Positions 1 to 38,320 of a DNA stretch of 38,320 nucleotides are shown here, one piece after another. Origin of the DNA: Gammaproteobacteria bacterium (GTDB lineage Bacteria; Pseudomonadota; Gammaproteobacteria; JAHELT01); assembly GCA_029861595.1 (NCBI GenBank), contig JAOTYY010000006.1:1-38320 (forward strand), given 5' to 3'. Made by a program: the position numbers and the translations under genes. The notes below the pieces were generated by a model, which made no database searches, was not told the DNA's origin, and worked only from the letters and a program-made list of their open reading frames with translations. Within the stretch, counting starts at the first letter, position 1, and the number at the start of each line of letters is the position of its first letter.

Positions 1-327
1 GGGTTCACGCAGATAGATATGCGCGCCACCGAGACGAAGCGCAATGCCCAGGCTTCGGTGCTGGAGTTCGAGGACTTGAGCCCTGACAAGGGATCAAAAC
101 TGACCAAGGGCGTATTCCGGCTGCGCACAGCGGCGACCGTCGTGACCCGCCGCGACTATCGTTATTTCGTAATCCTAAACAAATCCGACGGCGACCAAGG
201 ATTGCTGATCGGCTTGCTGCCTTCGCAGGATGCCGATTTCGGCGATGTATTCGGCGATCGCTACGCCAACGTCTCGCGCGAGGGCATTCTCGATGCGCAC
301 AAGCTGGGTCCGCTGCAGCTGCCCTGA
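1..327 (+). CDS. C-terminal part of a hypothetical protein (reading frame open at the window start)
   Basis: Frame stays open upstream of the ATG at 19 (…GFTQIDMRATETKRN…) to the window edge; stop at 325-327. No family recognised. Confidence 0.45.
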   Translation, partial: GFTQIDMRATETKRNAQASVLEFEDLSPDKGSKLTKGVFRLRTAATVVTRRDYRYFVILNKSDGDQGLLIGLLPSQDADFGDVFGDRYANVSREGILDAHKLGPLQLP

Positions 328-420
328 AAAAATGGATGCAACAAGCAGCCTATCCGTGACCACGATGCGGCAGCTCTAATACTTTGCGTCGCCGAGGCTG
401 AGCGAGCGCCGTTTTCCCAA

Positions 421-1197
421 GTGCATACGTACTATCGGCAACAAGGCGATACCGGACACGTCGTCGTATTGATCCATGGCGTCGGTCTCGATCATTGCAT
501 GTGGGACGAAGTTGCCGGGTGCCTGGTTGCCGCAGGACATCGTGCGGTGCGCTATGATCTGCTCGGACACGGACGCACGCCGCCGTTGCAGCGGGATGTC
601 GGGCTGCAGGATTTCACGGCTCAGCTCGACGCGCTGCTCCGCGATCTGAATATCAAAGCGGCCGCAGTAGTCGGATTTTCGCTGGGGGCGCTGGTGGCCA
701 GAGACTACGCGGTTCGCTGTCCCGCACGGCTCTCGCATCTGGTATTGCTAAACAGCGTGTTCGCCCGCAGTGAGCAACAACGCGACGTTGTGCAACGGCG
801 CTATCACCAGGCGCGGGAGCGGGGGTCGTCCACGCTGATCGACGCCGCCCTGGAACGGTGGTTCAGCGACGCATTCGCGCAGGCCAGTCCCCTCGTCCTG
901 GCGCAGGTGCGGGAGCGGTTGCACAGTAATGAGCCGGGCGGTTTCCTTCCCGCGTACAAGCTGTTCGCGGAAGCCGAGGACGAATCGGTGGAGCAGTTAC
1001 GCGCGATCGATGTGCCGACACTGGTGATTACCGGCGCGGAAGATCCGGGATCGACACCGGCAATGTCCGCTCGTCTCGCGCAGTGCATACCGCATGCACA
1101 GCTGCAGGTGCTCGAAGGCGCCAAGCATATGTTGCCGGTGGAGAACGCACGTTGGTTGAGCGAAGCAGTGCAGGACTTCATCGCCGCAAACGTTTGA
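421..1197 (+). CDS. alpha/beta hydrolase (3-oxoadipate enol-lactonase/RutD-like fold)
   Basis: GTG start; LIHGVGLDHCMWD oxyanion region, GFSLGA nucleophile elbow, LVITGAEDPGS acid region and GAKHMLPVE histidine. Confidence 0.9.
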   Translation: MHTYYRQQGDTGHVVVLIHGVGLDHCMWDEVAGCLVAAGHRAVRYDLLGHGRTPPLQRDVGLQDFTAQLDALLRDLNIKAAAVVGFSLGALVARDYAVRCPARLSHLVLLNSVFARSEQQRDVVQRRYHQARERGSSTLIDAALERWFSDAFAQASPLVLAQVRERLHSNEPGGFLPAYKLFAEAEDESVEQLRAIDVPTLVITGAEDPGSTPAMSARLAQCIPHAQLQVLEGAKHMLPVENARWLSEAVQDFIAANV

Positions 1198-1219
1198 ACT
1201 CACGCAGGGGGGGTAGTCG

Positions 1220-2704
1220 ATGGACGCAAAGCCCGTGTATCAGTTGTACATCGATGGCGAATTCTGCGCCGCCGAAGACGGGGCGATGTTCGACACCTTG
1301 AATCCGGCGACCGGTAATGTGTGGGCGAGCGTATCGGCAGCTGGCGAGGCGGATGTCAATCGTGCGGTAGCCGCCGCGTTGCACGCGTTGTACGAGGGGC
1401 CGTGGGCCGCGATGACCGCCACTCAGCGGGGCAAACTGCTCTTCAGGCTCGCCGATCTGGTCGCCGCCAATGCCGAACGACTGGGCGATATCGAGACCAT
1501 CGACAGCGGCAAGCTGGCCCGCGAGACGCGTGCGCAAACGGCCTACGTGGGCGACTACTATCGCTACTATGCAGGTCTGGCCGACAAGATTCAGGGCGCG
1601 ACGCTGCCCATTGATAAACCCGATATGCACGTATATACGATGCGCGAGCCGATCGGTGTGGTCGCCGCGGTGGTGCCATGGAACGCGCAGATGTTTTTGA
1701 CCGCGACCAAGCTGGGCCCGGCGCTGGCGGCCGGCAACACGGTGGTGCTGAAGGCCTCCGAAGACGCGCCTGCACCGATGCTGGAATTTGCCCGGCTGGT
1801 TAACGAAGCGGGTTTTCCTCCGGGGGTGGTCAACGTGATTACCGGTTACGGTGAACCGTGCGGGCGGATACTGACCAGTCATCCGGACGTGGCCCGCGTG
1901 GCCTTTACCGGCGGACCATCGACCGCCCGGCGGATCGTCGAGAATACCGCGCACAACTTTGCGGTCGTGTCCCTGGAACTGGGCGGTAAATCGCCGATCC
2001 TGGTGTTCGACGATGCGGATGTCGACGGCGCGGTCAACGGCATCATCGCCGGAAACTTCGGTGCCACCGGGCAGAGTTGCGTGGCGGGTTCACGAGTGTT
2101 CATACACAGTAGGGTCTACGACCAGGTTCTGGAGCGCGTCTGCCAGCGCGCCGCCACCATCAATATCGGTGATCCGCTGGACCTCAAGGTCGACATGGGG
2201 CCCCTGGCCACACGCCGGCAGCTCATACACATCACCGAGGCGGTCGCGGCCAGCCAGGCTCAGGGCGCCGAAATACTGCACGGCGGCAAACGGCCGGGGC
2301 AGCTGGACAAGGGCTGGTACTTCGAACCAACAGTGATCGCATGCAACGATCAGAACGTACGTACCGTCCAGGAGGAGATGTTCGGGCCGGTATTGAGCGC
2401 GTTGCGTTTCGACGACGAAGAGCAAGGTATCGCCTACGCGAACGATACACGCTTTGGCTTGGGGTCCGGCGTTTTCACGCGGGACGTAGCGCGCGCGCTG
2501 CGCGTGAGCAAACGCATCCGTTCCGGCATTGTCTGGGTAAACACTTACCGCGCCATTTCCCCTATTTCCCCATTCGGCGGCTTCAAACAAAGCGGCTATG
2601 GGCGCGAGGCCGGACTCGACGCGATCAACGACTATACGCGCACCAAAGCCGTGTGGGTAAGCACGTCGCAGGCGCCGATGGCCGATCCGTTCACCATGCG
2701 TTGA
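1220..2704 (+). CDS. aldehyde dehydrogenase family protein
   Basis: VPWNAQMF, GNTVVLKASE, VAFTGGPSTAR, LELGGKSP, GQSCVAGSR (catalytic Cys) and EEMFGPV motifs; 494 aa. Confidence 0.95.
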   Translation: MDAKPVYQLYIDGEFCAAEDGAMFDTLNPATGNVWASVSAAGEADVNRAVAAALHALYEGPWAAMTATQRGKLLFRLADLVAANAERLGDIETIDSGKLARETRAQTAYVGDYYRYYAGLADKIQGATLPIDKPDMHVYTMREPIGVVAAVVPWNAQMFLTATKLGPALAAGNTVVLKASEDAPAPMLEFARLVNEAGFPPGVVNVITGYGEPCGRILTSHPDVARVAFTGGPSTARRIVENTAHNFAVVSLELGGKSPILVFDDADVDGAVNGIIAGNFGATGQSCVAGSRVFIHSRVYDQVLERVCQRAATINIGDPLDLKVDMGPLATRRQLIHITEAVAASQAQGAEILHGGKRPGQLDKGWYFEPTVIACNDQNVRTVQEEMFGPVLSALRFDDEEQGIAYANDTRFGLGSGVFTRDVARALRVSKRIRSGIVWVNTYRAISPISPFGGFKQSGYGREAGLDAINDYTRTKAVWVSTSQAPMADPFTMR

Positions 2705-2853
2705 ACGATAGCGTGGCCAGCGAAGCACCGTTCGACATTCGCGAATCCCGCCGTGCACAGGGTGTTACCCTGACCGGCGTGGCGGCGATCTGCACGCGCG
2801 AAAGCAATGGCGCGGCGCGTGCTTTCACTGCCACCGCCAGATCTGACTGAAGA

Positions 2854-2918
2854 GCCCTCACCTGGGCCCTGTTTTGTCGGCCCTTCTCATCTCGGGGGAG
2901 CAGGGTTGGGATGAGGGG
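2854..2918. repeat. degenerate palindromic intergenic repeat (CCCTCA…CCCTG / CAGGG…TGAGGG arms)
   Basis: Arms CCCTCACCTGGGCCCTG and CAGGGTTGGGATGAGGG, 17 nt each, match at their outer ends; lies between convergent genes. Confidence 0.5.
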
Positions 2919-2930
2919 GACCCATCGAGT

Positions 2931-3347
2931 TTATTCAGGTTTGCGAAGTTCCTTACGGATCACCAGTTTCAGGCCGGACCACACGTCATCGACAGCGCAT
3001 ACTTTGATATCCACAAATCCCAGCCGCAGCGCGATCTCACGCACGGTATCCTCGCTCACGGTGCCGGGCAGCTGCGAGGCTTTTTTCGGCCACGACACCC
3101 AGATGGTGCCGTCTTGCGCGATGCCTTCGCGGTACGTCGCCAGTTCTGCGGCCAGTTCGTCGCGTGACGCGGTAAACAAATGCACAAACGACGGGTTGCC
3201 GGCCAAGCGCGCCGCCATTTTGGCACCCGGTGGCAGCCCGCCGCAGAGTTCGCGGTAATCCTCGGGTGAGTTTCTTACGTACAACACGTCGCCCGGCTTG
3301 ATACCGAGTTTTTTCACCAGTGGCGTTGCCGAGTAGCTTGCCATCAC
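2931..3347 (-). CDS. DUF3052-like protein
   Basis: SATPLVKKLGIKPGDVLYVRNSPEDY … DGTIWVSWPKKASQLPGTVSEDTVREIALRLGFVDIKVCAVDDVWSGLKLVIRK matches the DUF3052 pattern as recalled. Confidence 0.8.
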   Translation of the reverse strand: MMASYSATPLVKKLGIKPGDVLYVRNSPEDYRELCGGLPPGAKMAARLAGNPSFVHLFTASRDELAAELATYREGIAQDGTIWVSWPKKASQLPGTVSEDTVREIALRLGFVDIKVCAVDDVWSGLKLVIRKELRKPE

Positions 3348-3359
3348 TCGAAATCGGCT

Positions 3360-4157
3360 TCACACGGATTCGATCAACGCATCCAGCACTTCGTCAGGCC
3401 GTTCGGTCATTAATGCATGGCCACTGCCTCGCAGCAGCAGGGTACGCGAGTTGGGCGCCGCGGCAGCGATATCGTGCGCCACAAAAGGTGGTGTCATAAC
3501 ATCTTCGCTGCCAAGGATTAGCAATACCGGGCAGGCGATATTGGCAGCCCGTTCCACGCCGGCCGTGTAGTGGTGGCAGGCCTGCAGGTCGGCATGCAGC
3601 GTTCCCGGGCGTGACGCTTCCAACAGCCGGATTCCCGAACCGGTCATCCAGATACCGGGATTCGGATTGCCGCCGACCTGCGCGCGTTTACTGTGTCCCC
3701 AGGTGTTGACCATTTCGAACGCGGCGTGTTTGTGTCCGGCGGCCGCGTTCATCAGTTTGTCGGCCACCGCCATCGGCACTGCTGAACCGATCAGTACCGC
3801 GCTACGTACCCGCTCGCCGTGACGCGCGGCAAAATCCAGCGCAATCAACGATCCCATGCTGTGACCCACGACGGCGGTGCGCTCGATACCCGCCGCGTCG
3901 AGCACGTCCGCCAGCCAGTCGGCGTTCGCCTCTATGGTGTCGAACGCATCGCCCTGCGAGCGGCCATGGCCAGGCAGGTCGACTGCCAGGACGTTGTAGC
4001 CTTTGCGCACGAAATAACGTTTTGGCAGCACCCATACGGTGTGATCCATCGCGGCACCGTGCACGAACAGCACGCTTGGTCGCTCGGGATCGATCGCCCG
4101 GTCTGCGGTAGCGGCGTAGATGCTTTGCTGATTGACGGTGAATTGCATGCCGGTCAC
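3360..4157 (-). CDS. alpha/beta hydrolase
   Basis: VLFVHGAAMDHTVW, GHSMGS elbow, LLILGSEDVMTPP, GSGHALMTERPDEV. GTG start overlaps the upstream gene's TGA (GTGA). Confidence 0.9.
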   Translation of the reverse strand: MTGMQFTVNQQSIYAATADRAIDPERPSVLFVHGAAMDHTVWVLPKRYFVRKGYNVLAVDLPGHGRSQGDAFDTIEANADWLADVLDAAGIERTAVVGHSMGSLIALDFAARHGERVRSAVLIGSAVPMAVADKLMNAAAGHKHAAFEMVNTWGHSKRAQVGGNPNPGIWMTGSGIRLLEASRPGTLHADLQACHHYTAGVERAANIACPVLLILGSEDVMTPPFVAHDIAAAAPNSRTLLLRGSGHALMTERPDEVLDALIESV

Positions 4158-5464
4158 CTTTTACCTGCAGCGGATTTTTTTGCCGCGTGCAGACCACGGC
4201 TCAAATCCTCCATCAGATCGTCGGGATCCTCCAGGCCTACCGACAGGCGAATCAATCCTTCGCTGATGCCGGCGGCCTCCAGCGCTTCTTTGTCCATGCG
4301 ATGATGGGTGGTGCTGGCCGGGTGGATGACCAGCGATTTGGCATCGCCGACGTTCGCCAGGTGCGAGAAAATGTTCAACGCTTCGATGAAGTCTTGTCCT
4401 GCTTTACGCCCGCCTTTGACACCGAAACTGAATACCGCCCCGCAACCCTTGGGTAACAGGCGCTGCGCCGTGTGGTAATCCGGGTGGTCTTCGAGTTCCG
4501 GGTACTGCACCCAGTCTACCCCTTCGTGCCGGCTCAGGAATTCGACGATTTTCCGGGTATTGTCGACATGGCGCTGCATGCGCAGGCTCAGCGTCTCGAT
4601 ACCCTGCAGCACATAGAATGCGGTTGTGGGGGCCATGGTCGCGCCGAAGTCGCGAATGCCTTCCTTGCGGGCACGGGTAACGAAGGCCGTGGGGCCGAAT
4701 TCCTCGACAAAGTCCAGGTTGTGGAAACCGTCATAGGGTTCGGTGAGTTCCGGAAATTTGCCCGACGCTTCCCAGTCGAATTGCCCGCCGTCGATCATTA
4801 CTCCGCCGATCACCACGCCGTGGCCGCTGAGAAACTTGGTGGCGGAATGGAATATGAGATCGGCGCCCAGGCTGAACGGCTGGCACAGGTAGGGCGTGGT
4901 GAACGTCGAATCGATCAGCAGCGGCAGACCGGCGGCATGCGCGATCTCGGCGACCGCTGGTATGTCCATCACGTCCAGCCCCGGGTTGCCCAGCGTCTCG
5001 CCGAATATTACCCGGGTATTGGGACGGATCGCCGCGCGAATCGCGTCCAGGTCGCGTGGATTGACGAACGTCGTCTCGATACCGAAACGCGGCAAGGTAT
5101 ACGAAAGTAGGTTGTGCGATCCGCCGTAGAGCGACTGAGACGACACGATGTGTGAACCGGCGCCCATTAAGGTGGCCAGCGATAAGTGCATGGCAGCCTG
5201 TCCACTGGCAGTTGCAATGGCGCCCACGCCGCCTTCCAGCGCCGACATACGCTCCTCCAGAACGGCGGTGGTGGGATTGGAAATACGCGAGTACACGTGC
5301 CCGGTGCGTTCGATATTGAATATCGCGGCCGCATGGTCGGTATCGCGAAACACATACGATGCGGTCTGGTATATAGGTGTAGCACGTGCACCGGTAGCCG
5401 GGTCGGGTTTCTGCCCGGCGTGCAGGCTCAATGTATCGAAACGCGGAAATCTCGAAGTTGCCAT
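4154..5464 (-). CDS. O-acetylhomoserine aminocarboxypropyltransferase / Cys-Met metabolism PLP-dependent enzyme
   Basis: FDTLSLHAGQKPDPATGARATPIYQTASYVF, YSRISNPTTAVLEER, SATKFLSGHGVVIGG (PLP lysine), LVIHPASTTHHRM. Start chosen at MATSRFPRF; the ORF extends to 5605. Confidence 0.93.
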   Translation of the reverse strand: MATSRFPRFDTLSLHAGQKPDPATGARATPIYQTASYVFRDTDHAAAIFNIERTGHVYSRISNPTTAVLEERMSALEGGVGAIATASGQAAMHLSLATLMGAGSHIVSSQSLYGGSHNLLSYTLPRFGIETTFVNPRDLDAIRAAIRPNTRVIFGETLGNPGLDVMDIPAVAEIAHAAGLPLLIDSTFTTPYLCQPFSLGADLIFHSATKFLSGHGVVIGGVMIDGGQFDWEASGKFPELTEPYDGFHNLDFVEEFGPTAFVTRARKEGIRDFGATMAPTTAFYVLQGIETLSLRMQRHVDNTRKIVEFLSRHEGVDWVQYPELEDHPDYHTAQRLLPKGCGAVFSFGVKGGRKAGQDFIEALNIFSHLANVGDAKSLVIHPASTTHHRMDKEALEAAGISEGLIRLSVGLEDPDDLMEDLSRGLHAAKKSAAGKR

Positions 5465-5691
5465 GTAGCCGATTCCTCCAGCCATAAATGGAAAGTTGGC
5501 ACGAGTTGTGGTGCAAAAACCTCTTGGTTCAGGCAACGATACACAGCCTGCTGGCCAGGGTCCATGAACAGCGGCACCCCCAAAAAGGCGGTTGGCGCAG
5601 GTCAAAAGGGGCTGCCGCGCAATTTACGTAGAATACCGTCGCGCGTGCATCAACGGGTTGGTCAGTTGCCGCGATGAGGTCAGGAGAATAT

Positions 5692-5727
5692 ATGCGCTTG
5701 CACAATATTGCTGCGCGTGCAGGTTAA
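5692..5727 (+). other. short leader-like ORF (MRLHNIAARAG*) overlapping the kinase start
   Basis: AGGAG ribosome-binding-like site at 5682-5686, ATG at 5692, stop TAA at 5725-5727; the kinase frame (TTG 5708 or GTG 5717) opens inside it. Confidence 0.35.
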
Positions 5728-8230
5728 GGCACACAAAACAGACTGGCTGATCGGCCTGGTCGCGCTGTGCGCGATTTTGTTCACCAGCGAAACCGATGGA
5801 TTGCGCGTGGTGGAGTACCAGATCTACGACCTGGTTGTACAACTGTTGCCGGCACGTAAGGCCAGCGAGGAAGCCGTCGTGGTGGCCATCGACGAGCAGT
5901 CGTTGCGCGAATTGGGACCGTGGCCCTGGTCGCGTGACGTGCTGGCCCGGGCGCAGCGCCGCCTGAACGACATCGGCCCCAAAGTGGTTGCATACACGGT
6001 GTCGTTCGAAGCGGCGCACAACGAACGGGGCCTGGAAATCATGGCGGCGTTTCGTGACGAACACCGGCGGGCACTTAGCCGGAGCCTGCGCAAGCAGCTG
6101 CAGAGCGCGGTGAATCGACTGGACACCGATCATGCGTTGGCGGCGTCTTTTCGCGACGCTGGCAACGTCGTGCTGGGATTTCCTTTCGTATCGGCAGGTG
6201 AAAGCGATCGACACACTGCGGCGAGCAACGTCAGCGAGCTGCTTGCGATCCGCGACGCCCGGCAAGGTGATGACAGGCTGCCGTCGATCCTGCGTCCAGA
6301 TGGTATACAGGTGGCCGCGCAGTTGTTTCCACCCACGCAGAAGATCGCCGCGGGCGCTTCGAGCATCGCGCCGGACATCGGCAGCACAATCGGGCGGGAG
6401 GTGGTGCGTGCGGTGCCGCTGCTGCTGCAGCATGGCGACCTGTTGCTGCCGACATTGCCTCTGCGGGCCTACATCGCACACCGTGAGCTGGCGACCGACA
6501 GCCTGGAGTTGGCGGCACACGGTATCAGCGACAACAATGGGTTATCGACCCGTGATTTCGGTGGGCGCGTGCACCCATTGTTCTATGCAGCGCACGGAGA
6601 TGGCGAGCACGCGATCAGCACCGTGTCCATCAGCGATCTTCTCAACGAGCGCGTGCGCCCGGGAATGCTGCGCGGCAAGACCGTTTTCGTAGGGCTGACA
6701 GCGCCGCGTTTTGCACCGTTGCACCGTATTTCCCGGGGCCTCGAACTGCCGGCTGTGACAATTACCGCACAGACGTTTTCCGCCCTGCTCAATGGCGATC
6801 TGGTGGCGCTCAGCCGCTCTTCACTGCTGCTGCGCGTGGTTGCGCTGGTGCTGATCGGCGGCTACCTGATGATCGTGCTGCCGCGCCTGGGCACCGGAAC
6901 CGGGCTGATTCTGAGCGGCCTGCTGGTGGTATTGATGCTCAATGCCGAATTTTTCATGTTGTTGCTGCGCAACGTATGGCTGCCGCTGGGCAACGCGATC
7001 GTGCTGTTGACGGTCGGCCACCTGCTCTACGGCGCCAGCAGGCTGTTACGCGACAAGTTGCACGGTTACCAGCGCGCGCTGTCAGATTCCAACCGCATGC
7101 TGGGGCAGACACTGCAGGCGCAGGGGCAACTGGATGAGGCATTTGCCAAGTTCAAACAATGTGTGGACAGCGAAGAGACAATTGGTCTGCTGTATTCGCT
7201 GGGCCTGGATTTCGAACGCAAGCGCCAGTTCAACAAAGCCGCAGACGTATTCGCGCACATCGTCGGCCTGCGCCGCAATTACCGGGACGCAACGGCACGC
7301 GAGCGGGAAAATCGCGATCTGGACGGCCGCCTGATGCTGGGCATGAATCCCCGCAACAGCGGCGGCGATACGTTAATCATTACCGGTGCCGGGGTGCAGA
7401 ACCCGGTGCTGGGACGCTATGAGGTGGAGAAGGAACTGGGGCGCGGCGCGATGGGTATGGTCTATCTGGGTCGCGATCCCAAGATCGGCCGCACCGTGGC
7501 GATCAAAACCATGGCACTGGACCAGGAGTTCGACGCGGAAAACCTCGACGAGGTCAAGCGCCGCTTTTTCCGCGAGGCGGAAACCGCCGGGCGTTTGAAT
7601 CACCCCCATATCGTCACCATTTACGACGTCGGTGAGGAGCACGACCTGTCCTATATCGCCATGGACTATATCGAGGGCGATCCAATGTCGCGTTTTGCCG
7701 AACCGGATGAGCTGCTGCCGGTGACCAGTGTGCTGGATATCTGCGGCCAGGTTGCCGAAGCGTTGCACTACGCGCACGAGAACAACGTCGTGCACCGCGA
7801 TGTCAAGCCCGGCAACATCATGTACGAGGGCGATTCAAGGAAGGCCACCGTAACCGACTTCGGTGTTGCCTGTCTTACCGACGCCAGCCGCACCAAGACG
7901 GGTACGATACTGGGCAGCCCGTCTTATATGTCGCCCGAGCAACTGGAAGGCGTGCGCATCGACGGGCGCTCAGACATATTTTCGCTGGGCGTGACGCTGT
8001 TTCAGCTGCTCACCGGGCAGTTGCCCTTTGTTGCCGATTCGCTCTCGAGTCTGATGTACAGAATTGCCAACGAGTCACATCCGGATCCCTGCAAACTGCG
8101 CGGCGATCTGCCCAATTGCGCGCGCGCCATCATCAATCGGGCGTTGCAGAAGAACGTCGAACGCCGCTATTCGAACGCGTCGCAAATGGCCACCGCGTTG
8201 CGGCGCTGCCGCGAAAAGGCCAACACCTGA
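5708..8230 (+). CDS. CHASE2 sensor domain, transmembrane, TPR-containing serine/threonine protein kinase
   Basis: N-terminal CHASE2-type segment (VVVAIDEQSLRELGPWPWSRDVLA), 3 hydrophobic helices, TPR-like repeats, then kinase motifs GRGAMGMVYLGRD, VAIKTM, HRDVKPGNIMY, DFGVACL, GSPSYMSPEQ. Confidence 0.92.
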   Translation: MLRVQVKAHKTDWLIGLVALCAILFTSETDGLRVVEYQIYDLVVQLLPARKASEEAVVVAIDEQSLRELGPWPWSRDVLARAQRRLNDIGPKVVAYTVSFEAAHNERGLEIMAAFRDEHRRALSRSLRKQLQSAVNRLDTDHALAASFRDAGNVVLGFPFVSAGESDRHTAASNVSELLAIRDARQGDDRLPSILRPDGIQVAAQLFPPTQKIAAGASSIAPDIGSTIGREVVRAVPLLLQHGDLLLPTLPLRAYIAHRELATDSLELAAHGISDNNGLSTRDFGGRVHPLFYAAHGDGEHAISTVSISDLLNERVRPGMLRGKTVFVGLTAPRFAPLHRISRGLELPAVTITAQTFSALLNGDLVALSRSSLLLRVVALVLIGGYLMIVLPRLGTGTGLILSGLLVVLMLNAEFFMLLLRNVWLPLGNAIVLLTVGHLLYGASRLLRDKLHGYQRALSDSNRMLGQTLQAQGQLDEAFAKFKQCVDSEETIGLLYSLGLDFERKRQFNKAADVFAHIVGLRRNYRDATARERENRDLDGRLMLGMNPRNSGGDTLIITGAGVQNPVLGRYEVEKELGRGAMGMVYLGRDPKIGRTVAIKTMALDQEFDAENLDEVKRRFFREAETAGRLNHPHIVTIYDVGEEHDLSYIAMDYIEGDPMSRFAEPDELLPVTSVLDICGQVAEALHYAHENNVVHRDVKPGNIMYEGDSRKATVTDFGVACLTDASRTKTGTILGSPSYMSPEQLEGVRIDGRSDIFSLGVTLFQLLTGQLPFVADSLSSLMYRIANESHPDPCKLRGDLPNCARAIINRALQKNVERRYSNASQMATALRRCREKANT

Positions 8231-8364
8231 CCCCGATGCCGTGCGCTGCGCGCGGTGCGGGTATGCGTTATTCAATCGTGAAAATGTGAATCTTCAGGTG
8301 GTCGCCTGTGGTTCCACGATGTTAGCGTGGGCACTCAGTTAACTGCTGGAAAGGGGTACTCCCG

Positions 8365-10593
8365 GTGCCCGATTACCGAGCCTGGCGTCTGGCCGCCCTG
8401 TCGTTTGCTGCACTGCTGAGCGGTTGCGGGGGATCCGGCGGTGACGGCGATGCGAACATCGAACTCGTCGGGCTGGATGCCCGCCCGGCCAACGCCACTT
8501 GCCTGGCGGGGCCTGCTCCGACCAGTATCGCCGTCATAGAATCGCCATTGCCAGTCGCTTTTCCTAATCTCACCTTCAACAATGCTGTCGGGCTCTACCA
8601 GGTACCGGGCGATGACAGTCGGTGGTTTGTACTCGAGCAGGGCGGCAGCGTCAGAGTCTTCGATAATGTGCAAAACGTTGCCAACCATACCGAATACATC
8701 GGCGTTTCCGTCACTATTGGTGGTGGAGAGGGCGGGTTGCTGGGCCTGGCGTTCCATCCTGACTTTCGGACCAACGGCGAGGTGTTTCTTTCGTATACGT
8801 TTGATGATCCGGCCGATAACCCCGATCAGGGCCTGCAATCCTATATCTCGCGTTTCACTGCAGCGAACCCGGACGACAGTACGCTGCCCAACACCTCCCG
8901 AGAGGATCTGCTGGTGCTGGATCAGCCGGCGAGCAATCACAACGGCGGCGGAATCGCGTTCGGTCCGGACGGCTACCTCTACATTGGATTCGGCGACGGA
9001 GGGGGCGGTGACGATCAGTACCTGAACGCGCAGAACACGGACACGTTACTCGGCTCGATGTTGCGGCTGGATGTAGACAACGTTCCTATTGGTGCCAGCT
9101 ACGGCATTCCGCCCGATAACCCGTTCGCGGCAAGCTCCGGTTGTGGCGATGCTGGCTGCCGGGAGATCTACGCGTGGGGTTTGCGCAATCCGTGGCGCTG
9201 GAGCTTTGATCGTCAGACCGGGGATCTATGGCTCGGCGACGTAGGTCAAGGTCAGCTGGAGGAAGTGGACCGAATAGAGCGGGCTGGCAATTATGGCTGG
9301 CCGGAGCGAGAGGGTACCCGAAACTATTGTCCATCTCCTCATGTCTGCGGTTTCGCTGGATTGATCGACCCAGTGACCGAATACGGGCGATCGCTGGGTA
9401 TTACCGTAACCGGCGGTTATGTCTACCGAGGCGCCGCGATTCCCGAACTACAAGGACGCTTCCTTTTCGGGGATCATGACTCGGGCCGCATCTGGGCTAT
9501 CCAATATGACAACCAGGGCAACGCATTGCCCATCGATCAGCTGGAGCTGGCGAACAACACGAGCTTGAGTATTTCCAGCTTCGGCGAAGGAAACGACGGG
9601 GAGTTGTACGTCCTTGACCGTGGTGGCAACGGCCGAATTCATCAAATCGTCCAAAGCAGTGGCACCGGGACCAGCAACCCACCGGCACGGCTGTTGTCGG
9701 CCACCGGTTGCGTCGAACCCGGTAATCCTTCACAACCGACCGTGGGTATGATTCCTTTCGACATCAACGTTGCGTTCTGGTCGGACAACGCACTCAAGCA
9801 GCGCTGGATGGCGCTGCCGGATGGTCAGACCATCGCGGTGGGGGACGACGGCGACTGGTCGTTCCCCGAGGGCAGTGTGCTCATGAAGCACTTCCGCCTG
9901 GGCGGCACGCTGATCGAGACGCGCTTGCTCAAGCATCACGAAGGCGGCGAATGGGCTGGTTACACCTACGAATGGAACGATGCCGGTACCGATGCCACGC
10001 TGGTTATCGGGGGCAAGTCCAAAACCATCGACGATCAACAGTGGTACTTCCCCAGCGGCAGCGATTGTCTGCGCTGCCACACGCAGTCCGCCGGGCGCAG
10101 CCTGGGGTCGGAAACCGCGCAAATGAATCGCGACGTCGTCTACCCGGGCACGGGCAGGCGCGCTTATCAACTCACCACGCTGGACGCCATCGGCCTGTTC
10201 GATGGGCCGCTCGGCGGCCTGCCGGATGATCACGCCCGCCTCCCGGATCCCGACGACACGGACAACGATGTGACAGATCGCGCGCGGGCTTATCTGCACG
10301 TAAACTGTGCCCAATGTCATCGGCCGAACGGTCCGGTGCCGGTCAACATCGATTTCCGTTACGACACCGCGTTCGCAGAGACGAACTTGTGTGATGTTGC
10401 GCCGACGCGTGGTGATGTCGGTATCGCGAATGCGCGACGTCTTGCGCCGGGTGAGCCGCAGCGCTCGGAGATGCTGGCGCGCATGAGTCGCCGCGATGCG
10501 GTCGCCATGCCGCCGCTCGCCAGCAATATCGCCGATCCGCTCGGCGTCGGGTTGATCGAGGACTGGATCGAGAGTCTCAAGGCATGCCCCTGA
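8365..10593 (+). CDS. PQQ-dependent sugar dehydrogenase-type beta-propeller lipoprotein fused to a di-heme cytochrome c region (HNE_0200/SO2930-like)
   Basis: Lipobox LSGC; NHNGGGIAFGPDGYLYIGFGDGG, EIYAWGLRNPWRWSFD, GDVGQ motifs; C-terminal CXXCH motifs CLRCH and CAQCH. Confidence 0.88.
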   Translation: MPDYRAWRLAALSFAALLSGCGGSGGDGDANIELVGLDARPANATCLAGPAPTSIAVIESPLPVAFPNLTFNNAVGLYQVPGDDSRWFVLEQGGSVRVFDNVQNVANHTEYIGVSVTIGGGEGGLLGLAFHPDFRTNGEVFLSYTFDDPADNPDQGLQSYISRFTAANPDDSTLPNTSREDLLVLDQPASNHNGGGIAFGPDGYLYIGFGDGGGGDDQYLNAQNTDTLLGSMLRLDVDNVPIGASYGIPPDNPFAASSGCGDAGCREIYAWGLRNPWRWSFDRQTGDLWLGDVGQGQLEEVDRIERAGNYGWPEREGTRNYCPSPHVCGFAGLIDPVTEYGRSLGITVTGGYVYRGAAIPELQGRFLFGDHDSGRIWAIQYDNQGNALPIDQLELANNTSLSISSFGEGNDGELYVLDRGGNGRIHQIVQSSGTGTSNPPARLLSATGCVEPGNPSQPTVGMIPFDINVAFWSDNALKQRWMALPDGQTIAVGDDGDWSFPEGSVLMKHFRLGGTLIETRLLKHHEGGEWAGYTYEWNDAGTDATLVIGGKSKTIDDQQWYFPSGSDCLRCHTQSAGRSLGSETAQMNRDVVYPGTGRRAYQLTTLDAIGLFDGPLGGLPDDHARLPDPDDTDNDVTDRARAYLHVNCAQCHRPNGPVPVNIDFRYDTAFAETNLCDVAPTRGDVGIANARRLAPGEPQRSEMLARMSRRDAVAMPPLASNIADPLGVGLIEDWIESLKACP

Positions 10594-10670
10594 CCGGTGC
10601 CGACGAGCAGGCTCAGTCGCCAGCTCCGGATGGATAACTCAAACTGGATTGTTTAGTTTATAGTCCCGCA

Positions 10671-11858
10671 ATGTTCAACTGGTACACGTGGCGCGCCATA
10701 CTGATTCTTACGGGTTGCCTGTTGTGCGCCTGCAGCAGCAACGGCAGTTCTGGTTCGACGCCGTCCGGCGGCGATTTCGCCGTCGAGTTGCAGCGGGCGT
10801 TTGCAAACCTCACTTTCACGCTGCCGGTGGCGATGCTGCAAGCGCCCGGTGACCCGACGCGTTTCTACGTGGTGGAGAAAGATGGCCGGGTGCGCGCGTT
10901 CGACAATGATCCGGCGGCGGACACCACGGGCGACTTTTTTACCGACGACAACGACTTGGTCGACGCCGGTCCAAACGAAGCGGGTCTGCTCGGCATGGCG
11001 TTCCACCCCGACTATGCCGGCAACTCGACAGTGTACCTGTCCTACACTCGCTCCGGCCCCGTTTCTTACGTGTCCCGCTATATAGTCGTCGGCGGCAGCA
11101 TCGACAGCAATTCCGAGCAGCCGGTGATAATCGTCAACCAGCCCTACGGAAATCACAACGGCGGGCAGATAGCGTTCGGGCCGGATGGTTATCTGTATAT
11201 CGGCCTGGGCGACGGCGGTTCAGGTGGTGACCCGCACGAGCATGGACAGAATACGAACACGCGGCTGGGTGCGATGTTGCGCATTGATGTGAACAACGTT
11301 CCCATGGGCGCTGACTACGGGATCCCCGGCGACAATCCGTTCGCGGCGAGTTCCGGATGTGCAGACGCCGGCTGCCCGGAGATTTACGCATGGGGGCTGC
11401 GTAACCCATGGCGCTGGAGTTTCGACCGCGTCACCGGCGACCTGTGGCTCGGCGATGTCGGGCAGGGTAACTGGGAAGAAGTGAACCTGGTACGGCGCGG
11501 CGAAAACTACGGCTGGCGGGTTCGCGAAGGCGCACACTGTCACCGTCCCGCGAACAATTGTGAAACCGCCGGGTTCGTCGATCCGCGCGCCGAATACGGT
11601 CGCTCCGAGGGTTATTCGGTTACCGGCGGTTACGTGTATCGGGGTAGCGCCATCGCCGCGTTGCAAGGTTACTACCTTTACGGGGACTACGGTTCCGGCC
11701 GCATCTGGGCGCTGGAAACCGGCGCCGACAATGCCGAGCCCGTGCTGCTAATGGATACGAACTTGAACATCGCGTCTTTCGCCGAGGATCAGGTCGGCGA
11801 AATCTACGTGCTGGATTACAGTTCCGGGGAAATTCACAAACTGATGCCAGCACCATGA
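10671..11858 (+). CDS. PQQ-dependent sugar dehydrogenase-type lipoprotein
   Basis: Signal peptide with Cys lipobox (LLCAC); NHNGGQIAFGPDGYLYIGLGDGGSGGDP, IYAWGLRNPWRWSFDRVTGDLWLGDVGQ. Confidence 0.9.
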   Translation: MFNWYTWRAILILTGCLLCACSSNGSSGSTPSGGDFAVELQRAFANLTFTLPVAMLQAPGDPTRFYVVEKDGRVRAFDNDPAADTTGDFFTDDNDLVDAGPNEAGLLGMAFHPDYAGNSTVYLSYTRSGPVSYVSRYIVVGGSIDSNSEQPVIIVNQPYGNHNGGQIAFGPDGYLYIGLGDGGSGGDPHEHGQNTNTRLGAMLRIDVNNVPMGADYGIPGDNPFAASSGCADAGCPEIYAWGLRNPWRWSFDRVTGDLWLGDVGQGNWEEVNLVRRGENYGWRVREGAHCHRPANNCETAGFVDPRAEYGRSEGYSVTGGYVYRGSAIAALQGYYLYGDYGSGRIWALETGADNAEPVLLMDTNLNIASFAEDQVGEIYVLDYSSGEIHKLMPAP

Positions 11859-13240
11859 ATGTGGTGTTGATCAGTCCGTATGAAATCGGCCGCCAGCCCT
11901 TCGGTCTGGCCGAACCCGCCGCTCTGCTCTCGGCTGAAGGACACAACGTGAGTTGCGTGGACCTTGCCGTGCAGCGTTTGGCCGATGCACCACTGGCACA
12001 GGCCGATGTGGTGGCTATATATGTGGCGATGCACACGGCGACACGCATTGCCGTCGAGGCGATGCCGCGAATTCGCGCGGCCGCCCCGCGTGCTCACTTG
12101 TGTGTCTACGGACTGTATGCGCCCATGAACGAGACGTTGTTGCGCGAGCTTGGTGTCGCCACGGTGTTGGGCGGTGAGTTCGAACCGGCGCTGCTGTCGA
12201 TGGTACGCAGAGTGGCGGCCGGCGAGCCTGAGCAGAGTGAACCGGTGATCGCGCACGGTAAATTCACGTGCTTGCCGCCGCAGAGAGACGGACTGCCGGA
12301 CCTAACGCACTATGCCCGGCTGCTGCTACCGGATGGCGGCGAAAAAATTGTCGCGTTCGCGGAGACTACGCGCGGCTGCAAACACCTGTGCAGCCATTGC
12401 CCAGTGGTGCCGGTATATCAGGGACGATTTCGCGCGCTGCCTCGCGACATAGTACTGCAGGACATCAGTCAGCAAGTGGTACAAGGGGCGCAACATGTGT
12501 CGTTTGGCGACCCCGATTTCCTCAATGGCCCGACGCATGCGCGGCGCATCGTGTCGGCATTACACGAGCAATTCCCCGGTGTCACCTACGACTGCACGAT
12601 CAAGGTCGAACACCTGCTCAAACATGCCGATCTGTTACCGCTGTTGAGTGAGACCGGTTGCCTGTTCGTAACCTCGGCCGTCGAGTCCACGGACGAGAGG
12701 ATTCTGCAGATATTCCGCAAGCAGCACACGGTGACGGATTTTGCACGTGCGGTGACGCTGATGGAGCAGCACGGTATCGCGCTCGCACCCACCTTCGTTG
12801 CATTCACGCCGTGGACGACCCTGGAGGGCTACCTTGGTTTGCTGTGTAAACTTGCCGAGTTGCAATTGGTGAATGCCGTGCCCCCGATACAGCTGGCAAT
12901 CCGCCTGCTGGTGCCGGAAGGCTCGTACCTGTTGCGCGAGACCGAAATGCGTCCGCATTTGCAGGCTTTTGATCCGCACGTGCTGGGTTATCCATGGCAG
13001 CACCCCGATGGCGCTGTCGATCAGCTGCAGGAAAGCGTGCAGGCGCTGGTAGCCGAGGGTGAAGCCGGCGGCTGCTCGCGCCAGGAGCTGTTCGCCGAAA
13101 TCTGGCACGCCGCGCACCGCGCTTGCGGGCAGATCCCGCCACAGCTGCCGGCACGGGTTTTCGGGCGGGTCATCCCGCATCTTTCCGAGCAGTGGTACTG
13201 CTGCGCCGAACCGACCGAGCAGCAACTGGCCGCCTATTGA
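11855..13240 (+). CDS. B12-binding-domain radical SAM protein, CUAEP/CCAEP-tail family
   Basis: N-terminal cobalamin-binding-like Rossmann region; CKHLCSHC (CX3CX2C) cluster motif; C-terminal tail EQWYCCAEPTEQQLAAY. Confidence 0.88.
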   Translation: MNVVLISPYEIGRQPFGLAEPAALLSAEGHNVSCVDLAVQRLADAPLAQADVVAIYVAMHTATRIAVEAMPRIRAAAPRAHLCVYGLYAPMNETLLRELGVATVLGGEFEPALLSMVRRVAAGEPEQSEPVIAHGKFTCLPPQRDGLPDLTHYARLLLPDGGEKIVAFAETTRGCKHLCSHCPVVPVYQGRFRALPRDIVLQDISQQVVQGAQHVSFGDPDFLNGPTHARRIVSALHEQFPGVTYDCTIKVEHLLKHADLLPLLSETGCLFVTSAVESTDERILQIFRKQHTVTDFARAVTLMEQHGIALAPTFVAFTPWTTLEGYLGLLCKLAELQLVNAVPPIQLAIRLLVPEGSYLLRETEMRPHLQAFDPHVLGYPWQHPDGAVDQLQESVQALVAEGEAGGCSRQELFAEIWHAAHRACGQIPPQLPARVFGRVIPHLSEQWYCCAEPTEQQLAAY

Positions 13241-13295
13241 AGCGTTCCAGGCACGCTCATAGCGGTATAATCTCCGTTTCTATCGGGAGGCGACA

Positions 13296-13580
13296 ATGGC
13301 GCGCGTCATTCAGTGTGTGGTGTTGAACGAAGAGTCCGAAGGTCTGGACGCTCTGCCGTATCCTGGCGCGCTGGGCGAACGCATCTACGCCAACGTCTCG
13401 AAAGCCGGCTGGACTCAGTGGCTGGAGCGCCTGACGGCGATTATCAACGAGAATGGCCTCAGCACCGCCGATCCCCGCAGCATCGAGCTGATCGAAAAAC
13501 ACATGCTGGGGTTTTTCTTCAAAGAGGGCGACTACGGAGATTTGCCGGCCGGGTTCCACGCCGGCGGGGCGAAAAAGTAG
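13296..13580 (+). CDS. yggX: oxidative damage protection / Fe(II)-trafficking protein YggX
   Basis: MARVIQCVVLNEESEGLDALPYPGALGERIYANVSKAGWTQWL…INENGLSTADPRSIELIEKHMLGFFF; GGGAGG-like RBS upstream. Confidence 0.93.
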   Translation: MARVIQCVVLNEESEGLDALPYPGALGERIYANVSKAGWTQWLERLTAIINENGLSTADPRSIELIEKHMLGFFFKEGDYGDLPAGFHAGGAKK

Positions 13581-13584
13581 CGAT

Positions 13585-14823
13585 TCAGGCTGCCACGATG
13601 TCCCACTTCGGCGCTGTGACGATGTTCAGGCAGGCATGCGCGTGCCGCAGTGACTGCTGCACCTGCCGAGCGTCATCGCCTGTCGCAAAAATGAAACCCA
13701 GGTAACTGGCGCCCTCCGGCAGCGGCACCAGTTCGTGCCCCTCGCGTACCCACAACTCCAGTTTCTCCACGCCTGGCACCCGCTGCGCGTCGAGTACGCC
13801 CTCGATACGGCGCAGTACCCCCGGTCTGGGAATCGGAATCATCAACACCCCGGCCGCGTTGTGCAGTCGGGACACCGGCGGCGGTTCATCCAGAGCGTTG
13901 CGCAGCACCAGTTCTTCCAGGCTTTGTCCGGTGGCGAATTCCACCAACATGGCGCATTGCCCGCCGATCGTACGCGCGGCGGTTTCCAGAACCCAGACAC
14001 CTTCAGCGTTTATCCGTAACTCCGCGTGAATCGGCCCGTGCCGCAAGCCGTATGCATCGCAAGTGGCCTGCACCACCTCCGTGACGTCGCGCAGCGTGGT
14101 TGCCGTCAGCGCCGACGGGGTTACGTAGTAGCTTTCCTCAAAAAAAGGTCCGGTGAGCGGCTCGGGTTTGTCGAACACGGCGACTATGTGTAAGCGACCG
14201 CGGTGCAGGAGGCCTTCGACGGCGATTTCTGTGCCGGGCAGGTATTCTTCGAGCAGAACGCGCTCGCGCTCGTCCACATGTGCCGATGTCGCGACGATAC
14301 GGGCAATGCGCTGGCCGGCGAGACGCAGCGCGTCGTGGTCATCGACACGGATGACGCCGCGGCTGGCGGACATCGCCAGCGGCTTCACCACCAGTGGAAA
14401 CGTTATGTCCGGAAACGCACCAGCTGCGATGTCGGTGAGAGCCATGGTCTGGTGTGCCGGCACCGGAACGCCACGGGCCTGCAGTCGGGCTCGCGCGTGA
14501 TCCTTGCGGCGCGCGAAACGCCCCGCCGAGGGTGGGTTGCCGGGCAAACCGAGGCCTTGCGCCACGCAGGCAGCCAGTTCAACGACGTTGTCGTCCGTGG
14601 CGATTATGCCGTGCGGCGCCGGTGCATGCGAAACAAGCTGTTCGCACGCCGCTTGCGGATTCTGCAGATCGAGGTGAATACCTTTCTGCAGCGCGCCAAT
14701 GAGGGAATGTGGGCCATCGGACGCCACAATCACCTGCATTCCCAGCGTTTTCGCCGCCTGCAGGTATGCGGCGATACGGTAGCTGTAGCGTGGCGTAATG
14801 AGCAGGACGCGTGGTGCGGTCAT
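13585..14823 (-). CDS. ATP-grasp domain carboxylate-amine ligase-like protein
   Basis: FPLVVKPLAMSASRGVIRVDD, RVLLEEYLPGTEIAVEGLLHRG, HAELRINAEGVWVLETAARTIGG. Start chosen at MTAPRVLLITPRYSYR; ORF extends to 14979. Confidence 0.87.
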   Translation of the reverse strand: MTAPRVLLITPRYSYRIAAYLQAAKTLGMQVIVASDGPHSLIGALQKGIHLDLQNPQAACEQLVSHAPAPHGIIATDDNVVELAACVAQGLGLPGNPPSAGRFARRKDHARARLQARGVPVPAHQTMALTDIAAGAFPDITFPLVVKPLAMSASRGVIRVDDHDALRLAGQRIARIVATSAHVDERERVLLEEYLPGTEIAVEGLLHRGRLHIVAVFDKPEPLTGPFFEESYYVTPSALTATTLRDVTEVVQATCDAYGLRHGPIHAELRINAEGVWVLETAARTIGGQCAMLVEFATGQSLEELVLRNALDEPPPVSRLHNAAGVLMIPIPRPGVLRRIEGVLDAQRVPGVEKLELWVREGHELVPLPEGASYLGFIFATGDDARQVQQSLRHAHACLNIVTAPKWDIVAA

Positions 14824-14878
14824 AACGGCGGCCGCACGGCGATAGTCCGCGCGCTGGTGTTTTGCTATCTCCGGGGCA

Positions 14879-15280
14879 CTAGTAACCGCCGCTGCCCGCG
14901 GCACCGCAACCGGCGCACATGCCGGCGCCACCGACAGCCTGGAACACGTTCTTGAACACGAAACTCGCACCCGTGTCATTGCTCTGGTAGTCGATTTCGA
15001 CGCCTTCCAGGTACTGCAATGCGACTGCGTCGACGAACACTTTCAGGCCATCCTGCTCCAGCACGCAATCATGGGCGTATTGCTCGGTGGCAAATGTCAT
15101 GCTGTAGGTCATGCCACCGCAGCCGCCGCCCGCGACATAGATGCGCACCCCTTCGATATCTTCCTCGTCGTCCACCAGTGACTTGATCTGCTCATGCGCC
15201 TGCGGCGTAATGGTGATCTCGTCGGTCATTACCGCGTTGAATACAGGTGTCTGGTCTTCGCTGGGCGTGCTTTCGAGCAT
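14879..15280 (-). CDS. HesB/IscA/ErpA-type iron-sulfur cluster carrier
   Basis: ITITPQAHEQIKSLV, GGGCGGMTYSMTF, LKVFVDAVALQYLEGVEIDY, C-terminal GMCAGCG. Confidence 0.88.
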   Translation of the reverse strand: MLESTPSEDQTPVFNAVMTDEITITPQAHEQIKSLVDDEEDIEGVRIYVAGGGCGGMTYSMTFATEQYAHDCVLEQDGLKVFVDAVALQYLEGVEIDYQSNDTGASFVFKNVFQAVGGAGMCAGCGAAGSGGY

Positions 15281-15496
15281 GCGCTGGTCCTCGGGTTGAT
15301 TTGCGGCGATTTTAGCAGCCGTGCACAAACAGAGGAACCTGGCCTGGAATGCCTTTGCTGTAACGCAGGCCGGGCGCACCGGAGAGTGGTATTGCTAGAG
15401 GCCCGGAAATTGCTGTAGCCTCGCTGGAACAGGCTTTAATCGCCGCCGCGGCGCTGCCGCTGGACTTGATCGACAAGCAACTGGGTAGGGAGCCGC

Positions 15497-17107
15497 ATGG
15501 CGCAAACTCTGGAACAGGTATTGGAAGCAGCCGGGCTGGGTGGGCTAGGCAAAATCAACTGGAATCTACGCACGGAGGCACTCTATGAGGCTTCTCTGCG
15601 GCGCGGCGAGGTCGAACTCGCGAAAAATGGCCCGCTGGTAGCAAATACCGGACAGCACACCGGCCGTTCACCGAACGACAAATTCACCGTCGAAGAATCG
15701 TCTAGCACTGACAATATTTGGTGGGGAAAGGTAAATAAACCGTTTCCCGAGGATCAGTTCGACGCGTTGAAGCATCGCCTGTGTGAACACCTGCGCGGCA
15801 AGGAAGTCTTCGTACAGGACTGCATCGCCGGCGCCGACGCGGACAGCGAGATCGTGGTGCGGGTGGTGACCAACAGCGCCTGGCACGCTTTGTTTGCGCG
15901 CACCATGTTTATCCGGCCGGACGACGTGGGGCGCAAAGTATCGGCGACGCAACCCGAATTTCTGATTATCCACTCGCCCGAATTCGAGGCCGACCCGGCT
16001 CGTGACGGCACCAATTCCGGCACCTTCATTGTGCCCAATTTCGGCCAGCGCACCGTGATCATCGGCGGCAGCCGCTATGCCGGCGAAATCAAGAAATCGG
16101 TGTTCTTCCTGATGAACTACCTGCTGCCGCAACGCGGTATGCTGTCGATGCATGCTTCGGCCAATATCGGCGAGCATGGCGACAGTGCCGTATTCTTCGG
16201 CCTGTCCGGCACGGGCAAGACCACGTTGTCCGCCGATCCTGCCCGCGGTTTGATCGGCGATGACGAGCACGGCTGGGGCAGCAACGGTATTTTCAATTTC
16301 GAAGGCGGCTGTTACGCGAAGGTGATCAATCTTTCCAAGGAGCAGGAGCCGCTGATCTACGAGTGCACCCACCGCTACGGAACGATCCTGGAAAACGTGG
16401 TGATGGATCCGCAATCGCGCGAGATCGATCTCGACAACGGCACGCTGACCGAGAATACCCGCGCGGCCTACCCGATCACGCATATTCCCAACGCCGTGGT
16501 GCCAGGCGTCGCCGGGCACCCGAAGAACGTGGTGATGCTCACGTGCGACGCGTTCGGCGTGTTGCCCCCGATCTCCAGGCTCAGCCCGGATCAGGCCATG
16601 TATCACTTTATCTCCGGGTACACGGCAAAAGTGGCGGGCACGGAGCGCGGAGTCACCGAGCCGCAGACTACCTTCAGCACCTGCTTCGGTGCGCCGTTCA
16701 TGGCGTTGCACCCCAGCGTCTACGCCAAATTGCTGGGCGAGAAAATCGCTCAGCACAACACCAGCTGCTGGCTGATCAACACCGGCTGGTGGGGTGGGTC
16801 TTATGGCGTTGGCAAGCGCATGGACATCCATCACACGCGGGCCATGTTGAACGCGGCGCTGCGCGGTGATCTGGACGGCATCGAGTACCAGGAGCATCCA
16901 GTGTTTCGGGTATCCGTGCCGAAAACGTGCCCCGGCGTGCCGGCTGAGATCCTGGACAGCCGTGCGACCTGGAGTGACAAAGACGCCTACGACGCCAAGG
17001 CCAGCGAACTGGCCCAGGCGTTTCAGACCAACTTCGACGAGTACCGGGATATGGTGCCGGAGCCGGTCGCATCCGCTGGTCCGTCGGTCAGTTTGCGCGT
17101 CGCTTGA
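15497..17107 (+). CDS. pckA: phosphoenolpyruvate carboxykinase (ATP)
   Basis: NTGQHTGRSPNDKF, GLSGTGKTTLSADP, LIGDDEHGW, LINTGWWGGSYGVGKRM. Confidence 0.97.
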   Translation: MAQTLEQVLEAAGLGGLGKINWNLRTEALYEASLRRGEVELAKNGPLVANTGQHTGRSPNDKFTVEESSSTDNIWWGKVNKPFPEDQFDALKHRLCEHLRGKEVFVQDCIAGADADSEIVVRVVTNSAWHALFARTMFIRPDDVGRKVSATQPEFLIIHSPEFEADPARDGTNSGTFIVPNFGQRTVIIGGSRYAGEIKKSVFFLMNYLLPQRGMLSMHASANIGEHGDSAVFFGLSGTGKTTLSADPARGLIGDDEHGWGSNGIFNFEGGCYAKVINLSKEQEPLIYECTHRYGTILENVVMDPQSREIDLDNGTLTENTRAAYPITHIPNAVVPGVAGHPKNVVMLTCDAFGVLPPISRLSPDQAMYHFISGYTAKVAGTERGVTEPQTTFSTCFGAPFMALHPSVYAKLLGEKIAQHNTSCWLINTGWWGGSYGVGKRMDIHHTRAMLNAALRGDLDGIEYQEHPVFRVSVPKTCPGVPAEILDSRATWSDKDAYDAKASELAQAFQTNFDEYRDMVPEPVASAGPSVSLRVA

Positions 17108-17243
17108 GATAAATCGTCGCCTTCCGCCGGCTGTAGTTGGTCTCGACGGACCCGTCAGCCCGGTAACTGCGTCCAAGCACCGTGAAGTTTCACTGTTTCG
17201 TGGCTGAGTGTGTAGCGTCGGGCTCAACGTAACAGGAGCGAAA

Positions 17244-17612
17244 TCAAGAACCTTCGTCCGTTTTGTACCAGTAGCCGGCCATCAGTTCGCGCGCCCAGTC
17301 CGGCTCCCGGATTTTGCCCCGCGGGGCGAATCCGGTCATGTATGGCTTGATGTCGAGGACGGGTGTGCCGTCAATAGCGTCCAGCCCTCTCACGTGCACG
17401 GTAGTCCCGTCGACAGCGAGGACATGGCAGGTGGTGATGCCGAGCAGGTTCGGGCGGAAATGACCGCGCTGTGCAAATACGCCGGTGAGCGGCCAATCCT
17501 GGTTGTTCCGTGGATGCCGGGCCGCGGTCACGATGGTCGCCGGATCTGTTTTGTGAAAATGATAGATCACCTCGGCATGCGAGAAGCCGTCCAATCCGTT
17601 GTCTTGCGACCA
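17244..17612 (-). pseudogene. N-terminally truncated TrmO/TsaA-family protein (tRNA m6t6A methyltransferase-like)
   Basis: FSHAEVIYHFHKTDPATIVTAARHPRNNQDWPLTGVFAQRGHFRPNLLGITTC…GLDAIDGTPVLDIKPYM; the frame lacks the usual N-terminal ~30-40 aa and meets an in-frame stop just upstream (~17625-17627). Confidence 0.6.
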
Positions 17613-17745
17613 CGAATATGAAATTCATCGACGGTGCCGAGATCGGTCGCTGCGAGATTCCCAAGGTCGTTGCCTGCAGCCAGCAATTTGTCCGCAATCG
17701 CAGCGGCAAGTTCTCCCGAGCCGCTGTAATGGGTCTCGTCGATGA
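17605..17745 (-). pseudogene. N-terminal remnant of a class I SAM-dependent methyltransferase
   Basis: Minus-strand frame reads …IIDETHYSGSGELAAAIADKLLAAGNDLGNLAATDLGTVDEFHIRGRKTT…; the VDEFHIRGR-type motif usually precedes the SAM-binding GxGxG region, which is absent. Confidence 0.5.
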
Positions 17746-17798
17746 TCGGATGGCTGGACGGTGCTGTAAAGGTCGATCAAATACCGCGGCTACGGCAC

Positions 17799-20700
17799 TC
17801 AGCTGAACTCGCTCAACGGGCGTGGTTCGCCGATGTATTGGCCCTGCAGATAGTCGACGCCGATCTGTTCCAGCTTGCGCACTATCTCGCCGCTTTCAAC
17901 GAATTCGGCGATGGTTTTTTTACCCATGACCTTGCCGATTTCATTGATGGATTTGACCATCGCATAGTCGATGGGGTCTTCGATGATGTCGCGCACGAAC
18001 ACGCCGTCGATCTTCAGATAGTCGACTGGCAGGTTTTTCAGGTAGGCGAAGGACGACAATCCGCTGCCGAAGTCGTCCAGCGCAAAGCGGCAGCCGCGCT
18101 TGCGCAGTTCGCCAATGAAACGTGTAGCGTTGGCGAGATTCTGAATGGCCGCGGTCTCGGTGATTTCGAAGCACAACCTGGAGCCCGGTACCGGTGTATT
18201 GCGCAACCTCTCGATCAGGTAGGTGAGGAATTCTTCGTTGCCCAGCGTCAGGCCGGAAAGATTTATCGAGCAAAGATGCAGATCGGCGAGATGCTCGGGG
18301 TGTTGTTCCAGCCAGCCGATGGCCGTGTCGATGACCCAGCGGTCCAGGCGTCCTATGAGGTTGTATCGTTCGGCTGCCGGCAGGTAGGCTCCAGGCGGTA
18401 TCGGTTGGCCCTCCTCGTCGCGCATTCGCAACAGCAGTTCGTAGTGAGCGCCATGCTCTTGTCTGCCGGCCGGGGCGATGCGCTGGTAGCGAAGTTCGAA
18501 AAGTTCTTCCTCGAAGGCCTGATTAATGCGCGCCACCCACTGCATTTCGCCTTCGCGTCGTGCCAGTTCCTCGTCCGCTGCATGATAGATATGCACGCGA
18601 TTGCGCCCATTGTCCTTGGCCGCGTAACAGGCGCTGTCGGCAGCCCGCAATAAGTCTTCAAACCGTTCGCCGTCGTTGCGAATCGGCACCACACCTATAC
18701 TGACACCGACCGTGAATATCTTGCCGTCCCATAGAAACTGAAATTCCTCGATGGCGTGGCGCACGCTGTCCGCCACCTCGGTGGCTTTACCGATCGTGCA
18801 GTTCTCCATGAGGATCGCAAATTCGTCGCCGCCAAGCCGCGCGAGCGTGTCCGAACGCCTGACTTTCTGCTGCAGCACCGCCGAAATCTGCCGCAGCAGC
18901 TCGTCGCCGGCGGCATGTCCACAGGTATCGTTAATCAGCTTGAACTGATCCAGGTCGAGGTAACAAAGCGCATGGCTGGAAGGCGTCACCCGCAGATGCT
19001 CGAGCGATTCCTGTAAACGCCTTTCGAACTCGGCGCGGTTGACCAGCCCGGTTAGCGCGTCGTGGCTGGCCTGGTAGCTGAGCTGGCGCGACAGGTTGTA
19101 AGCTTCGGTTACGTTTCTCACCACCCCCCGGTAACCCTTGAATGCGCCATCGCTGTCGAACATTGGCGTCGCGCTATTGCGCAGAATCAGAATGCCGCCG
19201 TCTTCGGGACGCACGCAACTCACTTCCAGGTCGCGAAACGATTCGTAGTTCGCGAGTTTCTGTTGGTGCGCCTGCCAGCGGCGGGTTTCGGCGACACTTC
19301 CTGTCGTCAACGGGTCACGTACGATGCCCAGCAACTGTTCGGGAGTCAGTCCGCTGATTTCCGAATACCGTTCCGAGACATATGTGTACCGTTGCTCCGC
19401 GTTGGTTTCCCAGAAGAAGTCGGCGGCAGTTTCGGCGAACACACGAAAGCGCTCCTCGCTTTCTCGTACTGCGTCTTCGGCCTGCTGGCGGTCGGTGACA
19501 TCCCGCACGATCGCGCATATCGTATTGCCTTCGTGCGCTTCGATGTTCGACATGGAGATTTCGACCGGGAACGTGTGTCCCAGCTTGTGTTGATGCTCGT
19601 CGGAAAACGTGCCCGCCGGCTTGATCAACTTCGCGCGCTCAATGGCACGCTTCAGCGTGTCTCCATTGGCTGTCAGATCGAGAACGTTCAGGTTCAGTAC
19701 TTCGTCCCAGCCATAGCCGTACAGCGACAGCGCCGCACGGTTGGCGTTTACCAGGGTTCCACTTTCGGCATCGAACAACAGCGCAGCGTCGGTAATGGTT
19801 GAGAAAATCTGCTGGTACGTTTCTTCTACGGCCTGCAGCGCCTTGGTGGTGCGCACCAGATCGGAAATGTCCGCCAGCGATATCTGGATCGCAGGATCTC
19901 CACCCCACAACACCGAACGCACAATACATTGCAGGATCACGCGTGTGCCGTCGTTGCGCACTGCCTCGGCTTCGTACTTGACCAGCAAATCGTCGCTGAT
20001 CGCGCGCCTTTCGTGCGTATGCACACGTTTCAACTCGTACGAGGCGAAGAGATGTTGCAGGGAATCCAGCGACAGCACTTCCTGTGGGGAATTGAAACCC
20101 AGCAGGTCCGCAAAAGCCTTGTTGGCGAACAATGGGTGCCAGTCACGGTGTATCAGAATGCCCTGTGTGGAGCCTTCTACAAGATCGCGGAAATTGCGTT
20201 CGTTGCCGCCGATTTCCTGCAGCGCCAGAGTGCGCTCCCCGGCCTGCGCACGCAGGGCGGCGTTGGTGCTGGTGAGTTCCTGCAGCAGGTCCGCATTTTC
20301 GTTGCGCAGCAGAGTAAGCCGCCGCAAACTGCCTCCAGCGATGCGCGCCACGTAACCCACCAACAGGCAGTACAGCATCACGATCGCTCCCATGATTACC
20401 TGGGCACGCTCCTGGGAGAACAGCAGATAGGCGGCGTTGGGCACCAACATCGGCAGCACGAACGCGTAATAGCTGCGCATCGTGGCACCGTAGGTGGCTA
20501 TGGCTCCCGCAGCCAGTCCAGCAAGCACCGCCAGCAGGAAAATCTGGTGGGCGGTGTTCCAGTCGAAACGGAAAAAGAATCCCAGCGCACCCCACAACGC
20601 GCCACTGCAGGCGATGCTGAATACCAGCGCGTGCAACCAGATTCGTGCGTTATCGAGGGGCGCCTGGGCGCGCTTGAAACTGTGAACGAGTAAGCCGCGC

Positions 20701-20921
20701 GCCACGAACAGCAGACCGTAAAGCCCCAGCCAGACGATAAGTTTGCCAGGGTCGACGATCGGCCACAGCACTACTGCCGAGATGCCGGCGACCAGCAGGC
20801 CGCTTAGATTGGCGAAGTGGCCATTGCGATAGAGCAACTCCGTGCGCTGTCGACAGTAACTGTCGTCAGTCTGCGAACCGTGGTGCACCGCCGCCGGTGC
20901 TTTAAGCGTCTCATCAAACAA
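17799..20921 (-). CDS. membrane PAS-PAS-PAS-GGDEF-EAL cyclic-di-GMP signalling protein
   Basis: Several N-terminal TM helices, PAS regions (YGYGWDEVLNLNVLDL, FSDEHQHKLGHTFPVEISM), LARLGGDEFAILMEN, EAL-type motifs (YELLLRM, SINLSG, FEITETAA, LDDFGSGLSSF, LKIDGVFV). Confidence 0.95.
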   Translation of the reverse strand: MFDETLKAPAAVHHGSQTDDSYCRQRTELLYRNGHFANLSGLLVAGISAVVLWPIVDPGKLIVWLGLYGLLFVARGLLVHSFKRAQAPLDNARIWLHALVFSIACSGALWGALGFFFRFDWNTAHQIFLLAVLAGLAAGAIATYGATMRSYYAFVLPMLVPNAAYLLFSQERAQVIMGAIVMLYCLLVGYVARIAGGSLRRLTLLRNENADLLQELTSTNAALRAQAGERTLALQEIGGNERNFRDLVEGSTQGILIHRDWHPLFANKAFADLLGFNSPQEVLSLDSLQHLFASYELKRVHTHERRAISDDLLVKYEAEAVRNDGTRVILQCIVRSVLWGGDPAIQISLADISDLVRTTKALQAVEETYQQIFSTITDAALLFDAESGTLVNANRAALSLYGYGWDEVLNLNVLDLTANGDTLKRAIERAKLIKPAGTFSDEHQHKLGHTFPVEISMSNIEAHEGNTICAIVRDVTDRQQAEDAVRESEERFRVFAETAADFFWETNAEQRYTYVSERYSEISGLTPEQLLGIVRDPLTTGSVAETRRWQAHQQKLANYESFRDLEVSCVRPEDGGILILRNSATPMFDSDGAFKGYRGVVRNVTEAYNLSRQLSYQASHDALTGLVNRAEFERRLQESLEHLRVTPSSHALCYLDLDQFKLINDTCGHAAGDELLRQISAVLQQKVRRSDTLARLGGDEFAILMENCTIGKATEVADSVRHAIEEFQFLWDGKIFTVGVSIGVVPIRNDGERFEDLLRAADSACYAAKDNGRNRVHIYHAADEELARREGEMQWVARINQAFEEELFELRYQRIAPAGRQEHGAHYELLLRMRDEEGQPIPPGAYLPAAERYNLIGRLDRWVIDTAIGWLEQHPEHLADLHLCSINLSGLTLGNEEFLTYLIERLRNTPVPGSRLCFEITETAAIQNLANATRFIGELRKRGCRFALDDFGSGLSSFAYLKNLPVDYLKIDGVFVRDIIEDPIDYAMVKSINEIGKVMGKKTIAEFVESGEIVRKLEQIGVDYLQGQYIGEPRPLSEFS

Positions 20922-21168
20922 CTGCTGGCTCCAGGCAAAACCCGCCGTCCTCCCACCCGATCATTGTTTGCGTGCTATTGAGCAGAATATGTGCCACTCA
21001 TGGCGGTCCGTATAACTTATTGATAAATAGGATCTATATAGTTGGTCAAGCACCGCGGTGCGTGTTGAATTTCAAACATTTCCGGCTATTTCACAGCCCT
21101 CCCGCGCTAAAGAAGCGGGGTTGCTTGCCGTCACACGGAAACACCCGCTCGCGTTCAAGGGGACCCAC

Positions 21169-22041
21169 ATGTCCGGTTATGAAGCTTTGTTAGCCGATTC
21201 GGTAAAACTTATTTCGCTGCCGGATATCTATTTGCGCACACGCGTGGTGTTGAACGACCCGGACTCGTCGGCCGGAGAACTGGGCGAGGTGTTGATGGTG
21301 GACCCCGGTCTGACGGCACGGGTCCTGCGTCTGGCAAACAGTTCTTTCTACGGATTTCGCGCCAAGGTCGAGACGATTACGCGCGCGGTGACTTTGCTGG
21401 GCCGGCAGCAGATACACGACGTGGTACTGGCCACCAGCGTTGCGCGTGCATTCTCGGGCGTGGACATCGAAACGATGGACGTCTCGCGGTTCTGGCGCGA
21501 AAGTGTCTACACCGCACTGGTCAGTCGCATCGTGGCGAAGTTGTGTAACGTGCTGGACAGTGAACGTTTGTTCGTGCACGGCTTGATGCGTGATCTCGGG
21601 CACCTGATCATGTATCAGAAAATTCCCGATCTCGCGCGACAGGCTCTGGAGGTGGCGCAGGCGGAAGCGCGGTTGATCACCCATGTCGAGCAGGAGCTGA
21701 TCGGCTACGATTACACGCAGGTCGGTGGAGAGTTGCTGCGAATCTGGGACATGCCGCCGGCCATGCAGGGTTCGGTGCGCTGGCATATGGAGCCGGCGGC
21801 CGCGGACGAACATCTGCTCGATGCGTCTATCGTGCACATCGCCGCGCTGTTGACGACCGAAATAGATTCGCTGCAGGACGTCGATCTGCTTACGCTACCG
21901 TTCTCCCCCGATGCGTTAGGCGTCACCCATGTTTCCGAAGACACGTTGCTCAAGGTACGCATGGAGGCGCATTCATATCTGGATGAAGCCTGCCAGTACC
22001 TGTTGCCCGGCAATATGTCGGGCGCTTCGGTAGGCGCGTAG
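21169..22041 (+). CDS. HDOD domain-containing protein
   Basis: LISLPDIYLRTRVVLNDPDSSAGELGEVLMVDPGLTARVLRLANSSFYGFRAKVETITRAVTLLGRQQIHDVVLATSV. Start chosen at MSGYEALL; ORF extends upstream to 21058. Confidence 0.92.
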   Translation: MSGYEALLADSVKLISLPDIYLRTRVVLNDPDSSAGELGEVLMVDPGLTARVLRLANSSFYGFRAKVETITRAVTLLGRQQIHDVVLATSVARAFSGVDIETMDVSRFWRESVYTALVSRIVAKLCNVLDSERLFVHGLMRDLGHLIMYQKIPDLARQALEVAQAEARLITHVEQELIGYDYTQVGGELLRIWDMPPAMQGSVRWHMEPAAADEHLLDASIVHIAALLTTEIDSLQDVDLLTLPFSPDALGVTHVSEDTLLKVRMEAHSYLDEACQYLLPGNMSGASVGA

Positions 22042-22070
22042 GCTGCTTCACGAACGCGATTTACGCAACT

Positions 22071-25000
22071 TCATTCAGGAGAGCCGAAACCGCCGCCGCC
22101 TGGTGTGTGCACGACGAATACGTCGCCAGGGTGCAATTCGGCTTTGCCCTGTGCGGCGAGTTCGACGACTGTGCCATCCTCGCGTTCTACCCAGTTGCGG
22201 CCGACGGCCCCGGGTTCACCACCCAGCATTCCGTAGGGTGGAACCTTGCGGTGGCCGGCGAGAATGCTCGCCGTCATCGTTTGCAGAAAGCGCACGCGTC
22301 GGATAGTGCCGTTACCGCCCCGGTGCCGACCGACACCGCCGGAGCCGTCGCGTATCGCGAATCGCTCGAGCAGTACCGGGAAGCGCCACTCGAGAATTTC
22401 GGGATCGGTCAAACGGGAATTCGTCATGTGCGTATGCACGGCGTCGGTGCCGTCGTGTTGTTCCGTCGCGCCCGATCCGCCGCAGATCGTCTCGTAGTAT
22501 TGGTATTCGTCGTTGCCGAACGTGAAGTTGTTCATCGTACCTTGCGACGCGCCAGCCACGCCCATCGCGCCGAGCAGCGTGTCTACGACGTACTGCGAGG
22601 TTTCGACGTTGCCGGCGACGACGGCGGCCGGGTACCGCGGATTCAGCATCGAGCTTTCGGGGATCACGATCTCTATGGGTTTCAGGCAGCCCGCGTTCAG
22701 CGGTATGTCGGCTGCAACCATGCAGCGGAATACGTACAGGACTGCGGCTGTACTGACCGCAACCGGCGCGTTGTAGTTGCCAGGCTGCTGCGGGCTGGTG
22801 CCGCTGAAGTCGATTTTTGCAGTACGCGCCGGTTTGTCCACCGAGATGCTCACGCAAATGCGGCTGCCGTCGTCCATCGCATATTCGAAGCTGCCGTCCT
22901 GCAGTGCATCCAGCACGCGTCGCACCGATTCTTCCGCATTGTCTTTCACGTATTGCATATAGGCGTGCACGACAGCCAGACCGAAGTACCCGACCATATG
23001 CAGGAGTTCCTGCACGCCTTTTTCGCAGGCCGCGATCTGCGCCTGGAAATCGGCAATGTTCTGGCGCGGATTGCGCGCGGGGTAAGCGCCGTCGCTCAAG
23101 CGCTGCATGATCTGCGCTTCGAGGAACTCGCCGCGATCGACGATCTTCATGTTGTCGAACAGCACGCCCTCCTGTTCGACGCTGGTACTGTCCGGGGGCA
23201 TCGAACCTGGCGTGATGCCGCCTATGTCGGCGTGGTGGCCGCGTGAGGCCACATAGAATAGAATTTTCCGACCCTCGAACACTGGTTTGACTACCGTCAC
23301 GTCGGGTAGATGCGTGCCGCCGTTGTAGGGCGCGTTCAACATGAACACATCGCCTGGGTTGATGTCGCCCGCGTTGTCCAGGATCACCGTCTTGATGCTT
23401 TCGCTCATCGAGCCGAGATGCACCGGCATATGCGGTGCGTTGGCGATCAATTCACCGTCCTCGTCGAAGATTGCGCAGGAAAAATCCAGCCGTTCTTTGA
23501 TATTCACCGACACCGCCGTTTTTTCCAGCACCGTGCCCATCTGTTCGGCGATATTCATGAAAAGGTTGTTGAAGATCTCCAGCATCACGGGATCGACGTC
23601 GGTGCCTATGGCCACGCGTTGCGGCAAGGCAATGGTGCGTTCCAGTACCAGATCTCGATTGTGTGTATAGGTGGCGCGCCAGCCCGGTTCGACAACGATG
23701 GTGCTGTTGTCTTCGATGATTACGGCGGGTCCCTGCACGTTGCCGCCGGGCGGCAGATCGTCGCGGCGATAGACGCCGACCTCGCGTTGTTCGCCGGCCA
23801 TGATCGCGTGTGAGCTGGCAAACGGTGCGGCACTCTCGTATTGCAAAACCGCTAGTGATTCGTGCACCCGTGGCTGCACGCCGATCACTTCCACCTGCAG
23901 GGCTTCGACGACAATCGGCTTGTCGGCGACAAAACCGTAGTGCTGGCGATGCACGTTCTCGAACGCGCCGACGATGCGTTCGCGTAACGCGTAATCGACC
24001 AGCAATGCAGTGTCCGAACCCGCGTAGCGCAATCGCAATTTGCGTTGCACGCGAATGTTCTGACCGGGAACGATCTGTGCCTGCATCTGCGCGATACCGT
24101 CGCGCTCCATTTCGGCATACACGTCTTCCAGGTACGCCATCAGTTGCTCGCTGAGCGTGTCCTCTACGGCTTTCTCACGCAGCACCCGCAGGTCCGCAAG
24201 GCCCATACCGAACGCAGACAACACCCCCGCGTGTTTGTGTATGAACACGCGTTTGATATTTAGCGCATCGGCCACCAGGCAGGCGTGTTGACCGCCGGCG
24301 CCGCCGAATGAGCATAGTGTGTATTCGGTGACGTCGTAGCCGCGCTGCACGGAGATCTTCTTGATCGCGTTGGCCATGTTTTCGATTGCGATGCTGAGAA
24401 ATCCTGCCGCGATTTCCTCGCGGGTGCGCGAACGACCGGTTGCCTTCGAGATGCGCCGGGACAATTCGTCGAACTGGATTGCGACTGTTTCCTCGTCTAG
24501 CGGTTGATCGGCGTTGGCGCCAAATACATGTGGGAAAAAGCGTGCGTTCAGCTTACCCAGCATGACGTTGCAGTCGGTCACGGTAAGTGGTCCACCATTG
24601 CGGTAACAGGCGGGCCCGGGATTGGCGCCCGCCGAATCCGGCCCAACTCGAAACCGACTGCCGTCGAAGTGCAGTATCGATCCACCGCCCGCGGCGACCG
24701 TGTGAATCAGCATCATCGGTGCGCGCAACCGCACGCCCGCGACCAGCGTTTCGAACGCGCGTTCGTATTCGCCGTCGAAGTGGCTGACGTCCGTGGACGT
24801 GCCGCCCATGTCGAATCCGATCAACTTTTCGAAGCCCGCGTGTTGCGCGGTTTCCACCAGACCCACGACGCCGCCGGCGGGACCCGACAGAATCGCGTCC
24901 TTGCCCTGGAAGTAGTGGGCGTCGGTGAGTCCACCGTTCGATTGCATGAACATGAGCCGTGTATCGCCCAGGTGTCCGGCAACCTGGTCGACGTAGCGAC

Positions 25001-25682
25001 GCAGGATGGGTGACAGATAGGCGTCGACCACCGTAGTGTCGCCACGCGACACGAGTTTCATCAGCGGACTGACTTCATGGCTTACGGACACTTGGCGGAA
25101 ACCGATATCGCGGGCCAGACGGGCGGCTTCACGCTCGTGCTGCGGATGCCGATAGGCATGCATGAACACTATCGCAACGCTGCGCAAGCCCTGCGAATAT
25201 GCCTCGTGCAGTTCCGCCAGCAAGTGTTCTTTGTCAAGTTCCCGCAGAATCGCACCCTGCGCGTCGATGCGTTCGTGCGCCTCGATCACCCGCGTGTAGA
25301 GCATTTCCGGTAACTCTATCTGCAGCGCGAACAAATCCGGCCGCTGCTGGTAACCGATACGCAGCGCATCGGCAAATCCCTGCGTGATTATCAGCACCGT
25401 CGGCTCGCCAGTTCGTTCCAGCAGCGCGTTGGTTGCGACGGTGGTGCCCATTTTCACCGCGTCGATCGACCGTTCCCGCAACGCCGCTGTGTCATCGGCG
25501 CGCAGTACCCGACGGATCCCCTCGACCGCCGCATCGGGGTAGCGGCGTGGATTTTCGGACAGCAGCTTCAGCGTGACGATACGACCGTCCGGCTGCCGCG
25601 CCACCACGTCGGTGAACGTGCCGCCACGGTCGATCCAGAACTGCCAACTGGAATCTGCTCGTTCTTGTTGCCTGTCTATCAT
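22071..25682 (-). CDS. hydantoinase A / hydantoinase B fusion (5-oxoprolinase-like)
   Basis: [49 protein letters not shown] (HyuA); [56 protein letters not shown]-like end (HyuB). ~1204 aa from MIDRQQER. Confidence 0.94.
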
Positions 25683-25773
25683 GTGCGCCATCCGTACCCG
25701 GTAAGCTTCGCATTTTAAGACTTTTGTGCCGGCGGCCGCGGTACTATTGCGACATGTGTGTTTGCTGCCACCT

Positions 25774-27915
25774 ATGCCGTCCGCCGAAGAGAAGCTGAGA
25801 CTGTTCGTCAGCGCGCCAGCCGGTATCGCCGAGCGGTTGCAAAGCGAGTTATCGTCGTTGGGTGTTTCGCGGGCGAGCGTTCTGGGGGCGGGCGTGCAAT
25901 GCCGCGCCACGCTCGCCGAGGCGTATCGGATTTGTCTGTGGTCGCGTCTGGCGAGCCGAGTACTGCTGCGACTCTCCGTTTTCGATATGCGCGACGAACA
26001 AGATCTGTACCGCGCCGTGCGTGAAATCGATTGGCCGGCGGTATTCCCGCTGGAAGCGACGTTTGCGGTTCGCTCGACACTCGACAAAGCGCGCCTTACC
26101 CACACCGGCTTTGCGGCGCAACGGGTAAAGGATGCTGTCGCCGATGCTTATCGCGCTGCGTGTGGTAAGCGCCCATCCGTAGACAGAACGCGCCCCGATG
26201 TACGTTTGCACCTGCACGTACAACGCAGCCGCGCGACCTTGAGTCTGGATCTGGCGGGTGAAGGTCTGCACCGGCGTGGGTACCGTGAATCCCGCGCGGC
26301 CGCGCCGCTCAAGGAAAACCTTGCGGCTGCCATTCTGGATCTGCTCGGGTGGCCGGGGATCGCGGACCGCGACGGCGCCTTGCTCGACCCGATGTGTGGT
26401 TCCGGTACGCTGCTGCTGGAGGGTGCCATGATGGCCGCCAACCTGGCACCCGGGCTGCACCGCGAACGCTTCGGGTTCCACACCTGGCATGGTCACGATC
26501 CTGAAATCTGGCAAGGCCTGCTGCATGAAGCCCACGCCGTGCAGCGCGTGCCCCCGCCGGTTGTCGGCTGCGACATCAATTCCGCGGCCCTGCGCCGGGT
26601 GCGTGAGGCGGCGCAATCGCTGGGGCTGGAAGACGCGATAACGTTGCACAAGCGCGCTCTGGATCGGCCGTTGGACGCGGGTGAACTCGCGGCCGGTTTA
26701 CTGGTGAGCAATCCGCCTTACGGGGTGCGCATGGGCGAATCCGATCAATTACCCGCGCTGTATCGGCAACTCGGTCAGCTGCTGCGCCGCTACCCGGGTT
26801 GGCGCACGGCCGTGTTCACCGGCAATCCGGACCTGGTGCATCGACTGAGAATCCCCGCTGTGGCGCGGCACAAACTGCGCAACGGCACTATTCCCTGCGT
26901 GCTGTTCGATTTCGGCGAGATGCCTCGCCGTGGCGGCGAAGCCGTCACGCCTGCGGCTGCGGTTGACGACAACGACGCTTTCGGCAACCGGTTGCGCAAG
27001 AACATGAAGCACCTGCGCCGCTGGGCGCGCCGCGAGAACATCGACTGTTATCGTCTTTACGATGCGGACATACCGGAGTACGCGTTTGCAATCGACTATT
27101 TCGGTGGCGAACTTCCTCAAGTGCAGGTGCAGGAGTATGCCGCACCCGATTCCGTGGTCGCTGCGCAGGCCGCGGCTCGGCGCGCGCTGGTGATGTCCAC
27201 TACCGGCGCGCTGTTGGCTTTACCCGACGCGCAACTGCACTACAAAATGCGACGCCGCCAGCGTGGCAGCGAGCAGTATCGGCGCCACGCGGGTGAGCGG
27301 CGTTTCGATATTGTCGACGAGCACGGGCTGCGCTTCTATGTCAATTTTCATGATTACCTGGACACCGGCCTGTTTCTGCACCACCGCTTGACCCGCCGGC
27401 GCATCCACGCCAGCGTGGCAGGGCGCAGTTTTCTGAATCTGTTCGCTTACACTGGAGCCGCTACGGTCTGCGCGGCGGCCGGCAGTGCATCGAGCACCAC
27501 CTCCGTGGACCTCAGTCAGACGTACCTGAACTGGGCTGACGACAACCTGGCGCTCAACGATTTGACCAGCGAGTCGAATAGCCTGCTGCGCGCTGATTGC
27601 CTGGCATGGATAGCGGATGCCGCGCGTGATACGCAGCGCTGGGACTACATTTTTCTGGACCCGCCGAGTTTCTCGAATTCCAAGAGCATGCGCACGACAT
27701 TGGACATCCAGCGTGACCACGTGGCGCTTCTGCATGCGGTAAGCGGCCTGCTCGCACCGCAGGGCGTACTGCTATTTGCCACCAACAAACGCCGTTTCAA
27801 ACTCGATGCAAAGCTGGCGGATCACTTTGTAATACGCGACCTGACGGTACCCACCACGCCGCCGGATTTCGCCCGCCGCCCGGCGCACAGATGCTGGGAG
27901 ATCCGCTGCCCGTAA
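25774..27915 (+). CDS. rlmL: bifunctional 23S rRNA methyltransferase RlmKL
   Basis: THUMP-like N-terminus, LLDPMCGSGTLLLEGAMMA, SNPPYGVRMGE, then RlmK part: FLNLFAYTGAATV, FLDPPSFSNSKSM, LLFATNKRRFKLD. Confidence 0.95.
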   Translation: MPSAEEKLRLFVSAPAGIAERLQSELSSLGVSRASVLGAGVQCRATLAEAYRICLWSRLASRVLLRLSVFDMRDEQDLYRAVREIDWPAVFPLEATFAVRSTLDKARLTHTGFAAQRVKDAVADAYRAACGKRPSVDRTRPDVRLHLHVQRSRATLSLDLAGEGLHRRGYRESRAAAPLKENLAAAILDLLGWPGIADRDGALLDPMCGSGTLLLEGAMMAANLAPGLHRERFGFHTWHGHDPEIWQGLLHEAHAVQRVPPPVVGCDINSAALRRVREAAQSLGLEDAITLHKRALDRPLDAGELAAGLLVSNPPYGVRMGESDQLPALYRQLGQLLRRYPGWRTAVFTGNPDLVHRLRIPAVARHKLRNGTIPCVLFDFGEMPRRGGEAVTPAAAVDDNDAFGNRLRKNMKHLRRWARRENIDCYRLYDADIPEYAFAIDYFGGELPQVQVQEYAAPDSVVAAQAAARRALVMSTTGALLALPDAQLHYKMRRRQRGSEQYRRHAGERRFDIVDEHGLRFYVNFHDYLDTGLFLHHRLTRRRIHASVAGRSFLNLFAYTGAATVCAAAGSASSTTSVDLSQTYLNWADDNLALNDLTSESNSLLRADCLAWIADAARDTQRWDYIFLDPPSFSNSKSMRTTLDIQRDHVALLHAVSGLLAPQGVLLFATNKRRFKLDAKLADHFVIRDLTVPTTPPDFARRPAHRCWEIRCP

Positions 27916-28262
27916 CGCAATTATCTAGCCCCCATGTTGCGCGAAGGCAGTCAATTGAAAATAGTCTTGCCCCCGGCACCTTCAAGACATGGAACGGGTC
28001 AGGAAAAATCCGGCGTTGTCCCATCTGTGTGGGAACGATCGGCCTTGACCAATAGTCCGGCTATTACTCTGCGGTCGATCGACCAATCTACTTACCCGCA
28101 TTTCCCCTGAGAAGCGACCCAGTCCAATGTTGAGGGGGCGTCGGGAACGATTTGTCCAGCCGCAGGCTGGGCCCAACGGGCGAAGGGCAGGACGCCCGGA
28201 GTAATCCTTCCCCGCGAGGGGACGCAAGCAGCGTGCAACATAGAGGCTAGCGAGTTCAAGCT

Positions 28263-29354
28263 CTACCGCAGCGCACCCGCGAGCGCCGCAAGTCGCCAAC
28301 CCTTGAAAACATCACTCACAGGTTCGCCACGCACGAGGCGCACCAGTTTTTTGCGGCTGGCAAGCAGGTCAGGGTCTATTTCGAGGTGCGAAGCCTGTTC
28401 CTGCACCTGCTCCCTGAGTTTCGCCAGCTCCGCCGATTCGCCGGCTGTGAGCGGTGCGGATGGACTTTCCGGTAATCCCCGGGGCGGACGTTCGCTCGCG
28501 TCGGCGATGAGGTCAAGTAACGTATCGCCATGCCGGCTCACCAGTCGCGGGTGAAGGTTCTCCACCGCCCGCAGCTCAGCGGTGTCGGTCGGCGCTGCGC
28601 GCGCGAGGTCGAGTAACGCAGCGTCGCGCAGCAGCCATGCGCGTGGCAGATTCCTTGCCTGCGCGGTAGTCTCCCGCCATTCTGCCAGTGCCTGCACGGT
28701 GGCAAGTTGTGTGTTCGCCAGTCGGTCCAGTCGCCGCAGGCGCCGCCAGGCATCGGTCGGCGGGTTGGCGTATTTTGCAGGCTCGGACAATTCGGCGAAG
28801 TCGTCCGTGAGCCAGTGCAGGCGCTCACGTCGCAACAGCGCGTCGCGCAACTGCGGATACAGCGCCGCCAGATATCGCACGTCGTCTTCTGCGTAGCGTA
28901 ACTGCGCGTCGCTCAACGGCCGCTGGCACCAATCGGTGCGCGTGTGCGATTTCGGCAGGTGCACGCCGAGCATGTTTTCCACCAGCGCCGCGTAGCCGAG
29001 CTGGTCGGTGTAGCCGAGCAGCGGTGCCGCTACCTGCGTGTCGAAAATCGGTGCCGGCACTGCACCCCAGCGCTGATAGAAGATCTCGCAATCCTGGCTG
29101 CAGGCGTGCAGTACCTTGAGCACGGAGGTGTCCAGCATCACCTCGCGCAGCGCGTCGAAGTTGTCAAGTGCGTGTGGATCTATGCATGCTACCCAGTCCG
29201 GGGTGGCAATCTGCACCAGGCACAACCGCGCGTAGTACGTCTTCTCGCGCTCGAATTCCGTGTCCAGCGCGAACCACGACTGCTTGCGCAGATCTGCAAC
29301 CAGCCGCAACAGCGCGGGATCGTCGTCGACATAGTAGGTGCCGGTCGTGGTCAT
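28263..29354 (-). CDS. rnd: ribonuclease D
   Basis: WFALDTEFEREKTYYARLCLVQIAT, LHACSQDCEIFY, DTQVAAPLLGY, RYAEDDVRYL exonuclease motifs; HRDC-like C-terminal region. Confidence 0.95.
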   Translation of the reverse strand: MTTTGTYYVDDDPALLRLVADLRKQSWFALDTEFEREKTYYARLCLVQIATPDWVACIDPHALDNFDALREVMLDTSVLKVLHACSQDCEIFYQRWGAVPAPIFDTQVAAPLLGYTDQLGYAALVENMLGVHLPKSHTRTDWCQRPLSDAQLRYAEDDVRYLAALYPQLRDALLRRERLHWLTDDFAELSEPAKYANPPTDAWRRLRRLDRLANTQLATVQALAEWRETTAQARNLPRAWLLRDAALLDLARAAPTDTAELRAVENLHPRLVSRHGDTLLDLIADASERPPRGLPESPSAPLTAGESAELAKLREQVQEQASHLEIDPDLLASRKKLVRLVRGEPVSDVFKGWRLAALAGALR

Positions 29355-29429
29355 ACGCGGGCGATTATACGGACGCGCGCAGTGCGTGGGCGATGACAGT
29401 CACGGTGCGCGATACGAGCACTGAGCGGT

Positions 29430-30281
29430 TCAGTTGCGGTTGCCTGTATGCGTTCTCAGGAAGTCGTCCAGCGCTTGCACGTAAGCGTCCCCGCTGACAA
29501 AAAAGCCGTCGTTGTGCCCGCCGCCCATGACATAGAATGCCTTTGGCTGCGGAGCAGCCCGGTAGAGGCTCTGACCGTGCTTGAATGGAATGATCTCGTC
29601 GTTCTCGCTGTGCAGCACCAGGACAGGGCATTGCACATCGCCGATACGCTGCAGAGAAGGGTAATGCAGTCGCGCCAGCCAGCGCACCGGCAGAAACGGA
29701 TAGAGTGTCGCCGCCATCTCCGGCACCGAGGTGAAGGAAGACTCGACCATCAGGGCGCCCGCGTCGACGCGGCTGGCAAGTTCGATCGCCACGGCGCCGC
29801 CCAACGAGCGCCCGAACAGCACGATGTCTTGGCTCGCGATACCCCTCGTTACGGTCAGATAGTGCCACGCCCCCGTGGCGTCGCGGTAAGTGCCGGTTTC
29901 GGACGGCTTGCCCGAACTTTCGCCGTAGCCACGATAGTCGAAAATCAGGACCTGCAATCCCAGCCGCGCAAAAATAGCCAGTGAATCCAGGCGGTGCGAT
30001 ATGTTCCCGGCATTGCCGTGAAAGAACAGAACAGTCGTGGTAGCGCCCTGGACCGGCAGGAACCAGCCGTGCAGCGACACGCCGTCTTCGGTTTCGAAGC
30101 GCACGTTTTCGTAGGCCAGACCGTAGCGCGCGGGGGTTGTGACAAGGGTGCGCGCCGGCACATTCGGCAGGTACAGCAGCCGGTGCTGATTGAAATACAC
30201 TGCCGCCAGCAGCACGAGGTAAATCAGCGCGGCGCTGGTTAACAGCGAGAACAGCATTCGCATAGCATCACGGGCAGTCAC
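29430..30281 (-). CDS. alpha/beta hydrolase (BEM46/YqkD-like, membrane-anchored)
   Basis: N-terminal TM helix; VLFFHGNAGNISHRLDSL, DYRGYGESSGKPSE, LFGRSLGGAVAIELAS, VLHSENDEIIPF. Confidence 0.92.
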   Translation of the reverse strand: MTARDAMRMLFSLLTSAALIYLVLLAAVYFNQHRLLYLPNVPARTLVTTPARYGLAYENVRFETEDGVSLHGWFLPVQGATTTVLFFHGNAGNISHRLDSLAIFARLGLQVLIFDYRGYGESSGKPSETGTYRDATGAWHYLTVTRGIASQDIVLFGRSLGGAVAIELASRVDAGALMVESSFTSVPEMAATLYPFLPVRWLARLHYPSLQRIGDVQCPVLVLHSENDEIIPFKHGQSLYRAAPQPKAFYVMGGGHNDGFFVSGDAYVQALDDFLRTHTGNRN

Positions 30282-30301
30282 CGTGGCCGGTGTGAACCTG
30301 G

Positions 30302-30742
30302 CTAGGCTTCGTCACCCTGGTCACACGACTCGCCGCCCTCGGGGCCGTAATACACCGCCCACACGCATAAGTCGCCGGAAAAATCTTCAAAACGGTGCTC
30401 AACACCGGCGACAAACAGTACATCGCCGGCGTTAAAATTGCACACCTGTGCACCGCGGCGGAATCTGCCGGAACCTTGTTGCACGATGTAGAGTTCGTCC
30501 TGCGCATGCGGTGACTGTGGATCGTGTCCGCGCGGTGCGTACAACTCCAGGCGCAGAGAGCCGCGCGCAAATAGTCTCACGTATTGCTCAGCACCGGCCT
30601 GCAGCTTCGCCAGGCTGGGACCGGGCCGCCAGATCAAATCGTTCAATGCATTTTCCTCAGACGGTCGTGCGTTCGCTGCCCGGACGGGCAGGCGACAGCC
30701 TGGCGATACATACCGCCCTCGCGCGCAGTCGGGGGCAAGCAT
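30302..30742 (-). CDS. cupin domain protein (true start probably internal, near 30645)
   Basis: PRGHDPQSPHAQDELYIVQQGSGRFRRGAQVCNFNAGDVLFVAGVEHRFEDFSGDLCVWAVYYGP. Confidence 0.8.
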   Translation of the reverse strand: MLAPDCARGRYVSPGCRLPVRAANARPSEENALNDLIWRPGPSLAKLQAGAEQYVRLFARGSLRLELYAPRGHDPQSPHAQDELYIVQQGSGRFRRGAQVCNFNAGDVLFVAGVEHRFEDFSGDLCVWAVYYGPEGGESCDQGDEA

Positions 30743-30878
30743 GGACGGGTTTCTAGGGTGTGCTGGAGAGGCACTCTTGTGCCCTTGTGCGGGTAGGACC
30801 GGGCTGTCTGCAGCCTCCCATGGCTACAGAACTCCCCTGGCGCGGCGTGCGTCGGCCGAGCGTTTCGTGGTCGTAGAC

Positions 30879-31094
30879 TTAAGCGTTCAGGTCGGGAATC
30901 AGTCGACTTTCCAGTCTGGCGATGTGGTCTTTGATCATCAGTTTGCGCTTTTTCAGGCGCCTCAACTGCAGGTCGTCTACGCCAAGATCTGCGGCCATCT
31001 GCGAGATAATTTCGTCCAGATCTCTGTGTTCCAGTTTCAGCTCAGCCAGTTTACCGCGCAAGGAATCTTCGTTTTCACTGTCAGTCACAGCCAT
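30879..31094 (-). CDS. YdcH/DUF465-like small protein
   Basis: LAELKLEHRDLDEIISQMAADLGVDDLQLRRLKKRKLMIKDHIARLESRLIPDLNA; start chosen at MAVTDSEN with GGAGG-like RBS. Confidence 0.85.
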   Translation of the reverse strand: MAVTDSENEDSLRGKLAELKLEHRDLDEIISQMAADLGVDDLQLRRLKKRKLMIKDHIARLESRLIPDLNA

Positions 31095-31374
31095 AGGCAG
31101 CACCTCCTTACTGGTTAGCGGACCATAGCACATCGTTGTCCGGGAGAAACAGGTAAAGCGCCCCAGTATTGCATCGCACAATGACGGTACCCGCGCCCCG
31201 GCAGGTGAGCAAACCGCGCTGCGGCCCGGATTCTTCGCTCCCCGGCGTGAAGAATTCGTGAACCTTCGGTCGACACGTTTGTCGTAGGATTGCCCCACCA
31301 TTGCTTGGTGGTTTGGGAAATAGCGCAACGCGCCGTGCAGTTAGTCACGGATCGTGGCGACCGTTCAAGCTATT

Positions 31375-31401
31375 TACGTGGGAAACGTTACATATCACGT
31401 A
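31375..31401. promoter_or_regulatory. inverted repeat TACGTG-N15-CACGTA upstream of bufA (possible operator/activator site)
   Basis: Exact hexamer inverted repeat, half-sites 21 bp apart, in an AT-richer stretch 29-55 bp upstream of the bufA ATG. Confidence 0.4.
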
Positions 31402-31429
31402 GAGATACATATATAGAGGACTCGACACT

Positions 31430-31681
31430 ATGTACGCAGCGAAAAAAGTATCTGGATTTGCCCTGGCAGCGACCGCAGCAGCCTTGCTGTCTGTCGCGCC
31501 AATGAGCGCGTCAGCCGGCGGCGACAAGGGCAAGTGTATGGGCGCTAATTCATGTAAAGGCCACAGCGACTGCGCGACGGCGAACAGCTCCTGCAAAGGC
31601 TTGAACGCATGTAAAGGCCAGGGTTTCGTGGCGCTGACCAAGGAACAGTGTGACGCTAAGGGCGGCACCTTCGAGGGCTGA
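31430..31681 (+). CDS. bufA: BufA2-like bufferin precursor (periplasmic Cys-rich RiPP metallophore)
   Basis: Sec signal peptide MYAAKKVSGFALAATAAALLSVAPMSASA; mature GGDKGKCMGANSCKGHSDCATANSSCKGLNACKGQGFVALTKEQCDAKGGTFEG with six Cys; followed by DUF692 and DUF2063 genes. Confidence 0.9.
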   Translation: MYAAKKVSGFALAATAAALLSVAPMSASAGGDKGKCMGANSCKGHSDCATANSSCKGLNACKGQGFVALTKEQCDAKGGTFEG

Positions 31682-31700
31682 GTTCCCGCTTCGACGGCGA

Positions 31701-31736
31701 ACGACCGGCATCGCCTGCGGTGACCGGTCGTTTTTT
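31701..31736 (+). terminator. Rho-independent terminator/attenuator between bufA and bufB
   Basis: ACGACCGG / CCGGTCGT perfect 8-bp stem with an additional inner TCGCC/GGTGA stem, followed directly by TTTTTT. Confidence 0.8.
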
Positions 31737-31793
31737 ACCCCTGCGCAGCACTATAGCGGGCACGGACAGGCCCTGTCGGAGCAAAAGCGACAC

Positions 31794-32630
31794 GTGAACG
31801 AGCATTATCTTGGCTTCGGCCTGGGCCTGCGTCGGGATCACTACCAGGCTGTGCTGGACCAGCGCCCGGCGGTCGACTGGTTCGAGATACTCAGCGAAAA
31901 CTACATGGTTGCGGGTGGCAAACCGCTGTATTTCCTGGACCGCATCCGTGCCGACTACCCGATGGTGATGCACGGTGTCTCACTGTCCATTGGCAGCACC
32001 GAGGCCCTGGACGTCGGCTATCTTCGCGATCTGCGTGGACTGGCCGCACGGGTGCAGCCGCGCTGGATCTCCGATCACCTGTGTTTCACTGGCGTTCAGC
32101 AACAGAATCTGCACGATCTGCTGCCACTGCCCTACACCGAAGAGGCGATCGCGCATGTCGCCGATCGGGTTACGCAGGTGCAGGATTTCCTCGGCCGGCA
32201 GATTCTTCTCGAGAACGTATCCAGTTACATAACCTACCGCCACTCGACGATCTCGGAGTGGGAATTTCTGACTGCGGTGGCCGAGCGCGCCGACTGCCTG
32301 ATCCTGTTGGACATCAACAACGTCTATGTCAGCAGCCGCAATCACGCGTTTGACCCCACGCGGTATCTGCACGGGGTGCCGGCACCGCGCGTTCGTCAGT
32401 TCCATCTGGCGGGTCACACCTATCAGGACCACATTGCGGTGGATACGCACGATCAGCCGGTGCTGGACGATGTGTGGAAGTTGTACGCCGAAGCAGTTCA
32501 GCGATTCGGTGCGATCTCGACTATGATTGAGCGAGACGACAATATTCCCGAACTGCCGGAATTGCTGAGCGAGCTCGAAATCGCTCGCGGCATTGCCAAG
32601 CCGCTGCTGGTGGGGGACGCGCATGAGTGA
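31794..32630 (+). CDS. bufB: DUF692 multinuclear non-heme iron oxidative enzyme (MNIO), BufB-like
   Basis: GFGLGLRRDHY, DWFEILSENYM, MHGVSLSIGS, WISDHLCFTG, LLENVSSYITY, LLDINNVYVSSRNH, HLAGHT…DTHDQPV. GTG start with ORF extension upstream. Confidence 0.92.
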   Translation: MNEHYLGFGLGLRRDHYQAVLDQRPAVDWFEILSENYMVAGGKPLYFLDRIRADYPMVMHGVSLSIGSTEALDVGYLRDLRGLAARVQPRWISDHLCFTGVQQQNLHDLLPLPYTEEAIAHVADRVTQVQDFLGRQILLENVSSYITYRHSTISEWEFLTAVAERADCLILLDINNVYVSSRNHAFDPTRYLHGVPAPRVRQFHLAGHTYQDHIAVDTHDQPVLDDVWKLYAEAVQRFGAISTMIERDDNIPELPELLSELEIARGIAKPLLVGDAHE

Positions 32631-33402
32631 TCTGCAGCGGCTGCAACATGCGTTTGCGGCATACATCAGAGAGCGCGACCCGCAGATGCTGGAGCACGTG
32701 GTAAGCACGCCTGCCGCTACCGCTGAACAGCGCCTCGAAATCTACGCCGAGGCGTACCGTTTGCGCCTGCTGGAGGTTCTGGGAACTGATTTTCCGGGAT
32801 TGCACGGCATGCTGGGAGACCAGCAGTTCGAACAGTTGGGCAGGGCTTATATAGATGCGTGTCCCTCGCGGCATGCCTCGATCCGCTGGTACGGGGGGCG
32901 CCTCGCCGACTATCTCCGCGAGCAACCACCATACAACGCACAACCTGCACTGGCGGAGCTTGCCCGCTTCGAATGGACGCAGGGCGAAGTATTCGACGCA
33001 CCGGAAGCGCCGTCCGTGTCCATCGACGCCTTACAGGCGATAGCACCGGAACATTGGGCAGACCTGGGCGTGCGCTTGCATCCCTCCATGCGGGTACTCG
33101 AGCTCTTGTGGAACGTGCCAGTCGTCTGGCAGGCGCTGGACGCGGGGCAAGTGCCGCCGCCACTCAGCGTCGCCGAGGCGCCGATGGTGTGGCTCATGTG
33201 GCGCCTCGAGCAGCAACCGCATTGGCGGTCCCTGCAGGCCGACGAGGCCTGGGCGCTGAATCAGGCTGGTGCCGGCGGCAGCTTTGGCGCCATCTGTGAA
33301 GGATTGCAGGACTGGCTGGAGGTCGCACAGATTCCGCTGCGGGGGGCCGGTTTCATCAAGCAGTGGGTTAGCGACGGGTTGGTCGTCGAGATCCGCGTGT
33401 AA
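32623..33402 (+). CDS. bufC: DUF2063 protein, BufC-like MNIO partner
   Basis: LQHAFAAYIRERDP…RLEIYAEAYRLRLLEVLGTDFPGLHGMLGDQQFEQLGRAYIDACPSRHASIRWYGGRLADYL; overlaps the end of bufB by 8 nt. Confidence 0.92.
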   Translation: MSDLQRLQHAFAAYIRERDPQMLEHVVSTPAATAEQRLEIYAEAYRLRLLEVLGTDFPGLHGMLGDQQFEQLGRAYIDACPSRHASIRWYGGRLADYLREQPPYNAQPALAELARFEWTQGEVFDAPEAPSVSIDALQAIAPEHWADLGVRLHPSMRVLELLWNVPVVWQALDAGQVPPPLSVAEAPMVWLMWRLEQQPHWRSLQADEAWALNQAGAGGSFGAICEGLQDWLEVAQIPLRGAGFIKQWVSDGLVVEIRV

Positions 33403-33411
33403 CCCCTTGCC

Positions 33412-33440
33412 TTGGTTTTCGTTTCCGAAAGTGGTTTATA
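33412..33440 (+). promoter_or_regulatory. possible sigma70-type promoter for the response regulator gene
   Basis: TTGGTT – 17 nt – TTTATA (TATACT overlaps) ~30 bp upstream of the ATG at 33471. Confidence 0.35.
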
Positions 33441-33470
33441 CTCAAGACTTTACGCTATTGAGCGGATTTT

Positions 33471-33923
33471 ATGAGTGATGTGATCATACTGTTGGTGGAA
33501 GATAATCCTGACGATGCGGCACTGACGTTGCGCGCGTTGGAAAAGAACGATATCACCAATGCCATGGTTAAGATCGCCGGTAACGGTGTGGAAGCGCTGG
33601 ACTATCTGTTTGGGACCGGCGAATACGCGGGCCGCGACACGGCCGCGCAACCGCAGCTGATACTGCTGGATTTGAAGATGCCGAAGATGGACGGTATCGA
33701 GGTGCTGCGCAGGCTGCGCCAGGACGACCGCACGCGGCTGCTGCCGGTGGTCGTGTTGACTTCATCCGATGAAAAGGAAGACATCGTGAAAATCTATAAT
33801 CTCGGGGCGAACAGTTATATTCGAAAGCCGGTCGATTTCGATGAATTTACAGAAGCAGTTCGGCAGCTGGGCGTGTATTGGCTGCGCTTGAACATGGTGC
33901 CGCCAAGTGAAAACGAGCGCTGA
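33471..33923 (+). CDS. stand-alone response regulator (Rcp1-like receiver)
   Basis: ILLVEDNPDDAALTLRALEK, LILLDLKMPKMDGIEVLRRLRQD, PVVVLTSSDEKEDI, SYIRKPVDFDEF. Confidence 0.95.
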   Translation: MSDVIILLVEDNPDDAALTLRALEKNDITNAMVKIAGNGVEALDYLFGTGEYAGRDTAAQPQLILLDLKMPKMDGIEVLRRLRQDDRTRLLPVVVLTSSDEKEDIVKIYNLGANSYIRKPVDFDEFTEAVRQLGVYWLRLNMVPPSENER

Positions 33924-33993
33924 TTCGCTTCGTTAAGTGCGCTCTTTCGGGGGAACGTGTCCCCGTACGCCGACAGGGAAGGGGAGATTGCTG

Positions 33994-35274
33994 ATGTCGC
34001 CTAGCGCCGCGAAATCCAAATCGTCGCAGGTCGCGACGATCTTAGTCGTGGACGACCTCGATGTGAATCGCCAGATTCGTTGTGCGGTGCTGAAACAGGC
34101 CGGTTACCGGGTGCTGAAAGCGCGTGACGGATGCGAAGCACTGCAGGTAGCTTCCAAGAGCCCACCGGATCTTGCTCTGTCCGACATCCTGATGCCGGGC
34201 ATGGACGGTTTCGAGCTGTGCCGGGCATGGAAAAGCGATGCCAGGTTTCAGGCCGTGCCGTTCGTCTTCTACAGCGCCACTTACACCGAACCGAAAGATC
34301 AGGAATTCGCCCTGCGTCTGGGCGCCGATGCGTTTCTGCGCAAGGGCGCCGACAATCAGGAGTTCCTTGCAGAGATCGCACGTTTACTGGATGCGCCGAT
34401 TCATCACCCTGACAATGAAGTGCGCGATGAGGGCGTGTTTTACCGAGAACACAGCGAACGGGTGGTGCGCAAGCTCGAGGACAAGTTGTCCGAACTGGAA
34501 CGCGCCAATCAGGAAATCAGTGATCGCGAGGAACAATTGCAGGGAGCGAAACGCCAACTGGAGCAGCGCGTAGCGGAGCGCACGGCAGAACTCGTCGCCA
34601 TCAATAAAGAGCTGGAGTCGTTCGCGTATACGGTGTCGCATGATTTGCGTGCGCCGCTGCGGCTGATCAATGCGATAAGTCACGACATGCTGGAGGCATT
34701 CGACGACAGTACGCCACCGTCGCTGGTTGACAACGCCAACGGCATACGGCGTGCGGCCAATCGTATGAACCGCCTGATCGACGAGTTGCTCGAGTTGTCG
34801 CGAGTCACGCGCCGGGTACTGAAACGAGAGCGGGTGGATCTCTCGCACATGGCGCGCGAAGTGGTCGACGAGTTGTTGTTGACGACGCCTGATCGTCACG
34901 TCGATGTCACTATTGAAAGCGGGCTTTTTTTGATAGCCGACAAGGAGCTTTTGCACGTCGTGTTATCGAATCTGTTCGACAATGCGTTGAAATACACGGG
35001 CCGTGAAAAGAAGCCGCGGATAACCCTGGAGCAGCGCACCGAGCAGGGACAGGTTGTCTACGCCGTGCAGGACAATGGCGTTGGTTTCGACCAACGCGAC
35101 GCCAACAAGCTGTTTATGCCGTTTCAGCGTTTACACCGCCAGGATGAGTTCGAGGGTGCCGGCATCGGCCTCGCGACCGTCGCCCGCATCGTCCATCGCC
35201 ATGGTGGAGGTGTCTGGGCAAAAGGTGCGGTCGGCGAGGGTGCGACGTTCTTGTTCTCGATTCCGGAGGTGTAG
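33994..35274 (+). CDS. receiver-histidine kinase hybrid
   Basis: ILVVDDLDVNRQIR…DILMPGMDGFELC receiver; coiled coil; AYTVSHDLRAPLRLINAI phosphoacceptor; HATPase motifs NLFDNALKYTG, VQDNGVGFDQ, GAGIGLATVARIVHRHGG. Confidence 0.95.
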   Translation: MSPSAAKSKSSQVATILVVDDLDVNRQIRCAVLKQAGYRVLKARDGCEALQVASKSPPDLALSDILMPGMDGFELCRAWKSDARFQAVPFVFYSATYTEPKDQEFALRLGADAFLRKGADNQEFLAEIARLLDAPIHHPDNEVRDEGVFYREHSERVVRKLEDKLSELERANQEISDREEQLQGAKRQLEQRVAERTAELVAINKELESFAYTVSHDLRAPLRLINAISHDMLEAFDDSTPPSLVDNANGIRRAANRMNRLIDELLELSRVTRRVLKRERVDLSHMAREVVDELLLTTPDRHVDVTIESGLFLIADKELLHVVLSNLFDNALKYTGREKKPRITLEQRTEQGQVVYAVQDNGVGFDQRDANKLFMPFQRLHRQDEFEGAGIGLATVARIVHRHGGGVWAKGAVGEGATFLFSIPEV

Positions 35275-35374
35275 CATCCGCCTGCAACCGAGCAACCGGT
35301 TAAATATTCCGCCAGGCTCGCCGTAACACTCTTTCGATCGCAGAATAATCTCACTTTGCAAGAATTCGACCTTA

Positions 35375-35821
35375 ATGTCCGTACCTTCTCTGGTAGTCGT
35401 CGAACCGGACGAGACCGAAGCCGCTTTACTGCGCACGGCGCTGTCGAGCAGGTTTCCCCGGGTAACGGCGATTCAAGCCGTTTCCGGCGATGCGGCGTTG
35501 CAGCATCTGACCGACCAGTCGCCTGCACGCAAAATGCATCCGTTGCTGCTGTTGTTCGATGTGCAGTCATTCGACGATTCGGTTCACGACGTGCTCAGCG
35601 CGGTGCGTCGGGTTACACGGCTGGTGCATATGCCCATCGTGGTATTTGTCCGCGAGAATGCAGGCGATGAACTGGACCGGGCACATGCGTTGCGCGTAAA
35701 CAGTGTGATCGCGAGACCGGACAGCAGCGAGGCATTCGTGGATGCAGCCGTGCGCGTGGCGGACTACCGGTTGAACTTGAACCAAACGCCGGGATCAGGT
35801 GTAGATGGTCACGCCACTTAA
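35375..35821 (+). CDS. degenerate receiver-like protein
   Basis: SLVVVEPDETEAALLRTAL … LLLLFDVQSFDDSVHDVLSAVRR … MPIVVFVREN … VNSVIARPDSSEAFVDAAVRV; receiver-like fold pattern lacking the conserved Thr/Ser and Lys. Confidence 0.7.
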   Translation: MSVPSLVVVEPDETEAALLRTALSSRFPRVTAIQAVSGDAALQHLTDQSPARKMHPLLLLFDVQSFDDSVHDVLSAVRRVTRLVHMPIVVFVRENAGDELDRAHALRVNSVIARPDSSEAFVDAAVRVADYRLNLNQTPGSGVDGHAT

Positions 35822-37469
35822 CGTGCTGATAGCGGAGGATTCCGTGGACGACACCCTGGTGCTGATCCGGGAATTGCAGCACGGGGGGTTCGAGCCGAAC
35901 TACCAACGTGTGGAGACGGCCGAAGCGATGCGCGCCGCGCTGCAGGAACGCGACTGGGATCTGGTGATAGCCGACCACAAGATGCCTAGATTCAGTTCCA
36001 CGGAAGCGCTGCAGGAGGTAAAAAGTTCTGCTCTCGACCTGCCCGTGATCATCGTTTCCGGAAATATCGGCGAGCAGTTCGCGGTGGACGCCATGCGTGC
36101 GGGCGCGCACGACTACATAATGAAAGACAGTCTCAAGCGTCTGGCCCCGGCGATCGAACGCGAACTGCGGGAGGCCGAGACCCGGGCCGCCCACCGGCGA
36201 GCCGAAGATACGATACGCCATATGGCGTATCACGATGCGCTGACGGATCTGGTAAACCGCCACGAGTTCGAAACACGGCTGGATAAAGCACTGGCCAGCG
36301 CGCTTGCCCGCGATACCAGTCACGCCCTTCTGTACCTGGATCTGGATCAGTTCAAGATCATCAACGACACTAGCGGTCATGTGGCCGGTGACGAACTGCT
36401 CAAACAACTGGCGGTGGTGCTGGCCGGTCTGGTGCGCGACAACGATACCCTGGCCCGACTGGGGGGCGATGAGTTCGGTATTCTGTTGGAATCGTGTCCG
36501 CTGGACCGAGCGCGCGAGATTGCCGAGAGCATACGTCACGCCGTGGAGAAATTCCGTTTCGCCTGGCAGGGACGGATGTTCAGCATCAGCGTCAGTATCG
36601 GTGTCGCGGCTATCAGCAGAAGTGCGCGCAGCACTAAAGATGTGATGAGCGCGGCGGATATGACCTGCTATGCGGCGAAGGATCTGGGCCGAAACCGCGT
36701 GGAGGTTTTCGTACAGAACGACTCCGAGCTGACACGGCGACAGGGCGAGATGGAATGGGTCTCTCGTATCAACCAGGCGCTGGTGGAAGATCGCCTGGTC
36801 GTGTATCAGCAACGCATTGTACCGTTGCACGGCGCTGGCGCGTTTGGCCGCGAGATGCTGTTGAGGATGTACGATGAAGACGAAACGCTGGTACTGCCCG
36901 GTGCCTTCATTCCTGCCGCGGAGCGTTACAATCTCATGCCCGCCATCGACCGGCGGGTTATTGATCTGGTGCTGGCGAACATCCAGCACGATCAATCCGG
37001 CGATGTCTGTTTCATCAATCTGTCGGGTGCCTCGTTGAGTGATCATTCGTTTTTCACCTACATTCGCGACACGCTGGAAAAATACGCGGTACCACCGCCA
37101 CGCATCTGCTTCGAGATAACCGAGACTGCCGCGATATCACACCTCCCTGCGGCAATCGAATTCATCCGTGGCATCAAAGAGGAAGGTTGCAGATTTGCGC
37201 TGGACGATTTCGGCAGCGGCTTGAGCTCGTTTTCGTACCTGAAGTCCATTCCCGTCGATTTTCTGAAGATCGACGGTGCGTTTGTGCGCAACATACTCCT
37301 GGACCGCGTCGATTGTGCGATTGTCGATGCCATCACGCGCATCGCACAAGAGGCGGAAATCGAAACCATCGCTGAATCGGTCGAGGACGATGCGGTGAAG
37401 CAGCGTTTGCGCGCGCTCGGTGTGTGTTATGCGCAGGGTTATTGCATCGAGTATCCGCACGCCTTATAG
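35805..37469 (+). CDS. REC-GGDEF-EAL cyclic-di-GMP signalling protein
   Basis: VLIAEDSVDDTLVLIRELQ receiver, LARLGGDEFGILLES, REMLLRM (EAL position), FINLSG, FEITETAA, LDDFGSGLSSF, LKIDGAFV, IAESVED, AQGYCIEYPH. Confidence 0.95.
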   Translation: MVTPLNVLIAEDSVDDTLVLIRELQHGGFEPNYQRVETAEAMRAALQERDWDLVIADHKMPRFSSTEALQEVKSSALDLPVIIVSGNIGEQFAVDAMRAGAHDYIMKDSLKRLAPAIERELREAETRAAHRRAEDTIRHMAYHDALTDLVNRHEFETRLDKALASALARDTSHALLYLDLDQFKIINDTSGHVAGDELLKQLAVVLAGLVRDNDTLARLGGDEFGILLESCPLDRAREIAESIRHAVEKFRFAWQGRMFSISVSIGVAAISRSARSTKDVMSAADMTCYAAKDLGRNRVEVFVQNDSELTRRQGEMEWVSRINQALVEDRLVVYQQRIVPLHGAGAFGREMLLRMYDEDETLVLPGAFIPAAERYNLMPAIDRRVIDLVLANIQHDQSGDVCFINLSGASLSDHSFFTYIRDTLEKYAVPPPRICFEITETAAISHLPAAIEFIRGIKEEGCRFALDDFGSGLSSFSYLKSIPVDFLKIDGAFVRNILLDRVDCAIVDAITRIAQEAEIETIAESVEDDAVKQRLRALGVCYAQGYCIEYPHAL

Positions 37470-37656
37470 AATCGACGGCGCCAGCCTGCACTTATGTCGA
37501 ACTAACGCCGCTCGGCGTTGACTAACACAGTAACAATCCGTGACCGCAGTGGCTCAACGCCCTGCGCGCTGGTGTCGCGCATCGCTGCGCCAATTCTGCA
37601 GTCCATGCGCAATGGCGGAGCGGGTATAGAGATCGATCAGTTGTGTCGTTGGAGTG

Positions 37657-38320
37657 ATGACCATGCTGAGTGATACTTTGACGAGAACGATTTCGTTGGC
37701 GCCTGCGGTTGTGTTCAGTGCGGGCTTTGCGCTGGCAATGCCGCTGCTGGCGCAGTCATCCGCTGACGTGGAGATGAGTGGCATCAGCGGTTCGCCGCAG
37801 GCTCCCCGACACCACTTCCGGTTACGCAACCCTGCCGCACTCGGCTCGGCAGAAGCCGAACGAATCTACCACATTGCCAGCGAATCGCTGCGCACCGGAT
37901 ATGCCGCTTCCGGGGTAGCTGAAGCCCAGGTTTACCAGAGCTGGCGCCGCTTCAACACGGCACCCTACCTGTCCAGTACGCACGGCAACCACTACATTAA
38001 CAACTATGCCAACGAGACAGGCCATGTATACGGCCGTTTCGAGGAGGCCGGAAAGCTGCCGGTCGGCACGGTAATCGCTAAAGACAGTTTTGCTGTCACC
38101 GAAACCGGCGGTATCTTACTGGGGCCGTTGTTCGTAATTGAAAAATTGCCGGCTGGATTCAATGAAATCACGGGTGACTGGAGGTACAAACTGGTGCAGC
38201 CCGATGGGACGTTTTTCGGTGAAACTGAAGGCCGGGGCGCCGAACGCGTCGAGTACTGCATCGCCTGTCACTGGGCGGTGGAGCATCAGGACCACTTGTA
38301 CTTCATCCCGCGCGACTACC
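37657..38320 (+). CDS. cytochrome P460-like c-type heme protein (3' end outside the window)
   Basis: Manual translation: signal peptide (…LAPAVVFSAGFALAMPLLAQS), then …SWRRFNTAPYLSSTHGNHYINNYANE…GTVIAKDSFAVTETG…GPLFVIEKLPAGFNEITGDWRYKLVQPDGTFFGETEGRGAERVEYCIACHWAVEHQDHLYFIP; one CXXCH. Absent from the ORF track because there is no stop in the window. Confidence 0.75.
   Translation, partial: MTMLSDTLTRTISLAPAVVFSAGFALAMPLLAQSSADVEMSGISGSPQAPRHHFRLRNPAALGSAEAERIYHIASESLRTGYAASGVAEAQVYQSWRRFNTAPYLSSTHGNHYINNYANETGHVYGRFEEAGKLPVGTVIAKDSFAVTETGGILLGPLFVIEKLPAGFNEITGDWRYKLVQPDGTFFGETEGRGAERVEYCIACHWAVEHQDHLYFIPRDY

Follow-up and report, generated by a model that had tools for sequence, protein, structure and literature searches.

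Many RiPP precursors have to outnumber the enzymes that modify them, and the way in which this ratio is set within an operon is known for few systems. In the puf operon of photosynthetic bacteria, a stable intercistronic hairpin shields the upstream, highly needed segment of the mRNA. A terminator lies between mccA and mccB of the microcin C operon of E. coli, where the monocistronic precursor mRNA is in large excess over the enzyme mRNA (PMC6495379), and another between epeX and epeE of the epipeptide EPE system of Bacillus subtilis, where mRNA levels drop after the precursor (PMC12871923). In clostridial ABC-importer operons, stem-loops with reduced U-tracts continued to act as partial terminators, termination was lost once the tail of a stem-loop was removed, and the stability of the stem had an effect on upstream mRNA levels too, so that termination and transcript stability were both shown to count (PMC9045158). 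In homologous (DUF2282-type) operons of Legionella and Cupriavidus, RT-PCR detected transcripts spanning the precursor-maturase junction, and a terminator is mentioned in neither study (PMC5413113, PMC10304878). A literature search returned no description of a hairpin or terminator for bufferin operons, which is no proof of absence. Because bufferins bind copper stoichiometrically, the precursor:enzyme ratio matters directly in this family.

The window analyzed here is a stretch of 38,320 nucleotides that forms part of a 4.3-Mb draft genome (G000) of a Gammaproteobacteria bacterium. It carries a three-gene operon that is a Buf2-type bufferin cluster in the order bufABC (BufA2, MNIO BufB, DUF2063 BufC), with the following features:

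31377 to 31387, + strand: CGTGGGAAACG block upstream of bufA, conserved amid otherwise diverged sequence in the alignment with the upstream region of the congeneric genome G001
31430 to 31681, + strand: bufA, Buf2-type bufferin precursor of 83 aa with signal peptide and Cys-rich core (NCBIfam NF050166 Cu_RiPP_BufA2, 85.3 bits, cut-off 60); stop codon at 31679-31681
31699 to 31733, + strand: stem-loop of 35 nt, arms 31699-31713 and 31718-31733, loop 31714-31717, bulged A at 31723 (RNA fold −23.0 kcal/mol, z −4.6)
31731 to 31736, + strand: T6 tract after the stem, corresponding in sequence to the U-tract of an intrinsic terminator (T8 in G001; T logo across the family)
31737 to 31793, + strand: remainder of the gap, 57 nt, 50% identical to G001, with a Shine-Dalgarno-like GGAG for bufB at 31778-31781
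31794 to 32630, + strand: bufB, MNIO bufferin maturase with a GTG start at 31794 (NCBIfam NF050167, 388 bits; Pfam PF05114)
32623 to 33402, + strand: bufC, DUF2063 partner protein, overlapping the bufB stop (Pfam PF09836, 82.5 bits)

The BufC score was under the NCBIfam HvfC cut-off and over the Pfam DUF2063 cut-off. As judged from the alignment, the CGTGGGAAACG block is a possible promoter or regulator site. Directly past bufC (33471-37469) lie response-regulator, histidine-kinase-like and GGDEF/EAL-like genes; the domain check covered the first of these, which matched Response_reg.

An earlier note on this DNA had placed a strong hairpin with a T-run at 31701-31736. Sequence and coordinates were as claimed (hairpin 31701-31731, T6 31731-31736), and its distances to the neighboring genes were right, measuring 19 nt from the bufA stop to the hairpin start and 57 nt from the T-run to the bufB GTG. 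RNA folding returned a single hairpin of −20.3 kcal/mol for 31701-31736 (z −4.55) and −23.0 kcal/mol for 31698-31740 (z −4.62), a stability matched by 0/200 shuffles; the hairpin is strong (−20 to −23 kcal/mol, z about −4.6). The pairing differed trivially from the one proposed, with a CCTG loop and one bulged A at 31723 in place of a CA bulge and a TGC loop. The element thus has a stable GC-rich stem-loop and a U-tract immediately after the stem, as intrinsic terminators do; it is asymmetric, the T-tract being on the + strand only, and lies between bufA2 and bufB on the same strand, as in mccA-mccB. A generic terminator scan of the window did not call it, presumably owing to the bulge, and pattern-based scans may undercount internal terminators of this bulged sort. 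Shuffles of the whole window contained 0–7 hairpins each at −18 kcal/mol or below with at least 5 T of 8, both strands counted. Loosely T-tailed hairpins are therefore common at this composition and a comparison with relatives was needed; the weight of the evidence rests on position, the clean T6 and conservation, not on the strength of a lone hairpin.

The sole congeneric genome available, G001, encodes a BufB that is 82% identical to that of the window and carries the hairpin at the same place, with 30/31 bases identical, a single change in the loop, and T8 thereafter. Elsewhere the two loci were far less alike: the flanks of the gap were identical at 10/19 and 29/58 positions, and the third codon positions of bufA at 44/83. 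Judged from the two sequences, this comparison indicates strong selection on the hairpin itself. A dispersed repeat was ruled out, since a search allowing up to 3 mismatches found one copy of the hairpin per genome.

Junctions between bufA2 and bufB were then gathered from a GTDB contig scan, family searches and retrieved stretches. The loci were selected by similarity to the window BufB or by family models and are a non-random sample, many of them from metagenome-assembled genomes; gene starts were set mechanically, 8–60 shuffles were made per locus, and energies are single-strand predictions. A T-tailed hairpin (−10 kcal/mol or better with a T-rich tail) was present in 58/124 non-redundant gaps, compared to 4.1 ± 1.9 expected from dinucleotide shuffles of the same gaps, an approximately 14-fold difference. 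In the 118 gaps that measure 40 nt or more, the most stable hairpin had a median of −23 kcal/mol vs. −12.4 kcal/mol in shuffles, was below −15 kcal/mol in 93%, and lay at a median of +13 to +52 past the bufA stop. A hairpin has thus been maintained in evolution at the precursor/maturase junction, and the retention in relatives that the earlier note had proposed as a check was found both in the congener and across the family. Controls gave 1/121 at the bufB/bufC junction, 4/97 after bufC, 15 in 103 kb of bufB coding sequence and 17/124 on the antisense strand of the same gaps, the last count being inflated by A-tracts on the 5′ side, which look like T-tracts when read from that strand. With the hairpins trimmed to their GC core, the logo of 75 loci with full flanks had T at 55–68% in +1 to +5 and A at 36–51% in −4 to −1, which in sequence terms resembles the usual, unidirectional terminator pattern of A-tract, stem and T-tract. 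The family hairpins have a common position and no obvious shared sequence. Covariation, the other check proposed, was found to a small extent: small homologous groups contained only a few compensatory pairs, so the argument is carried by conservation and positional recurrence.

The T-tract was less conserved than the hairpin. About half of the family hairpins miss a good one, and at least 5 T of 10 were found in 18% of gaps above 62% GC and in 65% of those below 45% GC. The nearest homologs, from Thiogranum (L033, L034, L036, L038), have a strong hairpin at the same place without a T-tract, an evolutionary contrast useful for telling termination from stabilization, and a T-tract is also uncommon among junctions sampled across the wider phylum. 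Where two precursor genes precede one maturase gene (bufA2-bufA2-bufB), the strong hairpin generally followed just the last precursor (L133, L051, L075, L090, L100 and L079); the exceptions were L166, with hairpins after both, and L052, L175 and L022, with no strong hairpin. This placement fits a separator of precursor and enzyme rather than a generic gene-end signal. Tandem bufA2 genes ahead of one bufB also occur in L176. A BufB 65% identical to that of the window was found in a record labeled Rickettsia endosymbiont of Ixodes persulcatus (L107), which may reflect a transfer or misbinning.

Buf1 (DUF2282) operons were at first taken as a negative control: T-tailed hairpins were present in 0/23 of their gaps, and in 2/56 loci of a larger set. 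Buf1 operons nevertheless carry equally strong hairpins, displaced into the start of bufB and lacking a T-tract. Against synonymous-codon shuffles, the coding hairpin of Buf1-type loci reached z ≤ −2 in 25/56 and z ≤ −3 in 14/56; the same region of bufB in 136 Buf2-type genes had no coding hairpin (median z +0.7). Among 21 distinct sequences with the motif (I/V/L/M)P-x-x-(A/S)-G-(I/V)-G, one register was 90% paired and the others at most 53%. Pairs between first and second codon positions were discounted as evidence because the protein dictates them; three third-position/third-position pairs co-change (GC/TA/AT, CG/TA/GC and GC/CG). Several Buf1 loci without the coding hairpin have an intergenic one instead, two of them T-tailed. 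The source genome of the window holds both forms, namely the Buf2 gap hairpin and, in a Buf1 operon on contig C99 (L002), a coding hairpin of −35 kcal/mol in the 5′ codons of bufB, +26 to +69 past the bufA1 stop. Further Buf1-type bufB genes with a strong hairpin in the first ~10–20 codons (P-I-P-A-x-A-G-I-G-L-R) are L189, L192, L202, L203, L204, L205, L018 and L064; the last, from the cultured Sulfuriferula multivorans, has a hairpin in its Buf2 gap as well. Since the coding hairpin cannot be a T-tailed terminator, it probably influences either the stability of the mRNA or the translation of bufB. We give about even chances to the broader proposal that bufferin operons have a dedicated, independently maintained boundary hairpin that sets precursor excess, intergenic and often a terminator in Buf2 operons, and located in many Buf1 operons within the first ~10–20 codons of bufB (P-I-P-A-x-A-G-I-G), under selection at synonymous sites.

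The element in the window is probably an intrinsic (Rho-independent) terminator with partial read-through inside bufABC, which keeps precursor mRNA in excess. Polymerase arriving from upstream of bufA would mostly halt at the T-tract, yielding a short bufA mRNA of roughly 0.3 kb with the stable hairpin capping its 3′ end. A minority of polymerases would pass the hairpin and produce the bufABC mRNA, from which alone the MNIO enzyme and its partner would be made. As a result, the precursor, which sequesters metal stoichiometrically, would outnumber the catalytic maturases, and this excess is the benefit we infer. The last possible bufB start lies <45 nt past the hairpin in 71% of gaps, too short a distance for a promoter and a leader, so that bufB would usually be reached by read-through. 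The stoichiometric terminator suggested in the earlier note is consequently the best-supported reading, based on the logo, placement, conservation and promoter room, with the qualification that hairpins without T-tract and the Buf1 coding hairpins exist.

These qualifying cases suggest mRNA stabilization as a shared or additional role, and the hairpin could even be mainly a protector of the 3′ end: the transcript would be cut downstream or ended otherwise, exonucleases would trim it back, and the bufA segment would outlive bufBC, so that segmental mRNA stability would set the stoichiometry and termination would be secondary. Hairpin stability is indeed shared by more relatives than the T-tract is (93% below −15 kcal/mol, median −23 kcal/mol, often T-less), and the Buf1 hairpin sits in the 5′ codons of bufB with synonymous covariation and no T-tract. 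However, the T-tracts of the window (T6) and its congener (T8) are clean, and T-tailed hairpins are ~14 times more common in gaps than in shuffles, which makes protection as the main function unlikely. The most economical view is that of a single boundary hairpin that contributes in two ways, through 3′-end protection everywhere and through termination wherever a T-tract is present, in lineage-dependent proportions. Transcript stabilization may be the older or shared role, and in the window termination should dominate, given the clean T6.

A regulated attenuator, mentioned as an option in the earlier note, would have a ligand, sRNA or protein toggle between terminator and antiterminator, placing bufBC under the control of copper. 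The conservation of the hairpin core (30/31) goes beyond the need of a generic terminator, and the comparable terminator of epeX-epeE in Bacillus subtilis has flanking sites to which an sRNA binds (PMC12871923), but the option fared poorly: there was no Rfam match, in both the window and G001 neither arm paired with the 300 nt upstream any better than shuffled sequence did, and the family hairpins have their position in common and no obvious sequence. The Rfam search and the arm-pairing test thus gave neither a known aptamer nor an exclusive antiterminator, the marks of riboswitches and classical attenuators, and we regard this option as highly unlikely; given how nearly identical the hairpin is in the two congeners, some scope remains for an sRNA or a protein that acts on it. 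It is very improbable that there are two transcription units, with a full terminator after bufA and a bufBC promoter in the remainder of the gap, since the 57 nt of the window, just enough for a promoter, have no sigma-70-like site on the + strand (31737-31793), most relatives leave <45 nt, and the junction RT-PCR was positive in Legionella (PMC5413113) and Cupriavidus (PMC10304878). A functionless chance inverted repeat has a negligible probability: hairpins with a loose T tail do arise a few times per shuffled window, but congener conservation and family recurrence contradict this origin. Sequestration of the bufB Shine-Dalgarno sequence by the segment after the bufA stop was seen in the window fold and rejected, as it was not above shuffles across 75 loci.

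The hairpin occurs, in two implementations, in well over 100 bufferin operons, which provides a rule for precursor:enzyme dosage that can be put to the test. The precursor:enzyme ratio may shift if bufABC is cloned intact or if bufB is recoded. Additionally, the hairpin is an RNA signal for finding short precursor genes upstream of MNIO genes.

Compared to the described systems, the bufferin arrangement resembles microcin C in having a probable intrinsic terminator between the gene for the peptide precursor and that for the first maturation enzyme; in microcin C, however, it is ribosomes on a gene of 7 codons that induce termination, whereas bufA has 83 codons, and the peptides and enzymes are unrelated. 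As in epeX-epeE, the probable terminator separates a RiPP precursor from its modifying enzyme, but in that system an iron-responsive sRNA acts at the terminator-flanking sites. The clostridial ABC-importer operons (PMC9045158) share a first gene needed in excess, with the stem-loop after the substrate-binding-protein gene, long GC-rich stems and reduced U-tracts; they differ in genes and phylum, and many bufferin hairpins are nearly without a U-tract. Unlike the puf hairpin, the one in the window has a proper T6, which is unnecessary for a pure stabilizer. Terminators between precursor and enzyme genes were already known (microcin C, PMC6495379; EPE, PMC12871923), and what appears to be new is the family-wide bufferin hairpin together with its coding-embedded form.
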